DNA from: Synechococcus sp. CS-1328
GTDB lineage: Bacteria; Cyanobacteriota; Cyanobacteriia; PCC-6307; Cyanobiaceae
Direction of reading: 5' to 3'
NCBI RefSeq assembly: GCF_025128095.1
Contig: NZ_JAHLYT010000072.1
Location: 1 to 64,000 of the forward strand
DNA length: 64,000 nt
Shown: positions 1 to 64,000 of the stretch, in pieces
Numbering within the stretch: the stretch's first letter is position 1
How the letters are laid out: every line of letters starts with the position of its first letter
Program-made: the position numbers and the translations under genes
Notes under the pieces: model-generated
Told to the model about the DNA's origin: nothing
What the model saw: the letters and a program-made list of their open reading frames with translations, nothing else
Databases searched by the model: none

Positions 1-467
1 CACCACCCCAAATGGGCAAGATTCAGCGTCCACAAAGGTGAATTCAGGCTGATCAACACCCGATCCATCCTCAAATAGTTCATCCCGAACAAACCGCGGC
101 TCCAGACTCTCTTTTAGGACTCGTTGTCCAGAGGTTCCTTAGAGTGAAACTTGTGGATTCCATTGATGGCAGCCAATCCATAATCGAATAGCTTTATCTT
201 CGGATCAGATCCTACAGCAAGAGTCAAAGCATTGTAGGACTCAAGAAATGGCTCAAAACAATAAATCATAGAATTTGGAAAAATTCTTCGAAACAGTAAT
301 GCTGTTTCGCCATGATGCGCGCCAACATCAAAAATGATAGGCTCAGTGTTGCCGACACATAGTCTTTGCATCACGGTAAAGGGATCCGCTTCAGGAGGAA
401 TTCCACCTTTGCGTTGAATACTATATCCAAGCATTCCTAGGAGCTTACGAAACAGTTTTTTGGTCAT
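1..467 (-). pseudogene. FkbM-family methyltransferase, N-terminal part, probably broken or frameshifted
   Basis: The reading frame from 467 down to 114 encodes 117 residues. Its IIFDVGAHHGETALLF segment is the SAM-binding motif I of FkbM methyltransferases, and YCFEPFLESYNAL follows as motif II. These enzymes usually run to about 230-280 residues and O-methylate sugars in surface glycans. Here the frame stops at a TAA (112-114 region). The adjacent frame stays open from there to the window edge, which suggests a frameshift, though a natural truncation cannot be excluded because the remainder lies outside the window. It follows the glycosyltransferase on the same strand after a 285-bp gap with no visible gene. 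Base composition is AT-rich compared with the rest of the window. Confidence 0.6.
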
Positions 468-752
468 CTGAATTCAGAAGTTAAAGAGAGTGCGCGTAGA
501 AGGCATCCCAATAATTCTACACCGATAAGTCTTCACGCTGAGTAGGAAGATCTGTTCACTTGTCTCGAATGGCAATCTCAGAGGCGGGATTGCATTTTAT
601 GTCACTGAAATGACAGCAGTACTAACAACCAGGGCATTAGGCATCTAATCCTCATGAGCGCATGATAAGTCATGCGTTTAGACCAGGCGTGAGAGGGCAA
701 GACTATCGCGTCTTGGGTGCTACGAGAATACAACTTAGCACCAAGCATGGGA

Positions 753-1544
753 TTATATCTTTGTCAAAGATCGTTTAGAGTACCGCAACAGACGTAGCAT
801 CATTAACTTAGACGCCAATACGGCATTCCAGAACTGCCACAATAGCCGCCATGCGAGTGACTCTCGCTCCACCAAGAATTCTCTCCTTCTTGACTCAAGC
901 CTGCTTCTAATAGTATTTTCAATTCGTGACTTATTATGATCATGAGTCCTGAAATAGCCAAGTAACTTGTCAATCTTGACTCTTCTGAAGTCACGAAATG
1001 CATGAAGGAGGAACCAGTAGTCCATCACAAAATGCTCATCCACTGGGAAAGACCCCACGGCATGTTGCACTTGCCGCCTGTAGAAGTAACACGATGGATT
1101 AAGTGGCCACTTGTAGGATTGATAGAGCAACAGATCAATCATGCGAATTGACGAGCGAAGAAGTGTTGCACCCTCGTTGTTAATAATAATCAAATTGCCG
1201 ACGACTATATCTGCTTTAGGGTTTGACTCAAAGGCTTCCAAAACCGATGTCAGTGCATTATCGGCTAAATAGTCATCGGAATTCAAGAAGCCTATGATTA
1301 GTCCAGTAGAAGCTAAAAAGCCCAGGTTCATGGCATCTGACTGCCCTCTGTCTACCGATGAGTGCCATCTAAGCCGTGGGTGCTCTCGCGCAAGTTCTTC
1401 CAGCTCATTAATAGTGCCATCAGAGGACCCTCCGTCAATAACAAGATGCTCACAATCTTTCACGCTCTGTCTGGCAACGCTCTCGACACACTCTCGTATC
1501 CAGAGTCTAGAGTTAAGCGAGGGTGTAATGATGGATACCTTCAT
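753..1544 (-). CDS. Glycosyltransferase family 2
   Basis: 263-residue GT-A fold glycosyltransferase. It opens with VSIITPSLNS, then has HLVIDGGSSDGT near residue 35 and the metal/nucleotide-binding FLNSDDYLAD near residue 90, which acts as the DxD-like motif. PVDEHFVMDYWFLL near 170 corresponds to the usual acceptor-side ED/Q region. It transfers a sugar from a nucleotide donor, probably in assembling an extracellular or lipid-linked glycan. Its start lies 3 bp after the ABC exporter stop on the same strand, so the two are almost certainly co-transcribed. It is AT-rich compared with the exporter upstream, consistent with a swapped sugar-gene cassette. The acceptor and donor cannot be told from sequence. 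Confidence 0.93.
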   Translation of the reverse strand: MKVSIITPSLNSRLWIRECVESVARQSVKDCEHLVIDGGSSDGTINELEELAREHPRLRWHSSVDRGQSDAMNLGFLASTGLIIGFLNSDDYLADNALTSVLEAFESNPKADIVVGNLIIINNEGATLLRSSIRMIDLLLYQSYKWPLNPSCYFYRRQVQHAVGSFPVDEHFVMDYWFLLHAFRDFRRVKIDKLLGYFRTHDHNKSRIENTIRSRLESRRREFLVERESLAWRLLWQFWNAVLASKLMMLRLLRYSKRSLTKI

Positions 1545-1547
1545 TGT

Positions 1548-3515
1548 TTATTCTTCTGGATTACCCTTTTCCACGGGGCCCGTGACCGTGACATGTGCAA
1601 GCGTTTCCATAAAGTCACTCCCAGCCCTGCTCTGCCTTAACCACAGTTCCTGGTAGAGGCCATAAGGGCTTTCCAGCAGCTCAAAATGGCTACCTCGCTC
1701 CACGATCCTTCCGCCATCAACTACCACGATATGATCTGCATTGACGACCGTGCTCAGCCGGTGGGCAATGACCAGGACCGTGTGTTCCCGTTCGAACGCT
1801 TCGATCGCCTGCTGCACCACTCGCTCGCTGGCTGAATCTAGGGCGCTGGTGGCCTCATCTAGAATCAGTAGCCCTGGGTCGCGCAGAAACGCGCGAGCTA
1901 AGGAGATGCGCTGCCGCTGGCCGCCGCTCAGCCGATAGCCACGCTCACCGATCAACGTGTCGTAGCGCTCTGGCAGCTCCTCAATGAAGCCGGCAGCCTG
2001 AGCCCGCGCCGCCGCCGCCTCGATCGCTGAAGGTCTCGCTCCCAGGCAACAGAAGCCGATGTTCTCGGCCAAGGTGGCGTTGAACAGAAAAGTGTCCTGG
2101 CTCACAACCCCCAGCCGGCGCTGCCAGCTGGGTAAATCCAGCTCGCCCAGCTCTACCCCGTCGATCATGATGCGCCCCTCACTGGGCTCGTAAAGCCCTG
2201 CAAGCAGATCGGCAATCGAGCTCTTGCCCGCCCCGCTGGGCCCCACCAGCGCCACGGTGCGGCCCCTCGGGATCTCCAGATCGATGCCGCGCAGCACCCA
2301 GGGGCGGTCGGCGCCGTAACGGAGCCCAACCCCTTCCAGCCGGATGCCCTCGCCCAGCCCCGTGAAGGGCACACCACCTAGCCGGCGCAACTGCTTGTCG
2401 TCGGGGCGCAGAAAGCCGTTCAGCCGTTGCAGGTTTGCCGCATTGGCGCTCAGCAGTGTGTAGCTCGACGCCATGCCGTTCACCGCACCGTTCAGCCGCT
2501 GCAGCGTCAGGATGAACACCACCACCCGCGGCAGGGCCCCTGACGCCCGAGCGCCGAAAGCCAGCACGCTCACGATGGTGATGGCGGCGATGGCCAGCAG
2601 CGGCATCAGGCCGCTCACCGGCTCGAGCACCGCCAGCAGCCGAGCCTGGCGCCGCTGGGCCTCCTCCAGCTCCCCGAGCCCCTTGTGGAAGTCGGCATCA
2701 GCGGCCTCCAGCCAGCCCTGGCTGTGCAGCAGCCGCAGCCCCTGGATGGTTTCGGTGAGTCGGCTGCTGATCGCCACGCCCGCCGCCGTGAGCAGCCCGG
2801 CGGTGCGGCGGATGCGCGGCAGCAGCTGCTTCTGCAGTGCCACCACCACCAGGGCGATCAGCGCGGCGGCCAGCAGCAGCCAGGGCGAAAGGGTCACCAG
2901 CACCGCCAGGTAGGTGAGGGCCATCAGCAGCTGGATCATGAGGGCGTTGCTCATCTCGATCTCCAGCCGCACCGTATCGGGAGCGCTGACGGCCAGTTCA
3001 TTCAAGTCGCCCACCCGGAATCCGCTGGCGCAGGCGAAGCTCAGGGCCGTGATGCGGCTGTGGATCAGACCACTGATGCGTCGTCTGCAGCGGGCCGCGA
3101 ACCAGCCCACGCTCACGCTGTTGAGAAACTGCAGCATGGCCTGCATCAGTTTCAAGACCACTGCCAGCAGGATCAATCCAATAAAGAGGCTCGTTGGCTC
3201 TACCCCCTCAAGCCACCCCACCAGCGCCGGAAGCCCCGAAATCAGCGGCTTGGTCTGCCAGCTCACCGCACCACCGGTGCCCTGGCTGAGCAGATCCACC
3301 GCCAGGAACACTGTGCCGAGGCTGGCCCCTTCCAGAGCCGCCCGGCCCAGATTGCTCGCGGTAGCGAGTGCCAGCAGTTTCCACTGCTTCAGCGCCGTGA
3401 ACCGGATCAGCCGCGAGGCCGGTTCCTGGCTGAACTGGATACCCAGAACTGCAGTCAACTTCCGGGATAACCGCTTCAGACTCGAGATGAAAAACCGTGT
3501 GCTAATTCGGGACAT
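1548..3515 (-). CDS. ABC exporter, fused transmembrane and ATPase domains (MsbA/PglK-like)
   Basis: 655 residues in type IV (type I exporter) order. The N-terminal half has about six hydrophobic segments. The nucleotide-binding domain has Walker A GPSGAGKSS near 425, signature LSGGQRQR near 529, Walker B LLILDEATSALD near 547, and a switch His in VLVIAHRLSTV. Half-transporters of this kind act as homodimers and flip lipids or lipid-linked oligosaccharides. The neighbouring glycosyltransferase, methyltransferase and export genes suggest a glycolipid or lipid-linked saccharide as cargo, which is inference. The ATG overlaps the stop of a short upstream frame (TGATG at 3513-3517), so translation may be coupled. 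Codon use matches the GC-rich core, unlike the next two genes. Confidence 0.93.
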   Translation of the reverse strand: MSRISTRFFISSLKRLSRKLTAVLGIQFSQEPASRLIRFTALKQWKLLALATASNLGRAALEGASLGTVFLAVDLLSQGTGGAVSWQTKPLISGLPALVGWLEGVEPTSLFIGLILLAVVLKLMQAMLQFLNSVSVGWFAARCRRRISGLIHSRITALSFACASGFRVGDLNELAVSAPDTVRLEIEMSNALMIQLLMALTYLAVLVTLSPWLLLAAALIALVVVALQKQLLPRIRRTAGLLTAAGVAISSRLTETIQGLRLLHSQGWLEAADADFHKGLGELEEAQRRQARLLAVLEPVSGLMPLLAIAAITIVSVLAFGARASGALPRVVVFILTLQRLNGAVNGMASSYTLLSANAANLQRLNGFLRPDDKQLRRLGGVPFTGLGEGIRLEGVGLRYGADRPWVLRGIDLEIPRGRTVALVGPSGAGKSSIADLLAGLYEPSEGRIMIDGVELGELDLPSWQRRLGVVSQDTFLFNATLAENIGFCCLGARPSAIEAAAARAQAAGFIEELPERYDTLIGERGYRLSGGQRQRISLARAFLRDPGLLILDEATSALDSASERVVQQAIEAFEREHTVLVIAHRLSTVVNADHIVVVDGGRIVERGSHFELLESPYGLYQELWLRQSRAGSDFMETLAHVTVTGPVEKGNPEE

Positions 3516-3703
3516 CAGGTGGTCTTACCTTTCGGAAACTCCACGGGCAGGCCAGCAACCTGTCCAATGATCTTCACAGAAATACTTTGAAAAGCTCGGC
3601 GGATGCTTCGCCTGTCGACTTGCACTGCGATCAACGGATGTTGTTCTGAACTAGTGTCGTTTCTTTTGCGGTGGTCCTGAATATTTGCAATCTGCTGTGT
3701 CAC
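3515..3703 (-). CDS. Short ORF overlapping the ABC exporter start, unknown
   Basis: A 62-residue frame whose TGA overlaps the exporter ATG (TGATG). No domain or membrane segment is recognisable, and no homologue is known to me. It could be a coupled leader peptide, the tail of a decayed gene, or chance. The only support is the overlap geometry. Confidence 0.2.
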   Translation of the reverse strand: MTQQIANIQDHRKRNDTSSEQHPLIAVQVDRRSIRRAFQSISVKIIGQVAGLPVEFPKGKTT

Positions 3704-4063
3704 CTAGCCCAATCGGGTTGATTGTGGTTTCATCGGTTACGATGCTGCCATAAAGATAGGGTGTTCCCAGACCCATATTGGCGACCTTGCCACCTCCTCT
3801 GGTGAGGGATGATGAGGCTTGGTCACATAGATCGGCTGGTCTTGTTCTGGGGTGTCTATTGGTTCGTCCTTCAAGGGTTCGAGGCGTAGCAGTGGTGAGC
3901 TGGAGTCATGATTGTGGTAATGGCAGCAGTCAACAGGCAGCTCGTCCCAATCTGATGGTATTCAGGCACACCACAGGTGACTCGAGTGGGCGGACGCGAG
4001 CAGGGCTCAAGCATCTCGATCCGAACCCATTGAACCAGCCCTTCTCAAGTTTCGCTGTCCATC
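3704..4063. other. Gene-poor gap between exporter and phosphatase
   Basis: About 360 bp without a convincing gene on either strand. The plus-strand frame that crosses it runs into the phosphatase gene in antisense and has no recognisable protein. The stretch probably carries the promoter for the exporter operon, but no clear box could be assigned. Confidence 0.5.
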
Positions 4064-4525
4064 TCAGACGGCCTGGGCCCCGAAGCCACAGGCCTGCAAT
4101 GCCGCCAGTTGATCAACCTGGGGCCGGCTGGCGGGGTGGACCTCGCTCAGATAGACCAAGGCAGCGTGCAGGTCCATGCGGCGGTGCTGCATCAGCCAGG
4201 CCATGGCCACCAGGGGGGAGCGCTCCATTCCGGCCACACAGTGCAGGTACACCGGACCAGAGAGCAACAGAGAATCGAGCTCTGCTACGGCCGCCCTCAG
4301 TTGCTGCGGCAGGGGTGCCAGGCCCTTGCGGGGATCAGGCAGCGCCACCCTATGGCAACGGAATCGGGTCTCCGCGTCGGGCGGCAAGGCTGCTTCCTCC
4401 CTGGAGCAGAGGCTCAACACGCTCCTGAGACCAGCTTGCTCCAGGCACTGGAGGTCTTCCGGTTGACGGGGTGCCCGACCCAGGGCCAGCTTGTTCACCA
4501 AGACCCAGCTGAATTGAAAGCCCAT
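4064..4525 (-). CDS. Dual-specificity-type protein phosphatase
   Basis: 153 residues with the protein tyrosine/dual-specificity phosphatase active-site loop HCVAGMERSP near residue 94: catalytic Cys, phosphate-cradling loop and invariant Arg. The Asp in VALPDPRKG near 62 is the likely general acid. It lies 34 bp downstream of the polysaccharide export gene on the same strand. In many capsule loci a low-molecular-weight tyrosine phosphatase (Wzb) dephosphorylates the Wzc kinase. This enzyme belongs to a different Cys-phosphatase fold but may fill the same slot, which is inference. No Wzc-type kinase is visible in the window. Confidence 0.85.
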   Translation of the reverse strand: MGFQFSWVLVNKLALGRAPRQPEDLQCLEQAGLRSVLSLCSREEAALPPDAETRFRCHRVALPDPRKGLAPLPQQLRAAVAELDSLLLSGPVYLHCVAGMERSPLVAMAWLMQHRRMDLHAALVYLSEVHPASRPQVDQLAALQACGFGAQAV

Positions 4526-4559
4526 CTCAGATCAGTTTTTGCGGATCATGTCGCGTAGA

Positions 4560-5711
4560 TCAGTTGGTGTTGTCGAGCAGCCGGAACAGGGTCAGCACAT
4601 TCACGAGGCCACTGAGCGGATCACTCACCGCTCGGATCGCATCGGAACTCACCGCATAGCGGCTGCGGTTCACGATCACTGTGTCGCCATCTACCAAGGG
4701 GGGATTCTTGTCGATGGATACGTCTGCATTGTAGTCGAGCCGGTAAGTGCGTTGCATGGCGCTGCCGTTGCGGTTGATCCGCACCAGATCGACCTTGGAT
4801 TTGTTTGCCCTCCAGCTCTGAAGACCACCTGCCGAGAGGATCGCCTTCATTAATGACGTGTTGGCAGGGAGAGCCAGCCTACCCGGAGACTTCACTTCTC
4901 CTACCACATTGACGGTGATCTCTGGTGGCGCCAAGGTGGTGGCGGCAATCTCCACGGCGGTCTCTACTGATTCCTCTGTGACCCGCTCAACTCTGATCGT
5001 GTCACCATCAAATAGAAGTGGATTCTGAACCTGATCGCCGTCGCGAACTAGGGCCAGAAGATCGACCTTCGCTCGTTTGAAACGAGGCTTCGTGCCCGGC
5101 ATGCGTCGTTGGAGCCACACGTTGCGTAGATTCGCCATCGTGGTGATGCCGCCCGCTTTCTGAATCGCGTCCACCAAGGTGGGAGGACCGCTGATCGAGA
5201 CACCGACCTGGGTATTGGAGGCCTCGGCTGTGGTGAGGGTATAGAGCCCAGGGCGCTCCACTTCCCCAACCAGAGCTATTCGTAGTGGGCGCGGTCGTAC
5301 CACACTTAATTGAAGGGTGGGTCGCTGCAACTGCTTCCGATACAGTGTCTCCAGCCAGAGGCTGGCTTGCGATAAGGTGAGTCCGCTGAGATAGACGTTG
5401 CCCACCAACGGGAGCGAGGCGGTTCCATCGTTAAGGATCTCCAGTGGACCCGATAGTTCCGAGACGGCCAGGAAACGCAGATTGAGGCCATCGCCTGCTC
5501 CAAGAATATAGGGATCGTCTTCAATGGCAGAAGATTCTTCAATCTCTTTCCGGGATGATTCTCCAGCCGGAGTCAGCCCTGATGCCGGCGCCAGCGCATC
5601 AGCGGTTTGTGCCAGGGCCGGCACGGTCGCCATCAGACATAACGTCTTGACCAGCCCCAGAACCAGCAGGGACAGGCCTCTGCCGGGACGTTTTCTCCCC
5701 TGGTTGGCCAT
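4560..5711 (-). CDS. Polysaccharide export protein with SLBB domains (Wza-like)
   Basis: The chosen start (MANQGRKRPGRG) gives 383 residues with a clean signal peptide: basic n-region, hydrophobic SLLVLGLVKTLCL, and an Ala-Gln cleavage region. A longer frame extends 50 codons upstream but would bury the signal peptide. The poly-export domain begins at DDPYILGAGDGLNLRF, the usual first motif of the family, followed by soluble ligand-binding beta-grasp (SLBB) repeats (VNVVGEVKSPGRLAL). Wza-family proteins form the outer-membrane or periplasmic channel for capsule or exopolysaccharide. No typical lipobox Cys is seen at the cleavage site. It diverges from the outer-membrane protein gene across about 110 bp that must hold both promoters. 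Confidence 0.88.
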   Translation of the reverse strand: MANQGRKRPGRGLSLLVLGLVKTLCLMATVPALAQTADALAPASGLTPAGESSRKEIEESSAIEDDPYILGAGDGLNLRFLAVSELSGPLEILNDGTASLPLVGNVYLSGLTLSQASLWLETLYRKQLQRPTLQLSVVRPRPLRIALVGEVERPGLYTLTTAEASNTQVGVSISGPPTLVDAIQKAGGITTMANLRNVWLQRRMPGTKPRFKRAKVDLLALVRDGDQVQNPLLFDGDTIRVERVTEESVETAVEIAATTLAPPEITVNVVGEVKSPGRLALPANTSLMKAILSAGGLQSWRANKSKVDLVRINRNGSAMQRTYRLDYNADVSIDKNPPLVDGDTVIVNRSRYAVSSDAIRAVSDPLSGLVNVLTLFRLLDNTN

Positions 5712-5821
5712 CTCGGGTTCCGGTTCCGTCAGCAATCCCTCGGCATGCTGCCATGGATGGCCTGGGTTGCTTGATGAGGGTCGGCGACGCATCCCTGACA
5801 GTCCCGATACATTGATCCAAG

Positions 5822-7042
5822 TTGAGACGCCCTCCAGTGCAAGCACGGGAATCCGTTGCATTCCTGGCGCCTATAACGGTTGCGTTTTCGCTCCTGGCAC
5901 CCGTGCTGGGCCCGAGGGCGTCTGCTCAACCTGCTTCCCTTCCTCTGCGCTGGGAGCCTCACTCTGCCGAACAGGCCTCCAACACACCACCACAGCACCT
6001 CATCTGGGAAGAGGTGCCTTTGTTGGCGCTACCGAACTCCCTGATGCCTGAAGGTACCAATGCTGCTGAGGGGCAATCTTCAGATCCCGTTCAAAGCTAC
6101 CTGCTGGCCTGGACCCTTGTTCCGGAGGAGGAGGTGATCACCCCAGACATGGTGGCAACCAGCGAGCGCCCCGACCCTCCCCGCTTGCCCGAGATCCTTC
6201 CACCGGCGGTGCCAGAGGTGCGCAACCTTGCCAATGGCATCACTGTCAACGGCGCCCCCTACCCCGACACGGCTTTGTATGTTCACAACGGCTTTGCCGC
6301 TGATCCGGAATTCACTGTCACAACAACGCTGTTAGGCATTTCTCGGACCCGGGATTGTTTTCCCGAAGCTTCAGGCGACCCTTTGAAATGCGCTGATCTT
6401 GAAGCAGATATCTTTCTTACACCCTTTCGCAGTGAGTCCGCCAGTCTCGGCCTTCAGTGGACAACCCAGAGCCTCTCTGGTCGAGATGGTGGCACCCCTC
6501 AATTTGCAGCGCAAAGCCTCGGCTTTCGGACCGCAGTGAACCTCACTCCTACCACTGGTTTAGCCTTTGGTGGTGAGCACATCATCCAGTTCGACAACAA
6601 TACTGATCAAGGGCGTAACTTCTATCTCGTGCTCTCTCAGGCTATCCCCTTCCGAGGCGGCCCTGATCCCTTCCTCGCTGTTGCGACTGTTGGAATTGGC
6701 TCTGATTTCTTCGGCTACAAGGGCAATGGCGTGATCGGCTCCACGAACTGCCTGAGTGGTAATAACATCAGCAGTCCTAACTATCCAGAGGGCAACGATT
6801 GCCGATGGGGACCGATTGGATCCCTGAATCTTTTCTTCGGTCCCCATCTTTCGATCGGAGCGGAGTGGTTTGGCTATGGCATCGGTGCGGGCATCTCAGT
6901 GCTTCCTCTGCGGGACATCCCTTTCACGCTCACAATCTATGCTACCGACTTCCTCGGTAACACTCCCGACTACCTTGAGGGATTGTGCACGACAAATCCC
7001 TGCCAGACTCGCTACTTGGTAAGAGCCTCGATGTCGTTCTGA
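5822..7042 (+). CDS. Predicted outer-membrane beta-barrel protein
   Basis: 406 residues. A hydrophobic N-terminus (VAFLAPITVAFSLLAPVLG then ASAQ) looks like a signal peptide. A Pro-rich stretch to about residue 140 is followed by alternating polar/hydrophobic strands with aromatic edges, and the chain ends in SMSF, the C-terminal Phe typical of outer-membrane barrels. Related cyanobacterial proteins lack a defined function. The start is uncertain: a TTG at 5822 is the first in frame and a GTG lies five codons later; neither has a strong ribosome-binding site. It may be functionally tied to the divergent export gene, which is inference from position only. Confidence 0.75.
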   Translation: MRRPPVQARESVAFLAPITVAFSLLAPVLGPRASAQPASLPLRWEPHSAEQASNTPPQHLIWEEVPLLALPNSLMPEGTNAAEGQSSDPVQSYLLAWTLVPEEEVITPDMVATSERPDPPRLPEILPPAVPEVRNLANGITVNGAPYPDTALYVHNGFAADPEFTVTTTLLGISRTRDCFPEASGDPLKCADLEADIFLTPFRSESASLGLQWTTQSLSGRDGGTPQFAAQSLGFRTAVNLTPTTGLAFGGEHIIQFDNNTDQGRNFYLVLSQAIPFRGGPDPFLAVATVGIGSDFFGYKGNGVIGSTNCLSGNNISSPNYPEGNDCRWGPIGSLNLFFGPHLSIGAEWFGYGIGAGISVLPLRDIPFTLTIYATDFLGNTPDYLEGLCTTNPCQTRYLVRASMSF

Positions 7043-7472
7043 TGGCGATTTTCTCGAGACTGTCCTGATCGACTTTGCCGTTGCAGGCGCGCCATGACTG
7101 GCTCAATCTCTTCGTGGATTCCATTCAGCATCTGGTAGGGTCGAAGGAGTAGTTCTGTATTGATTGGGATGGGCGACTCTTCCTTCTTGCGTCGTCCATT
7201 GATGCCTTGTCGAATGACATTATGATAACTGAGGGCAGTCTCTCTGAAGATGCGCACCATAGAGACGTGCGCCATGGAAGTGATCATCCAGTCAATCCGC
7301 CTGATGGCTCGTCAGGTCATCCGAGTTCCTGTTGGCATCTCCGAGCCATGTCCACTTGCCAACCTGATGGAATTACTGGCGCCGTTGCCTTGGGGCGACG
7401 ATGGCCAGATCCAGTGACGGTTATGGTGATTTCGATGCTGTTTGGCTCATTGCGATTCCAGGAACGGGCCTG
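7043..7472. other. Non-coding stretch before polA
   Basis: About 430 bp, more AT-rich than polA. Short frames exist on both strands, including a 91-codon minus-strand frame at 7012-7287, but none shows a domain. The polA promoter and leader should be here. I see no RNA gene or repeat. Confidence 0.5.
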
Positions 7473-10400
7473 ATGGCAGGCTGGATTCCAGGCAATGCAG
7501 GCAACGGCGTGGCAACAGCGAGATCTGGAGGCGAAAAGCCGCTGTTGTTGCTGATCGATGGCCACTCGCTGGCCTTCCGCAGCTTCTACGCCTTCAGCAA
7601 GGGTGGCGAAGGCGGGCTGAGCACCAAGGACGGCGTGCCGACCTCGGTGACCTACGGCTTCCTCAAGGCGCTGCTGGATCACTGTCGGGGCCTCACTCCC
7701 CAGGGGCTGGTTGTGGCGTTCGACACGGCCGAGCCGACCTTCCGGCATCAGGCCGACGAGGCTTACAAGGCCCACCGTGACGAAGCGCCGGAACACTTCT
7801 TCGCGGACCTGGACAACCTGCAGCAGATCCTTCGCGACAACCTCGATATCCCTCTGTGCATGGCCCCCGGCTACGAGGCCGACGACGTGCTCGGGACCCT
7901 GGCCAACCGCGCCGTCGCAGGTGGTTGGCGGGTGCGCATCCTCTCCGGCGACCGCGACCTGTTCCAGCTGGTGGACGACCAGCGTGACATTGCCGTGCTC
8001 TACATGGGTGGCGGACCCTATGCGAAGAATGCAGGCCCGCTGGAGGTGCGGCGCGAGGGCGTGATCGCCAAGCTGGGCGTCACGCCGGAGGAGGTCGTCG
8101 ACCTCAAGGCCCTCACCGGCGACAGCAGCGACAACATCCCGGGTGTCAAAGGCGTGGGCCCCAAGACCGCCATCAACCTGTTGGCTGCTTTTGAACACCT
8201 GGATGGCGTGTATGGCGCCCTCGAAGCCCTGGAGCAAGCAGGACCGAAGGCCAAGGATCCGAAGGGGGTCCTGAAAGGAGCCCTGCTCGGCAAGTTGAAG
8301 GAGGGCCGCAGCAGTGCCTACCGCTCCCGCATGCTCGCCGAGATCCTTGTCGACATCCCTCTGCCGAGCGAGCCGCGCCTTGAACTCGGGACGGTGAACG
8401 CCGAGGCGCTGCGCAGCAGCCTGGAGAGCCTGGAGCTCTACAGCCTCGCGAAGCAGGTGGGTAGCTTCGCCCAGCTGTTTTCAGCAGCGCTGCCGCCGGA
8501 GTCCCAGCAGGAGGCCCGTGCCGCTGAGGTGCCGTCCACCAGCGCCGGGGAGGAAACGCCAGCCCCCGGGCACCAGTCAACTGGCTCCGACTCAGATCCC
8601 TATCCCGACCCGGACCCTGACCCCGACAGCGATGCAGCGCCGGCCCTGCCAGCGCTGCTGCCCCAGCTGGTCACCAGCACCGAGGCGCTCTCCGCCCTGG
8701 TGGACCGGCTGTATCGCTTCACCGATCCAGCGGCCCCCGTGGCGCTCGACACCGAGACCACGGCCCTCAATCCCTTTCAGGCGGAGCTGGTGGGGATCGG
8801 CCTGGCCTGGGGGGAAGGCCCCGCCGATCTGGCCTACATCCCGATCGGCCACCAGCCGCTCGGTGTGGAAGACCTGCTCAGCGATCCACCGATGGTGGCC
8901 CCCCAGCTGCCGTTGGATCAGGTGCTCACCGCCCTGGCTCCCTGGCTGGCCAGCCAGGAGCACCCCAAGACCCTCCAGAACGCCAAGTACGACCGCCTGA
9001 TCCTGCTGCGCCACGGCCTCGAGCTGGGGGGGGTGGTGATGGACACCCTGCTGGCCGATTACCTGCGCGATGCCAATGCCCGGCACGGCCTCGAGGTGCT
9101 GGCACAGCGCAACTTCGGCTTCAGCCCCACCAGCTACACCGAGCTGGTCCCGAAGGGAGCCACCTTTGCGCTGGTGCCGATCGCCGCGGCGGCCCAGTAC
9201 TGCGGCATGGATGTCCACGTGACCCGCCGCCTCACCCCATTGCTGCGCCACCAACTGGCGGAGCTGGGTCCCGCCTTGCCGCAGCTTCTCGACCAGGTGG
9301 AACTGCCGCTTGAGCCGGTGCTGGCGCTGATGGAGGCCACCGGCATTCGCATCGATACCGCCTATCTGGAGTCCCTCAGCGTTGAGCTGGGCGCCACCCT
9401 GCAGCGGTTGGAGAGCGAGGCGAAGGCGGTGGCAGGGGTGGACTTCAACCTGGCCAGCCCCAAACAGCTGGGCGAACTGCTGTTCGACACCCTCGGCCTC
9501 GATCGCAAGAAATCCCGCAAGACCAAGACGGGGTGGAGCACCGATGCCACCGTGCTCGAAAAGCTCGAAGAGGCTCACCCCGTTGTGCCGCTGGTGCTGG
9601 AACACCGCACCCTCAGCAAGCTCAAGAGCACCTACGTGGATGCTCTTCCGGCCCTCATGGAGCCGGAGACGAGCCGCGTCCACACCGATTTCAACCAGGC
9701 CGTGACCGCCACCGGGCGGCTCTCGAGCAGCAACCCGAACCTGCAGAACATTCCGATCCGCACCGAGTTCAGCCGCCGCATTCGCAAGGCGTTTCTACCC
9801 CAGGAGGGCTGGCAGCTGATCAGCGCCGATTACTCCCAGATCGAGCTGCGCATCCTCACCCACCTCTCCGGCGAGGAGGTGCTGCTGCAGGCCTACCGCA
9901 GCGGCGACGATGTGCATGCCCTCACCGCCAGGTTGCTGCTGGAGAAGGAGGAGGTCACGCCTGAAGAGCGCCGCCTCGGCAAGACGATCAACTTCGGGGT
10001 GATCTACGGCATGGGCGCCCAGCGCTTCGCGCGTGAGACCGGCGTCAGCCAGGTTGTCGCCAAGGAGTTCCTGAGCAAGTACAAGCAGCGATATCCAAGG
10101 GTGTTTGCCTTCCTGGAACTGCAGGAACGGCTGGCCCTCTCCCGCGGTTATGTGGAAACGATCCTGGGCCGCCGCCGGCCCTTCGCCTTCGATCCCCATG
10201 GGCTGGGGCGGTTGCTCGGTAAGGATCCGCTGGCGATCGACCTGGAGGTGGCCCATCGCGGCGGCCTCGAGGCCCAGCAGTTGCGGGCGGCGGCCAATGC
10301 ACCGATCCAGGGCTCCTCGGCGGACATCATCAAGCTGGCGATGATCCAGCTGCAGCGGGAGCTTCACAGCCGCGCCCTGCCAGCCCGGTTGCTGCTGCAG

Positions 10401-10550
10401 GTGCACGACGAACTGGTGCTCGAAAGCGCCCCGGAGGTGCTGGAGGAGGTCCTGGCCCTCACCCGCCGCACGATGGAAGAGGCTGTGACCCTCTCGGTGC
10501 CGCTCAAGGTGGAGACAGGGGTGGGACCGAACTGGATGGAGGCGAAGTAA
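7473..10550 (+). CDS. polA: DNA polymerase I
   Basis: Full three-domain Pol I of about 1025 residues, acting in Okazaki fragment maturation and repair. The 5'-nuclease domain starts at LLLIDGHSLAFRSFYAF and has GYEADDVLG, SGDRDLFQLV and GDSSDNIPGVKGVGPKTA. The 3'-5' exonuclease domain keeps DTETTALNP near 425, so proofreading is probably active. The polymerase domain carries motif A DYSQIELRIL near 785, motif B KTINFGVIYGMG near 839 and motif C VHDELVLE near 976. The ATG at 7473 has AGGA upstream and was preferred over an earlier ATG at 7401 and a GTG at 7509. An unusual Asp-Pro repeat linker sits at about 373-386 between nuclease and exonuclease domains. Confidence 0.95.
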   Translation: MAGWIPGNAGNGVATARSGGEKPLLLLIDGHSLAFRSFYAFSKGGEGGLSTKDGVPTSVTYGFLKALLDHCRGLTPQGLVVAFDTAEPTFRHQADEAYKAHRDEAPEHFFADLDNLQQILRDNLDIPLCMAPGYEADDVLGTLANRAVAGGWRVRILSGDRDLFQLVDDQRDIAVLYMGGGPYAKNAGPLEVRREGVIAKLGVTPEEVVDLKALTGDSSDNIPGVKGVGPKTAINLLAAFEHLDGVYGALEALEQAGPKAKDPKGVLKGALLGKLKEGRSSAYRSRMLAEILVDIPLPSEPRLELGTVNAEALRSSLESLELYSLAKQVGSFAQLFSAALPPESQQEARAAEVPSTSAGEETPAPGHQSTGSDSDPYPDPDPDPDSDAAPALPALLPQLVTSTEALSALVDRLYRFTDPAAPVALDTETTALNPFQAELVGIGLAWGEGPADLAYIPIGHQPLGVEDLLSDPPMVAPQLPLDQVLTALAPWLASQEHPKTLQNAKYDRLILLRHGLELGGVVMDTLLADYLRDANARHGLEVLAQRNFGFSPTSYTELVPKGATFALVPIAAAAQYCGMDVHVTRRLTPLLRHQLAELGPALPQLLDQVELPLEPVLALMEATGIRIDTAYLESLSVELGATLQRLESEAKAVAGVDFNLASPKQLGELLFDTLGLDRKKSRKTKTGWSTDATVLEKLEEAHPVVPLVLEHRTLSKLKSTYVDALPALMEPETSRVHTDFNQAVTATGRLSSSNPNLQNIPIRTEFSRRIRKAFLPQEGWQLISADYSQIELRILTHLSGEEVLLQAYRSGDDVHALTARLLLEKEEVTPEERRLGKTINFGVIYGMGAQRFARETGVSQVVAKEFLSKYKQRYPRVFAFLELQERLALSRGYVETILGRRRPFAFDPHGLGRLLGKDPLAIDLEVAHRGGLEAQQLRAAANAPIQGSSADIIKLAMIQLQRELHSRALPARLLLQVHDELVLESAPEVLEEVLALTRRTMEEAVTLSVPLKVETGVGPNWMEAK

Positions 10551-10566
10551 GGGCTTTCTGCCCGAA

Positions 10567-11412
10567 TCAGGGGGCCGCTGGTTTGGAGCTAGCGGGTTTG
10601 GCGGTCGCTGGCTTTGGGGCTGCGGTTTTGGTGGCCGCCGCTTTCGGTGCAGCGGCTTTTGGCGCGGTGCTCTTCGGTGCTGTTGTGGTTGGAGCCGTCG
10701 TTTTCGGAGGCGCCGTTTTCGGAGCTGCTGTCTGCGGTGTCGCTGATTTGGGGGCCGGATTGTCCCCGGCAGGTTGGGCCGCCGGGGGCAGCGTGGCTGG
10801 GGTCGAGGCTGGGGTCACGTTGGCGCAGAGGCTGGCCATCATTTCGTCCTCTCCGCCCAGGGTGGTGGATTCGTCGCGGGAGAAGGGCAGCCGCCAGGTT
10901 TCCCAGGCGGCATCACCCACCCGGCGGGTGAGCTTGAGGGTGTCGCAATGCACCGCCACGCTGCTGCTCACCGGCGGGCTGCCGCATTCCACTGCTGTGG
11001 TGCGCACGTTGCCCTCGGCCAGCCGCCAGCCGGCCCAGTCGTAGCGGCAGACGCCAAACACACGCCAGCGCGGTGCCTTGAGACTGCGGATTTTCTCCAG
11101 CAGGGCCTTCTCGCGGGCTCCGGGTGCCTCGCTGTCATCCGTGGCTGCGGGTTTAGTGGCTGCGGGTTCAGTGGCAGCGGGTTGAGTGGCAGGTGGCTGA
11201 GCGGCAGCTGGTTGCGTGGCGGCTGGAGCTGCGGCTGCAGTGGCACCACCCGGTTGGGCCTCGATCGCCGCCACGCCTGCCGGCTGCAGCGCCAGCCCTA
11301 AGGGCAGCAGCAGCGCCAGCAGCGGAGCAGCCCCCAGCCCCAAGGCCTGACGACGGGCTGGTGAGGGATCAGCTCCGGAGGGAGTGCCAGTGAGGTGGAT
11401 CGTCGTCGCCAT
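10567..11412 (-). CDS. Secreted or anchored Ala/Pro/Thr/Lys-rich protein, unknown
   Basis: 281 residues, convergent with polA. After about 20 residues there is a hydrophobic stretch (LGLGAAPLLALLLPLGLAL) resembling a signal peptide or anchor. A Thr-Gln-Pro-Ala repeat region follows, then a compact central segment of about 110 residues with Cys residues (VFGVCRYDWAGWRL, AVECGSPPV, VAVHCDTLKL, SLCANVTP) that may form disulfides. The C-terminal tail is a long Ala-Pro-Lys/Thr repeat. Such tails are intrinsically disordered and may span or bind the cell wall. I know no function for the central domain. Confidence 0.8.
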   Translation of the reverse strand: MATTIHLTGTPSGADPSPARRQALGLGAAPLLALLLPLGLALQPAGVAAIEAQPGGATAAAAPAATQPAAAQPPATQPAATEPAATKPAATDDSEAPGAREKALLEKIRSLKAPRWRVFGVCRYDWAGWRLAEGNVRTTAVECGSPPVSSSVAVHCDTLKLTRRVGDAAWETWRLPFSRDESTTLGGEDEMMASLCANVTPASTPATLPPAAQPAGDNPAPKSATPQTAAPKTAPPKTTAPTTTAPKSTAPKAAAPKAAATKTAAPKPATAKPASSKPAAP

Positions 11413-11481
11413 GGGCCTCAGGCCTGCATTGCCTTGGTCTCAAGCCTGAAGCATGGCGGCCCCGCTGCCAAGCGGCACGGC

Positions 11482-12723
11482 TCAGGCCGGTTGCAGGGCC
11501 TCATACGCCGTGCAGAACGCAGCACCGAGCGCCTCACGCAGGATCGTGTCCTGCCGGAAGGCGTCGCGGGCTTCGGCCAGGCTGGATGGCAGGCGCGCCG
11601 CCTGATCGGCGGACGGTGGCGTGGCATCGGTGTCAGCATCGCTGCGCGGACCGGGATCGAGCTGGCGTGCAATGCCGTCCAGACCGGCGGCCAGCGCCCC
11701 TGCCTGCAGCAGGTAGGGATTGGCGGCACCATCGGGCAGACGCAGCTCCAGCCGCTGATCGTCTGGAATCCGCACCATGTGGGTGCGGTTGTTGCCGCCG
11801 TAACTGATCCAGCCCGGCGACCAGTTGGAGCCGGATGCGGTGTTGGTGCGGGCCAGCCGCCGATAGCTGGCGGTGACGGGATTGGTGAGGGCGCAGAGGG
11901 CGGGCGCATGGGCGAGCAGCCCTCCCAGAAAGTGATAAGCCAGCTCTGACAGGCCCAGGGCCCCCGCACCGTCGTGGAAGAGGTTGCGGCCCTGATCGTC
12001 CCAGAGGGAGCAATGCAGATGGGCGCCGTTGCCGGTGAGTTCGGCGATCGGCTTGGGGGCGAAACTCACCCAGCGGCCGTAGCGCTCCGCCACGGACTGG
12101 GCCATCACCCGGAAAAAGGCATGGCGATCCGCCGTGACCAGGGCATCGGCGAAGGTCCAGTTGATCTCGAACTGTCCGTTGGCATCTTCATGGTCAGCCT
12201 GGTATGGACCCCAGCCCAGGGTCTCCATGCCATCGAGCAGTTCACTGATCAGCGGATACTGACGCATCAAGGCGAGCTGGTCGTAGCAAGGCTTGGTCTG
12301 CTGATCGTGGCGATCGGCGATCACCCCCCGTTCCGGATCGAGCAGGAAGAACTCGGGCTCGACGCCGGTGCGGAAATGCAGGCCCTGGGCCGCCGCCCGT
12401 TCCAGCTGGCGCTGGAGCACCCGCCGTGGCGACTGCTCCAGCGGTGTTCCCCCCACCACCAGATCGGTGGCGACCCAGGCCACAGTCGGTTGCCAGGGCA
12501 GCACCATCAGGCTGGCGAGATCCGGGATGGCGAGCACATCCGGATCGGCTGGGCTCATGTGCATCCAGGCGGCAAAGCCTGCGAAGCCCGCCCCGCTGCT
12601 GGCCATCGCCGCCGCCGCCGCTGCCGGCACCAGCTTGGCCCGCTGCACGCCGAACAGATCGCAGAACGAGAACAGGATGTGACGCAGGTTGTGGTCGGCG
12701 GCGTAGCGAGCCAGGTCGGTCAT
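11482..12723 (-). CDS. Type III glutamine synthetase homologue (GlnT-like), short C-terminus
   Basis: 413 residues from the ATG giving MTDLARYAADHN. It has the family hallmarks: FCDLFGVQRAKLVP, the metal-binding GVEPEFFLL, NGQFEINWTFADAL, GNGAHLHCSLWD, the ATP-binding YGGNNRTHMVRIP, and ELRLPDGAANPYLLQ. This matches the about 430-residue glnT/TIGR03105 group, whose members make glutamine or gamma-glutamyl amides. The usual C-terminal tail (KRQEW...WER) is missing, so the protein ends early after FCTAYEALQPA. It is the third gene of an operon after a desaturase and a MetX-like gene (63-bp gap). A paralogue lies 7 kb away in the guanidine operon. True amine substrate unknown. Confidence 0.88.
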   Translation of the reverse strand: MTDLARYAADHNLRHILFSFCDLFGVQRAKLVPAAAAAAMASSGAGFAGFAAWMHMSPADPDVLAIPDLASLMVLPWQPTVAWVATDLVVGGTPLEQSPRRVLQRQLERAAAQGLHFRTGVEPEFFLLDPERGVIADRHDQQTKPCYDQLALMRQYPLISELLDGMETLGWGPYQADHEDANGQFEINWTFADALVTADRHAFFRVMAQSVAERYGRWVSFAPKPIAELTGNGAHLHCSLWDDQGRNLFHDGAGALGLSELAYHFLGGLLAHAPALCALTNPVTASYRRLARTNTASGSNWSPGWISYGGNNRTHMVRIPDDQRLELRLPDGAANPYLLQAGALAAGLDGIARQLDPGPRSDADTDATPPSADQAARLPSSLAEARDAFRQDTILREALGAAFCTAYEALQPA

Positions 12724-12786
12724 GCGGGGGCTCAACAGTGAAGGGGTGGTTCGGAGACGAGATGAGGCGAGAAGGGCGAACGGGGA

Positions 12787-13827
12787 TCAGGCGTTCGCCA
12801 GGGCATCTGACAGCAGAGTGTCCAGTGCCGCTCGGATCACGGCCTGCACCTCCGGTGCATCGCGGGGGTTGCCGGCCCGGTGGCCCAGCACCGATTCGAT
12901 CCGGTGGAACTGCGCTCCGGGGATCAGGCAGGCCTCGGCGGCACAGTCGTCCGGCGTGAAATAAAGGTCGTGGTTGCCGGCCATCACCAGGGTGTCGGCC
13001 GTGATCAGGCCCAGGGCTGCCGCGAGATCATCGCCACAACCTGCAGCGGCGGCCACGTCGTTGGCCAGCCACACATCCAGCATGGTGAGCAAATCATGAG
13101 GATCGTGGCGCCGGTAGGCCGGCAACCAGGCCTGCTCCACGTAGTCCTCCACGCTGCTGTAGCCCAGCCGCCGGTAGGGCTCCTCCCGGTAGAAGGGCTG
13201 GCTGGCGGCCCAGCTGGCGTAGATCAGCGCAAAGGTGCGCAGCCCCGCCTCCGGAACCCCCTCAAAACCCTTGCCGTTCCAGTGGGGATCTGCCGTGAGC
13301 GCCTGGCGCAGGCTGAGCAGGAAGAGGCGATTGTGGGGGGTGGTGCGGGCTGTGCCGCAAAGGCAGCAGAGGCGCTGAGCCCGCTCCGGTTCCAGCACTC
13401 CCCAGTGATAGGCCTGCTGGGCCCCCATCGACCAGCCGTAGACCAGGGCAGGACGCTCCACCTTGAACACCTCCTCCAGCAGGCGCACCTGGGCCCGCAG
13501 GTTGTCGCGGTGATCGAGCTGCCAGCCGCTCTCCGGCAAGCCGAGGTCGCTGTTGCTGGGACTGCTCGACATTCCGTTGCCGAACTGGTTCACCAGCACG
13601 ATGCACCAATGCTCGGGATCGAGGATCGGTCCCACCACCCAGGCGATGTCGTCCGGCCGGGCTCCGTAGGAACTGAGATAGAGCACCAGATTGGAACGAT
13701 CAGGGGCCAGGCTTCCGTAGACCCGGTAGCGCAGCTGGGCCTGGGGCAGGACGCGGCCGCAGGCCAGCAGAAAATCACCCAGCGCGAAGGTTTGATCAGG
13801 GTTGGTGCGCTGGTCGCCGCTGCTCAC
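12787..13827 (-). CDS. Alpha/beta-fold acyltransferase/hydrolase, homoserine O-acetyltransferase-like
   Basis: About 346 residues from a GTG that overlaps the desaturase stop by 4 bp. The nucleophile elbow is YGWSMGAQQAYHWG, the oxyanion strand is NQFGNGMSSSPSN, the acid is probably the Asp in AGNHDLYF, and the catalytic His is in LGHRAGNP. This is the layout of COG2021 (MetX and relatives). The SMGA elbow differs from the SMGG seen in most true homoserine acetyltransferases, so methionine synthesis is not assured. The neighbours (desaturase before, glutamine synthetase homologue after) do not belong to the methionine pathway, suggesting a different acyl substrate; that is inference. Confidence 0.82.
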   Translation of the reverse strand: MSSGDQRTNPDQTFALGDFLLACGRVLPQAQLRYRVYGSLAPDRSNLVLYLSSYGARPDDIAWVVGPILDPEHWCIVLVNQFGNGMSSSPSNSDLGLPESGWQLDHRDNLRAQVRLLEEVFKVERPALVYGWSMGAQQAYHWGVLEPERAQRLCCLCGTARTTPHNRLFLLSLRQALTADPHWNGKGFEGVPEAGLRTFALIYASWAASQPFYREEPYRRLGYSSVEDYVEQAWLPAYRRHDPHDLLTMLDVWLANDVAAAAGCGDDLAAALGLITADTLVMAGNHDLYFTPDDCAAEACLIPGAQFHRIESVLGHRAGNPRDAPEVQAVIRAALDTLLSDALANA

Positions 13828-14819
13828 AGGGCCAGAGCCGCCAGGTTGCCCAGGAAGCCGCGATGCACCGCCAGATAACCAGGGGCGCAATGGACCAGTT
13901 GTGGGGCCAGCTGGTCGTGGGCCTGGGGCAGGGCGTGGAAGGGGAGGGAGGGGTAGAGATGGTGTTCGGTATGGAACGGCATGTTCCACATCAGCCACCG
14001 CAGCGGCGCCAGAGTCAGGGTGGTGCGGGTATTGCGCAACCCATCGGCGCTGGTGCTGCAGCCCCCGTGTTCGGCGAGGAGCACAAATCGCAGCAGCGGC
14101 TGGCCCACCGCCAGGGGCAGGAGCCAGTCCAACACCAGCAATGGCCTCCCCAGTGGGATGGAGACCAACGCAACCGCGGCGTAGACAGCAAATTGCAAGC
14201 GCACCGAACGGGTGACTGCGGCGGTGGCCTCCGCAGGGATGTAGGGGGCGCCGGCGAAGTCACCCCGGAGTGCACGCCAATGGCCCCGAATCTTGCCGAG
14301 CCACCAGGGCAGGCCGCTCAGCTCCAGCAGATAGGCCGGCAGGGTGCTCGGTGGTGCATCGTCCAGTTCCGGATCAAGACCCACCTGGTGGGTGAAGCGG
14401 TGGTGCCACTGGTGATAGCGGCGGTAGACATCGGCGTTGTAGAAGCTCAGCACGCCCATCCACCAGGCCACCGCATCGTTGATCGAACGGCTGGCGAAGG
14501 CGGTGCGATGGCCGCATTCATGCAGGGCGCAGAAGCCGAAGGCCAGGGCCCAGCCCAGCAGGAGCAGCCCCACCAGCTTCAGCACCAGCACCAGTGGTGC
14601 CGAAGCAGCGGGGATCAGAGCGGTTGGAGTGATCCACAACACCGCGCCCAGCCCCAGCAGGCTGAGATGGCCGATCAGCTGGGCCCAGCCCTCGTCATCG
14701 CGGCGCCGATTGAGCACGGCGAGCTGCTCACTGCTCAGCAGCAACGGCTGATCGCCAGGCTCGGCGGCCTTGTCACCAGCAGGGGTGTCGGGGGGCAAAT
14801 GGCCGGCGCAGGTGGGCAC
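13824..14819 (-). CDS. Membrane fatty-acid desaturase family protein
   Basis: 331 residues with the three di-iron His boxes of integral-membrane desaturases/hydroxylases: HECGHRT near residue 100, HQWHHRFTH near 137, and HTEHHLYP near 281. About four to five hydrophobic helices lie between them (for example LVLVLKLVGLLLLGWALAFG). The GTG start is the first in frame. It heads a minus-strand operon with the MetX-like gene and a glutamine synthetase homologue. The substrate could be an acyl lipid or another hydrophobic molecule; sequence alone does not separate desaturase from hydroxylase. Confidence 0.88.
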   Translation of the reverse strand: MPTCAGHLPPDTPAGDKAAEPGDQPLLLSSEQLAVLNRRRDDEGWAQLIGHLSLLGLGAVLWITPTALIPAASAPLVLVLKLVGLLLLGWALAFGFCALHECGHRTAFASRSINDAVAWWMGVLSFYNADVYRRYHQWHHRFTHQVGLDPELDDAPPSTLPAYLLELSGLPWWLGKIRGHWRALRGDFAGAPYIPAEATAAVTRSVRLQFAVYAAVALVSIPLGRPLLVLDWLLPLAVGQPLLRFVLLAEHGGCSTSADGLRNTRTTLTLAPLRWLMWNMPFHTEHHLYPSLPFHALPQAHDQLAPQLVHCAPGYLAVHRGFLGNLAALAL

Positions 14820-14903
14820 GCTCGAACAGTCAGGCTGTGCCCATCATGGTGTCGTCAGGAGAACGGCCGGCGGGTTCAGACTGAACGTCCAATCCTTCCG
14901 TCC

Positions 14904-15476
14904 ATGGCCGACAGCCTCTCTCAACGCCTGGATCGGGCTTTGGCCCGGGCTGGAACGACGGCGGTGCTGCCCCTGCTGATCCTGGCGATTCCCTGGACCC
15001 AGGAACTGATCGATCAGCTCTTCTTCGGCGGAACCTGGAATCTGCCGATGGTGCGTGGCGGATCGTTTCTCGGGGTGCTCACCGCCCCCTTCAGCCACAG
15101 CGGTTTCGCACACCTGCTCAGCAATACCCTCTGGTTCCTGCCGCTCTCCTGGCTGGTGCTGACCAAAAGCCATCGTGATTATCTGGCAGTCTGGATCGGC
15201 GTGTATCTCACCGCCATTCCTGTGTGGCTGTTCTGGCCGATCGGCAGCCACGGATTATCTGGGGTTGTGTATGGCCTGCTCGGTTATCTGCTGCTGATCG
15301 GTGTACTGGAGCGGCGTCCGGTCTCGATCCTGCTGTCGTTGATTGCTCTGGTGGGCTATGGAGGCCTGGTCCCGACCCTCCTGCCCTTTCTCACCCCGCC
15401 GGGGGTGAGCTGGATCGGTCACGCCTCGGGTTTTGCCGGAGGCGTGCTGGCCGCGCTGGCGGTGCATCGGGAATGA
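14904..15476 (+). CDS. Rhomboid-family intramembrane serine protease
   Basis: 190 residues and about six membrane segments. Family marks are SHSGFAHLLSNT (His and Asn of the oxyanion region), the catalytic Ser in SHGLSGVVYGLLG, and the partner His in WIGHASGFAGG. Rhomboids cut transmembrane segments within the bilayer. The start is the ATG before ADSLSQRLDRAL. It diverges from the desaturase across a region of about 85 bp. Confidence 0.88.
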   Translation: MADSLSQRLDRALARAGTTAVLPLLILAIPWTQELIDQLFFGGTWNLPMVRGGSFLGVLTAPFSHSGFAHLLSNTLWFLPLSWLVLTKSHRDYLAVWIGVYLTAIPVWLFWPIGSHGLSGVVYGLLGYLLLIGVLERRPVSILLSLIALVGYGGLVPTLLPFLTPPGVSWIGHASGFAGGVLAALAVHRE

Positions 15477-15604
15477 GGGGGGTGATTCCGATTCGCCCAC
15501 CGTCGCGGGGATCACGATCCCGGATCCGGTGGCGATCTGCTGACAGCGTGATCCGAAAACGGCCTGATTCCCCGACGATGGTGTCACAAATCTGAACGAA
15601 GCCG

Positions 15605-16765
15605 ATGGAGTCCCTGGGTAAAGCCGTAGCCAATCTCTCCAACCTCACCCTTCGACAGCTCCGTCAGCTCGCCAGCAGCCTGGGGTTACCGCGCTACAGC
15701 CTTGCCACCAAAGAGGGGCTGGTGCAGGCGATTGGCCAGCGCACCCAGATTCCCTACGGCGAAAGCAGTCCTGAGGCACAAATCACCGCGGCGATGCCAG
15801 CGGCCATTTCCACTCCCATCTCTGCGCCCACAGAGCCCACCGTTGGCTTCACTGCAGCCCCGGTCATGGCCGCGGTTGCTGAACCCTCCCAGACCCAGGT
15901 GGTGTTCCTGCCACGGGATCCTTCCTGGGCCTACTGCTTCTGGAGCGTGTCAACCGCTGACCGCGACCGGATGGCCTCCTCGGGTGCCACCAGCCTCTGC
16001 CTGCGGGTGGCTGATGTGACAGGCCTGGCCGGCGGCACGGTCCACCCCCATGCCCTTCAGGAAGTGGTGGTCGACTCGAAGAGCAGCGAGTGGTTCCTGC
16101 CGGTGCCCCTGCCCGATCGCGACTACCGCATCGAGCTGGGTGCCCGTCTGCCCGCCGGTGGTTGGCTCTCCCTGGCCTTTTCCTCGGTCGCTCGCATGCC
16201 CGCCGCTGAACCCAGCCTGGAGGTGGCGGATGCCTTTGTGCCGTTCGAGCTCGAGTCTCTCCCAATGACGGATGCGATCGCTGAAGCGACCATCCCGGTA
16301 GCACCAGCTGGCCAGCATGAGCGGATCTATCAGCAGTCGATGCGCCAGGTGCGCCGTGTGGGATCCGAGATTTTCCAGGACGCCACCGATGCCCTGCATG
16401 GAGCCGGTCGCGCTGATCTCACCGATTCCGGTGCCGGACTCTGGGCCAGCGGCCGTCAGGCCTCTGGTGTGGGTGGAGTGAAGGCGCGTCAGCGCAGTTT
16501 CTGGCTGGTGGCGGATGCTGAATTGATCGTCTATGGCGCCACCGATCCGGCTGCGACCCTCAGCATCGGTGGTGAAACGGTGCCCCTCTCAGCAGACGGC
16601 ACCTTCCGGCTTCAGGTTCCCTTCCGCGATGGGCAGCAGCTGTACGCGATCGAAGCCGTGGCCGCCGATGGTGAGCAGCGTCGCCACATCACCCTGCAGT
16701 TCGAGCGCAAGACCCCCGAGGAGCACACCAATCCCAAGGACATGGCTGCCATGGAGTGGTTCTGA
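15605..16765 (+). CDS. DUF4912 protein with SAP-like N-terminus
   Basis: 386 residues. The first 50 residues (LTLRQLRQLASSLGLPRYSL) look like a Rho-N/SAP helical motif, often found on nucleic-acid-binding proteins. A Pro/Ala linker leads to the DUF4912 domain (VVFLPRDPSWAYCFWSVS onward), and the C-terminus repeats the domain-like strand pattern (SFWLVADAELIVYGATDPA). DUF4912 proteins are common in cyanobacteria without a settled role. Two inverted repeats follow the stop codon. Confidence 0.85.
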   Translation: MESLGKAVANLSNLTLRQLRQLASSLGLPRYSLATKEGLVQAIGQRTQIPYGESSPEAQITAAMPAAISTPISAPTEPTVGFTAAPVMAAVAEPSQTQVVFLPRDPSWAYCFWSVSTADRDRMASSGATSLCLRVADVTGLAGGTVHPHALQEVVVDSKSSEWFLPVPLPDRDYRIELGARLPAGGWLSLAFSSVARMPAAEPSLEVADAFVPFELESLPMTDAIAEATIPVAPAGQHERIYQQSMRQVRRVGSEIFQDATDALHGAGRADLTDSGAGLWASGRQASGVGGVKARQRSFWLVADAELIVYGATDPAATLSIGGETVPLSADGTFRLQVPFRDGQQLYAIEAVAADGEQRRHITLQFERKTPEEHTNPKDMAAMEWF

Positions 16766-16790
16766 ACCCGCAGGACTGGCTTCAACAACT

Positions 16791-16864
16791 GGACTGATCC
16801 ATCACTTGGATCGATCAGTCCGATCACCCCCCCCCCAGGACCTCCAAGAGATCCTGGGGGGGGG
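16791..16864 (+). terminator. Two tandem stem-loops after the DUF4912 gene
   Basis: The first pairs GGACTGATC (16791-16799) with GATCAGTCC (16813-16821). The second pairs a run of ten C plus AGGA (16827-16840) with TCCT plus a run of nine G (16852-16864), a stem of about 13 bp with an 11-nt loop. There is no following T-tract, so this is a strong structure that may block transcription or protect the 3' end, not a classic intrinsic terminator. Confidence 0.6.
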
Positions 16865-17043
16865 TCTCGTATGGGTGCCGTTCGCAGGTTGCAGGTTGCT
16901 CTGGCACCCGTCCTGTTCGACACCCCACAGGCGGGGCCTGGACAGCGAACGCAGAGCCCCGAGGGACATCGGCCAAGGCGTGTATCCTTTCCCCCAAGGC
17001 GCCTACAGATCGACCGCCAATGGGTGCGTCTCATGCGGAAACC

Positions 17044-17094
17044 TGTGGAAAAACCCCGAAAAACGGGGGAAAACAGCCAAGAACAGGGGAAAAC
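17044..17094 (+). repeat. DnaA-box-like site and GGGGAAAAC repeats upstream of guanidine operon
   Basis: One TGTGGAAAA (17044-17052) matches the cyanobacterial DnaA box. Two copies of GGGGAAAAC follow at 17066-17074 and 17086-17094, 20 bp apart, i.e. on the same helix face. A candidate -35 (TTGACG at 17120-17125) lies downstream, ahead of the riboswitch. Confidence 0.4.
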
Positions 17095-17194
17095 CTCGAA
17101 TTCACAACAGTTCTGATCCTTGACGATCGGCACCACTCGGTAGCGAATCGAACCTTGCCGCTCACCGACCTCGGTCACCATTGATTGGCGGATG

Positions 17195-17320
17195 ATGCCC
17201 CTAGGGTTCCGGTCCCTTTTCAGGGATGACTGGTCCGAGAGGGGTTCACCGTTGGTGCCGTTGTCCCCTGGGAGAACGGCACCAACGGCGGCACGGAGGG
17301 AGAAAAGCCCGGGAGACCGC
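17195..17320 (+). promoter_or_regulatory. Guanidine-I (ykkC) riboswitch
   Basis: The conserved blocks of the guanidine-I aptamer appear in order: CTAGGGTTCCGG (17201-17212), ACTGGTCCGAGAG (17229-17241), and AGAAAAGCCCGGGAGA (17301-17316). Between them is an optional hairpin with a perfect 14-bp stem, 17249-17262 paired with 17275-17288. The aptamer ends about 25 nt before the gdmH ATG. Known members bind guanidinium and turn genes on. CGGGAG (17310-17315) in the aptamer can pair with CTCCCG (17336-17341) beside the start codon, a possible expression platform. No T-tract follows, so translational control is more likely; that is inference. Confidence 0.9.
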
Positions 17321-17345
17321 AAAACGCCCAACCAACTCCCGTGCC

Positions 17346-18554
17346 ATGACTGATTCCAGTGGCGCCAGCGGTGCCTTTGACCGGCGCCCCGGCGGCAACC
17401 CCTCTTTGGGTATGCAAGGGCGCCAGGCCCTTGAGAAGGAAGCGGCCCTGCCGCTGACGGGCTGGCAGATGGAGGTGGATCAGGCCCACGCCTGGGGTCT
17501 TGAGGCAGCCGAGAGCATCGTCGATCGGCGCATCTCCACCTTCTCGCGCGGTGAGTTGCCCCATTTCGCGGGCATCAACACCTTCATGAAGGCTCCCTAC
17601 CTGGAAGATGTCCACCGGGTTGGTGAGTTCGATGTGGCGATTGTGGGAGTGCCGCACGACTCGGGCACCACCTACCGCCCCGGAACCCGCTTCGGTCCGC
17701 AGGGTATCCGCCGCATCTCGGCCCTCTACACCCCCTACAACTACGAAATGGGGGTGGACCTGCGCGAGTCGATCAAGCTCTGCGACGTGGGCGACATCTT
17801 CACGATTCCGGCCAACAACGAGAAAAGCTTCGATCAGATCTCCAAGGGCGTTGCCCACGTCTTCGCCAGTGGCGCCTTCCCGATCATCCTCGGCGGCGAC
17901 CATTCGATCGGCTTCCCGACCGTGCGTGGCGTTTGCCGCCATCTGGGCGACAAGAAAGTCGGCATCATCCATTTCGATCGCCATGTCGATACGCAGGAGA
18001 TCGATCTGGATGAGCGGATGCATACCTGCCCCTGGTTCCATGCCACCAACATGGCCAATGCTCCGGCCCCGAACCTGGTGCAGCTCGGCATCGGGGGCTG
18101 GCAGGTGCCGCGTGAAGGGGTGAAGGTCTGCCGTGAGCGCGGCACCAATGTGCTCACCGTCACCGACATCACCGAGATGGGGTTAGAGGCGGCGGCCAAG
18201 TTCGCGATCGAGCGGGCCACTGACGGCACGGATTGTGTCTACATCTCCTTCGACATTGATTGCATTGATGCCGGCTTCGTGCCCGGCACCGGCTGGCCGG
18301 AGCCGGGTGGCTTGCTGCCGCGCGAGGCCCTGAAACTGCTCGAGCTGATCGTGCGCAACGTGCCGGTCTGCGGGCTTGAAATCGTGGAGGTCTCCCCTCC
18401 CTATGACATCAGCGACATGACCTCCCTGATGGCCACGCGGGTGATCTGCGACACCATGGCTCACTTGGTCGTGAGTGGTCAGCTGCCACGCCGCGAGAAG
18501 CCCGCCTGGATCTCCCCGGACTGCAACATGCATGTGGATCAGGCCTGGAGGTGA
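17346..18554 (+). CDS. gdmH: Ni-dependent guanidine hydrolase (ureohydrolase family)
   Basis: 402 residues of the arginase/agmatinase fold. It should hydrolyse guanidine to urea and ammonia, as shown for the Synechocystis homologue Sll1077. Metal-site motifs are LGGDHSIGFP near 182, HFDRHVDT near 210 (canonical ureohydrolases have DAHxD), SFDIDCIDAGF near 303, and the substrate loop GTGWPEPGG near 314, where arginases and agmatinases have GTGTPE. The ATG at 17346 was chosen because the longer frame starts inside the riboswitch. No ribosome-binding site is visible. Downstream hypA and hypB, 3 bp and about 160 bp away, are the expected nickel loaders. Annotation as agmatinase would be misleading here. 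Confidence 0.92.
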   Translation: MTDSSGASGAFDRRPGGNPSLGMQGRQALEKEAALPLTGWQMEVDQAHAWGLEAAESIVDRRISTFSRGELPHFAGINTFMKAPYLEDVHRVGEFDVAIVGVPHDSGTTYRPGTRFGPQGIRRISALYTPYNYEMGVDLRESIKLCDVGDIFTIPANNEKSFDQISKGVAHVFASGAFPIILGGDHSIGFPTVRGVCRHLGDKKVGIIHFDRHVDTQEIDLDERMHTCPWFHATNMANAPAPNLVQLGIGGWQVPREGVKVCRERGTNVLTVTDITEMGLEAAAKFAIERATDGTDCVYISFDIDCIDAGFVPGTGWPEPGGLLPREALKLLELIVRNVPVCGLEIVEVSPPYDISDMTSLMATRVICDTMAHLVVSGQLPRREKPAWISPDCNMHVDQAWR

Positions 18555-18557
18555 GCC

Positions 18558-19025
18558 ATGCATGAAGTCGATATGACCAAGTGCCTGTTGCTGTCGCTGC
18601 AGGAGTGGAAGCTTCAGCACGCTCCCCGCATTCCGGTGGTGAAGGTGGTGCATCTTCAGGTGGGTGATTTCACCTGTGTCGAGCCGGATGCCCTGCGGTT
18701 CACCTATGCCGCTGCAGTGCAGACGACGTGGTTGGCGGGATCGGAGTTGCGGATCGAGCCCATTCCCCTGCAGGCACGCTGTGTGGTCTGCCAGGCCACC
18801 TACACCCCGAATCCCCAGCAGGCCTATCAGTCCCCCTGCTGCAATCATCCGATGGAGGAGATTCTCAGTGGCCGGGAACTGAAGATCCGCTCCATCGATT
18901 ACGTCTTCCCAGAGGCGGCTGATCCAGCCCAAGTCGCTTCTGGCGGCGAGGCCAGCCAACGCCTGTCGGCGAGCCATCGGCAGCAGGCCGAAGCGATCGC
19001 ACCCGAGCCCTGTCCTGTCGCCTGA
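18558..19025 (+). CDS. hypA: HypA-family nickel metallochaperone
   Basis: 155 residues, starting MHEVDMTKCLL. The N-terminal Met-His-Glu is the nickel site of HypA. The zinc domain has CVVC near 78-81 and then CCNHP near 96, so the second Cys pair of standard HypA (CPxC) is replaced by CCxH. The C-terminal 25 residues past VFPEAADPAQ are an extra tail. HypA usually feeds nickel to hydrogenase or urease. Its place 3 bp after gdmH, as in Synechocystis, ties it to guanidine hydrolase maturation. No hydrogenase genes are present in the window. Confidence 0.92.
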   Translation: MHEVDMTKCLLLSLQEWKLQHAPRIPVVKVVHLQVGDFTCVEPDALRFTYAAAVQTTWLAGSELRIEPIPLQARCVVCQATYTPNPQQAYQSPCCNHPMEEILSGRELKIRSIDYVFPEAADPAQVASGGEASQRLSASHRQQAEAIAPEPCPVA

Positions 19026-19184
19026 GGCCTCAGGTCGAGACCGCCCCTGCGGACATCCATCCGCGCCAGCCTCTCGACGCTCTCCTCGTAGGCTTTTCCC
19101 CAGTGCGCACTCCCCGGTGACCCTGTAATCCCTGATTCCTGGGCGACTCCTGATCGATCCCATTCTTCATTCTTGCTGACCCCC

Positions 19185-19928
19185 ATGCACATGCCCCTTG
19201 AGGACAGCCTCGGACTCAACCTGTTGGCGGCCAATCAGCACCAGGCGGAGCACAACCGCGCCCATTTTGATGCCTGGAATCTGCTGTGCCTCAACGTGAT
19301 GAGCAGCCCCGGTGCCGGCAAGACCGCCATGCTGGAGCGCAGCCTCGCCGATCTGGCCAGCCGCTGGCAGATGGCCGTGCTGGAGGGCGACATGACCACC
19401 CAGCTTGATGCCGAGCGACTGGAGGCGGTGGGTGTGCCCGTGGTGCCGATCACCACCGGCCGTGCCTGCCATCTCGACGCGGCGATGGTGAGTGGAGGCC
19501 TGACCCTGCTACGTCAACGCCTTGATCCTGCCGATCTGGATCTGCTCTGGGTGGAGAACGTGGGCAATCTGGTCTGTCCGGCTGAATTCGAGGTGGGCGA
19601 GCACCGCAAGGTGGCTCTGCTCAGCGTGACCGAAGGCGACGACAAGCCGCTCAAATATCCGGTGATGTTCCGCGAAGCGGATTGTGTGCTGATCACCAAG
19701 GTGGATCTGTTGCCCTATCTGCCGGTGGAGGTCGAGCGGATCGAAGCGCATATCCATCAGGTCAATCCCCGCGCCGAGGTCTTTCAGCTCTCGGCGATCA
19801 GTGGTGTCGGCTTCGCGGCCTGGCATGACTGGCTGCAGCGGCAACGCGATACCACGGCTTCCGCCATCGCCGTGTCCCATCCTGTGCGATCTGATCAGGC
19901 CAGTGCCGCCGCACTTGTGGGGGCTTGA
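19185..19928 (+). CDS. hypB: HypB-family nickel-insertion GTPase
   Basis: About 247 residues, SIMIBI-class GTPase. P-loop [10 protein letters not shown] near 41, [13 protein letters not shown], the switch region [20 protein letters not shown], and [11 protein letters not shown] for base recognition are all present. The His-rich N-terminal store of some HypB proteins is absent, so it is a loader and not a nickel reservoir. ATG 19185 was preferred over TTG 19173. Its TGA overlaps the next ATG (TGATG at 19926-19930), so translation is coupled to the glutamine synthetase homologue. With HypA it should deliver Ni to GdmH. Confidence 0.92.
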
Positions 19929-21367
19929 TGGTGTCTCCATTGACCCAGAGCCAGGCCGAAGCTCAGTCCAAGGCGCAGGCCCAGGCCCAGTCTGAGGCTC
20001 CGGTCGTCATCCCTGGCTCGCTTCCCAGCGATCCGGCCGCCCTGCAGATCCACCTGCAGCAGCGTGGGGTTCGCTACGCCCTGGCCAGCTTCGTGGATCT
20101 GCACGGAATCGGCAAGGCCAAGGCCGTGCCGCTCGACCATCTCCCCGACATGCTGGCGGGATCGGAGCTGTTCACCGGAGCCGCCCTCGATGGTGTGCCC
20201 CAGGACGTGAGTGACGACGAAGTCGCTGCCATCCCCGATCCTGCCAGCACCACGGTGTTGCCCTGGCGGCCTGATGTGGCCTGGATGGCCAGCGATCTGC
20301 ATCTGCATGGCCAGCCCTTCGAGGCCTGCAGCCGTTCGATCCTGGGCCGCGTGCGTCAGCAGGCCGCGGCGATGGGGTTTCGCTTTCAGCTGGGCATCGA
20401 AACGGAATTCTTCGTGCTGCGCCGCGGTGCAGACGAAACCCTGGAACCTGCCAGTCGCCGAGACAATCTCGACAAACCCTGCTACGACCTGATCGGCCTG
20501 CTTGACAACCTCGACTGGCTCGATGAGCTGGTGCAGGCCATGAACAGCCTCGGCTAGGGCGTGTATTCCTTCGATCACGAAGATGGCAATGGCCAGTTCG
20601 AGGTGGATTTCGCCTACGCCGATGTGCTCACCATGGCGGATCGGCTGATCTTCTTTCGCCTGATGGCCAAGGAGATCGCCCACCGCCACGGACTGATCGC
20701 CAGCTTCATGCCGAAGCCGTTCGCGAACCGCACCGGTAGCGGCGCCCACTACAACATGTCGCTGGCGGATCTCGTCAGCGGCCGCAATCTGTTCGCGCCG
20801 GAGGATGGCGACGCTGGTGGCATCAGCCAGCTGGCCCGTCAGTTCATCGCCGGTGTGCTGCGCCATGCCCCGGCGATCTGTGCGGTGATCGCCCCCACGG
20901 TGAACAGCTACAAGCGGCTGGTGATGCAGGGGAGCATGTCGGGCTTCACCTGGGCACCGGTGTTCATCAGCTATGGCAACAACAATCGCACCAATATGCT
21001 GCGGATTCCCTCGGCGGGATCGCGAGTGGAGTGCCGCGCTGCAGATATCTCCTGTAATCCCTATCTGGGTTCGGCATTGATGCTGGCGGCAGGGCTGGAG
21101 GGAATCCGGGAGCAACTCGATCCTGGCCCACCCAACCTCGATAACGCCTACACCCTCAGCCCAGAGGAACGGCAGCGTCGAGGCCTGACCCTGCTGCCGC
21201 GCACCCTGGAGGAAGCGATTGATGCTTTTGCAGCCGATCCATTATGCCGCTCTGTATTCGGTGATGCCATGTTCGAGGCCTTTGTGACCTACAAACGTCA
21301 GGAGTGGGCCGATTATCACGGCTCCATTTCCGAGTGGGAACGGCAGCGCTATCTCGAGTTCTTCTGA
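19928..21367 (+). pseudogene. Type III glutamine synthetase homologue interrupted by one amber codon
   Basis: A single uninterrupted frame of 480 codons apart from a TAG at 20555-20557 (codon 210). Residues on both sides align with the GlnT/TIGR03105 family: FVDLHGIGKAKAVP, GIETEFFVL, then after the stop [43 protein letters not shown], and the C-terminal YKRQEWADY. The intact paralogue at 11482-12723 has Trp (LGWGPY) where this gene has TAG, so the change is TGG to TAG. The reader sees two partial ORFs, 19928-20557 and 20561-21367. It may be a recent pseudogene, a sequencing error, or suppressed. In the guanidine operon it would capture ammonia as glutamine or make a gamma-glutamyl amide. Confidence 0.85.
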
Positions 21368-21510
21368 GCACTCCTCCATGGTTCCATCAGCCCGGCTGAA
21401 ACCAATGGCTTGTCACATCCCCGTCCCGGTCACTCTCCAGACGATCGAGCCGGTCAGCTCCTGATTTCTACACACGTCTGCTCACCTGTTCCCTGATTCT
21501 TTGATTCCCC

Positions 21511-22554
21511 ATGCGTCTTCGATTTCCGCTTCCCCCCCAGAGCTCTGCTGGTCGCGGCGCCCGCAGGGGCCGCCTCCGTAGCTTGTCTTTGATTCTGATG
21601 GCGGCGCTTGGCAGCGGCCTGCTGGCGGCTTGCCAGAAACCCAGCGGCACTGAGGTGCCGGTTCGGATCGGCTTCAGCGCCTGGCCGGGTTGGATTCCCT
21701 GGCAGGTGACCGAAGAGAAGGGATTGTTCACCGCCGCCGGTGTGCCGGTGACGCTGCAGTGGTTCGACGGGTATCTCGACTCGATCAATGCGCTGAATGC
21801 CGGCCAGCTCGATTGCAACAGCCAGACGCTCGCTGACACGATCAGTTCGATTGCCGGTGGCGCCGATCTGCAGGTGGTGCTCACCAACGACAACTCGACC
21901 GGCAACGACCAGATCATCGTGGCCCCGGGGATCAAGAGCGTGGCTGATCTCAAGGGCAGGAAGGTGGCCGCTGAGGAGGGCACTGTGGATCACTATCTGC
22001 TGCTTCTCGGTCTCAAGAAGGCGGGCCTCTCCTCCAGCGACATCACCTTCGTTCCCCTCGAGACCGGTGCCGCCGCCGCCGCCTTCGTGGCCGGTCAGGT
22101 CGATGCGGTGGGCGTCTTTGCACCCTTCACGACCCAGGCCCTCAAGCGTGAGGGCAGCACCACCCTGTTCTCCTCCAAGGACTTCCCCGGTGCGATCAGC
22201 GACCACCTGGTCTGCCGTACGGAATTCGTGGCCAAAAATCCTGAGAAGATCCAGAAAGTCGTCGATGCCTGGTTTGCCACGCTCGCCACGATAAAGGCGG
22301 AACCGGGCCCCACTCTCGCCATCCTGGCCAAGCGTGCCGGTGTGAGCGAGGCGGACTACAAAGCCTACGACGCCGGCACCACCATTCTCACCCTGGAGCA
22401 GAACCGGGAAGCGTTCAAGCCTGGCAACACCATGGCCTCTCTGCCCTTCGCGGCCGATCAGATCAGCCTCTTCCTCCAGGAGGTGGGCCTGGCCAAGACG
22501 CCTCCCAAGCTCGACGGACTGCTCGAGTCCAGGTTCGTCGACGCCACCCCCTGA
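21511..22554 (+). CDS. ABC transporter substrate-binding lipoprotein, guanidine operon
   Basis: 347 residues. The N-terminus is basic then hydrophobic with a lipobox ending LLAACQ, so a lipidated periplasmic protein. The rest is the SsuA/TauA/ThiY-type fold (VRIGFSAWPGWIPWQVTEEKGLF, VADLKGRKVAAEEGTVDHYLLL). Such proteins bind small organic ions including sulfonates, nitrate and thiamine precursors. In the Synechocystis guanidine locus an equivalent transporter follows the hydrolase genes. Guanidinium or a guanidino compound is therefore the likely ligand, by context. It starts 143 bp after the glutamine synthetase homologue. Confidence 0.9.
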   Translation: MRLRFPLPPQSSAGRGARRGRLRSLSLILMAALGSGLLAACQKPSGTEVPVRIGFSAWPGWIPWQVTEEKGLFTAAGVPVTLQWFDGYLDSINALNAGQLDCNSQTLADTISSIAGGADLQVVLTNDNSTGNDQIIVAPGIKSVADLKGRKVAAEEGTVDHYLLLLGLKKAGLSSSDITFVPLETGAAAAAFVAGQVDAVGVFAPFTTQALKREGSTTLFSSKDFPGAISDHLVCRTEFVAKNPEKIQKVVDAWFATLATIKAEPGPTLAILAKRAGVSEADYKAYDAGTTILTLEQNREAFKPGNTMASLPFAADQISLFLQEVGLAKTPPKLDGLLESRFVDATP

Positions 22555-22584
22555 TGTCCCCTAACCCCAACCGCTGCTGACGCG

Positions 22585-23364
22585 ATGAGTACCCCACTGC
22601 GCCGCATTCAACGGGCCATTGATCAACCCTGGATTCTCGGAGTCTCTGGTGTCCTGGTGGTTCTGCTGGCCTGGCAGCTGATCGCCTCTAGCGGCGTAGT
22701 GGATCGCTTGTTTCTGCCAAGTCCGGCTGCCGTGTGGGCGGCCGGTTCGGCGCAGGCCCACGAGGGCATTCTGCTCAAGGATGCCCTGGCCAGCATTGGC
22801 CGGGTGATCGGCGGATTTGCACTGTCGGCGATCGTGGCCCTGCCGCTGGGGATCGCCATGGGCAGCAGCCGGGTGATCTGTCAGTTGCTGGAGCCCTTGC
22901 TGGGACTGATCCGCTACATGCCGGCACCGGCCTTCATCCCATTGCTGATCATCTACTTCGGCTTGGGTGAATTACCCAAGATCCTGCTGATTTTCATTGG
23001 CACCCTGTTCTTCAACACGCTGATGATCATGGATGCCGTGAAGTTCGTACCCACCGAGTTGATCGAAACCGCTCGTACCCTGGGCGGGCGATCCGGTCAG
23101 ATCCTGCTGCAGGTCGTGGCCCCTTGCATTGCGCCGCAGGTGCTTGATGCCTATCGCATTAACATGGCGGCAGCCTGGAACTTGGTGATCGTGGCCGAAC
23201 TGGTGGCGGCCAATGAAGGCCTGGGAAAACGCATCAGTCTGGCCCAGCGTTTTCTGCGAACCGATGAGATCTTTGTCGGTCTGATCGTGATCGGCCTGAT
23301 CGGGCTTGCGATCGATCTGGGCTTTCGATTTGTGATGAAACGCTCCTGTGCCTGGGCGAACTGA
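22585..23364 (+). CDS. ABC transporter permease, guanidine operon
   Basis: 259 residues, about six membrane helices, BPD_transp_1 family. The EAA coupling loop is ELIETARTLGGRSGQILLQV near residue 155. It pairs with the binding protein 30 bp upstream and the ATPase 27 bp downstream. This NitT/TauT-type permease probably forms a homodimer in the plasma membrane. Substrate is inferred from the operon. Confidence 0.92.
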   Translation: MSTPLRRIQRAIDQPWILGVSGVLVVLLAWQLIASSGVVDRLFLPSPAAVWAAGSAQAHEGILLKDALASIGRVIGGFALSAIVALPLGIAMGSSRVICQLLEPLLGLIRYMPAPAFIPLLIIYFGLGELPKILLIFIGTLFFNTLMIMDAVKFVPTELIETARTLGGRSGQILLQVVAPCIAPQVLDAYRINMAAAWNLVIVAELVAANEGLGKRISLAQRFLRTDEIFVGLIVIGLIGLAIDLGFRFVMKRSCAWAN

Positions 23365-23391
23365 CTTCGTCGCTCCATCGCCTTCTTCCCC

Positions 23392-24171
23392 ATGCATCTC
23401 TCGGTCTGCGGCATCAGCAAGTGGTTCGGCCACGGATCAACTGCCAAGCTGGTGCTTGACAACATCTCCTTTGATCTTCACTCCGGCGAGTTCGTGGCCT
23501 TGGTGGGCAGCTCCGGCTCGGGGAAATCCACCATGATGCGGCTGGTGGCAGGCCTGGAGCGACCCAGCAGCGGTGAGGTGCTGGTCGACGGGAAACCGGT
23601 GCGGGGGCCCGGTCACGACCGCGGCATGGTGTTCCAGAAATACAGCCTCTATCCCTGGATGAGTGCCGCTGCCAACGTGGCGTTCGGCATGCGCTTGCAG
23701 GGGCTGGCTGCCCGAGAGGTGAAAGAACGCACCGCCTACTTTCTGGAGGTGGTGGGCCTGGCGGATGCGGCCCGCAGGCTGCCGCGCGAACTTTCGGGCG
23801 GCATGCAGCAGCGGGTGGCCATTGCCAGGGCCCTGGCGGCTGACCCCAAGGTGCTGCTGCTGGATGAACCCTTCGGCGCCCTGGACCTGCAGATTCGCGA
23901 GTCGATGCAGGAATTTCTGCACGATCTCTGGCGGCGCACCGGCCTGACGGCACTCCTGATCACCCACGATCTGGAGGAGGCCCTGCTTCTGGCACAGCGG
24001 GTCCACATCATGGCGCCGCGACCGGGTCGACTGGTTCAGACGGTGGAAGCCGATCTGGACCGCAGTGATCTGGCCCACCTGCGCGTCACCCCGCGCTTCC
24101 TGGAGCTACGGGAGGAGCTGGCCCGCAGCCTGCGTCAGCTGGACGCCGCAGCTTCAGCGCCAGCATCGTGA
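23392..24171 (+). CDS. ABC transporter ATP-binding protein, guanidine operon
   Basis: 259 residues of the NitT/TauT ATPase type. Walker A GSSGSGKST near 43, Q-loop in MVFQKYSLYPWMS, signature ELSGGMQQRVAIARAL near 131, Walker B VLLLDEPFGALD near 160, and switch His in LLITHDLEEAL. Last gene of the operon that starts with the riboswitch. Convergent with a short minus-strand gene after it. Confidence 0.93.
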   Translation: MHLSVCGISKWFGHGSTAKLVLDNISFDLHSGEFVALVGSSGSGKSTMMRLVAGLERPSSGEVLVDGKPVRGPGHDRGMVFQKYSLYPWMSAAANVAFGMRLQGLAAREVKERTAYFLEVVGLADAARRLPRELSGGMQQRVAIARALAADPKVLLLDEPFGALDLQIRESMQEFLHDLWRRTGLTALLITHDLEEALLLAQRVHIMAPRPGRLVQTVEADLDRSDLAHLRVTPRFLELREELARSLRQLDAAASAPAS

Positions 24172-24198
24172 GATGATCACGAGCCTTGAGCCAGCAGG

Positions 24199-24408
24199 TC
24201 AGCCTTGGCTTGACCCAGGGCCACCCTCTGGAGCGATGGGGTCCTGGAAGTGTTCGGGGAGGATGCCGAGATAGGCCGCTTCACGAAACAGATCCTGCCG
24301 GGTGGCGTCATCGCCGTGCTGCAGGGCCTCCTGATAACGCTGCCGCAAGGAATCAACCAGGATCTGGCGACGCGGCTCCAGGATTGACGGGGAATCGGGG
24401 GTTTGCAT
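24199..24408 (-). CDS. Small conserved-type protein, unknown
   Basis: 69 residues, acidic and helical (ILVDSLRQRYQEALQHGDDA, FREAAYLGILPEHF), soluble. It looks like the short hypothetical proteins found across picocyanobacteria. It diverges from the mnx-type gene and converges with the ABC ATPase. ATG start at 24408. No function known to me. Confidence 0.6.
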   Translation of the reverse strand: MQTPDSPSILEPRRQILVDSLRQRYQEALQHGDDATRQDLFREAAYLGILPEHFQDPIAPEGGPGSSQG

Positions 24409-24447
24409 GACCCGATCCTATCGACCGCCATGGGGGAAAATGGCGCC

Positions 24448-25116
24448 ATGAGTACGCCCTTGTTCAGCGATCCCGGCCTGGCGGCATTTGGATCGGGGTT
24501 GACGGCCATCACCCTGGCGGAAATCGGGGACAAGACCTTTTTCGTGGCCCTGCTGCTGGCGGCCCGGCACAGCGGCCGCTCCGTCTTTGTGGGTGCGTTT
24601 GCGGCGCTCAGCGCCGTGACGCTCCTGTCGCTTGGCGTGGGCTATGGCTTACGGGAAGTGCTGCCGGCTGCGTTGATGCCCTGGCTGGCCGCACTGTTGT
24701 TTCTGGGATTTGGCGCCAAGCTGCTGTTCGATGCGCAACGCCTGCCGGTAGACGACGGATCGGACGAGCAGGAGGAAGCGGCCGCCCTCGTGCAGCAGGC
24801 GGAGGGGCGAGGGGCCGCCGACAAGGCCGGAGGGGTGATCTGGGAGGCCTTCAGCCTGGTGTTTCTGGCTGAACTGGGCGATCGGACCCAGATTGCCACC
24901 ATCCTCTTGGCTACCGCCCCGGCCTTCACCCTGCTGGGCCTGGTGGCCGGCACCCTGCTGGGCCATGCCCTGGTCACAGCCCTGGCGATCCTGGCCGGGA
25001 AATGGATTGGCCAGCGCATTCAGGAACGGCTGCTCTATCGGCTGAGCGGTGGTCTGTTTCTGGCGTTTGGTCTGGTTTCGCTGCGGCAGGCAATCGGGGC
25101 GATGGCCGCCGGCTGA
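24448..25116 (+). CDS. UPF0016/GDT1-family manganese exporter (Mnx-like)
   Basis: About 222 residues with two homologous halves, each with the signature of the family: AEIGDKTFF near residue 25 and AELGDRTQI near 145. Six to seven membrane helices are visible. The cyanobacterial relative Mnx exports Mn2+ from cytosol into the thylakoid lumen or periplasm, preventing manganese toxicity and feeding photosystem II assembly. A His-free, Asp/Glu-rich loop (DDGSDEQEEAA) joins the halves. The start chosen is the ATG before STPLFSD; an earlier ATG at 24430 is possible. Confidence 0.9.
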   Translation: MSTPLFSDPGLAAFGSGLTAITLAEIGDKTFFVALLLAARHSGRSVFVGAFAALSAVTLLSLGVGYGLREVLPAALMPWLAALLFLGFGAKLLFDAQRLPVDDGSDEQEEAAALVQQAEGRGAADKAGGVIWEAFSLVFLAELGDRTQIATILLATAPAFTLLGLVAGTLLGHALVTALAILAGKWIGQRIQERLLYRLSGGLFLAFGLVSLRQAIGAMAAG

Positions 25117-25158
25117 GGCTCAGGCGAGCTGTTCTGAATGCCTCAGTGGCGCCTGAGG

Positions 25159-25264
25159 TTTTCCACAGGCTCTGGTTCAGCCAGCCGATCCGCCAACCCA
25201 TGTTCGGCCTGAACTGTGGAAAACAGCCGATTTTCTGGGGAAAGCCACTGCGTTTTGTGGAAAA
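25159..25264. promoter_or_regulatory. Cluster of three perfect DnaA-box-like 9-mers
   Basis: TTTTCCACA at 25159-25167, and TGTGGAAAA at 25215-25223 and 25256-25264 (opposite orientation). This 9-mer is the DnaA box form used by many cyanobacteria. The sites lie in a gene-free gap of about 295 bp between the mnx-type gene and a small membrane protein. A weaker GTGGACAAC is at about 25361. No dnaN or dnaA is nearby, and no AT-rich unwinding element is obvious. Confidence 0.5.
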
Positions 25265-25411
25265 CCACCCCGTGGTGGCTCTGATTCGCTGCTCGCAGGC
25301 TCCTCGTTGTGACTTCGCCGTCTCGCTTCTTCAGGGGGTTGCCTGGGAATGCGTGGGTCCGTGGACAACCCGGAATCGGCTGATTAGGTTCCGGGTATCC
25401 GCACGGACGCC

Positions 25412-25573
25412 ATGCACACCCACGACATGGAAAACCACGACAACCTCTACGCCGATGAGGTGGAGATGGTGGCCGGAGAAACTCGAGCCGATGCCCAGAT
25501 GCACGCCTACTGGGCTGTGGGAGCCATCGCCGTGATGGTCACAGGGCTTGGTGTCGCCCTGATCGTGACCTGA
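25412..25573 (+). CDS. 53-residue single-span membrane protein with His-rich start
   Basis: Starts MHTHDMENHDNLYADEVEM and ends in a hydrophobic helix (YWAVGAIAVMVTGLGVALIV). The N-terminal 30 residues are acidic with four His. It lies 9 bp before the DUF427 gene. Small one-helix proteins in cyanobacteria are often subunits of thylakoid complexes, but I do not recognise this one. Confidence 0.6.
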   Translation: MHTHDMENHDNLYADEVEMVAGETRADAQMHAYWAVGAIAVMVTGLGVALIVT

Positions 25574-25582
25574 GCGGGCCAG

Positions 25583-26047
25583 ATGGAGCGGGTTGACGCC
25601 TACCCCCGGCCGCCTCGGCTCGAGCAGTGCCAGCGGCACATCCGGGTGGAGGCTCTGGGGATGGTGTTGTGCGAGTCGCACTCCAGCCTTCGGGTGTTGG
25701 AGACCTTCCATCCACCCACCTATTACCTGCCGCCCGAGGCCGTCAACCAAGCGCTGCTGGAGCCGGCAGCTGGCTCCAGCACTTGCGAATGGAAGGGGGT
25801 TGCCCGCTATTTCGATCTGGTGGGTTCTGCGTCGCGCCTCGAGCGGGCTGTCTGGTGTTACCCCAACCCAACGGCGGCGTTTGCTGCATTGGCTGGCTGG
25901 TTCGCGCTCTATCCCGCTCTGATGGATGGGTGCTGGGTGGATGGCCAGCTGGTGCTACCCCAGCCCGGTGGCTTCTACGGCGGCTGGATCACCCCGGATC
26001 TGATCGGACCCTTCAAGGGGGATCCGCTGCATCCCGAACTGATCTGA
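25583..26047 (+). CDS. DUF427 domain protein
   Basis: 154 residues with the DUF427 beta-tent pattern: IRVEALGMVLCESHSSLRVLE, HPPTYYLPPEAV, and TCEWKGVARYFDLV. The family is widespread with no firmly assigned reaction; metal or nucleotide binding has been proposed. The chain ends with a Trp/Gly-rich segment (PQPGGFYGGWITPDL) typical of cyanobacterial members. Confidence 0.85.
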   Translation: MERVDAYPRPPRLEQCQRHIRVEALGMVLCESHSSLRVLETFHPPTYYLPPEAVNQALLEPAAGSSTCEWKGVARYFDLVGSASRLERAVWCYPNPTAAFAALAGWFALYPALMDGCWVDGQLVLPQPGGFYGGWITPDLIGPFKGDPLHPELI

Positions 26048-26099
26048 GGCTGAACTGATTCTCTGCAAGAGCTGATCTGAGGCTGAACTCAGCCGTGCT

Positions 26100-26465
26100 T
26101 CAACTCATCTCCGTCGTGATGGAAGGGTCGGCCTCTTCAGTCTCATTGTCGTAGATCTCGTCGCTCAGAAAGTCTTCGATCGGCGTGATGTCCAGCGCCG
26201 CCCGCACCACATCCTCCTTGGTGAGATCACCGACGATCCGGCGCAGCGGCGTTGGCAGCCGTTTCACCAGGGTGGGAATCGCCAGGATGTGATCCTGCTC
26301 GAGCGCCTCTGGGTGAAGCTCGATATCCACGACCTTGAGCTCCACTCGGCCGGCCAGCTCGGTTGTGCAGATCCGGCGAATCGTGGTGATCGCCTGGCTT
26401 GAGCGGAGCGACCCTCGCTTCACATACAGGGTCAGTTGCCAATGACGCGGCATGGTCTCCGTCAT
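26100..26465 (-). CDS. kaiB2: KaiB-family protein (KaiB2 type)
   Basis: 121 residues of thioredoxin-like KaiB: WQLTLYVKRGSLRSSQAI, VELKVVDIELHPEAL, and ILAIPTLVKRLPTPLRRIVGDL. The acidic C-terminal tail (SDEIYDNETEEADP) is an extension. Its ATG overlaps the kaiC stop by 4 bp. Order kaiC then kaiB, with no kaiA, matches kaiC2-kaiB2 operons found outside the core clock. Such pairs are linked to stress or timing roles rather than the classical oscillator. Confidence 0.88.
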   Translation of the reverse strand: MTETMPRHWQLTLYVKRGSLRSSQAITTIRRICTTELAGRVELKVVDIELHPEALEQDHILAIPTLVKRLPTPLRRIVGDLTKEDVVRAALDITPIEDFLSDEIYDNETEEADPSITTEMS

Positions 26466-28171
26466 GCCCTGTCCTCCCGCTTCTGCACCACAAACGCAGT
26501 GTCGGCTTCCAAGGCACTCTGGCGCTGCTGCTCATCCTGCAGTTCGGCTTCAAAATCAGCCGTCTCCGATTCGATTTCACTCTGCAGGGCGAGAATCTGG
26601 GCCTGTACGGCTGCCCTTCGGCTGGCGAGGGTTCGTCGTCGCCGCTCGATGTCGGCGGCACGGCTGGCGATGGATGCGGCGCGGCGTGCCTGCTCAGTCT
26701 GGCGACCGGAGCCTGTGATCACTCCCTGCGGCCCCACCTCCACATCGAGCAGCTCAGGGCCCTGATCGGTCAGCAGAAACTCTCGAACCTGATTGGAGTG
26801 GGCCATACCACGGCTTTTGATCACATAGAGCAGCCTGTTGCGCTCGCCATCATGCTCCACATTGCGCAGTTCCAGCCAGGTATCGGTGAGCGAGGAGACC
26901 CCGATGGCACTGGAGGTTTCCTTACCGGGTTGGATCAGGGTGGTGAACATGAAGGTGATCTGGCGGCTTTTGAGCAGGTCGATCTCCCGGGTCACCATCG
27001 CGGCCACCTCGTCGTTGGCGCCCACATGGGCGACGCTGGCCATGGCATCGATTACGGCCACAGTCGGCTGGTGATCCTCCAGTTGCTGCTCCAATCGACC
27101 GAGATGCTCTTCAAGGCCGAAGCTGGTGGGACGATGGCAGGAGATTCTGAGCAGACCAGCGGTGATCCATGGCTGCAGATCGATCCCGACGGAGTACATG
27201 TTACGGATCAGCTGGGCAGGGGATTCCTCAAACGACATCAACAGCGCCCGTTCGCCACGCCGGCAGGCGGCATCCAGGAAATAATTCGCCAGGGTGGTCT
27301 TGCCGGTGCCGGCACTGCCGCTGATCAGGACGGTGCTGCCGCGATAGATGCCTCCGCCCAGCATGTGATCAAGGCGTGCAACACCGCTAGAGACCAGCTC
27401 ATTGCTGGCCTTGTACTCCAGCCCCAGGGAGGTGATCGGCAGCACCAGAAAGCCCCGTTCCGTGATCAGGAATGGGTATTCGTTCGTGCCATGCTCCGAA
27501 CCTCGATATTTCATCACCCGCAGACGGCGGGTGGAGATCTGATTCTTGACGCGGTGATCCAGCACCACCACGCAATCGGAGACATACTCTTCCAATCCAA
27601 AGCGAGTCAGCGAGTCGCCCCGGCCCCGCTCGCCGGTGAGCACCGTGGTGAGCTGACGCTCCTTGAGCCAGCCGAACAATCGGTCGAGCTCACTGCGTAC
27701 GGTGAAATCATCACTGAACGCCCCCAGCAGCAGTTCGATCGTGTCAATCGCCACCCGCTGAGCGCCGATCCGCTCCACGGCCCGCTCCAGCCGCAGGAAG
27801 AGCCCGTCTAGATCGAAGCTGCCCGCTTGCACCATCTCCGAGGGCTGGATCAGGCAGGGTTCGATCAGGATCTGGCCGGCCTCGATCAGGGCAGGCAGGC
27901 CGAACCCCAGCGAGGCCATGTTCTCGAGGATGTTCTGGCGCGATTCTTCGAAGCTGAGCATCACGCCCGCCTCGCCGTGGTCGCGTGCACCCTTCACCAG
28001 AAACTCCATGGCGAAGAGGGTCTTGCCTGATCCGGCCCCTCCGGTCACCAGGGTGGGACGTCCCCGCGGCAGACCGCCCCGGGTGATGGCATCGAAACCG
28101 CCAATGCCGGTGGGGGCCTTGCGCAGCCGCGGTTCCGTCGCGTCGTCTGAGAGGGGGGAGGGGGAAATCAG
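26462..28171 (-). CDS. kaiC2: KaiC2-type dual RecA ATPase/autokinase, 5' end irregular
   Basis: Two RecA-like domains, each with Walker A (TGGAGSGKT and SGSAGTGKT) and the paired catalytic Glu (MLSFEES, LMSFEES). The phosphosite segment is GVSSLTDT, so Ser-Ser replaces the Ser-Thr of the clock KaiC, as in KaiC2. After about residue 480 the tail is a long Arg/Glu/Gln coiled coil, not the usual A-loop. The first GTG in frame (28048) falls inside Walker A; family homology (PTGIGGFDAITRGGLP) extends upstream to about 28130 with no ATG, GTG or TTG. A CTG at 28171 is in frame. Alternatively a GTG at 28196 is one base out of frame across a C5-T-C6 tract. See findings. Confidence 0.85.
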   Translation of the reverse strand: MISPSPLSDDATEPRLRKAPTGIGGFDAITRGGLPRGRPTLVTGGAGSGKTLFAMEFLVKGARDHGEAGVMLSFEESRQNILENMASLGFGLPALIEAGQILIEPCLIQPSEMVQAGSFDLDGLFLRLERAVERIGAQRVAIDTIELLLGAFSDDFTVRSELDRLFGWLKERQLTTVLTGERGRGDSLTRFGLEEYVSDCVVVLDHRVKNQISTRRLRVMKYRGSEHGTNEYPFLITERGFLVLPITSLGLEYKASNELVSSGVARLDHMLGGGIYRGSTVLISGSAGTGKTTLANYFLDAACRRGERALLMSFEESPAQLIRNMYSVGIDLQPWITAGLLRISCHRPTSFGLEEHLGRLEQQLEDHQPTVAVIDAMASVAHVGANDEVAAMVTREIDLLKSRQITFMFTTLIQPGKETSSAIGVSSLTDTWLELRNVEHDGERNRLLYVIKSRGMAHSNQVREFLLTDQGPELLDVEVGPQGVITGSGRQTEQARRAASIASRAADIERRRRTLASRRAAVQAQILALQSEIESETADFEAELQDEQQRQSALEADTAFVVQKREDRA

Positions 28172-28291
28172 AAGAGGTCGCTGAAAGTCCCTGCACCTTA
28201 TGGCTGCTTCCGGGCGGCTGATTCCGTGCGGCCATGGACAGGTGTTGGGCTCGATCCTGCCCGAGGCTGGAGTTCAGCCGCGGTTTCCGCC

Positions 28292-29677
28292 ATGCCCCGC
28301 TCCTCGATCCGGGCGGCTCAGCCGCCTCTGCGCTTCCTGCCGCCCCGTCAGAGCCCCCGTTTGCGGCGCTTCCTGGGGCTGCTGCTGCCGCTGTTGCTGC
28401 GCAGTCGCGGTCTGCAGCGTTGTCGCATCGAGGGTGTTGAGGCGCTGGCCCGCCGGATCGAGGCCCAGCAGAACGGTCGCTGCCGATTGTTGATCGGCTT
28501 CCGGCATCCCAGCACCACCGATCCGCTGGTGATGGCCCAGCTGCTGTGGCAGGCGGTTCCGGCAGCCGCCCGGCGACTGGGGTTGACTCTGCAGTCCCCC
28601 GTGCACAGCCAGTTCCTCTACGACCGCGGCATACCGCTCTGGGCCGGTGCCGGGGTGGGCTGGCTGTTGTCTCTCCTGGGGGGGATCCCGATCCGGCGGG
28701 GGCGGGTTGATCGCCCTGCCCTGGCGGCGGCCCGGGCGGTGCTGCTGGATGGGCCTCACCCCTTGGCGGTTGCCCCTGAAGGCGCCAACAACAATCTCTC
28801 CGGCCAGATGGCGCCGCTGGAATCGGGCCTGGCCCAGCTGGCCTTCTGGTGCGCCGGAGATCTGGCGGCCCGGCAGCGCTGCGAAGCGGTGGAGATCGTG
28901 CCGGTGGCCATTCGCTACCACTGGATCGAGCCCCACTGGGAGGCCCTCGACCGGCGCCTGGCCCGGCTGATGCAGCATCTCGGGCTGGAGCTGGATGGGG
29001 CCGGCATCGGCGATGCGGAGGTCCGTTATGCCCGCCTGCAGAGATTGGGGGAACGGCTGCTGGCGGTGCTCGAGGGCCTTTATGCCCGCCGCCATGACCT
29101 GCCCGATGTCCTGCCGGCATCGTCGCCAGCGGCGGAGGCCGCCCTCAGCCCCTCGGCCCAGCTGGCCGCGAGGATCGATGCTCTGCGCCAGCGGGCCCTG
29201 GCGGTGGCGGAGTCGCTGTTCGGCCTGCCGCCCAGGGGTACGTTGCAGGAGCGGTGTCGCCGGATTGAGCAGGCCGGCTGGGAGCGGATCTACCGCGAGG
29301 ATCTCGCCGCTCTCCTGCCGGTGGAGCGCAGCCTGGCGGACTGGGAAGCCCGTGAAGCGGACTTGCGCATGGGTCACATGCGCCTGGTGGAGTACTTCGC
29401 CAGTGTCAGCGGCGCCTACGTGGCGGAACGACCCAGCTTCGATCGCTTTGCCGAGGTCATCACGATCCTCGAAGACGCGATCGCCTGGATCGAAGAGCGG
29501 CCCCTGCCGCGCCGGCCCTCCTTCGGACCCCGGACTGTGACCGTCACGGTGGGAGACGCTCTGCCCCTGGACGGGCGACTGGAGGGCTATCACCGCGACC
29601 GGCGCCAGGCCGTGCAGGAACTCACGGCTGCTGTGCAGGATTCCCTGGAGAGTCTGCTCAGCAGGTCAGGGTCTTGA
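28292..29677 (+). CDS. PlsC-type acyltransferase
   Basis: About 461 residues. The acyltransferase domain has block I FRHPSTTDP (HxxxxD) near residue 75, and the VAPEGANNN segment near 158 that corresponds to block III (FPEG). It should acylate lysophosphatidate or a related glycerolipid. The C-terminal 200 residues are helical and Arg/Glu-rich with no domain known to me. The ATG giving MPRSSIRAAQPP was preferred over an ATG 22 codons upstream. Divergent from kaiC2. Confidence 0.85.
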   Translation: MPRSSIRAAQPPLRFLPPRQSPRLRRFLGLLLPLLLRSRGLQRCRIEGVEALARRIEAQQNGRCRLLIGFRHPSTTDPLVMAQLLWQAVPAAARRLGLTLQSPVHSQFLYDRGIPLWAGAGVGWLLSLLGGIPIRRGRVDRPALAAARAVLLDGPHPLAVAPEGANNNLSGQMAPLESGLAQLAFWCAGDLAARQRCEAVEIVPVAIRYHWIEPHWEALDRRLARLMQHLGLELDGAGIGDAEVRYARLQRLGERLLAVLEGLYARRHDLPDVLPASSPAAEAALSPSAQLAARIDALRQRALAVAESLFGLPPRGTLQERCRRIEQAGWERIYREDLAALLPVERSLADWEAREADLRMGHMRLVEYFASVSGAYVAERPSFDRFAEVITILEDAIAWIEERPLPRRPSFGPRTVTVTVGDALPLDGRLEGYHRDRRQAVQELTAAVQDSLESLLSRSGS

Positions 29678-29738
29678 GAACGACAGGGTGTAGAGATCCG
29701 GTGTTGAGATCCACCGTCATTCCCCCGTCATTGCGCTG

Positions 29739-30572
29739 TCATTCCGCGGCGGTGTCGTCATCCCCATCCGCATCTGGTGGCCAGGCCAGGTTCACCACCA
29801 CGGGGGCATGGTCGCTGGGTTGCACGTTCCCCCGCAGCTGTTTGTGGATCACGCAACCGGTGGCTTGGGCCTGCAGCTCGTCGTCGAGATAGATGTGGTC
29901 GATGCGCCAGCCCCGGTCCCGCTCCCAGCCACCGCTGCGGTAGTCCCACCAGCTCCAGTGGCCGGCCTCGGGCTCGAACAGCCGGAAGGCATCCACCAAC
30001 CGCTCGGCAAGCAGCTGGCGCAGGGCCTGGCGTTCCGGCTCGCTGGCCATGATGCCGCCGCTGAGGCGAGCCGGATCGTGCAGATCGCGGTCCTCCAGTC
30101 CGATGTTGAAGTCGCCCACGACACAGAGGGGTTCACCCTGCTCCGTCAGCACATCCAGATACCGCTGCAGGCAGGCGAGCCAGGCGAGCTTGTAGGGGTA
30201 CTTCTCTGACTTGAGCGCGGAGCCGTTGGGAACGTAGAGGTTGAGGACCCGCACGCCATCGATCCAGGCGCTGATCACCCGCTTCTGTTCACTCAGGCCC
30301 TGGGCTTCGGGATCCTCGGGGAGCAGGGCGGTGAAGCCCACCTGAACGTCCTCGATCGGCAAGGTGCTGAGGATGGCGACGCCGTTGTACGCCTTCTGGC
30401 CACTGATCGCCACCGCATAGCCGAGTGCCTCGAAGGCCGCCAGCGGAAACAGGTCATCGGCCACCTTGGTTTCCTGCAGGCACAGCACGTCAGGCCGTTC
30501 CTGCTCCAGCCAGGCCAGCACCTGCTCCAGGCGGGTGCGCACTGAATTCACGTTCCAGGTGGCGATGCGCAT
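29739..30572 (-). CDS. xth: Exodeoxyribonuclease III
   Basis: 277 residues of the EEP/AP-endonuclease family: MRIATWNVNSVRTRL, VLCLQETKV (metal Glu), LYVPNG, GDFNI (Asp/Asn pair), WWDYRSGGW, WRIDHIYL and the catalytic SDHAPVV. It cuts abasic sites and trims 3' ends in base-excision repair. Full length for the family. It diverges from the next gene across about 76 bp. Confidence 0.94.
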   Translation of the reverse strand: MRIATWNVNSVRTRLEQVLAWLEQERPDVLCLQETKVADDLFPLAAFEALGYAVAISGQKAYNGVAILSTLPIEDVQVGFTALLPEDPEAQGLSEQKRVISAWIDGVRVLNLYVPNGSALKSEKYPYKLAWLACLQRYLDVLTEQGEPLCVVGDFNIGLEDRDLHDPARLSGGIMASEPERQALRQLLAERLVDAFRLFEPEAGHWSWWDYRSGGWERDRGWRIDHIYLDDELQAQATGCVIHKQLRGNVQPSDHAPVVVNLAWPPDADGDDDTAAE

Positions 30573-30648
30573 CGAGAACCGGCAGCGAAGACCTCCGGAC
30601 CACTAGCAGATCGCCATTAGCATCGTTGGCCTGGAATGGAGCGTGGCC

Positions 30649-31050
30649 ATGGTCAACCAGCAGATTCCGCGACGGATCGCGCACCCGATGACCGCACCGG
30701 CCAGGTTGGGACTGCCTGAGTGCCGTGGCGGCTTGGCTCTGCTGACCCTGCTGCTCACATTGGCGCCCTCCATCGAGGCCCAGGCCCAGTCGCAGCAGCA
30801 GAGCTGGAACCAGCCCTACGGCATGAGCAAGCAGGAGAAGGATCTGCTCGATTACGGCCCGGGCAGTGGCCGGGGCGACTCGATCCTCGACACCACGAAC
30901 CCCCTGGATCTGATGAACAAGATCCGCAAAGGCACCGCCATGGATGACGCCACACCGCCCGGCGACGCGGTGGATCAGGCCCTCAAGGACTTTGACGTGC
31001 AGCAGCGTCCGGCGGCTTCGGGGCCGAGCCAGACGGTGACAAGCCCCTGA
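30649..31050 (+). CDS. Small secreted protein, unknown
   Basis: About 133 residues. A hydrophobic segment (GLALLTLLLTLAPSIEAQAQ) is a signal peptide with a basic n-region. The mature part is polar (QPYGMSKQEKDLLDYGPGSG, LDTTNPLDLMNKIRKGTA). It resembles short periplasmic hypotheticals of Synechococcus. Its 3' end overlaps the convergent TPR gene by 68 bp. Confidence 0.65.
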   Translation: MVNQQIPRRIAHPMTAPARLGLPECRGGLALLTLLLTLAPSIEAQAQSQQQSWNQPYGMSKQEKDLLDYGPGSGRGDSILDTTNPLDLMNKIRKGTAMDDATPPGDAVDQALKDFDVQQRPAASGPSQTVTSP

Positions 31051-31816
31051 GGGGCGCCAGGCCCCAGGCGGCGGCAACCTTGTCAAGGCGCCGGTCCACG
31101 GTCTCCGGCTGCAGCTGCCGGGCCTGGGCGAGCAGCTCCTGGGCCCCCTTGGTGTCTCCCTTTTCCTGCAGCAGCAGAGCCTGAGCCAGCATGGGCCGGA
31201 CATCCCTGGGGAAGGCGGCCCCGAGCCGCAGATAGATGGCCCTGGCCTGGCCTGGCTGGCCACGTTTCTGGAGCAGATCGGCCAGCAGCAGCCCCACACC
31301 CATCGCCTCGGGCCGCACCTGGGGCTTGCTCAGGCGCTCGAGGGTGGCCTGCAGCTGGGCCTGGGCCTGATCGCCGCGGCCCTGCTCAAGCTGCAACAGG
31401 GTCATCAGCTGCAGAGCTTCGATCCGATCGGGCTTGAGATTCAGCAACTGGCGCACCTCCCGCTCGGCGCCGGGCAGGTCGTTCTGGTTGCGGCGCAGCT
31501 CGGCCAGAAGGAGCCTCAGGCTCCAGCGTTCCGGCTGGCGATCGGCCATGGGTTCCAGCAGGGCGATCGCCTCGGGCCGGCGATCCAGGGCGACCAGCAG
31601 CTCCAGCAGCCGCTGCTGCTCCGCTTCGCTGGACTGCCCCTTGGCATGGCGGCTCTCCAGGGTGGTGAGTTGCTGCAGCAAGGCATCGCGGGGCTGCGCA
31701 TTGCCCTGGCGGCTGGCCTGCCACGTGCCCAGGCTCCAGCCACCGGCCACGGCCAGCACGGCCAGCAGCAGCACCAGCAGGCCTCTTGGGCGCAGAACCT
31801 GGCTGCGGCTGGACAT
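30983..31816 (-). CDS. Membrane-anchored TPR protein
   Basis: About 277 residues. One N-terminal helix (GLLVLLLAVLAVAGGWSLGTW) anchors a helical repeat region with TPR-like units (LLELLVALDRRPEAIALLEP, LQLMTLLQLEQGRGDQAQAQ, RAIYLRLGAAFPRDVRPMLA). Such proteins act as scaffolds. The start MSSRSQVLRPRG fits the anchor; an upstream in-frame start would add 30 low-quality residues. The tail overlaps the convergent gene. Confidence 0.78.
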   Translation of the reverse strand: MSSRSQVLRPRGLLVLLLAVLAVAGGWSLGTWQASRQGNAQPRDALLQQLTTLESRHAKGQSSEAEQQRLLELLVALDRRPEAIALLEPMADRQPERWSLRLLLAELRRNQNDLPGAEREVRQLLNLKPDRIEALQLMTLLQLEQGRGDQAQAQLQATLERLSKPQVRPEAMGVGLLLADLLQKRGQPGQARAIYLRLGAAFPRDVRPMLAQALLLQEKGDTKGAQELLAQARQLQPETVDRRLDKVAAAWGLAPLRGLSPSGSAPKPPDAAARQSP

Positions 31817-31969
31817 CGTGGCGTTGGTGGCAGCGGCTCCGAGTCTGCCCTGGCTCCGCACGGACTGGCTCTGGACCGGGTGGGCCTGGACGGTCGATCT
31901 CCCCACATCCGCTGGCTACATTGGGCTGCACCGGGTGGCCTTCATGGGCCGGCCCCCACCCGAACCCTG

Positions 31970-32800
31970 ATGCGCCAACACCCCATTTCCCCGGTCACCG
32001 AGCCGTTGCAGTACCGGGCCATCGGTGTGGTGCGGGGCGTCTATCAACCGGAAGATCCAGAGCAGCTCACCCGTGGCCGGCTGCTCACCGACGACGGTGG
32101 CGAACTGGAGGCCGTGGTGCTGGGGCGGCTGCTGACGCTGATGCGGCGCCATCTCGATCTGGCCGAACCCCATCTCTGGGTGGTTTACCCCCGCACCCGT
32201 GATGAAGGCACCCTGCACCTTCAGCTGGTGGGGGTGTGGGAGCCGAGCACCCTCGACAGCGAAGCCCAGACCGCTGACGAGCCTCCTTCCGACAGCCTGC
32301 CGGAGGGGGATGACTACTTCTCGATCCGCGGTGAACTGATCTTCACCAAGCCCGAATCCAACGATCTCGTGATCAAGGTGCGGGTGCTGCCCAAGCCCGA
32401 CGGCAGCCGCCCCACTCCGTTCAAGGTCCAGCTCAAGGGCGATGTGCCCCTGCAGCATCTGCGCCACTTCTTGGCCCTGGAGGGGCGCCGGCGTGGCCAG
32501 GAGCTGCATGTGGAGCAGATCGAGGTGATCGGTCCGGTGAGCCAACGCGGCAACCGCGGCGGCAAGGGTCGCCGTGGCGCTGGCGCTGGCGCCGGTGGTG
32601 GCGGCGGTGAGCCAGGCCGCATGCAGGCTGGCGGCAAGGAACCAGTCCGCAACGAGGCTGGCCGCAAGGAACCAGTCCGTAACGAGGCAGCCCGTAACGA
32701 GCCAGGTCGCGGCGGCCCAATGCTCCCCGTCGTACCAACGCCTGGAGAGAGCAGCTCCGGCAGCCTGCACCGCGGCGCCATCAGCCGTCCCAGCCGCTGA
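31970..32800 (+). CDS. Conserved cyanobacterial protein with basic repeat tail, unknown
   Basis: 276 residues. The first about 190 form a compact, beta-rich region (YRAIGVVRGVYQPEDPEQ, LHLQLVGVWEP, FSIRGELIFTKPESNDLVIK, PTPFKVQLKGDVPLQHLR). A Gly/Arg-rich linker follows. The tail repeats KEPVRNEAGR then KEPVRNEAAR and ARNEPGR, encoded by tandem DNA repeats around 32630-32700. The core looks like the common picocyanobacterial hypothetical that may bind nucleic acid given the basic tail, which is inference. Confidence 0.7.
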   Translation: MRQHPISPVTEPLQYRAIGVVRGVYQPEDPEQLTRGRLLTDDGGELEAVVLGRLLTLMRRHLDLAEPHLWVVYPRTRDEGTLHLQLVGVWEPSTLDSEAQTADEPPSDSLPEGDDYFSIRGELIFTKPESNDLVIKVRVLPKPDGSRPTPFKVQLKGDVPLQHLRHFLALEGRRRGQELHVEQIEVIGPVSQRGNRGGKGRRGAGAGAGGGGGEPGRMQAGGKEPVRNEAGRKEPVRNEAARNEPGRGGPMLPVVPTPGESSSGSLHRGAISRPSR

Positions 32801-32805
32801 CGACC

Positions 32806-33450
32806 ATGACCCAGCCGCTCGTGGCCGGATTGGCGGTGCTGCTGGTCAGCGTGCTGGCTCTGGTCGGCCCTGCGCTGGGTGTCTCGCCCTGGTGGATCAC
32901 CCTGCTGGCGGCCCTGGGACTGGGCAGTCTCAGCTTCGATGCGGCCCGCTTCGGCGGCCGCGGCGGCCACCTGCTGGCTGAAGCCCTTCCGGGCGGTCAG
33001 GGGCGGCTGCGGCGCATCGCCGTCCATGAAGCGGGCCACCTGCTGGTGGCGGAAGCCGAGGACCTGCCGGTCAAACGGGTCCTTGTGGGCAGCCTGGCCT
33101 GCCTGCAGTCAGGGCTGCAGAGCGCCGGCTGTACCGAGTTCGATCCCCCGGAGCACGCCAAACTGCCGGCAGAGGAGCTGCGGCGCTGGAGCCGGGTGCT
33201 TCAGGCCGGCATGGCTGCCGAGGCCCTGCTCTATGGCGAGGAGCGTGGCGGCGCCGATGACCGGGCCCTGCTCGGACGCCTCTGGGGTATCTCCGGCTTC
33301 GATGTGGCCACGGCCCAGCTGGAACTGCGACGGGCCCGCCGTGAGGTGGATCAGGTGCTGCGTCAGCAGCGCAGCGCCCTGGAGGCCACTGCTGAGCGCC
33401 TGCTGGAAGCGGCGCCACGCCTGGGTCGCACCGCTTCCGCCCCGACCTGA
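32806..33450 (+). CDS. M41-like membrane metalloprotease lacking the AAA domain
   Basis: 214 residues. Two N-terminal helices (VAGLAVLLVSVLALVG and SPWWITLLAALGLG) precede a peptidase M41-like domain with the zinc motif HEAGH near 73 and the later GGADDRALLGRLW, which resembles the FtsH segment holding the third ligand. FtsH has an AAA ATPase between these parts; it is absent here. Its TGA overlaps the larC ATG, so the two are translationally coupled. It may be an ATP-independent relative or process a partner; no substrate can be inferred. Confidence 0.8.
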   Translation: MTQPLVAGLAVLLVSVLALVGPALGVSPWWITLLAALGLGSLSFDAARFGGRGGHLLAEALPGGQGRLRRIAVHEAGHLLVAEAEDLPVKRVLVGSLACLQSGLQSAGCTEFDPPEHAKLPAEELRRWSRVLQAGMAAEALLYGEERGGADDRALLGRLWGISGFDVATAQLELRRARREVDQVLRQQRSALEATAERLLEAAPRLGRTASAPT

Positions 33451-34757
33451 TGGCCCTGGCACTGCTGGATTGCCCCACCGGCCTGGCGGGCAACATGCTG
33501 CTGGCTGCGCTGCTGGATCTGGGCCTGCCGGAGGCCGCCATCCATACACCCCTGGCGCAGCTCGGCCTGGCGGATCACTATCAGTTACGGATTGAGCAGC
33601 GGCGCAGTGGTGGCCTGCGGGGTCTGCATCTGGAAGTGGAGACCCTTGAGGCCCAGCCCCCGCATCGCCATTGGGGCGCCCTGTGCCAACAACTGAGCAG
33701 CAGCCCACTCGATCCGGCCCTGCGGCAGCGGGTGCTGACGGTGTTCACCCTGCTGGCGGAGGCGGAGGCGACGGTTCACGGCCATGCCCCCGAGCAGGTG
33801 CATTTCCATGAGGTGGGTGCCCTCGATGCCCTGGTGGATGTGGTGGGCGTCTGCGCCGGGCTGCTTCATTTCGGTGTGACGACGCTGCGGTGCACGGTGC
33901 CGCCGGCGGGCCATGGCACAGTCCAGACGGCCCATGGTGTGCTGCCGCTTCCGGCACCGGCCGTGCTGGAGATCGCCCGGCGCTGTGGTTGTCCGCTCGG
34001 CTCCAGTGAGGGTTTTCCGGCCGGGGAACTCACCACCCCCACGGGCCTGGCTCTGGCGGCCTGCTGGAGCAATGGTTTCGGTCCGGCGCCGAGTCATGTG
34101 CCCCTGCAGATCGGAGTGGGGCTGGGCAGCCGCAGCCTGGACCGCCCCAACCTGTTGCGCCTCTGCCTGGCCCGTGCGGTGGAAGTGCCCGCCGGCGATC
34201 CATCACTGGAGCTTGAGGCGCCTGGACCTCAGCCCCGCCTGGAGACGATCGTTCAGCAGCAGGCCCAGATCGACGATGCCACCGCCGAAGATCTGGCGTT
34301 CCTGGCCGAGGAGCTGCGCCAGGCCGGTGCCCTTGAGGTGTTCAGCCAGCCGATCGGCATGAAGAAGGGGCGGCAGGGCAGCCTGATCACCGCGTTGGTC
34401 AGCGAGGGCCAGCGGGCCGCCCTGCGGCAGGTGTGGTGGCGGCACAGCACCAGCCTTGGGCTGCGGGAACAGGCGCAGCAACGCTGGGTGCTGCCCCGTG
34501 GCATTGAGCAGCTCGCCACGCCCCTGGGTCCGGTGCGGTTCAAGCGTCACCTGCGGCCCGAAGGCCGTGAACAGCACAAGGCTGAACACGACGACCTGGC
34601 CGCCCTGGCTCGACAGCATGGCCTGCCCTTGGCTGTTGTGCGTGCGCTTGCGGAACGTTGCCTGGAGCTGTGCGATGGGAAGGGTGAATTGCCGGAGTTC
34701 TGCGGCGATAGTCTCGGCACCTTCGGAGCAGCCCCCGAACCGGACGCGAAACGCTGA
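33450..34757 (+). CDS. larC: LarC, nickel-pincer cofactor nickel insertase
   Basis: 435 residues of the LarC/DUF111 family. Marks are DCPTGLAGNMLLAALLDLGL at the start, VHFHEVGALDALVDVVG near 116, STEGF-like SSEGFPAGELTTPTGLAL near 188, and the C-terminal cyclometallase half with MKKGRQGSLITAL. LarC is a CTP-dependent enzyme that inserts nickel into the pyridinium pincer cofactor of lactate racemase-type enzymes. In Lactobacillus the gene needs a frameshift; here it is one continuous frame. larA, larB and larE are not in the window, so the client enzyme is elsewhere or the partner set differs. Confidence 0.92.
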   Translation: MALALLDCPTGLAGNMLLAALLDLGLPEAAIHTPLAQLGLADHYQLRIEQRRSGGLRGLHLEVETLEAQPPHRHWGALCQQLSSSPLDPALRQRVLTVFTLLAEAEATVHGHAPEQVHFHEVGALDALVDVVGVCAGLLHFGVTTLRCTVPPAGHGTVQTAHGVLPLPAPAVLEIARRCGCPLGSSEGFPAGELTTPTGLALAACWSNGFGPAPSHVPLQIGVGLGSRSLDRPNLLRLCLARAVEVPAGDPSLELEAPGPQPRLETIVQQQAQIDDATAEDLAFLAEELRQAGALEVFSQPIGMKKGRQGSLITALVSEGQRAALRQVWWRHSTSLGLREQAQQRWVLPRGIEQLATPLGPVRFKRHLRPEGREQHKAEHDDLAALARQHGLPLAVVRALAERCLELCDGKGELPEFCGDSLGTFGAAPEPDAKR

Positions 34758-34807
34758 GTCCCACGGCGCGGCGGCGCCCGTTTCCTTGCTCCCCTTCCCC
34801 CCTCGCC

Positions 34808-35884
34808 GTGTCGCTGCCCCCCGCCCTTGTGAACCTGCTGAGCCGGACGCAGCAGCGGTTCGCGTCTCTGGTTGCCACCTTGCAGGCCTGGAGCCGGAGG
34901 CTGCCGGCCCTGCCGCCCTTGCCCGGCGGAACCCGGCTCTGGGTGACGCTGCTCAGCTTCGGCTTTCTGTTGGCGGCGTTGCAGGGGCATGGCCGCCAGC
35001 TGCTGCGCTACGGCCTCGATCGCCAGGGCTGGTGGTGGCTGACCCTCGGGGTGGGCGTGAGCCTGCTCAGCCTGGTGGTGAATGGCCTGGCCTGGGGCGT
35101 GATCCTGCGCTGGCTGGGATTGCGGCCCCGCTGGGCCGCAGCGACGCTCGTCTATCTGAGTACCAACCTGCGCAAGTACCTGCCAGGAGGGATCTGGCAT
35201 CTGGCCGGCCGGGTGCAGGTCCTGCGCAGGGGCGACAGCCCGTTGCTGGCGACCCCTGCAAGCCTTGGCCAGGCCCTGCTGGCAGTGCTGCTGGACCCCC
35301 TGTTGGGGGCGATCGCGGCCCTGGCCCTGGTGGCGCCGGAAGCCCTGCTCCAGGGACGCTGGTGGAGCGCCCTGCCCTGGCTACTACCCCTGCTCCTGCT
35401 GGTTCCCCGCTGGCTGAAGCCCCTGCTGCTGCGGCTCGAACAGCAACGGGCCCGTCAACTGGCCCTCTCCGAATCGTCTGCAGAGAACGCCTCTGAGCCA
35501 GCCGACCCAGGCACTGCTCCGCCGGCTCGTGTGCCCTGGCTTCCTTTTGGGGCCATGCTGCTGTTCGTGCTGCTGCGCTTCGGCGGATTTGCCTGCTGCG
35601 TGCTGGCCTTCGATCAGCAGAACGCCCTGGAGTGGACTGGTTGGCTGGCGGGCTTTGCCCTCGCCTGGACGGTGGGCCTGGTGGTGCCCGGTGCGCCGGG
35701 TGGTCTGGGGGTGTTCGAGGCGGTGCTGCTGTTGCGCCTCGGCGGCTTGCTGCCGGAGGCGCCGCTGCTGGCGGTGGCCCTGAGTTACCGCGCCGTGACC
35801 ACGGCCGCCGATCTGCTGGGGGCAGCGACCGCCCGGGCCGACCGGCCTGCGGCTCTGGCCGGTATGACTGGGGCCTCCCGCTGA
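34808..35884 (+). CDS. UPF0104 / LPG-synthase-like membrane protein
   Basis: 358 residues, about eight membrane helices (LWVTLLSFGFLLAALQG, LTLGVGVSLLSLVVNGLAWG, FALAWTVGLVVPGAPGGLGV). The motif YLSTNLRKYLPGGIWHLAGR and the PGAPGGLGVFEAVLL segment are typical of the lysylphosphatidylglycerol synthase transmembrane (flippase) domain. The catalytic MprF aminoacyltransferase domain is missing, so it may flip or handle a lipid. GTG start at 34808. Confidence 0.85.
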   Translation: MSLPPALVNLLSRTQQRFASLVATLQAWSRRLPALPPLPGGTRLWVTLLSFGFLLAALQGHGRQLLRYGLDRQGWWWLTLGVGVSLLSLVVNGLAWGVILRWLGLRPRWAAATLVYLSTNLRKYLPGGIWHLAGRVQVLRRGDSPLLATPASLGQALLAVLLDPLLGAIAALALVAPEALLQGRWWSALPWLLPLLLLVPRWLKPLLLRLEQQRARQLALSESSAENASEPADPGTAPPARVPWLPFGAMLLFVLLRFGGFACCVLAFDQQNALEWTGWLAGFALAWTVGLVVPGAPGGLGVFEAVLLLRLGGLLPEAPLLAVALSYRAVTTAADLLGAATARADRPAALAGMTGASR

Positions 35885-36025
35885 GCTGACCAAAGGGGCA
35901 TGGTCAGGTCTGCCGCATCGATGAGGTCACAAATCCCTCAGGTTCAGCAGTTTGTTGTGGACGATCTGTCGCCCCTTGCCACGATGAAAGCGATTCCCCG
36001 CGATTTGCTGAGGCTCGCTCCATTC

Positions 36026-36532
36026 ATGCCCACTCGACACTCCTGGCTCGTGGCCGGTGGCCTGATCGCCTCCGGCATGGCCGCTCTGTTGCTGTCTCCG
36101 ACACCTGTTCGCGCCGAACCTCTCTACAAGCTCGAGACGACCTGCACCGTCAAGGGCGGCGCTCCCCAGCCCTGCACGGTTGAGGCGATCGACGAGGGCG
36201 AGGCCACCCTCTATCGGCACACGATCGGCAAGACGGTTGCAACGATCCGTGTCACGGATCAACCGGTGACTATGGCCTTGCAGACGTCGGGTGGCGGTTG
36301 GAAGACTCTGGTGAATGCTGGTGCACGCTTCTCCACCAACACGATCTGCTTCAACAACCGGGATCTGTGCGTGGTGAACCCGAATTATCTCAACAGTGTG
36401 CGGGAGGATAATCCAACCTCCCTGGATGGCCGTGATCTGGTGATTGTCCATTTCAATCAGGCCGGCCGTGTGAATGTGACCTGCTACGACGATGGCTGCG
36501 ACGTGGTCAAGCACGAGGTGGAGAAGAAATGA
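36026..36532 (+). CDS. Secreted conserved protein, unknown
   Basis: About 168 residues. The signal peptide is SWLVAGGLIASGMAALLLS then VRA. The mature domain has four Cys (TTCTVKGGAPQPCTVEA, TICFNNRDLCVVN, VTCYDDGCDVV) that could form disulfides. ATG 36026 gives a clean signal peptide; earlier ATGs at 35984 and 35900 are possible. Its TGA overlaps the next start by 4 bp, so the pair may act together outside the cytoplasm. Confidence 0.72.
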   Translation: MPTRHSWLVAGGLIASGMAALLLSPTPVRAEPLYKLETTCTVKGGAPQPCTVEAIDEGEATLYRHTIGKTVATIRVTDQPVTMALQTSGGGWKTLVNAGARFSTNTICFNNRDLCVVNPNYLNSVREDNPTSLDGRDLVIVHFNQAGRVNVTCYDDGCDVVKHEVEKK

Positions 36533-37461
36533 CACGTCTCGCAGGCCTGTCCCTGCTTCTGGCCGGCTTCATGGCTGCTCCCCTTGCCCCGGCTCTGGCT
36601 CTACAGCCCCTGGATAAGACATCCACTGCAGCATCGACTGAAGCGTCCGCTGATGCGCTGATCGCCCGCGGCGGCGGTGGATCTCGGGGTGGAGGAGGTG
36701 GTGGTGTGCGTTCCGGTGGTGGCGGCGGTGTCCGTGCCGGCGGTGGCAGTGGTGTGCGCTCCGGCGGGGGTGGAACTCGCCGCACGGGTTTCAGTGGTTC
36801 CGGCACGACTCTCAACCGTGGTTCCAGCAGGCCTTCCGGTGGCTGGAGTAACCGAGTCAGCTCGCCGAGCCCCCCCAGCCTCAATCGCCCCAGCAGCATG
36901 GGCAACCGCAACACTGGCAGCCGCAGCGTTAACCGGGATCTGAACACCAACAGGGATCTCAATCGCAACGTCAATCGCGATGTGACCCGCAACGTCAACC
37001 GCAATGTCAATCGCGATGTCAACTGGAACCGCAGGGTGAATGTGCGGGATGTCAACATCCACGCCGGCTGGGCTCGCCCCGGCTGGGGTTATGCCCGTCC
37101 CTGGAATACCGGCTGGTATAACGGTTCTCGATCATCTTCCTGGGGTTGGTGGGGAGCCAGCGCGGCCCTCTGGGGGATCGGCACCCTGGCGACGGCATCG
37201 ATCATCAACAACGCTGTCGACAATGCGATGAACAGCAACACCACCTACATCGTTGTGCCAAACACCGATTACCAGTTGCTGTATGGGTCGGTCCAGCCGA
37301 GCGGCAGCTCAGCGGTGACCTTCGCGGTCACGGCCGATGATGAGACCTACCAGCTCACCGCCGATTGCAATCGCGGCACCTTGGATGGACGCAACCCCAA
37401 CAGCGCCGAGGAAGCTGAACTGATCAATGCGGCCTGTCAGGTGGCCTTCGGTTCGGTCTGA
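36529..37461 (+). CDS. Secreted Gly-rich and Asn-Arg-repeat protein, unknown
   Basis: 310 residues with a signal peptide (LAGLSLLLAGFMAAPLAPALA). A Gly-Gly-Val-Arg repeat region (about 48-85) gives way to an Asn-Arg-Asp/Asn-Val repeat (about 128-170), then a Trp/Gly segment (GWGYARPWNTGWYNG), a hydrophobic helix (AALWGIGTLATASIINNAV) and a folded C-terminal domain with two Cys (LTADCNRGTLDG, AACQVAFGSV). The C-terminal part is the conserved unit in cyanobacteria. Possible roles include cell-surface structure; nothing firm is known. Confidence 0.75.
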   Translation: MTRLAGLSLLLAGFMAAPLAPALALQPLDKTSTAASTEASADALIARGGGGSRGGGGGGVRSGGGGGVRAGGGSGVRSGGGGTRRTGFSGSGTTLNRGSSRPSGGWSNRVSSPSPPSLNRPSSMGNRNTGSRSVNRDLNTNRDLNRNVNRDVTRNVNRNVNRDVNWNRRVNVRDVNIHAGWARPGWGYARPWNTGWYNGSRSSSWGWWGASAALWGIGTLATASIINNAVDNAMNSNTTYIVVPNTDYQLLYGSVQPSGSSAVTFAVTADDETYQLTADCNRGTLDGRNPNSAEEAELINAACQVAFGSV

Positions 37462-37612
37462 GCTCCTTGGCCGTTCAGGCCTTGCTTCCTGGCCTGAGCT
37501 TCGGAGGGTAGGTGCAGATCTGGGAGATCCGGGGCCGGCACAACCGGCCCCGCTAATCTCTGGCCTGCGGCGGTCTCGCCGCTGGCTGCTCTTGATCCCA
37601 TCTCCCAGATCC

Positions 37613-38101
37613 ATGGCCCTTGTTCTGCGTTCCCTGGTGCTCTCCTCCGTCGGCCTGGCTCTGGGTGGATTGAGTCTGATGGGTGGTGCTCAGGCGCAGG
37701 AGCGTTGCACCTTTTTGCAGCCGATCGGCGGCAACGGTGCCACACCGATCGTGTCCAAGTCTGTGGGGCGCGGCAAGGTGATGCCCTTCACCCGGCCGAA
37801 CTGGAACACGGATTTCATCGTGGATCAGCCCTTCAGCAGCTTCAAGTTCTTCTTTACAGCCAATTCCTCTGATCCGAATGCAAAGTATCCGGTGGAGGGA
37901 TTTATGAAGTTCACTGATGGCACTTCCCTGCAGGTGATCAACGAATCCATGAACCCGCCGATCGGTACCGGTCGCATGTTCGGCCCCTTCAAGGCGGTTC
38001 CTGGCAAGCAGGCCAGCCAGATGAACTTCAAGGTGGGTGCCAGCAGTGATCCCGGCGCACTCGGCTTCAGCTATCGCATCTCCGTTCAGGGGTGCAACTG
38101 A
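37613..38101 (+). CDS. Secreted conserved protein, unknown
   Basis: 162 residues. A signal peptide (SLVLSSVGLALGGLSLMGGA then QAQ) leads to a beta-rich domain: CTFLQPIGGNGATPIVSKSV, WNTDFIVDQPFSSFKFFFTA, KFTDGTSLQVINES. Two Cys, near the mature start and at the C-terminus, may close the domain. The ATG at 37613 was chosen on the signal peptide. Recognised only as a picocyanobacterial hypothetical. Confidence 0.72.
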   Translation: MALVLRSLVLSSVGLALGGLSLMGGAQAQERCTFLQPIGGNGATPIVSKSVGRGKVMPFTRPNWNTDFIVDQPFSSFKFFFTANSSDPNAKYPVEGFMKFTDGTSLQVINESMNPPIGTGRMFGPFKAVPGKQASQMNFKVGASSDPGALGFSYRISVQGCN

Positions 38102-38195
38102 GTAACGTCGATGGACCTTCGACTTTCGCTTCTGCTGCTCCCACGGGTTACCTGGGTTGATCCAGGTGGCCTGCTGGCAATCCAGCCAGCACGCT

Positions 38196-38237
38196 TTCGA
38201 TGATCCGGCTTCGACGATCCGGTTTCGATGATCACGT
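38196..38237 (+). repeat. Three 14-bp tandem repeats across the antiporter start
   Basis: TTCGATGATCCGGC, TTCGACGATCCGGT and TTCGATGATCACGT in a row. The third holds the ATG of the antiporter frame (38228). A short inverted repeat (TGCTGG/CCAGCA region, about 38171-38191) precedes them. Confidence 0.6.
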
Positions 38238-39384
38238 CGTCTCTCGACTGGGCGATTCTGGCGATCCTGGTGTATGCCTACGGCCTGGTGGCCGGGCGGC
38301 TGAAGCAGACCCTGATCTCCGGAGCGGTGGTGTTTCTGTTGACCGGTCTGATCCTGGGGCCGGCGGGTCTTGGCTGGCTGGGCATCAATGTGTCGTCGGA
38401 AAACCTGCGGACCATCGCCGAACTCACCCTGGCGTCGATCCTGTTCACCGATGCCGCGAGCGCCAATCTGCAGGTTCTGCGTGACAGCCGGCGCCTGCCG
38501 ATCCGCCTGCTGGCGCTTGGATTGCCCCTGACCATCCTGATGGGCATGGGCATGGCCCAGTGGCTGCTGCCTCAGCTCAGCCCGGTTGAGGCGGCGATTC
38601 TGTCAGTTGTGCTCGCCCCCACCGATGCCGCCCTCGGTCAATCGGTGGTGACCAATCCGGCGGTGCCCCCGTGCCTGTGCTGCTCTCCCTTCTGGCCATG
38701 GCGCAGAAGGGCAGTGGCGCCGGCGATGGGGTGGTGCTGTTGGGTTGGCTGTTCCTGGAGCAGGTGGGACTGGGGCTGTTGCTGGGTTGCGGTCTGGCCT
38801 TCGTTGCCGCCCGGTGCCGCGATCTCTGCCTCAGGCGTCGCTGGATCACCAGCGACTGGCAGCCGGTTCTGGCGATCGCGCTGCCGGTCTGCTGTTTCGC
38901 CCTGGCCCAGCAGCTTGGAGGCAGCGGCTTCATCGCCTGTTTCTGCGGCGGTCTCACCTTCGGTGGTCTGACGCCGCAAGAGCGTAAGCAGGAGGACCTG
39001 ATGGCCGCCGAAGCCACGGCAGATGTGCTTTCCCTGCTCACCTGGGTGGCCTTCGGCTGCGCGGTGGTGGCCCTGAGCTTCCGTCAGCTTTCAAGCATCA
39101 CCCTGCTGTATGGCCTGCTCAGCCTGACGCTGGTGCGGATGGTGCCAGTGGCTTTGGCGACCGTTGGTCTACGGATCGGACTCTGGACCACCCGGTTCGT
39201 GGGCTGGTGCGGTCCGCGCGGCCTGGCCAGCACGGTGTTCGGTCTGCTGGTGCTCGACAGCGAGCTTCCCCACGCCAGCACGATCGCCTCCATTGCGGCA
39301 TCCACCGTGTTGCTCAGCATCGTGGCCCATGGCCTCAGCGCCCTGGGCCTGGTGGCGCGCTATGGGCGCTTCAGCCGCTCCTGA
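38228..39384 (+). pseudogene. CPA1 cation:proton antiporter, broken by internal deletion and frameshift
   Basis: Two overlapping frames join to one NhaP/CPA1-like antiporter. The first (from 38228) runs LAILVYAYGLVAGRLKQTLI through APTDAALGQSVVTNPAVP and then loses homology. The second resumes at VPVLLSLLAMAQ (38671) and continues to the normal C-terminus at 39384. The missing piece, about 17-18 residues, would hold the NVESGLNDG motif with the ion-binding Asp of the family. The join near 38663-38671 also changes frame. So the protein is very likely dead, or the sequence is wrong here. Membrane helices on both sides are otherwise well conserved. Confidence 0.8.
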
Positions 39385-39415
39385 TCGACTCGCGACGTTT
39401 CAACAGGACCCGCTG

Positions 39416-39441
39416 TTCTCAACAGGGCCTATTGTTGAGAA
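39416..39441 (+). promoter_or_regulatory. Inverted repeat operator candidate before the Fur-family gene
   Basis: TTCTCAACA (39416-39424) and TGTTGAGAA (39433-39441) are perfect 9-bp arms with an 8-bp spacer, ending 16 bp before the regulator GTG. The position suits an autoregulatory operator; a hairpin ending the antiporter transcript is the alternative, but there is no T-tract. Confidence 0.5.
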
Positions 39442-39457
39442 GATCTGTCGAGTTCCG

Positions 39458-39946
39458 GTGCCCTCCCGTTCCGTCACAGGCCTTGGCAGCCCCGCCGGCC
39501 TCGATCCCAGCACGGTGGGCCTGCGCAGCAGCCTGCACGACCGCGGCCAGCGCCTCACCCCCCAGCGCCAGCGCGTGCTCTCCCTGTTCGAGCGGATCGG
39601 TGAGGGAACCCACCTCAGCGCCGAAGACGTGCACCAGAGCCTGCTGCGGGCCAAGGAGCGCGTCTCCCTGGCCACCGTCTACCGAACCCTGCGGTTGCTC
39701 AGTTCGATGGGGCTGCTTCAGGAGCTGGAGCTGCCGGAGGGGGGACGCCGCTTCGAGCTGACCGGCGATACGCATCGGGATCATCACCATCTGGTCTGTA
39801 TCCGCTGCGGCCGCACCGAGGAGTTCGAGAACGGTGCCGTGCTGGCGGCCGGCGAGGCGGCAGCCACGTTGCAGGGTTTTCGAATGTTGGAGTGCGTGCT
39901 CAACGTGCGAGCCCTCTGTCCGAGCTGCGCCGCCGAGTCGACCTGA
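39458..39946 (+). CDS. Fur-family metalloregulator (FurA/PerR-like)
   Basis: About 162 residues from a GTG. Winged helix RLTPQRQRVLSLFERIGEG and the recognition helix VSLATVYRTLRLLSSMGLL, then the metal site DTHRDHHHLVCIRCG and the structural zinc CIRC plus CPSC pairs. The pattern is closer to cyanobacterial FurA/PerR than to Zur. It probably senses iron or peroxide and represses uptake genes. The iron cluster downstream (Crp-type regulator, ferritin, futAB) fits an iron role; choosing between FurA and PerR needs a tree. Confidence 0.9.
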   Translation: MPSRSVTGLGSPAGLDPSTVGLRSSLHDRGQRLTPQRQRVLSLFERIGEGTHLSAEDVHQSLLRAKERVSLATVYRTLRLLSSMGLLQELELPEGGRRFELTGDTHRDHHHLVCIRCGRTEEFENGAVLAAGEAAATLQGFRMLECVLNVRALCPSCAAEST

Positions 39947-40233
39947 AGGCGGCCCTGCTGGTTGAACCGTTGGGGGAGCCTGGGGCGGAGAGCCACGCCT
40001 CCGAGAGAGGAGAGGCCCCGGGAAGCTGCAACTGTTGTTCGGCCCACTGGGCCGTGAGTGCGGCCAGCAGGCTGGCCCGGTCGCCACGAAGACGAAACAT
40101 CGGTGCGGTGCGTTGGTCGGGTTCAGCCTGGAAGGGCAGTGCGGCTCAGGTGGTACGGATGCGACGGCGTCGGGCAACCGATGGCACCGTTGCGCGCATC
40201 CCACGCACGGATCCCGCTGCCAGGCCGGAACGC

Positions 40234-40314
40234 ATGGCAAGGACTCCTTACGAGGAACCCATGGCAAGGACTCCTTACGAGGAACCCATGGCGAGGCCCC
40301 GCTGCACGGACCCC
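40234..40314 (+). repeat. 27-bp tandem repeat, two identical units and one decayed
   Basis: Units at 40234-40260 and 40261-40287 are identical, each beginning ATGGCAAGGACTCC. A third at 40288-40314 begins ATGGCGAGGCCCC and has diverged. The unit length is a multiple of three and on the plus strand reads MARTPYEEP, but the frame has no other support as a gene. Confidence 0.8.
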
Positions 40315-40347
40315 ATGACCCGAAGCCCTTGCAACTAGCAGTTGTTA

Positions 40348-40402
40348 TTGAGAATCGCTTGCAAAAAGGGAGCGTTGTTGTTTAGGTTGCGAGTCATTCG
40401 CA
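40348..40402 (+). promoter_or_regulatory. Two Fur-box-like sites upstream of the Crp-family gene
   Basis: TTGAGAATCGCTTGCAA (40348-40364) resembles variants of the Fur consensus. TGCGAGTCATTCGCA (40388-40402) is a 7-1-7 palindrome with one mismatch, the Fur-superfamily geometry. Both precede the ATG at 40448. Confidence 0.5.
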
Positions 40403-40447
40403 TTAAGCCCGCAGGTCGCCTGGCGCTCCCTGTGGCCACTCCCATTC

Positions 40448-41041
40448 ATGAGCTTTCGTTTCCTGCCCGACGCTCCTGCCTCCAGCGTGAGGGTCTCCAT
40501 CGGCCAGACCGTGCTGCTCGATCCCGGTCTGCGCGCCGAAGGCAGCTGCATCGAGGTGCTGGAAGGGATTGCCCGCGTCTACTGCCCCTGCGAGGAAACC
40601 GAAGGCATGACCCTCGCCTTTCTCCAGCCCGGCGACCAGCTCTGCACGGATCGTCTCTGCAGCGAAGGGGTCTGCGTCGAAGCCCTGACCCCCCTGGTGT
40701 TCCGCACCGACACCGAAGCCGCCGACAGCGGTTTCGATCCGGTGAATGAATGGACCTTGCAATTGCTGCGCATCCGCCATCTCGGTAACGCCGAACAGCG
40801 TCTGCATGCCCTGTTGTCGCTGCTGGTACGGCGTCTGGGGCGGCGCTGCGGCAACTGGTGTGATCTGCCCTTTCGCCTCACCCACGAGCGCATTGCCGAA
40901 CTGATCGGCACCACCCGTGTCACCACCACCCGCCTGATCTCGCGCATCCGCCAGGCCCGGCTGTTGGAGGTGCCCAGTGGCGAATCGGTGCTGCGCCTGG
41001 CACCTGAGCTGGTGGAATCGGCACCCCTGGCGGCCGCCTGA
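40448..41041 (+). CDS. Crp/Fnr-family transcription regulator
   Basis: 197 residues. The N-terminal cyclic-nucleotide-binding-like barrel (VSIGQTVLLDPGLRAEGSC, LAFLQPGDQLCTDRLC) lacks the usual cAMP phosphate-binding RTA motif. The C-terminal HTH is LTHERIAELIGTTRVTTTRL. Several Cys residues cluster (CPCEETEG, LCTDRLCSEGVC), open to a redox or metal sensing role. It starts an apparent two-gene unit with the next small ORF. A CRP-like palindrome upstream of futA (45177-45192) is a candidate target. Confidence 0.88.
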   Translation: MSFRFLPDAPASSVRVSIGQTVLLDPGLRAEGSCIEVLEGIARVYCPCEETEGMTLAFLQPGDQLCTDRLCSEGVCVEALTPLVFRTDTEAADSGFDPVNEWTLQLLRIRHLGNAEQRLHALLSLLVRRLGRRCGNWCDLPFRLTHERIAELIGTTRVTTTRLISRIRQARLLEVPSGESVLRLAPELVESAPLAAA

Positions 41042-41043
41042 GC

Positions 41044-41316
41044 ATGACCTCAGTCGATTGCTGCAGCGACAGCCTGATCGCCAACCTCTGCCGCGAAGCC
41101 GATGGCGTGCGCCAACGCTGCCGTCAGGTGATCGCAGCGCTCGGCTCCACGCAGGAGCAGCGGCTGATCCTTCGCCTGGAGCGGGAGCGAACGCTGCTGC
41201 TGCAGCGGCTGCAGGATCTGCGCGCCACCGGCCTGGTGCTCCGCCGCCAGGGACTGAGGGAGTCGATCAGCCTGGCTTTGCTGCTGGAACTTTGCAGTCG
41301 TCCCCTCTGCAGCTGA
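41044..41316 (+). CDS. Small helical protein next to Crp regulator, unknown
   Basis: 90 residues starting 2 bp after the regulator stop, so co-expressed. It begins MTSVDCCSDSLIANLCREAD (three Cys) and continues as one long amphipathic helix pair (LILRLERERTLLLQRLQDLR), ending LCSRPLCS. The Cys at both ends might bind a metal. No family known to me. Confidence 0.65.
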   Translation: MTSVDCCSDSLIANLCREADGVRQRCRQVIAALGSTQEQRLILRLERERTLLLQRLQDLRATGLVLRRQGLRESISLALLLELCSRPLCS

Positions 41317-41339
41317 CCCGACCCCCAGCTCAGATCCGC

Positions 41340-41939
41340 TCAGGCCAGCTGCGCCGGGCTGTGATGGCCCGCAGCGAGTTCTCCATCAATCAGCAGCACG
41401 GCAGCCGGCTGGTTCTGGCTGAGCCGCACCCGGCCCAGCAGATGGGCAACGTCGTTTTCCGCGTTGGTCTGGCCCTGAATCAGGGGATCGAGAAACACGG
41501 TGGTGCGTGTATCGCCGGCTCGTTCAGCCATCGCATAGATCTGTTGCAGCGATGTGGTGAGATCGGCTTCCATCTGGAAGACGGCCGTGAGGATCTCCTC
41601 AAGCCCGATCCATCCCTGCCGGGGGGCGGGGATGGCGCCCAGGGGCACCGCCTGGCCGCGGGCGACGAGATAGTCGGCAAACTGGGCCGCGTGCTGGCGC
41701 TCACTCTCGGATTCCAGCTTGAAGTAGCTGGAAAAGCCGCGCAGATCCCGCTCGCCGAACCAGATCGCCAGGGCCCAGTAGGACAGGCTGGCCTGCAGTT
41801 CCAACATGAGATGCTCCTGCAGAGCCTCCAGCAAGGAGGGCTCCATGGCCTGGGCCACGGGTCTTCGGAAGGCCCCGATGCCGATGGCTGGCAGGCTCGC
41901 GTCTGCGGCGGCGGAAAGGCTGGTCTCGGCTGGTCCCAT
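41340..41939 (-). CDS. Ferritin
   Basis: 199 residues, four-helix ferritin. Ferroxidase ligands are visible: ALQEHLMLELQASLSYW (Glu in helix A), SESERQHAAQFADYL (Glu and His in helix B), and VFQMEADLTTSLQQIY with later Glu in the C helix. It oxidises Fe2+ and stores ferric mineral. An N-terminal extension of about 30 residues precedes the fold. The ATG at 41939 was chosen; a longer frame upstream overlaps the regulatory repeats. It converges with the Crp unit and sits in the iron locus. Confidence 0.9.
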   Translation of the reverse strand: MGPAETSLSAAADASLPAIGIGAFRRPVAQAMEPSLLEALQEHLMLELQASLSYWALAIWFGERDLRGFSSYFKLESESERQHAAQFADYLVARGQAVPLGAIPAPRQGWIGLEEILTAVFQMEADLTTSLQQIYAMAERAGDTRTTVFLDPLIQGQTNAENDVAHLLGRVRLSQNQPAAVLLIDGELAAGHHSPAQLA

Positions 41940-42238
41940 GCATCGTCGTTCAGTGGAGTTCAGCGTACCCAGACCAGGCAGAGACCGGCCATGGCCCGCC
42001 CTGTGCCATTGGTCACGCGGCCAGGTGATCAGGCCTGGCCAGTGGTGAATTGCCCTGGAATCGTTCCTACGATGGCGGTCAGACATCCCGTTTTCAGGAC
42101 ACGGTTTTTAAGACACGGTTTTTAGAAACAGGTTTTCAGAAACAGGTTTTCAGAACACGCTTGTCGGAACACTCCTGACCTGAAACACGTTCTGCTTGTC
42201 CCCCCTTTTTTTCCCTCTCCTTTCCGCCATTTCCTGCC
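41940..42238. other. Intergenic region between ferritin and Cys-rich gene
   Basis: About 300 bp holding promoters for two divergent genes. The only strong signal is the 14-bp tandem array. A C6-T8-like pyrimidine run (about 42199-42215) lies just before the Cys-rich gene. Confidence 0.5.
42090..42173 (+). repeat. Array of 14-bp tandem repeats, six units
   Basis: Head-to-tail units: GTTTTCAGGACACG (42090-42103), GTTTTTAAGACACG (42104-42117), GTTTTTAGAAACAG (42118-42131), GTTTTCAGAAACAG (42132-42145), GTTTTCAGAACACG (42146-42159), and a decayed CTTGTCGGAACACT (42160-42173). There are no spacers, so it is not CRISPR. It is about 150 bp from the ferritin start and 66 bp from the Cys-rich gene start. 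Confidence 0.85.
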
Positions 42239-42394
42239 ATGTCCCAGCCCCTCGGCCCCAGTGACGATCCATGCATGCAGGCCCGAGAGCCGGTTGCGCG
42301 TGTCGCCAATCTCTGTGTCGCCAAGAAGAAAGGCTGCAAGAAGTCGAAATGCTCCAAATGGAAGGGCGGCCAGTGCCGCTGCGGCCGCGATTAG
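42239..42394 (+). CDS. 51-residue Cys-rich basic protein
   Basis: Starts MSQPLGPSDDPCMQ and its second half is ANLCVAKKKGCKKSKCSKWK then GGQCRCGRD, with six Cys and many Lys. The spacing suggests a metal-binding or disulfide miniprotein. Its TAG overlaps the futB TAA on the other strand (ttag at 42391-42394). The iron-locus position hints at an iron- or copper-linked role; unknown function. Confidence 0.7.
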   Translation: MSQPLGPSDDPCMQAREPVARVANLCVAKKKGCKKSKCSKWKGGQCRCGRD

Positions 42395-44001
42395 TGCGGG
42401 CCCCTCTGCCGTTCGAGGGTGGGGACCAGCGCCATCGCTGCCGCCAGCCCGAGCAGCAGGATCAGCAGGGCCGGCAGCATGGCCGCCCCCACCCGTTCAT
42501 CGCTGGCATATTGATACACCCGCACCGAGAGGGTGTCGAAATCGAAGGGTCGTAGCGCAAAGGTGAGGGGCAATTCCTTCACCGTGTCCACGAACACCAG
42601 CAGGGCTCCCACCAACAGCGGACCACGCAGCAGGGGCAGGTGGACCCGCTGCAGCACCTTCAGCCAGCTGCAGCCGAGGCCGGTGGCCGCCTCATCGACA
42701 CTGGGGGGAATGCGCTCAAGCCCCGCATCCAGTCCACCCTTGGCCACCGCCAGAAAGCGATCGGCATAGCCCCACACCAGCAGCAACAGGGGACTCAAGG
42801 CCCAGGGACCGCCCAGCAGCATCAGGGCCAGGGCCAGCACGGCCCCCGGCACGGCATAGCCCATCCCGGCCAGAAAGGTGATCCGGCGCAGCAGCACCTG
42901 GGGAATCCAGCGTTTGGAGATCGCCAGCACCAGCCCTGCCGCCACCGTGAGCAGGGCCGCCAGCAGGGCCAGCGCGAAGCTGCGCAAGGTCAGGGCGATC
43001 AGGTCGTCGATCGACTCGCCGCGCATCTGATCCCAGCTCGACACGGCCCACAGCAGTGGAAAGCCGAGGGCCAGCAGGGGAGGCGACAGGGTGATCACCT
43101 GGGCCAGAGCGGCCCGCCAGCCGGACAGGGGCCAGGGCTGCAGCCGATCCCCCGGTGATCCCATCCCCCAGCGACGGCTGCGGTGGCGGAGCTGACGTTC
43201 GGCCGCCACCAGCACACTCACGATCACCAGCGCGGCCAGGGCCAGCCCCACGGCCCCCTGCGGATCACCATCGTTCTGCCAGCGCTGCAGGATGCCCACC
43301 GAGAGGGTGGGAACGCCCAGCAGTTCCACAGCTCCCAGCTCATTCACCACCTCCATGCCGCTCAGGGCGATGCCCGCCCCGATCGACGGCAGGGCCATCG
43401 GCAGCGCCACCCGGCGGAAGCTGCCCCACGGGCCCACGCCAAGACTGCGGGCCGCCTCGATCTGGCGGCGCCCACTCACGGCAAAGCTCTCACTGCCGAG
43501 CAGGAAGACGTAGCTGTAGGTGCTCAGGGTGAGCACCAGCACAGACCAGGCCAGCCCATGCACGCGCAGACCGTTGCGGCTGCCTAGATCGACCAGGGTC
43601 GCGGCCAGCAGGTAGGCCGGCGTTGCCAGGGGTAACAGCTGGGCAATGGCCAGCCAGCGGCGCCCTGGAAAGCTGCAACTGGCCGTGAGCCAACCGGTGG
43701 TGGTGCCGAGGATGGCGCCAAGCACGCCGACCAGCAGCAGCAGCGCCAGGGTGTTCCCGAGCTGCAGCAGACCGCCAGGGCCGAGATCCAGAGGTTCTGC
43801 GGCGGCACCGGAGAAGGCGTACAGGGCAAGCCCCACCAGGGGGGCCAGGGCCAGCAGGCAGATCAGCCAGACCGCCAGCGCGAGCAGCAGGCGCCGCGGC
43901 GGTCTGCTCGCCAGGCGCTCGCCAGGCGATGGCGGACCTGGGCCCAACGCGGCTTTGGGGGGCAAAGAGCCGGGTGCAACCACAGGCAAAGACGAAGCCA
44001 C
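42391..44001 (-). CDS. futB: Ferric iron ABC transporter permease, fused two-domain (FutB/SfuB type)
   Basis: 536 residues with about twelve membrane helices in two homologous halves. Each half has an EAA-loop: AARSLGVGPWGSFRRVALPM near 185 and VDEAATGLGCSWLKVLQRVH near 440. It moves ferric iron delivered by FutA through the plasma membrane, powered by a separate ATPase (FutC) not in this window. It follows futA on the same strand after 21 bp. GTG start. The N-terminal about 35 residues are a Pro/Gly-rich cytoplasmic lead. Confidence 0.92.
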   Translation of the reverse strand: MASSLPVVAPGSLPPKAALGPGPPSPGERLASRPPRRLLLALAVWLICLLALAPLVGLALYAFSGAAAEPLDLGPGGLLQLGNTLALLLLVGVLGAILGTTTGWLTASCSFPGRRWLAIAQLLPLATPAYLLAATLVDLGSRNGLRVHGLAWSVLVLTLSTYSYVFLLGSESFAVSGRRQIEAARSLGVGPWGSFRRVALPMALPSIGAGIALSGMEVVNELGAVELLGVPTLSVGILQRWQNDGDPQGAVGLALAALVIVSVLVAAERQLRHRSRRWGMGSPGDRLQPWPLSGWRAALAQVITLSPPLLALGFPLLWAVSSWDQMRGESIDDLIALTLRSFALALLAALLTVAAGLVLAISKRWIPQVLLRRITFLAGMGYAVPGAVLALALMLLGGPWALSPLLLLVWGYADRFLAVAKGGLDAGLERIPPSVDEAATGLGCSWLKVLQRVHLPLLRGPLLVGALLVFVDTVKELPLTFALRPFDFDTLSVRVYQYASDERVGAAMLPALLILLLGLAAAMALVPTLERQRGPH

Positions 44002-44022
44002 GCAATCCTCAGGCGCCAGTAA

Positions 44023-45084
44023 TCATGACCAGCCGTTGGCCTGCATCAACTCCACAGCCCGTTGATTGTTCTCGCCCATCTGTTGCACCGACACCCCATC
44101 ATCGCGGAAGGAGCCGAAGCCCCTCAGAATCGGGCTGCTGCCGTAACCCTTGAGCGGATATTCATAATTGGCCTCGGCGTAGCCATCCCCGCCGCTGGGC
44201 GACGCCAGGAACTCGATCAGACGGGTGGCGGCCTCGGCCTTGCGCGAATAGCGGGTGACGCCGGCACCGCTGACGTTCACATGGGACGGATCGGGAAACA
44301 CGACCTTCAGCTGCTTGGCCAGGGTCTGATCCGCTTCGCCGCTGAGGCCGGCGATCATGCGGGCCACGTAGTAGCTGTTCACCAGGGCCACGCCACATTC
44401 ACCCTTGGCCACCGCCCGGGCTAGGGGGGTGTCTGAGGTGTAAAAGGGTTGGTTGATGTTGGCCACCATGCCCTTGATCCAGCTGACGGTGGCCGGTTCA
44501 CCATGTTGGATGAGCTGATCGGCCACCAGGGATTGGTTGTAGACGCTGCGGTTGTTGCGCAGGCAGAGCTTGCCTTTGAGGGCGGGCTTGGCCAGATCGG
44601 CATAGGTGCGCATCGTGGCTGGATCCACCATGGCTGGATTCACCACGAGCATGCGCACCCGACGGGTGAGCGCGAACCAGCGGCCCTGCGGGTCGCGGAG
44701 GTTGGCGGGCACATCGCGATCCAGCTGCTTGGAGCTCACCGGCTGGAACAGATCCATGCCCGCGGCCTTGTCGAGGCGGGCAGCATCCACAAGCACCAGC
44801 ACATCGGCCGGACTGTTGGCACCTTCGGTGCGAACCCGTTCGATCAGGGCATCGTCCTTGCCCTCAAGCAGGCGCACCCGGATGCCGGTCTGCTCGGTGA
44901 AGCGGCGGTAGAGCTCCTTGTCGGTGTTGTAGTGGCGGCCGGAGTAGACCCCGAGTTCCTGCACCGGAGTGCGGCCCATCCGGCTGACCACCACGGCGGC
45001 CCCCGCCGCCACGGCCAGCAGGGCCACAAGCCCGGCGATCACAGGGATGGAAACCGGACGGCGGGGTTGATCGCTGCGAGGCAT
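44023..45084 (-). CDS. futA: Ferric iron-binding protein (FutA/IdiA)
   Basis: 353 residues. A single N-terminal helix (IPVIAGLVALLAVAAGAAVVV) is a signal or anchor. The mature part is the class III ferric-binding fold with ELGVYSGRHYNTDKELYRRF (Tyr ligand), VYNQSLVADQLI, and the paired Tyr in LVNSYYVARMIAG that bind Fe3+. Homologues deliver iron to the permease or protect photosystem II under iron stress. A CRP-like palindrome lies about 93 bp upstream. Confidence 0.93.
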   Translation of the reverse strand: MPRSDQPRRPVSIPVIAGLVALLAVAAGAAVVVSRMGRTPVQELGVYSGRHYNTDKELYRRFTEQTGIRVRLLEGKDDALIERVRTEGANSPADVLVLVDAARLDKAAGMDLFQPVSSKQLDRDVPANLRDPQGRWFALTRRVRMLVVNPAMVDPATMRTYADLAKPALKGKLCLRNNRSVYNQSLVADQLIQHGEPATVSWIKGMVANINQPFYTSDTPLARAVAKGECGVALVNSYYVARMIAGLSGEADQTLAKQLKVVFPDPSHVNVSGAGVTRYSRKAEAATRLIEFLASPSGGDGYAEANYEYPLKGYGSSPILRGFGSFRDDGVSVQQMGENNQRAVELMQANGWS

Positions 45085-45176
45085 GGAGATGGGGCCCGGC
45101 GCTGGAGATCCGGAAGCTGCTGCCGGACCCTACGCAGCGGTTCAGCAGAGGCCGCGGCAGAAATGAAGCGGCCCGA

Positions 45177-45192
45177 CGTGACATTGGTCACA
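45177..45192 (-). promoter_or_regulatory. CRP-like palindrome upstream of futA
   Basis: On the minus strand TGTGACCAATGTCACG fits the CRP/FNR-superfamily consensus TGTGA-N6-TCACA with one mismatch at the last base. It is about 93 bp from the futA ATG and inside the same minus-strand transcription direction. Confidence 0.55.
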
Positions 45193-45236
45193 TCGGGCCT
45201 CAGGGATCTGCAGAAATGGTGTCGTCCGAGCTGGGA

Positions 45237-45380
45237 TCAGCGTTGGCGACGCACAGGGATGGGGATGAGCACTGGCTGCATCAGACCGCCGCCGCCGCTG
45301 TCGTCGTCTGAGTCAGCCGTGAGCCAGAAGGCAAGACCGAACAGCGCAAGCACTCCGGTGAAGACAAGCAGTTCGGCCAT
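45237..45380 (-). CDS. 47-residue single-helix membrane protein
   Basis: MAELLVFTGVLALFGLAFWL forms one helix, then an acidic-Gly stretch (TADSDDDSGGGG) and a tail LMQPVLIPIPVRRQR. It lies upstream of futA on the same strand. Looks like a typical short cyanobacterial membrane protein; function unknown. Confidence 0.6.
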   Translation of the reverse strand: MAELLVFTGVLALFGLAFWLTADSDDDSGGGGLMQPVLIPIPVRRQR

Positions 45381-45464
45381 GACATCCGGTGCGAGTTCGG
45401 CTCAGCGTAGCCACGCTGAACAGGGTGGGTGTAGCCGACATGGCGGTTTCCCTGCCCTGGGATC

Positions 45465-46055
45465 TCAGCTCAGGGGTGCCAGGGCCAGCACGCCGCCCGC
45501 CAGGGTGAGCAGCAGGGCCAGACGCGCCGTCCAGGCTTCAGGAAGACGGCGGACAGCCAGGAAGGAGCAGGCCACGACCGCGCTGGAGGCGAGTCCCACC
45601 CCCAACCACCAGGTCAGGGCTCCGCCGGCCTCCTGGCCGTGCAGCAGCGCATGGATGGCCACGGCCAGAGCCACCGGAGCTCCGACCATTGCCAGGCCGA
45701 GCGGCTGGGAGCGACGCTGCGCCTGCAGGATCAGCGCACCCACTCCGGAAACGGCCAGGGCCGCCAGGGATTCAGCCAGCGGCAACTGGGCGCCGCCAGC
45801 GCCGATCACTGCACCGATCACCGCGCCGACCAGGGCGAACAGCAACAGACTTGGGCCGATGCAGGAGGCTGCCGCCCCAACTCCCAGCAGCAGGAGGAGA
45901 TGGTCGAAACCGAGCAGGGGATGGGCGAAACCACTGCCGAAGCCCGCATCGGCGACGCCGTGGGCGGAAGCGGGCAGGGCCGAAAGCAGGCTGAGGCCAA
46001 GGCCAGCCGCTGCGGCAGGTAGCAGGGAACGGTGGATGGAGGGGGGCAGGGGCAT
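45465..46055 (-). CDS. HupE/UreJ-family nickel/cobalt permease
   Basis: About 196 residues. A signal-like start (LLPAAAAGLGLSLLSALPASA) exposes an N-terminal His (HGVADAGFG), and the family motif HPLLGFDHLLLLLG follows, with another conserved His in LAVAIHALLHGQEAGG. Six to seven helices. HupE proteins import nickel or cobalt in a secondary manner. It could supply the nickel needed by GdmH and LarC-dependent enzymes in this genome; that link is inference. The gene follows the COG0523 gene after about 296 bp with no visible riboswitch. Confidence 0.88.
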   Translation of the reverse strand: MPLPPSIHRSLLPAAAAGLGLSLLSALPASAHGVADAGFGSGFAHPLLGFDHLLLLLGVGAAASCIGPSLLLFALVGAVIGAVIGAGGAQLPLAESLAALAVSGVGALILQAQRRSQPLGLAMVGAPVALAVAIHALLHGQEAGGALTWWLGVGLASSAVVACSFLAVRRLPEAWTARLALLLTLAGGVLALAPLS

Positions 46056-46166
46056 GGCTGAATCGGTCCGCGCCAGCGCGGTTCGGGAGGGCGAGCGGTG
46101 TTCAGGGAGGCTGGACCCATCCATGGCCTGCATGGATCGGGCCGGCAGATGTATCTCTGCAGGGCC

Positions 46167-46199
46167 TAGTGCCGGCAGGAATTTAGTGCCGGCAGGAAT
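46167..46199 (+). repeat. 17-bp duplication upstream of hupE-type gene
   Basis: TAGTGCCGGCAGGAAT occurs at 46167-46182 and again at 46184-46199. It lies in the 296-bp gap 46056-46351, which otherwise shows no gene and no recognisable riboswitch. Confidence 0.7.
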
Positions 46200-46351
46200 C
46201 AGGGCCGGAGATGGCTGCCAAGGGACAGCACCTCATGAGTATTGACTGCACCAGTATCTCGCCTGCTGTGACAGGGCATCGCAGCAATGGAGACAGTGGT
46301 GCTGAGAGCGCCATGGAGTCAGCCCCGACTCTGCCGACCTGGTTGCTGGTC

Positions 46352-47578
46352 TCAGGCGAAGCCCTTGCCGGCATGTTTGGCCACGCAGGCCTGGAGTTGC
46401 TGGCGCAGGCGGGCGTGGTCAAGATCACGGCCAATCAGCACGATCTGATTCTTGCGCTCCCCACTGGGCCAGTCGCTGTCATCGATTGAAAAGCGCTTGC
46501 CGGCCAGGTGGAACACATGGCGCCGTTCGCTTTCGTTGAACCAGAGGATCCCTTTGGCGCGAAACACGCTGCCAGGCAACTGGTTGTCGAGAAAGTTCTG
46601 GAACTTGCGCAGGGCAAACGGGCCATCGGCGGCGAAGGAAAGGGAGGTGAACCCTTCAATCGCCAGATGATCGGGGTGGGCGCCGTGATCGTGGTGATGC
46701 CCATGGCTGTGATCATGCCCGTGGCCGGCATGGTCGTGCTCAGCGTGACTGTGATCGCTGTGATCGTGCTCGGTGTTTTCGTGCTGGGTGTGGTCGTGTA
46801 CGCAATGGCCGTGCTCATGATCACAGGAGCCGTGATCCGCTGCAGCGGCGGCCCGCTCTTGCTCCGCCTGCTGGCTGGTCGCAACCTTGTCGCTTTCGAA
46901 CAGGCCCACGCTGAGCAGCAGCGGCAGCGGCACCTCCCCCTTTACCGACCGGAGAATCCGGGCATCGGCCTTGATGGCGCGCAGTTGTCGCTCCAGCTCG
47001 GTGAGCCGCTCCTCCTCCACCAGATCGCATTTGTTCAGCAGCAGCATGTCGCTGTAAACGATCTGGGCGCGACCCACCTCGCCGGCCAGAACCTCTTCTC
47101 CGAAGTTCTCGGCATCCACCAGGGTGATGATCGAATCGAGGCGGGTCTGCTCGCGCAGATCGCTGCCGAGGAAGGTCATCGCCACCGGCAGAGGATCGGC
47201 CAGTCCCGTGGTTTCAACCACCAGGTAATCGACGGGGTCGGGACGATCGAGGATGCGGTACACAGCGTCGAGCAGTTCACCATTGATCGAGCAGCAGATG
47301 CAACCGTTGCTGAGCTCGACCATGTCTTCACCGGTGGCGACGACGAGATCATTATCAATACCGATTTCGCCGAACTCGTTCACCAGAACGGCCGTCTTCA
47401 CCCCCTGCTGATTGGAGAGGATGTGATTCAACAAGGTGGTTTTGCCGGCGCCCAGGAAGCCGGTCAAGATCGTGACAGGCAGCCCTGAGGGCAGCGGCTC
47501 CATCGTCGCTACGGACGCCGGATCCTGCAGGGGCGGTGTGGCTTCGCTGGCGGCGACACGGCCTGGGGCGGGAGACAT
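46352..47578 (-). CDS. COG0523 (CobW/P47K) GTPase with His-rich metal tract
   Basis: 408 residues. P-loop GFLGAGKTTLLNHIL near 40, the signature GCICCSI (CxCC) near 96, ETTGLADP, and the base-specifying NKCDL. Between the GTPase and the C-terminal CobW_C domain is a tract of about 60 residues with more than 20 His (for example HDHSHGHHHDHG). COG0523 proteins act as metal chaperones for Zn, Co or Ni. Neighbouring HupE favours Ni/Co; zinc is also possible. No Zur palindrome is visible upstream. ATG at 47578 chosen. Confidence 0.9.
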   Translation of the reverse strand: MSPAPGRVAASEATPPLQDPASVATMEPLPSGLPVTILTGFLGAGKTTLLNHILSNQQGVKTAVLVNEFGEIGIDNDLVVATGEDMVELSNGCICCSINGELLDAVYRILDRPDPVDYLVVETTGLADPLPVAMTFLGSDLREQTRLDSIITLVDAENFGEEVLAGEVGRAQIVYSDMLLLNKCDLVEEERLTELERQLRAIKADARILRSVKGEVPLPLLLSVGLFESDKVATSQQAEQERAAAAADHGSCDHEHGHCVHDHTQHENTEHDHSDHSHAEHDHAGHGHDHSHGHHHDHGAHPDHLAIEGFTSLSFAADGPFALRKFQNFLDNQLPGSVFRAKGILWFNESERRHVFHLAGKRFSIDDSDWPSGERKNQIVLIGRDLDHARLRQQLQACVAKHAGKGFA

Positions 47579-47646
47579 GCGCGGTGGGGAAGCAGAGCCT
47601 GCGTTCAGGGTAAGCGGGCGCGGAGGGCTGGTGGCTGCGGCTCGAA

Positions 47647-48090
47647 TCAGGTCGGCAGTGCCTGCCGCCACCAGCGCCAGCCCTCCAGGTTGATCGCCAG
47701 CCCCAGCAGCACCAGCACGACCATCAGCACCACTTGATCCAGCCGCGAATCCGGGACGACGATGTCGGCGATCAGGTGGGGAATGTTGGTGATGGTGTAA
47801 ACAATGCTGAACCAGAAATGGACACGCCGCCAGGGCCGCCACCGCCGAGATCCCGTGGGATCACTGGCCGCATAGGCGATCAGCAACACGGCCAGAAGTG
47901 GCAGCAGGAAGTAGCCCAGCATCGCGCCGAACAGCAGGGGCAGCTGGGCAGGATCCACATGGCTCTCGATCTCCGGGGACTGGCCGTGAAACAGGGGCAT
48001 CAGGCCCAGCTCGACGTGGAAGAGGGTGGCCAGCAACCAGCAGATCCAGAGGCTGCGCAGCCGCAGGGCGTAATCGATCGCGGGGAGCAT
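47647..48090 (-). CDS. Small integral membrane protein, unknown
   Basis: 147 residues, about four helices (LWICWLLATLFHVELGLMPL, PLLFGAMLGYFLLPLLAVLL, FWFSIVYTITNIPHLIADIV, VVLMVVLVLLGLAINLEGW). His residues fall in or near helices (LFHVELG, IPHLIAD), which is unusual. It sits 68 bp upstream of the COG0523 gene on the same strand, so may be co-expressed and metal-related. No family recognised. Confidence 0.72.
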   Translation of the reverse strand: MLPAIDYALRLRSLWICWLLATLFHVELGLMPLFHGQSPEIESHVDPAQLPLLFGAMLGYFLLPLLAVLLIAYAASDPTGSRRWRPWRRVHFWFSIVYTITNIPHLIADIVVPDSRLDQVVLMVVLVLLGLAINLEGWRWWRQALPT

Positions 48091-48242
48091 CAACGCAGCC
48101 GGGGACGAGCGACCCGGGGCCTCTGTCGCTTCAGTCTGGACAGGATTGGCACTGCTGACTTTTTGCTGCTGACGTCGTCCTGCTGTCTATTCATCTCTGA
48201 GCTGATCACGACTGACCTCTCAGCGCTGATCGGCCCAGGGTT

Positions 48243-49754
48243 TCAACCCTCGAGACTCGGGTCATAGAACGCCACGGAACCACCCTCCTGTCGCTTGGCG
48301 TGGTACATGGCCAGATCGGCCCGATGCAGGAGATCTGCAGCAGCTGTGAGGGGATCGGAGCTCATGGCGATGCCGATGCTGATGCATGGTTTCAGCACAG
48401 TGCCATCGATCTGCAGCGGCTGGCCCACCTGCTCCTGCAGCCGATGGGCCATGGAGAGCGCCTGCTGGCGGCTGCCGCAATGCTCCAGGAGCACGACGAA
48501 TTCGTCCCCAGCGAAGCGGACCAACACGTCGTTGGGGCGCAGTGCGTCCTGCAGCCGTTTCGTGATGGCCACCAGCAGGCGGTCACCGATGGTGTGCCCA
48601 TAGGTGTCGTTCACCTCCTTGAAGCGGTTGAGATCACAGAACATCACCACCGCCTGAGCTGAGCCGCCGTGCAGGCGATCGATGGCTGTCTGGAGGTGGT
48701 TGCCAAGGCTGCGCCGGTTGGGCAGGGCGGTGAGGGGATCCTGGTAGGCCTGGTTATGGAGTCGTTCCAGGTTGTGATGACGGGAGGTCACATCCCGCTG
48801 GACCGAAACCCAGTGGGTGAACCAGCCGCTGGCATCCCGCAGTGGGGAGATCGCGATGTCCACCCAATAGGTGCTGCCGTCCTTGCGGTAATTGAACAGC
48901 TCGGCATTGAAACTCCGCCAGCTTTCCAGGGCCTTGCGCATGCCGGCAAGCACCTTGGCATCGGTCTCGGCTCCCTGGAACATCCTTGGACTGCGCCCCA
49001 GGACTTCGCGGTAGGAGTAGCCGGTCTGGGAGAGCAGTGCGGCATTGGCATACAGAATCACGGGACCAGGAGCGGCAAAGGGCTCAGCCGTGGTCACCAG
49101 CACCACGTCGCCCACCGCATGCAGCAACCGCTCAAACAGTTCCACACGCTGGCGCACCATCGCCTCCATGCCGCGCTGTGCATGGAGCAGGTCGGGGCCA
49201 GCGAAGCCGTCCTCAACGGCGAGCAGCCCGACCCCCACGCCATCGTCGGTGTGAAACAGTCTCACCAGAAGAGATGTGTCCTGCCAGGGCAGCCAAAGAT
49301 CACGAGGTCCCTGGTGGGTCACCGCCGGGGCGTGCTGCTGAATCGCTTCGGCCAAGGCCGGCCAGAACGGCAGAAGGGCGCCACCGATTGCTGCGCTCAG
49401 CCCCTCTCCAAGACGGGCATGGGCCTCGCGATCGGCGTAGAGGATCTCCAGGCCGGTCTGATCGATGGGATCGCTCTGCGGGTCAAGGCCCCTGACCAGG
49501 ATCAGGCCATCGCCGGGAAGCAGCAGAAAAGGTTCCAGGCCGGCAGAGAAATCGTCCTGCCGCAGAATCACGCCGGGGATCTCTTCGTCGCTGTCTGACG
49601 AACGCTCCGCCGGCTCGGGGCTGGAGCGCTCTACTGGCCCGGAGCTGGATCTCTCCACTGGCTCAAGGTTGGCTCCTGCCACTGGCTCAAGGTTGGGTCC
49701 AGGCACCGAGGAGCCGCTGGTTGTGGACCCGATCTCAGTGCCTGTGGGCCCCAT
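48243..49754 (-). CDS. PAS-GGDEF diguanylate cyclase
   Basis: About 503 residues. A low-complexity N-terminus with Glu-Pro-Val-Glu-Arg-Ser repeats leads to a poorly matched sensory region, then a PAS domain (GYSYREVLGRSPRMFQGAET). The segment resembles a LOV core but has Pro where LOV has the flavin-binding Cys. The GGDEF domain has DPLTALPNRR and RFAGDEFVVLL; AGDEF variants can be active cyclases. An inhibitory I-site RxxD is not obvious. ATG 49754 has GGAGGG 8 nt upstream, so it was preferred over ATG 49787. It diverges from the multicopper oxidase across 281 bp. Confidence 0.9.
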   Translation of the reverse strand: MGPTGTEIGSTTSGSSVPGPNLEPVAGANLEPVERSSSGPVERSSPEPAERSSDSDEEIPGVILRQDDFSAGLEPFLLLPGDGLILVRGLDPQSDPIDQTGLEILYADREAHARLGEGLSAAIGGALLPFWPALAEAIQQHAPAVTHQGPRDLWLPWQDTSLLVRLFHTDDGVGVGLLAVEDGFAGPDLLHAQRGMEAMVRQRVELFERLLHAVGDVVLVTTAEPFAAPGPVILYANAALLSQTGYSYREVLGRSPRMFQGAETDAKVLAGMRKALESWRSFNAELFNYRKDGSTYWVDIAISPLRDASGWFTHWVSVQRDVTSRHHNLERLHNQAYQDPLTALPNRRSLGNHLQTAIDRLHGGSAQAVVMFCDLNRFKEVNDTYGHTIGDRLLVAITKRLQDALRPNDVLVRFAGDEFVVLLEHCGSRQQALSMAHRLQEQVGQPLQIDGTVLKPCISIGIAMSSDPLTAAADLLHRADLAMYHAKRQEGGSVAFYDPSLEG

Positions 49755-50035
49755 TGCCGAGCCCTCCGAGTGGTCAGCGCAGATCATTCATTTTGCAGAA
49801 GATCATCTCAAGGGTCGCCGACTTGTGGCATTGGAAACGTTTCCGTGAGCCAGGCAGGCCTCATCCAGGGCCAAGCGGCGACGCGAATGCGCTGAGAAGC
49901 CTGCCGGTCAGGGGGCCAGGGCTCCCATTCGGTCTGACTGGAACGGCGTCTTAGCATCATCGCTCTGCGCTCGGATGGGCACCGCAGAGGATTCAGTGTT
50001 CTCGTCCCACCCACCCGGCATTGTTTTGCACCTGC

Positions 50036-51118
50036 ATGCAAGGCCCACCCGATTCAGACCCACCTCCTTCCGGTGAGCTGCCTTTCAGTCAGCCGTCGTC
50101 CAGTCCGCTGGCTTCCAGCCAACCGGTGCGATGGAGCCGGCGCCAGGTGCTTCCCCTTGCGGCCGGAGCCCTGGGTCTGGGCCTGGGGGGTCTGCTGCTG
50201 CAGCGGGCCGGCGGGGTTGTTGGGCGCCAGCCTCAGACAGGTCAACGCCATCCACCGCTGCCTCCTGCCGGCAATGGGGCATTTCCCTACGACCCGATGG
50301 CAGTGCTGCGGGAGTTCAACACGGGCACCGTTCGCCGGGAAGATGGCCGCATCGTGAGGGAATTTGATCTCACGGCCAACTCCACCCTGCTGCCGCTCAA
50401 CCCGGCCGTGACCTTCAAGGCCTGGGCCCTGAATGGACGGGTACCCGGTCCGACCCTGCGCGCCAATGCAGGCGATCGCTTGCGGATCGTGTTCCGCAAC
50501 CAGGACAGCACCTCCCACAGCCTTCACTTTCATGGCATTCATCCGGCGGCAATGGATGGGATCCGGCCCGTGCGCCACGGCCGCAGCACTGTCTATGAAT
50601 TCGATGCCGAACCCCACGGCATCCATCCCTACCACTGCCACGTGGCCCCGGTGACCCGCCACGTGAGCAAAGGGTTGTATGGCCTGTTGATCGTGGATCC
50701 CGCCACGCCACGACCGCCCGCCGACGAACTGGTGCTGGTGATGGGAGGCTATGACCTGAAGGGCCAGGGTCACAATGATCTGTATGCCTTTAATGGCATC
50801 CCGAATTACTACCGGGACCATCCGATCGATCTCTATCAGAATGATCTGATTCGCCTTTATGTTCTCAACATGGTCGAGTGGGATGGGCCGCTCACCTTCC
50901 ATCTCCATGCCAATCTCTTCAAGGTCTACCGCACCGGCCTCTCCTCCACTCCGGATGAGGTGAGTGATGTGATCACCATGGGCATGGCGGAGCGTCACAT
51001 TCTGGAGTTCAGCTACCGCTACCCCGGTCTCTACATGTTTCATCCCCACCAGGATCAGATCGCCGAGCGCGGCTGCATGGGGCATTTCAACGTGGTGCCG
51101 CGCTCGGTCAGCGGTTGA
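50036..51118 (+). CDS. Two-domain multicopper oxidase
   Basis: About 360 residues. A Tat-like start (SRRQVLPLAAGALGLGLGG) suggests folded export. Domain 1 has HSLHFHGIHP and HPYHCHVAPVTRHVSKGLYG, where a Cys flanked by His with a later His matches a type 1 copper site, as in NirK and two-domain laccases, with Leu in place of the axial Met. Domain 2 has LTFHLHANLFKV and MFHPHQDQIAERGCMGHF, which lacks the Cys. So one blue copper in domain 1 is expected. Substrate may be Cu+, Fe2+ or an organic. A partner His-rich lipoprotein follows. Confidence 0.85.
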   Translation: MQGPPDSDPPPSGELPFSQPSSSPLASSQPVRWSRRQVLPLAAGALGLGLGGLLLQRAGGVVGRQPQTGQRHPPLPPAGNGAFPYDPMAVLREFNTGTVRREDGRIVREFDLTANSTLLPLNPAVTFKAWALNGRVPGPTLRANAGDRLRIVFRNQDSTSHSLHFHGIHPAAMDGIRPVRHGRSTVYEFDAEPHGIHPYHCHVAPVTRHVSKGLYGLLIVDPATPRPPADELVLVMGGYDLKGQGHNDLYAFNGIPNYYRDHPIDLYQNDLIRLYVLNMVEWDGPLTFHLHANLFKVYRTGLSSTPDEVSDVITMGMAERHILEFSYRYPGLYMFHPHQDQIAERGCMGHFNVVPRSVSG

Positions 51119-51138
51119 TAACCCGGCTGGGTCACCTT

Positions 51139-51158
51139 GGTCACAGTTCAGTGTGACC
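51139..51158 (+). promoter_or_regulatory. Inverted repeat between oxidase and lipoprotein
   Basis: GGTCACA (51139-51145), 6-nt spacer, TGTGACC (51152-51158). Perfect 7-bp arms 20 bp after the oxidase stop and 62 bp before the next ATG. It may be an intercistronic hairpin or a protein site; the half-site order is the reverse of the CRP box. Confidence 0.45.
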
Positions 51159-51219
51159 GAAGGCAGCGCCCGTGGCCGAGGCCGGCGGAGGATCGCCCCA
51201 TTCATCTGATGCCGATCCC

Positions 51220-52083
51220 ATGGCCCAGGGGCGCCGCGCCATTGAACTGTTTCTCGCCCTCGGCGCCACGGCGGGCCTGGCTGTGGGCTGCGGTCTGCCC
51301 CATCAAAACGGCGCGGCGGGGCTCGAGAGCGGCCGCACTACCGCCATGGCCACGTCCACTGGCACCGGCGCAGGCCACCACGAGGGTGGAGAAGGCGGCG
51401 AGGGGGGCGAGGCCAGCCATGGGGACACCGGCCATGGCGGCACCAGCCATGGCGAGACCTCGGATCCGGGCTCACCGCTCACGTATGCCACCGTGCTGGG
51501 CCTGATGCAGGGGCACCTGCTGGTGGCCGGCGAGCTGATGCAGCGGGGCCGGGCCGCGGATGCCGAACCCCACCTGGCTCACCCCGCCGACGAGCTCTAC
51601 GGTGACCTGGAACCGGAACTCAGCCGCCGGGGGGCGCCGCCCTTCCAATCCAAGCTCTCGGTTCTGCAGGACCTGATCCGCACAGCTCCCACGGCACCGG
51701 CCACGGCGCAAGCCGTGAAAGAGGCTCGCCGCTCGATCGATCAGGCCCTGGCCGTATTGCCGGAATGGGAGCGACGCGATCCGGCCTTCGTGGCCAAGGT
51801 GATCCGGGAGTTGCTCAACACCGCCGCCAGCGAGTACGCGGCGGCTATCACGGATGGCCGGATCGCCGAAACGGTGGAATACCAGGACTCCAGGGGATTC
51901 GTGCTCTACGCCGAGCAGCTCTTCCGTGGCATCGCGCCGCAACTGGCAGTCAGCGACCCTGCGCTGGAGCGGAAGCTGGCGTCCACCTTCGCAGGCCTGA
52001 AGCCGGCCTGGCCCGATCTGCTGCCGCCCAAACGACCGGTGCTCACGGCTCAGGAAGTGCAGCAACGCACCGCTGCCCTCTGA
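51220..52083 (+). CDS. His/Gly-rich lipoprotein partner of the oxidase, unknown
   Basis: About 287 residues. Lipobox LAVGCG follows a hydrophobic stretch (IELFLALGATAGL). Next is a flexible Gly/Glu/His tract (GHHEGGEGGEGGEASHGD) able to bind metal, then a helical domain (GLMQGHLLVAGELMQRGRAA, HPADELYGDLEPEL) of the kind seen in periplasmic metal-linked helical proteins. A GTG 16 codons earlier is an alternative start. Its position right after the multicopper oxidase suggests it supplies or buffers the metal substrate; inference. Confidence 0.75.
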   Translation: MAQGRRAIELFLALGATAGLAVGCGLPHQNGAAGLESGRTTAMATSTGTGAGHHEGGEGGEGGEASHGDTGHGGTSHGETSDPGSPLTYATVLGLMQGHLLVAGELMQRGRAADAEPHLAHPADELYGDLEPELSRRGAPPFQSKLSVLQDLIRTAPTAPATAQAVKEARRSIDQALAVLPEWERRDPAFVAKVIRELLNTAASEYAAAITDGRIAETVEYQDSRGFVLYAEQLFRGIAPQLAVSDPALERKLASTFAGLKPAWPDLLPPKRPVLTAQEVQQRTAAL

Positions 52084-52179
52084 GACAGGCTGCGCCGAGC
52101 CACTCCATCTGGACCACTCGTCCAACAGGGCGGAGCCGCGACTGAGACATCCGCCTGATCCATCAAACTGCTTGATCGG

Positions 52180-52194
52180 TGAGAATGATTCTCG
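52180..52194 (+). promoter_or_regulatory. Zur-type box before the porin
   Basis: TGAGAATGATTCTCG; the inner GAGAATGATTCTC is a perfect 6-1-6 palindrome, the 7-1-7 geometry of the Fur superfamily. It lies about 85 bp before the porin start and is nearly the same as the site before znuA. Confidence 0.75.
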
Positions 52195-52277
52195 CTCGCA
52201 AGACAGGCTGCACTCCGCTGCCCTTCCCCCTGATTCTGCCGATGGCCCCGATCCCTCCAGTCCCTCCGACCCGTCCG

Positions 52278-53867
52278 ATGGCCAGCCCCGTCGCCGCTCG
52301 CCGCCGCGCCAGCCTCGCCCCCCTGGCGGCAACGCTGCTGCTCAGCCCCCTGGCCGCCGGGGCGACCGAGCTGAATCTCGAGGAGATGAACCACTACGCC
52401 GGTGCCGCCGGACTGGAGAGCCAGGCGCAGGTCACCAGCATCAATCAGTTCTCCGATGTTCGCCCCACGGACTGGGCCTACCAGGCCCTCAGCAACCTGA
52501 TCGAGCGCTACGGCTGCGTCGCCGGCTACCCCAACGGCACCTACAGGGGCGGCCAGGCCATGACCCGCTACGAAGCGGCGGCCCTCCTGAATGCCTGCCT
52601 CGACCGGATCACCGAGGTGACCGACGAGCTCAAGCGCCTGATCAAGGAGTTCGAGAAGGAGCTCGCTGTGCTCCGAGGGCGCGTCGACGGCCTCGAGGCC
52701 AAGGTGGGGGAGCTGGAGTCGACTCAGTTCTCCACCACCACCAAACTCTCGGGCCTGGCCACCTTCGTGCTGGGGGGCAATGCCTTTGGCGGCAGCGCCT
52801 CGGCGCTGGTGGAGGACAGCCGCCGCCGCTTCGGTGCCACCACGTTCAACTACGACGTCCAGCTCAATTTCGACACCTCCTTCACCGGCAAGGACCTGCT
52901 GCGCACCACCCTGCGGGCCGGCAACTTCGATGGTGACAGCAACAGCTTCGGCGGTGCCGGTCCGACCAACCTCTCCCAGCTGGAGACCGCCTTCCAGGAG
53001 GAGGCCGGTCCCAATGTCGTGGGGATCGATCGGCTCTTCTATCAGGTGCCGCTCGGGGCCGGCTTCACCGCCACCATCGGCGGCCGTGTGGGCCAGGAAG
53101 ACATGCTGGCTCTCTGGCCCAGTGTCTATCCCGACTCCACCGTCCTGGACGTGCTCACCCTGAATGGGGCGCCGGCGGCCTACAACAAGAACCTCGGCGC
53201 CGGTGCCGGCCTCTGGTGGCAGGGCGACGGTGGGCTGAGCCTCAGTGCCAGCTACGTGGCGGCCAATGGGCAGGGAGGAAATCCGGCTCAGGGCGGCATC
53301 GCCACCGATGGCGCCGGGGGCACCGGCACGGTGCAGATCGGCTACGGCCAGGAGACCTGGGGCGTGGCCGCGATCTGGTCACGTATCCAGAACGGCAACG
53401 ACCTCGTGGTTTACGGCACCCCCTTCACCCTCGACAGTTACCGGTTGCCTGGGAGCACCGATGCCTTCGGGCTGAGCGGCTACTGGCAACCGCAGACGAC
53501 GGGCTGGATTCCCTCAATCAGCGCCGGCTGGGGCATCAACCGCAGCCGCTACGACGATGCCCCGGCGGGCAGTGTGCGCACCAGCCAGTCGTGGAGCGTG
53601 GGCCTGCAGTGGCTCGACGCCTTCGCCAGCGGCCATGCCGCCGGCATGGCTGTGGGACAGCCCACCTTCGCCACCAGTCTCGAGGGTGGCGACACACCCC
53701 GCGACGGCAACTTCGTCTGGGAGTGGTGGTACAAAGTGCAGGTCACTGACAACATTTCGGTGACGCCGGCGCTCTTCTACCTCAGCCGCCCGCTCGGGCA
53801 GGACACCCCGGACGGCCGCACCTTTCATCAGTTCGGCGGCCTGGTCAAGACCTCCTTCATCTTCTGA
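52278..53867 (+). CDS. Cyanobacterial porin, SLH domain plus OprB barrel (Som type)
   Basis: About 529 residues. Signal peptide SLAPLAATLLLSPLAAGA, then an SLH domain (FSDVRPTDWAYQALSNLIER, YPNGTYRGGQAMTRYEAAAL) that binds peptidoglycan, a short coiled coil (ELKRLIKEFEKELAVLRGRV), and a beta-barrel ending in the classic terminal Phe (TSFIF). Members form the main passive pores of the cyanobacterial outer membrane. The Zur box upstream predicts induction on zinc shortage. Earlier ATG/GTG codons overlap the box, so a start at 52278 is the sound choice. It overlaps the convergent zur gene by 40 bp. Confidence 0.9.
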   Translation: MASPVAARRRASLAPLAATLLLSPLAAGATELNLEEMNHYAGAAGLESQAQVTSINQFSDVRPTDWAYQALSNLIERYGCVAGYPNGTYRGGQAMTRYEAAALLNACLDRITEVTDELKRLIKEFEKELAVLRGRVDGLEAKVGELESTQFSTTTKLSGLATFVLGGNAFGGSASALVEDSRRRFGATTFNYDVQLNFDTSFTGKDLLRTTLRAGNFDGDSNSFGGAGPTNLSQLETAFQEEAGPNVVGIDRLFYQVPLGAGFTATIGGRVGQEDMLALWPSVYPDSTVLDVLTLNGAPAAYNKNLGAGAGLWWQGDGGLSLSASYVAANGQGGNPAQGGIATDGAGGTGTVQIGYGQETWGVAAIWSRIQNGNDLVVYGTPFTLDSYRLPGSTDAFGLSGYWQPQTTGWIPSISAGWGINRSRYDDAPAGSVRTSQSWSVGLQWLDAFASGHAAGMAVGQPTFATSLEGGDTPRDGNFVWEWWYKVQVTDNISVTPALFYLSRPLGQDTPDGRTFHQFGGLVKTSFIF

Positions 53868-54280
53868 TCCGCCTCGCTCTCCTGCCGCTGCCGGCAGTCG
53901 CGGCACAGCCCGAAGAATTCGAGGGTGTGGAACAGGGGTTGGAAGCCTGCCAGGTCCCCGTCCGGCAGGGCCAGGCCATGGACGGGGCAGTGGTGCAGCA
54001 CCAGGGAGGTGCCGCAGTCGACGCAGGTGAGGTGGTGTTCATCCCGCTCGGTGGGGGCGAACAACGCTTCGCCCGTGGGCAGATGGCGGCAACGCACCAG
54101 CCCCCGCTGCTGCAGCTGGCGCAGATGCCGGTAGACCGTGGCCAGCCCCATGGCCTGGGGACCTCCCCGCAGGCGGGCGTGGAGCTCCTGGCCGGACAGT
54201 TCCGCATCGGCCCGGCCAAGTTCCTCCAGCAGACCCTGCTGGCGAGGCGGAAGCCGATCAGTGGTGGGGGGCGGACCCAT
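53828..54280 (-). CDS. zur: Zinc uptake regulator Zur
   Basis: 150 residues. HTH AMGLATVYRHLRQLQQRGLV and the cyanobacterial Zur hallmark run HHLTCVDCGTSLVLHHCPVH followed by HTLEFFGLCRDC. The two CxxC pairs form the structural zinc site and the His/Cys nearby the sensing site. With zinc bound it represses uptake genes. Last gene of a minus-strand operon that starts at the QueD-like gene; its likely targets (porin and znuA) carry matching palindromes at 52180 and 63555. ATG at 54280 chosen over a longer frame. Confidence 0.93.
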   Translation of the reverse strand: MGPPPTTDRLPPRQQGLLEELGRADAELSGQELHARLRGGPQAMGLATVYRHLRQLQQRGLVRCRHLPTGEALFAPTERDEHHLTCVDCGTSLVLHHCPVHGLALPDGDLAGFQPLFHTLEFFGLCRDCRQRQESEADQKMKEVLTRPPN

Positions 54281-54312
54281 GGAACGCGAAGCGACAGGCG
54301 AGGGGGTTCGTT

Positions 54313-55659
54313 CTACCCCGCCGGTAGCCATTGCGCCTGCAGCACGGACTGATCGAGGGGATCCAGTTCCAGGCGAGTGGCGTCGATCAGCACGGCCCGC
54401 GCCGCCGCCACGGTCTGCGTCGAACCCGGGGTGCTGCCTGCCGCTGCGATCGGCCGGAGTGTCGCCAGCAGGCGGTCGGTGCTGGGGTCGTACTGCAACG
54501 GCGTGCCGGGCTCCAGTTCCCAGCCCGTCAGGGAGCGGCGGCGCAGCACCCGGCCCTGACGATCGAGGGAGAGCAGGGTGAGACGTTGGGCCCCGGTGGC
54601 GTCCAGCAGCAGCACCCAGACCCGCTGGCCGCCCCGATCACAGGCACTGGCCATCAGGGCTTGCGAACCCACCCAGAGCTGGCGCGGTGCCTGGCCGGGC
54701 TCCACCAGTTCCAGAGATCGGCGGAAATCGGGCCAGTGGCGCACCAGCAGGGCCCGGCCGGCCTGGGGGCAGAAGCTGCTCAGATCCCGGCTACCCGGCA
54801 GGATCTGGCGCCGGGCAGCCCGGGGCGGCAGATCCACCAGGGCCAGTCCCTCGGGCAGGGGCACCACCGCTGCCCCCCCTTCCGGCAGCAACTGCACCCC
54901 CCCGGAGGCCGCCAGATCGAGCGTGCGTGAGCCCCCCTCCGCTGACCAGAGGCGCAGCTCCGATTCCCCCGGCATGCCGGTAGCGGACTGGACCAGCAGA
55001 TCGCCACGCTGGTTGCCGCTGAGATGGGCAAACGTGAGACTGTCGGGCAGCAGGGGTTCCAGGTGGCCCGGTTGTACCGGCCCCAGCCCCTGCCCGGCCG
55101 GCGCGAGGTTGCGTTGGCGCAGCGGCAGCCGCCAGACCCGGTGCTCCCCCTCCGGCGAACGGCTCACCAGTGCCAGCGACCGGCCGCCGCCGGTGGGCTG
55201 GACCTGCAGGATTCGGTGCCACACCGGCGAGAGGGGATGCCAGCGTCCGTCCCGCTCCCGCAGCTGGAGCTGTTCGCCCCCAGGCACCGGCACCACGGCC
55301 AGCACCCGCGGCCGTGGATCCCACCACCAGGCACCAGGCCGCAGGGCCAGGCCGCGCCGATCGCGCCCCGCCAGCTCCAGGCGCAGGGGCTCGCTCAGAC
55401 GTTGCCCCGCTGAAAGGTTCAGAAGCAGGCCATCGCCCTCCCCCAGCCAGCGGTGCTGCAGGGGCGGTCGCAGCCGACTGGAGCTGGCGATGCTGGCGCT
55501 GTCCATCGGCCGGCTGAAGCGGCTGCGCAGCGCCGCAGGCCCGGAGCTGGCGGGCGCAGGTTCCAGGGCCTCCAGCCGAGGCGGCTGACGTAACAGCCAT
55601 TGCTGCTGCACCAGCGCCAGGGCTGCCGGGACCCCAAGGGCGAGCAGCAGGTGCCTCAT
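54313..55659 (-). CDS. Exported Ig-like/propeller-like protein, unknown
   Basis: 448 residues with a short hydrophobic start (HLLLALGVPAALALVQQQWLL). The segment ALRSRFSRPMDSASI is the start motif of an SbsA-type Ig-like domain. The rest has repeated beta-strand units (DGLLLNLSAGQRLSEPLRLE, GESELRLWSAEGGSRTLDLA, RQILPGSRDLSSFCP) like a propeller. Overlaps the TIGR03943 gene by 4 bp. It may sit at the periplasmic face beside the permease; function unknown. Confidence 0.75.
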   Translation of the reverse strand: MRHLLLALGVPAALALVQQQWLLRQPPRLEALEPAPASSGPAALRSRFSRPMDSASIASSSRLRPPLQHRWLGEGDGLLLNLSAGQRLSEPLRLELAGRDRRGLALRPGAWWWDPRPRVLAVVPVPGGEQLQLRERDGRWHPLSPVWHRILQVQPTGGGRSLALVSRSPEGEHRVWRLPLRQRNLAPAGQGLGPVQPGHLEPLLPDSLTFAHLSGNQRGDLLVQSATGMPGESELRLWSAEGGSRTLDLAASGGVQLLPEGGAAVVPLPEGLALVDLPPRAARRQILPGSRDLSSFCPQAGRALLVRHWPDFRRSLELVEPGQAPRQLWVGSQALMASACDRGGQRVWVLLLDATGAQRLTLLSLDRQGRVLRRRSLTGWELEPGTPLQYDPSTDRLLATLRPIAAAGSTPGSTQTVAAARAVLIDATRLELDPLDQSVLQAQWLPAG

Positions 55660-56420
55660 GGCTCCAGGGGCCGGGCTGGCCTTGGAATCGCTCGAATCCG
55701 GGTGGGCACCACCACCAGACGTTCGCCGCTGTTCTGGCCTTCCAGGGCCATGCGCCCTTCGAGAGCGAGCCACTGATCGGCCCGAGGCAGGGGCGAGTCC
55801 GCCGGCCAGCGGACCGGCAACCCCACGGGGGTGGCATCGGCCAGGCAACAGCGCACCAGCAGGCGAGCCAGCTGCGGGGGTCCCCCCTCCATCGGCAGCA
55901 CGAAGCCGCTGATGCGCACCGGATCGCCCGCGAACAGGCGGGGGTCGGGCTGGCTGCGCAGCAGCCTTACCCAGTCGGTGAGGCTGCGCTGGGCCGGGGG
56001 CAAGACGAAGCTGAGGCCCTCCTCGCTGGTGGTATCGCGGGGACGCTGGCCCGCCAGATCCGCAAAGGAGGGGTTCGGCGGCACGGTCAGCACCAGCAGG
56101 GCGAGCACCGCAGTGCCCAGCAGCATCGGCAGCTGGCGACGGCGCAGCCGATCCTCTCCAGGCCCCCCTGCCTTGCCTGCTTCCCGCCAGGCCTGGGCCA
56201 TCTGCAGCACTCCCAGCAGCAATAGCAAAGTCCCGGCCAGCCAGACCAGCGGATGGAACACCTGGCGCAGCAGCAGGGCGAGCCGGTCGCTGGCGGCACT
56301 CTGCAGCAGTACCAGCCCCCACAGGCCCAGCCCCAGACCCCGCCAGAGGGCGGCCCGCCGGGGCAGCTCCCCCCAACGGGGGCGATGGGCTGGGTTCAAC
56401 CGCGCCATAGGTTCACCCAT
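55656..56420 (-). CDS. TIGR03943-family putative permease subunit
   Basis: About 254 residues. Two N-terminal helices (WRGLGLGLWGLVLLQSAASD, LVWLAGTLLLLLGVLQMAQA) and a third (MLLGTAVLALLVLTVPP), followed by a soluble domain with LARLLVRCCLADATPVGLPV, the conserved Cys-Cys segment of the family. These proteins pair with DUF318 permeases, which precedes it here with an overlap. Start at 56420 or 56408 (both ATG). Confidence 0.85.
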   Translation of the reverse strand: MGEPMARLNPAHRPRWGELPRRAALWRGLGLGLWGLVLLQSAASDRLALLLRQVFHPLVWLAGTLLLLLGVLQMAQAWREAGKAGGPGEDRLRRRQLPMLLGTAVLALLVLTVPPNPSFADLAGQRPRDTTSEEGLSFVLPPAQRSLTDWVRLLRSQPDPRLFAGDPVRISGFVLPMEGGPPQLARLLVRCCLADATPVGLPVRWPADSPLPRADQWLALEGRMALEGQNSGERLVVVPTRIRAIPRPARPLEP

Positions 56421-57361
56421 TGCCCAATCAACAGAACTGTCAGGCTGGCTCCGGCGGCGGTGAGAGCCAGGCCCACAGGACGCAACAGCAGACCCAGCAG
56501 ACCCACCAGCTTGAGGTCGATCACCGGCCCGAGCAGAAGGAAGGCCAGCAGCGCCCCGGGCGTCACCTGGGCCGCGAAGCTCAAGGCCAGGAAGGCATCC
56601 ACGCTGGAGCACACCGAAACGATCAGGCTGAGCAGCATCAGCGCCACGATCGACAGGGTGGGAGCGCCGCCCACCGCCAGCAGCCACTCCCGCGGCACCA
56701 AGGTCTGGACCAGGGCCGCCATGGCGCAGCCGAGCACCAGCAGCACTGCCAGATCGAGGAACTCCTGGCTGCCGTGGCGCAGCACTTCCGACCAGGGCGG
56801 CCGCGGCGGGTTGACGGCCGCCGGCACCAGGGCGGCATCGACCCCCAGCACCCCAGAGGTGCGCTCCAGCAGGTTCACGCTGGCCAGGGGCTGGTGAAGG
56901 CGCCGCTCGGCCAGCAGATCCGGCTGGAGCAGGCGGGATTCCGGCAGCAGGGCGAGCAGGCTCGCCAGAGCCAGGGCCACCAGCACGGCCCCCAGGGGCC
57001 GGGCCAGCAGCAGCCAGGGTTTGTTGGGGAAGGCGGCCCAGGTGCCGGCCAGCACGATCGGGTTGAGCACCGGTGCGGCAAACAGGAAGCCCAGGGCTGT
57101 GCCCAGGGGAGCCCCACCGGCCAGCAGGCGGCGGGCCACCGGCACGTTGCCGCACTCACAGGCCGGCAGGGCGAAGCCGAGGGCCGCTCCGGTGAGGGGC
57201 CCACCAAGGGGATGGCGAGGCAGTTGCCGCAGCCAGCGGCCGCCAGGGGCGAGCCAGCGGGCCATTGAGGAGATCAGCACACCCAGCAGCAGGAAGGGCA
57301 TGGCCTCGATCAGCAGCCCCTGGAACAGGGCCCAGGCTGTGGCCAGCCGAGCAGGGTTCAT
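56396..57361 (-). CDS. DUF318 (YraQ-like) permease, putative metal transporter
   Basis: 321 residues, about eight helices. Diagnostic motifs are GFALPACECGNVPVARRL near 65 with two Cys in a PACECG core, and IVSVCSSVDAFLALSF near 245. Members are thought to move metal ions or small ligands; several relatives are zinc- or copper-linked. The operon with zur argues for zinc. It overlaps the QueD-like gene by 4 bp and the TIGR03943 gene by up to 25 bp. Confidence 0.87.
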   Translation of the reverse strand: MNPARLATAWALFQGLLIEAMPFLLLGVLISSMARWLAPGGRWLRQLPRHPLGGPLTGAALGFALPACECGNVPVARRLLAGGAPLGTALGFLFAAPVLNPIVLAGTWAAFPNKPWLLLARPLGAVLVALALASLLALLPESRLLQPDLLAERRLHQPLASVNLLERTSGVLGVDAALVPAAVNPPRPPWSEVLRHGSQEFLDLAVLLVLGCAMAALVQTLVPREWLLAVGGAPTLSIVALMLLSLIVSVCSSVDAFLALSFAAQVTPGALLAFLLLGPVIDLKLVGLLGLLLRPVGLALTAAGASLTVLLIGQWVNLWRG

Positions 57362-57831
57362 CCGCCCATCTCCTCCTGGAACCAGGCTGGGGTGGCCTCG
57401 TAGCAGGCGGCGTTCTTCTCGTTCTCGCGGGCCTCAACCTTCCAGCAGCAGGCACGCCCCCGCTCCTGCTCCCGCAGAAGGGTGTTGGCCCAGCCCCACA
57501 CCAACTCGGCGCTGGCCTCCATGCCCACGTTGTCCATCACCCGCAGATCGATGGCGCCGCAGGCGTGCAGTCGTTGCCAGTCCGGCAGGAGCGGGTCGTC
57601 GGCATTCACCAGGAAGGTGTGGTCGAACTGGTCTGCGAGGAGCTTCTCAAGGTCGCCGAGGGCGGAGAAATCCACCACGAAGCCATGCGGGTCCAGCTGG
57701 CGGGCCCGGAACCAGGCAGTGAAGCTGCGGCTGTAGCCGTGCACGAAACGGCAGTGGCCGCTGTGGCGCCACTGGCGATGGCAGCAGGGGTAGCCGCTGA
57801 AGGTCTTGGAGCAGGTATGGGCCGCCGTCAT
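57358..57831 (-). CDS. 6-carboxytetrahydropterin synthase (QueD)-like protein with altered metal site
   Basis: 157 residues of the QueD/PTPS fold. N-terminal region HTCSKTFSGYPCCHRQWRHS and then HCRFVHGYSRSFTAWF, where QueD normally has HGHxY. The later FVVDFSALGDLEKLLADQFD and DHTFLVNADDP hold the family pattern, with NVGMEASAELVW near 108. So zinc ligands are partly shifted (HGY in place of HGH). In many bacteria spare QueD copies are expressed when zinc is scarce. Here it starts the zur operon by overlap, so that role is plausible but inferred. Confidence 0.8.
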   Translation of the reverse strand: MTAAHTCSKTFSGYPCCHRQWRHSGHCRFVHGYSRSFTAWFRARQLDPHGFVVDFSALGDLEKLLADQFDHTFLVNADDPLLPDWQRLHACGAIDLRVMDNVGMEASAELVWGWANTLLREQERGRACCWKVEARENEKNAACYEATPAWFQEEMGG

Positions 57832-57862
57832 GGTGGGCCAGCAGGGCGTGGCCAGAACGTAC

Positions 57863-59260
57863 TCAGGCCGGTCCTACCAGCGGCAGGCTGCGATGCTGCT
57901 CGCGGTACAACCTCAGGCAGGCCTCAACCACCGCCGGATCGAACAGCTGGTGTTTGCCGGCTTCGATCGTGTCCAGGGCCTTTTCGATCCCCGGCGAGAA
58001 TCGGTAGGGGCGATTGGTGGACATGGCTTCCAAGGTATCGGCCACCGCCAGAATCCGGCCCTCCAGACTGATCGCATCCCCCTTCAGACCGTTGGGATAG
58101 CCACTGCCATCGAGTCGCTCGTGGTGGTGGAGCACGGCCTCGGCCACGGGCCAGGGAAAGTGAATCGGCTTGAGCGCGTCATACCCCGCCTGCACGTGGG
58201 TCTGGAGCAGGGCATATTCCTGGGGCGACAGGCGAGTGGGTTTGGTGAGGATCTCGCTGGGAATCGTGAACTTGCCGATGTCATGCACCAGGCCGCTGAT
58301 CCGGATTCCCTCGATCTGCTGGCTCTCCAGCCCCATCTCGCGGGCCATCTCGCAGGCCAGGGTCGCCACCCTCGTCTCATGTCCGGCGGTGTAGGGATCC
58401 CGGGCTTCATTGATGGCCACCAGCGCGGCCACCATTTCCTCGAGGCTCTGCAACGTTTCGGCTTTGTACTGCATCATCTGACGCTGGTTCGCCCGTTGCT
58501 CCGAGAGGTCCCGGATCGTGCACTGAATCATGCGTTGATTGCCTTCCAGGTAGAAATTGCTCACGAACTCCACTTCCTTTTGCCGGCCATCACTGGTCAC
58601 CAATGGAAGATCGTCGTAGTGATTGAAGCCGTTCTGCTGAAGCCTCACGAACGACTCGATCGCCTTCTCCTTGTCGTTGAACACACCGATCTCCCAGAGC
58701 TGCTTGTCGATCAGCTCGTGCAGGTCGAATCCCAGGAGCGTGCTGATCTTCGGGTTCGCCTGGGTGATCCGGCCCGTATCCCCATTCAGGATCAAGATGC
58801 CATCCATGGCCGACTCGAACAGGCAGCGGTAGCGCTCCTCACTCTCGACAAGGGCCTGTTTCGAGCGGGTTTCCCGCACGGCGCGCCCCAGGGCCGGCCC
58901 GAGTTTTTCCATCTCGTGCTTGTAGACGAAGTCCACCGCTCCGCGCCCCAGGCCCTCGAAGGCCATCGATTCAGAAACGGTTCCGGACACGAACAGGAAC
59001 GGCACATCGGGGCACAGGCTCTGGGCGATTTCGAGCGCCCTCGATCCTGAAAAGTTCGGCAAACTCCAGTCGGCGAGAATCGCTTCGGGCATGCCCCATT
59101 CCAGGGCGGCCCGAAAGCCGGCTTCGTTGTCGGCGCGGCGCAGGCTCACCTCCAGCCCCGCCGCCTTCAGGGCATCGCCCATCAGCTCGAAATCCAGATC
59201 CGAGTCCTCAACGATGACCAGATCGAGCGGTCCGAGCACGGCAGAATTCAGGCCGGTCAC
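57863..59260 (-). CDS. Receiver-PAS-HD-GYP protein (c-di-GMP phosphodiesterase)
   Basis: 465 residues. The REC domain has phospho-acceptor Asp in ILADWSLPNFSG and a Lys in DFVYKHE. A PAS domain spans about 140-255 (RYRCLFESAMDGILILNGDT). The HD-GYP domain has GHETRVATLA, LVHDIGKFTIPSEIL, HHHERLDGSGYPNGLKGD, all metal-binding motifs intact. It should break down c-di-GMP when its receiver is phosphorylated. GTG start overlaps the upstream regulator stop by 4 bp, so it belongs to a three-gene signalling unit. Confidence 0.92.
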   Translation of the reverse strand: MTGLNSAVLGPLDLVIVEDSDLDFELMGDALKAAGLEVSLRRADNEAGFRAALEWGMPEAILADWSLPNFSGSRALEIAQSLCPDVPFLFVSGTVSESMAFEGLGRGAVDFVYKHEMEKLGPALGRAVRETRSKQALVESEERYRCLFESAMDGILILNGDTGRITQANPKISTLLGFDLHELIDKQLWEIGVFNDKEKAIESFVRLQQNGFNHYDDLPLVTSDGRQKEVEFVSNFYLEGNQRMIQCTIRDLSEQRANQRQMMQYKAETLQSLEEMVAALVAINEARDPYTAGHETRVATLACEMAREMGLESQQIEGIRISGLVHDIGKFTIPSEILTKPTRLSPQEYALLQTHVQAGYDALKPIHFPWPVAEAVLHHHERLDGSGYPNGLKGDAISLEGRILAVADTLEAMSTNRPYRFSPGIEKALDTIEAGKHQLFDPAVVEACLRLYREQHRSLPLVGPA

Positions 59261-59703
59261 CGCGTTTCACCCGGTAAGGCGTTGAGCAGCATCCAGTAGA
59301 GGCCCAGTTCCCTGACTGCCGTCATGAAGTTCTCGGACTCCACCGGCTTGACCAGATAGCTGTTAACGCCCAGGTTGTAGGCCCGCACGAGGTCGGATTC
59401 CTCGCGCGAGGAGGTCAGCACCACCACCGGCAGCAACCGGGTGCGCTCATCGTTGCGGATCTGGCGCAGCACCTCGAGGCCATCGACCCGCGGCAGCCGC
59501 AGATCCAGCAGCACCAGCTTCAGGCGCTCGACCTGACCAATGTTCTCGGGCCCCAGCAGGATCTCGAGGGCTTCGGCGCCATCCTTCGCCCACTGCACCT
59601 GGTTGATCAGATGGGTCTCCCGCAGGGCGTCCATCGTCAACTCGGCGTCGTCAGGATTGTCTTCCACCAGCAGAACCTGCATGGCCCCTGTTGATGTGTT
59701 CAT
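59257..59703 (-). CDS. Rcp1-like CheY response regulator
   Basis: 148 residues. QVLLVEDNPDDAELTMDALR, phospho-Asp in LVLLDLRLPRVDG, VVLTSSREESDLVRAYNLG and NSYLVKP are the receiver signatures, with the small-loop style of Rcp1, the partner of cyanobacterial phytochrome kinases. No output domain. Overlaps the kinase stop and the HD-GYP start, so a phosphorelay from kinase to both receivers is expected. Confidence 0.93.
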   Translation of the reverse strand: MNTSTGAMQVLLVEDNPDDAELTMDALRETHLINQVQWAKDGAEALEILLGPENIGQVERLKLVLLDLRLPRVDGLEVLRQIRNDERTRLLPVVVLTSSREESDLVRAYNLGVNSYLVKPVESENFMTAVRELGLYWMLLNALPGETR

Positions 59704-61967
59704 GGCGTCGGACTCGCGGAAGGAACATCACCCCGATTCGGCAGGGCGAAGGAGAACGTGGCCCCCTGGTTCGGCTGGCCCTCGCCCCAGATGCGCCCTC
59801 CATGGCGGCGCAGGATCCGTTGGGCGATGGCCAGCCCAGCGCCGGATCCCTCGAATTCGTCCTGGCGATGCAGCCGCTGAAACACGCCGAACAGCTTGTC
59901 GGCATAGGCCATGTCGAAGCCGGCCCCGTCATCGCGGATGGTGTAGATCGCCTCCTCGCCCTTCACCTCACCAGACACGCTGATGTGGGCCAAGGGCTGC
60001 TTGCCGGTGAATTTGATCGCGTTGCCCAGCAGGTTGACCCACACCTCCCGCAGCATGGCCGCGTCTCCCCGGGTGGAGGGCAGAGGAGAGCATGTGAAGG
60101 CGATGTCCCGGCCCGGTTCGAGGCTGCACAACTCGTCGCCCACCGCCCTCGCCATGGCTTCCATGTCCACGTCCTGGGCCTGCAGTTCGCGGCGACCCAT
60201 GCGCGAGAACGCGAGCAGGTCGTCGATCAACTGACCCATGCGTACGGCGTTGTCACGCACCACCTGCAGGAGGCGATGACCCTCGTCGTCGAGCGACTGG
60301 CCGTAGTTCAGCAGCAGCTTGCGCGAGAAGCCGTCGACGGCGCGCAGGGGGGCCCGCAGATCGTGGGACACCGAGTAGGCGAAGGCCCCCAGTTCCTCGT
60401 TGGCGATATGCAGTTCGGCGGTGCGCTCCTGCACCCGTTGCTCGAGTTCGGCGTTGAGGCTGCGCACCTCCTGTTCCGATCGCTTCAGCTCGGCGGTCCG
60501 AGCGATCACGCGGCCCTCCAGATCGAGATTGAGGGCCTGGAGCTCATGTTCCAACCGTAAGTGTTCGGTCACATCCCGGGCGGCTGCGACAACTCCGGCT
60601 ACGACTCCAGCATCGTCGCGGTACACGCTCGCGTTTTCCTCGACGTCGATCAGTCGGCCTGAGATATGGCGCAGGCGCAGGTCGAAATCCTGGAGCGAGC
60701 CGTGCTCGAATACCTGCCGGCATCCTTCCCGCGCCCGTGCCTGGTCGGAGAAGAGCGCGGCAAACTCCTGGCCCACCAGGGCCTCTCGGGCCTGGCCCGT
60801 GGCCTGTGCCATCGCCTCGTTCACGTCACGGATGAGGCCGCCTGGGCTGATCGTGACCATCGGATCGAGGCTGGCCTCGATCAGGCTGCGGGCGTAGTTC
60901 AGGACGGCAAGGTGTGCCTCCTCCTCCAGCTTCAGCTTGGTGATATCAACGATTTCGCTGATCGTGTCCAGGGGTTCGCCCGAGGTGGTCCGCCGCAGGT
61001 GCAGGCTCTGGTCGCCCCAGACCAATGAACCGTCCTTGTGGAGGAAGCGCTTGATCAGACGCACCGAATCGCTGTTCCCCATCTGGAGCGCGTTGATGGC
61101 CTTCAGGGTCGCTTGCCGGTCGTCGGGGTGGGTCAGATCCGCCCAGTTCAGCCCGGAGAACTCCTGCTGGCTGTAACCCAGCATCTGGCAGCAGGCCAGG
61201 TTCACTTCCATGGCGTCGTTGCTCTGGCGAATCGTCTTGGCCACAGCTGAATGCTCGAACAGGTAGCGAAAGCGCCGCTCCCCCTGAACGATTTCATCGG
61301 CACGGCGTTGGTCGGTTTGCTTCTGCTGTCGAAACAGGCTCGAATAGGTGCTCAGCAGCAGGATCAAAGAAAGAGCCGCCAGCAGCTCGAACCAGGTGGT
61401 GTACGCCTGATCCAGCTTCAGCTGCGCATAGCGCTCGCCAAGCAACCGTTGCTCGTCGTGCTGCATGCTTGTGAGGATCGTGTTCACCCGTTGCATGGAC
61501 CCCTGCGCACGGGTGGCCACCAGCTGGCTGGCTGGCTCGAAGCCGACGCGGCTGCGCTGGCGCACCCCGTCTTCCAGCAGCGCCAGGCGCTCCTTGAGGG
61601 CTGCCTGAAGGCGTTTCAAGCGTTGTCTTTGGGTCTGGTTGTCAGCGATCAGGTCCTGGATCCGGTTCAGGGCCGTCGTCAGCCGCTGTTCGCCGAGCCG
61701 GCGCTCGATCAGGAAGGAGGGAAGGCCGGTGATGATGTAGCCACGGGCGGCCGACTCCGTCTGCAGCACACCGATGTCGGCTTCATGAAGCGCCTCGACG
61801 ACCCTTTCGCTGTGGGCAATCAGATTGATGGAGTTCTCGGAATTGTTGGATTGCTTCCAGGCGATTCCTCCGAACAGCACCACCATCAGTGAGGCGGCAA
61901 CGATCGAGATGGGCAAGTTGGCGAGCCGGCCTGGGGACGGCCGCTGGTCAGCGTTGACGATGGTCAT
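59700..61967 (-). CDS. CHASE3-PAS-PAS sensor histidine kinase
   Basis: About 755 residues. Helix one near 25 and a second near 205 flank a CHASE3-type helical sensor (RVVEALHEADIGVLQTESAA). Two PAS domains follow (about 245-365 and 370-490), then a coiled coil, HisKA with the phospho-His in FAYSVSHDLRAPLRAVDGF, and HATPase with VWVNLLGNAIKFTG, IRDDGAGFD and GSGAGLAIAQRIL. No bilin-binding GAF is visible, though the C-terminal half resembles phytochrome kinases. It heads an operon with two receivers. Confidence 0.92.
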   Translation of the reverse strand: MTIVNADQRPSPGRLANLPISIVAASLMVVLFGGIAWKQSNNSENSINLIAHSERVVEALHEADIGVLQTESAARGYIITGLPSFLIERRLGEQRLTTALNRIQDLIADNQTQRQRLKRLQAALKERLALLEDGVRQRSRVGFEPASQLVATRAQGSMQRVNTILTSMQHDEQRLLGERYAQLKLDQAYTTWFELLAALSLILLLSTYSSLFRQQKQTDQRRADEIVQGERRFRYLFEHSAVAKTIRQSNDAMEVNLACCQMLGYSQQEFSGLNWADLTHPDDRQATLKAINALQMGNSDSVRLIKRFLHKDGSLVWGDQSLHLRRTTSGEPLDTISEIVDITKLKLEEEAHLAVLNYARSLIEASLDPMVTISPGGLIRDVNEAMAQATGQAREALVGQEFAALFSDQARAREGCRQVFEHGSLQDFDLRLRHISGRLIDVEENASVYRDDAGVVAGVVAAARDVTEHLRLEHELQALNLDLEGRVIARTAELKRSEQEVRSLNAELEQRVQERTAELHIANEELGAFAYSVSHDLRAPLRAVDGFSRKLLLNYGQSLDDEGHRLLQVVRDNAVRMGQLIDDLLAFSRMGRRELQAQDVDMEAMARAVGDELCSLEPGRDIAFTCSPLPSTRGDAAMLREVWVNLLGNAIKFTGKQPLAHISVSGEVKGEEAIYTIRDDGAGFDMAYADKLFGVFQRLHRQDEFEGSGAGLAIAQRILRRHGGRIWGEGQPNQGATFSFALPNRGDVPSASPTP

Positions 61968-62080
61968 GGTTGGGTGCCCCCTCTTAACCGTATGCACGTC
62001 TGCGGGTCTTGACGGGAATCCGTGGGCGACGGAAGGCGAGACTGGTTGAGGTTCCGCTTCCGACTGACCTGCGGGTCCCG

Positions 62081-62764
62081 ATGACCATGACCGAACCCCT
62101 GGAGGGAAGTCTCCAGTCGTTGCCCCCGCTGCGCTTCAACGACGCTGGCCTGATCCCGGCGATCGCCCAGGACTGGCTCGATGGGGCCGTGCTGATGGTG
62201 GCCTGGATGAACCGGGAGGCGATCGAGCGCACCCTCTCCAGCGGCGAGGTGCACTACTGGAGCCGCTCCCGGCAGGAGCTCTGGCACAAGGGCGCCACCA
62301 GCGGCCACTTCCAGCGGCTGCGGGGCCTCCGCTACGACTGCGATGCCGACGTGCTGCTTCTGAGCATCGAGCAGATCGGTGACGTGGCCTGCCATACCGG
62401 GGCGCGCAGCTGCTTCTACGACCAGGGCCCGCTTGCCACCGCCGGTGGAGCCGATGCCCCGCCGCCCCCGGCGGATGCCTGCACCGAACTGATGCGGGTG
62501 ATCGAGGGTCGCCGCGACCAGCCGGAACCGGGCAGCTACACCAACAAGCTGCTGGAGGGGGGCGACAACCGCATCCTCAAGAAGATCGGCGAGGAGAGCG
62601 CCGAATTCGTGATGGCCTGCAAGGACGACGACAGCCGTGCGATCGCCGGCGAGGCAGCGGATCTGCTCTTTCACCTGCAGGTGGCCCTGGCCCACCACGG
62701 GGTGAGCTGGCGGCAGGTGCAGGAGGTGCTCGCCGCCCGCCGCGGTGCCCCCCGCCGCGGCTAA
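62081..62764 (+). CDS. hisIE: Bifunctional phosphoribosyl-AMP cyclohydrolase / PR-ATP pyrophosphatase
   Basis: About 227 residues. The HisI half has MVAWMNREAIERTL, HYWSRSRQELWHKG, LRYDCDADVLLL, and ACHTGARSCFYD, with the Cys and Asp ligands for zinc and magnesium. The HisE half begins at CTELMRVIEGRR and has SYTNKLLEGGDNRILKKIGE and the following EE pair. Together they do steps two and three of histidine synthesis. Its end overlaps the convergent hydrolase by 4 bp. Confidence 0.94.
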   Translation: MTMTEPLEGSLQSLPPLRFNDAGLIPAIAQDWLDGAVLMVAWMNREAIERTLSSGEVHYWSRSRQELWHKGATSGHFQRLRGLRYDCDADVLLLSIEQIGDVACHTGARSCFYDQGPLATAGGADAPPPPADACTELMRVIEGRRDQPEPGSYTNKLLEGGDNRILKKIGEESAEFVMACKDDDSRAIAGEAADLLFHLQVALAHHGVSWRQVQEVLAARRGAPRRG

Positions 62765-63489
62765 TCGGCGCAGCCATGGCCTCGGCTTGCCGCCTCGCCA
62801 AGCCCTGCCGCCACCGCAGGCCACCACTGCGCCGCCACCTCCGGCGTGCCGTACCAGCGCGGTCCGAAGGCGCCACCATGGGCCACTCCCGCCAGGGTGA
62901 TCGCCTCGGATCCTGCCAGCAGGGCCGAAGTCACGGGCACGAGCCCATCGCCGGGGGCGGCGGCATCGCCGCAGATGTTGCGGTAAGAGGACGGAGCGAG
63001 GCGGCGAGCGGTGGGGCTGAATGCGGCGGGAGGGAGGTCCCCCGCCACCGAGACGTAGCGCACCTGGTCGGCGAAGGGGCAGCCGGGCAGCTCCCGATCG
63101 ACCCTCTGACGCAGAGGCGTCGCCCGCCGGGCGGTATGGGGACTGCCAAGCATCACCAGGGTGTTGGCCAGGGCCTTGCCGTTGTAGGTACGCCCCTCGA
63201 AGGGCCGATCCGCCAGGAAGAGGCGCAGCATCACCCCACCGGAGCTATGGCCGATCAGGGTGACGCGGCCCGTGGGGGAGTGGGTGGCCTGCTCGGCCAC
63301 CAGGGCGGCGACCCGATCGAGCAGCCGCACCCAGCCGAAGGGGAAGGAGGTGAGCAGCCAGTCAAAACGGCTGGCAGGCACCAGCAGCACCGGCTGGGAG
63401 GTCTGGCCCTGCAGCCAGAGCCGCAGGGGCTCGTAGGCCTCGGCGGTGATCAGGAAGCCACCGAGGATCACGATCGGCTGCTGGGTCAT
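62761..63489 (-). CDS. Alpha/beta hydrolase, lipase-like
   Basis: 242 residues. VILGGFLITAEAYEPLRLWL, the nucleophile elbow TLIGHSSGGVMLRLF near 83, Asp in DGLVPVTSALL and the His in GVAHGGAFGP complete the triad. Substrate unknown, probably an ester. ATG at 63489 gives a soluble protein; a longer in-frame start exists. It diverges from znuA across about 96 bp that contain the Zur box, so it might share zinc control. Confidence 0.82.
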   Translation of the reverse strand: MTQQPIVILGGFLITAEAYEPLRLWLQGQTSQPVLLVPASRFDWLLTSFPFGWVRLLDRVAALVAEQATHSPTGRVTLIGHSSGGVMLRLFLADRPFEGRTYNGKALANTLVMLGSPHTARRATPLRQRVDRELPGCPFADQVRYVSVAGDLPPAAFSPTARRLAPSSYRNICGDAAAPGDGLVPVTSALLAGSEAITLAGVAHGGAFGPRWYGTPEVAAQWWPAVAAGLGEAASRGHGCAD

Positions 63490-63554
63490 CGACGGGGCGT
63501 CACGGACAGGGCACCAGCCAACCATCCCCGACGGCAGGACGGGCGCCACACCTG

Positions 63555-63569
63555 CGAGAATGATTCTCA
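63555..63569 (+). promoter_or_regulatory. Zur-type box before znuA
   Basis: CGAGAATGATTCTCA, inner GAGAATGATTCTC identical to the porin site at 52181-52193. It ends 16 bp before the znuA ATG, suiting repression by Zur. Confidence 0.78.
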
Positions 63570-63585
63570 TCCTTCCGGCGCTGCC

Positions 63586-64000
63586 ATGGCCTCCCCGCTT
63601 CCCGCTTGCCTGGGTGTGCTGCCGGTGGTGGCGCTGCTGGTGCTGGTCGGCTGCACTGCCCCCGCCGGTGGGCCCGCGCCCCCGCCGACCGCAGAATCCG
63701 GGGCGCCATCTCGGCCGGTGGTGGTCACCACGGTGCTGCCGATCACGCTGCTGACCCGGGCCGTGGCCGGCGACTGCGCCACGGTGGAGCCCCTCTTCCC
63801 CTCCACCACCGATCCCCATGACCTGCAGGTGCGACCGGCCGAGATGGCCCGTCTCGCCCGGGCCCGCGTGCTGGTGCGTAACGGACTCGGCCTGGATGAT
63901 TTCCTGCTACCGCTGATCGGCGGCGCCGGCCGCTCCGATCTGCGGGTGATCGAGGCCAGCCGTGGCGTCACCCCCCTGCCAGTGGAGGACGACCACGGCC
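63586..64000 (+). CDS. znuA: ZnuA-like zinc ABC transporter binding protein (3' cut by window end)
   Basis: 138 codons visible. The lipobox LVLVGC marks a lipoprotein. VVVTTVLPITLLTRAVAGDC and STTDPHDLQVRPAEMARLAR are the cluster-9 binding protein opening, with the His of DPHD as a metal ligand, and VRNGLGLDDFLLPLI next. The frame stays open to base 64000. A zinc rather than manganese substrate is preferred because of the Zur box. Confidence 0.88.
   Translation, partial: MASPLPACLGVLPVVALLVLVGCTAPAGGPAPPPTAESGAPSRPVVVTTVLPITLLTRAVAGDCATVEPLFPSTTDPHDLQVRPAEMARLARARVLVRNGLGLDDFLLPLIGGAGRSDLRVIEASRGVTPLPVEDDHG

Follow-up and report, generated by a model that had tools for sequence, protein, structure and literature searches.

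The ferritin locus and its conserved elements

The stretch of DNA analyzed here (the window) is 64,000 nucleotides (nts) long and comes from the 3.19-Mb genome (G000) of Synechococcus sp. CS-1328. It carries a gene for a ferritin-like protein and, divergent from it, a gene for a small Cys-rich protein; genes for Fur-family and Crp-family proteins lie nearby. The features of the locus, with the evidence for each, are as follows.

41340-41939, minus strand: ferritin-like protein gene (PF00210)
42002-42017, minus strand: conserved Crp-type palindrome, CGTGACCAATGGCACA (found in about 38 relatives)
42057-42067, plus strand: GGAATCGTTCC, candidate degraded remnant of a Fur box (weak); relatives have GAGAATCGTT... 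there
42068-42073, plus strand: candidate −10 element, TACGAT, of the Cys-rich gene (placed by its distance from the Crp-type site)
42090-42159, plus strand: core 14-bp tandem array, five units (TRF, lag identity, and unit listing)
42160-42188, plus strand: one or two decayed 14-bp units extending the array (alignment with the congener; periodicity over 42090-42196)
42239-42394, plus strand: gene for a small Cys-rich, Lys-rich protein of 51 amino acids (aa), C terminus KKKGCKKSKCSKWKGGQCRCGRD (adjoins ferritin across Cyanobiaceae)

To establish the anatomy of the locus in relatives, we scanned the regions upstream of ferritin with regular expressions. Of the loci examined, some fifty have, divergent from ferritin, a gene for a small protein of the pattern KKKxCKxxKCSxWKGGxCxC. 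Across Cyanobiaceae the members of this Cys/Lys-rich family are 40 to 51 aa long; the family has no name, and the small Cys-rich protein had no match in Pfam, NCBIfam, or PDB. About 91 bp before the ATG of the small gene, 39 loci have a Crp-type palindrome with the consensus TGTRAYAAATGATACA (these are 38 genomes, because L092 and L111 are the same). Many relatives also have a Fur-box-like sequence, GAGAATCRATYKCA, just after or around the −10 element of the small gene. The window's Fur box is at best degraded, and its matrix score was not significant, with 97 of 300 shuffles scoring as well.

The palindrome at 42002-42017 probably does serve in the control of the locus, and the Crp-family protein encoded at 40448-41041 is perhaps the regulator that acts there. 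Upstream of the gene for that protein there is a Fur-box-like sequence, TTATTGAGAATCGCTTGCAA, at 40345-40364, which is essentially unchanged in the congener. Also upstream of the Crp-family gene, at 40227-40296, are 2.6 copies (95% alike) of a 27-bp unit that is wholly absent from the congener; judged from the two sequences, either it expanded recently here or the congener has lost it.

A degenerate 14-bp tandem array

The earlier note on this DNA had placed a 14-bp tandem array between ferritin and the Cys-rich gene, and the array is real: it occupies the divergent spacer between the ferritin start at 41939 (minus strand) and the Cys-rich start at 42239, and it was detected by TRF. Five clear units follow one another in order and without gaps, GTTTTCAGGACACG, GTTTTTAAGACACG, GTTTTTAGAAACAG, GTTTTCAGAAACAG, and GTTTTCAGAACACG. 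The note's count of six head-to-tail units without spacers is thus right for these five, but the sixth, CTTGTCGGAACACT at 42160-42173, agrees with the consensus at only about 10 of 14 positions; after it comes a decayed seventh, to about 42188. Lag-14 identity over 42090-42196 was 0.69, compared with 0.245 ± 0.049 in shuffled sequences (z = 9), and none of 2,000 shuffles reached 0.69 at any lag from 5 to 30.

The array is locally 43 to 45% GC versus about 65%, so that the unit is indeed AT-rich in a GC-rich genome. The units are degenerate, being 65 to 76% alike within a species. The partly palindromic core proposed for them did not hold up: GTTTTCAGAAACA is exact in one unit only, and 94% of shuffles of the unit consensus are at least as palindromic as the consensus itself.

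Heptameric short tandemly repeated repetitive sequences (STRRs) of filamentous cyanobacteria have 7-bp units that are common to several loci. They resemble this array in being short tandem repeats in cyanobacterial spacers, but each array here has its own unit of 13 to 16 bp, and the lineage is one of unicellular picocyanobacteria. We rejected the array as an STRR, a name used in PMC5088731, because its best period was 14 bp; a 7-bp internal repeat was looked for and not found.

Comparison with a congener

Our within-genus comparison used one congener genome (G001), with one genome per species. The locus is syntenic there, and a 14-bp array lies at the same spot with a lag-14 identity of 0.64; the 14-bp periodicity is significant in both congeners. 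The congener's units have a different sequence, reading like GTTGTCATGACCCG, and its array is longer, the alignment requiring an extra 14-bp unit. Between the two species the array is 0.60 identical, versus 0.84 to 0.85 for the upstream flanks, 0.94 (15/16) for the Crp-type site, and 0.90 for the small open reading frame. Within a species the units are 0.76 and 0.65 identical, versus 0.60 between positional partners, so they are closer to their own array than to their partners, as is expected from unit turnover. Outside the genus, none of the relatives' spacers that we scanned had a comparable 14-bp array of at least four copies.

The array has properties of a minisatellite: head-to-tail units within the range of about 10 to 60 bp, repeated beyond chance, and differing in number between related genomes, here between species only. 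Like bacterial minisatellites and variable-number tandem repeats (VNTRs), it consists of short head-to-tail noncoding units whose number and sequence vary between relatives. It differs from VNTRs in that its units are degenerate and in that the genome-wide peak of periods, 13 to 16 bp, is unusually narrow.

Other arrays in the window were mostly not shared. Three with periods of 14 to 16 bp are absent from the congener or shorter there; by position, and in alignable regions only, the congener lacks the arrays at 26036, 38196, 40227, and 50066 or has them in shorter form. A weak 20-bp array at 17050 is common to both species.

Position of the array relative to the promoter

The geometry of the small gene's promoter was taken from 29 relatives that had a hexamer with at least four of six matches to a −10 element, with ties broken toward a distance of 49 bp. 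The medians were 48 to 49 bp from the palindrome to the −10 element and 37 bp from the −10 element to the ATG. In both the window and the congener, TACGAT is the sole candidate hexamer near the expected position, 50 bp after the palindrome; it is only a 4/6 match, and a −35 element is not evident. From this hexamer to the ATG there are 165 bp in the window and 177 bp in the congener, in contrast to the 37 bp in relatives, and the extra ~130 bp is largely array.

Because the −10 element is at its conserved place but the ATG is about 130 bp farther on, mostly across array, we infer that the array most likely lies in the 5′ leader of the Cys-rich gene and not between a regulator and the promoter. 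The earlier note had suggested a variable repeat that tunes promoter spacing. The number and sequence of the units do differ between the two species, but an array downstream of the candidate −10 element, with the transcription start that this geometry implies, would alter the length of the leader and not the spacing of the promoter.

An array in the leader may have a function. Its units could control how well the Cys-rich mRNA is translated or how stable it is, for instance by serving as a series of sites for an RNA-binding protein or a small RNA; the 14-bp spacing would be kept and the sequence would coevolve. The period is the same in both congeners, and the conserved promoter geometry points to the leader; however, the flanks diverge more slowly than the sequence of the units, the leader has no stable RNA fold (no excess of structure over shuffles in either species), and it had no match in Rfam. 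We consider such control unlikely.

Tests for protein binding

The earlier note proposed that a Fur- or Crp-family regulator encoded nearby could bind the array cooperatively, a role that would suit a spacer that adjoins both ferritin and a gene that has a Fur box in many relatives. We built Fur-box and Crp-type matrices from relatives and scored the array against 300 shuffled arrays. The units resemble neither motif: 299 of the shuffled arrays matched the Crp-type matrix as well or better, and 295 did so for the Fur matrix. Palindromicity is at the level of chance, conservation is low (60%), a distinct conserved Crp-type site already exists at 42002-42017, and a 14-bp spacing would turn adjacent units to different sides of the helix. 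We regard this proposal as very unlikely. More generally, iteron and operator arrays are also short direct repeats in spacers, but this array lacks both a conserved unit sequence and a match to a regulator motif, and no replication gene adjoins it.

The array could also bind some other protein whose site drifts along with the units, since those of the congener carry TGTCATGAC, with TGTCATGA present three times. A second 14-bp array of the same genome, with TGTCAGAA units, would agree with this. It has about 9.5 copies at L168:3506-3638 (G000:C17:23505-23637) and fills the spacer between a permease gene, which has no full-length match in the congener, and a thioredoxin-like gene. However, that array was found by a search with a pattern that selects for the core in question, and its orientation with respect to its gene is the opposite one. 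In addition, the core is altered to TTTTCAGAA in the window, and many arrays with unrelated unit sequences exist. We regard binding by such a protein as very unlikely. A shared TGTCA core was also rejected as the signal of a regulon: apart from the arrays themselves, counts were close to those of a reversed-pattern control.

Arrays of 13 to 16 bp across the genome

The genome-wide figures come from 464 kb sampled from G000 and from portions of seven further genomes, with genes called by a crude, home-made simple predictor. The G000 sample contained 35 noncoding arrays with periods of 13 to 16 bp, about 50 times as many as shuffled DNA (6.4 versus 0.13 per 10 kb of noncoding DNA). With stricter settings, there were 23 arrays compared with 0.1 in shuffles. 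By extrapolation, there would be about 160 (or roughly 150) to 240 arrays in the genome. The densities elsewhere, per 10 kb of noncoding DNA, were 8.5 in G094, 2.2 in G105, and 2.0 in the congener, and 0 to 1 in the sampled parts of G112, G010, G145, and G084. Loss of mutS1 (mismatch repair) or SbcD was rejected as the cause of array richness because the presence of these genes does not track density.

The arrays of G000 are enriched in convergent spacers (10/30 versus 20/204, P = 0.0014). We count this preference in favor of near neutrality, because lower regulatory constraint is expected in such spacers. Among the short-period arrays sampled, the longest, at L204:7309-7455 (G000:C6), has 11.4 copies of the 13-bp unit ACTGAAGAGCTGA and is noncoding. 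In the noncoding arrays of G000, CTGA/TCAG is overrepresented among the units (16/27 versus 6.1 expected).

Synechococcus sp. SynAce01, of the same family of organisms, also has many short tandem repeats, 197 of up to 30 bp (PMC6337551); the passage on them gives the count alone, and not the period, location, or turnover of the repeats. Our literature search found no description of the class of 13- to 16-bp arrays, which is not proof of its novelty.

Interpretation

Taken together, these results make it probable that the array is a nearly neutral minisatellite within the Cys-rich gene's leader, the product of a habit of tandem duplication that is found across the lineage. A 14-bp segment in the 5′ untranslated region of the divergent small gene would have been duplicated in tandem again and again, leaving degenerate units and a leader of about 160 nts in place of one of about 30 nts. 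Thereafter the array would have evolved by gain, loss, and partial homogenization of units, and its effect on the stability of the transcript or on translation is probably mild at most. It would be one of a genome-wide class with periods of 13 to 16 bp in the noncoding DNA of the lineage.

Two observations run counter to this reading. Both congeners keep a 14-bp array at this place, although most of the other arrays in the window are not shared, and so the array could be maintained; and a divergent spacer is a less typical setting for arrays of this class. As a wider and quite tentative proposal, some picocyanobacteria may have an active process that duplicates a preferred length of 13 to 16 bp in noncoding DNA, giving hundreds of arrays, some of which would be kept in leaders and retune them.

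The focus moves away from an operator specific to iron and toward a mutational habit of the whole genome, that of making short arrays with a narrow range of periods, 13 to 16 bp; such arrays are common in some genomes of Cyanobiaceae, whereas the sampled parts of others have almost none. The likely conserved control elements of the ferritin and Cys-rich locus are the Crp-type palindrome and, in many relatives, the Fur box, and across Cyanobiaceae an unnamed family of small Cys-rich proteins is linked to ferritin. The narrow peak of periods makes the cause of the preferred duplication length a question that can be tested.
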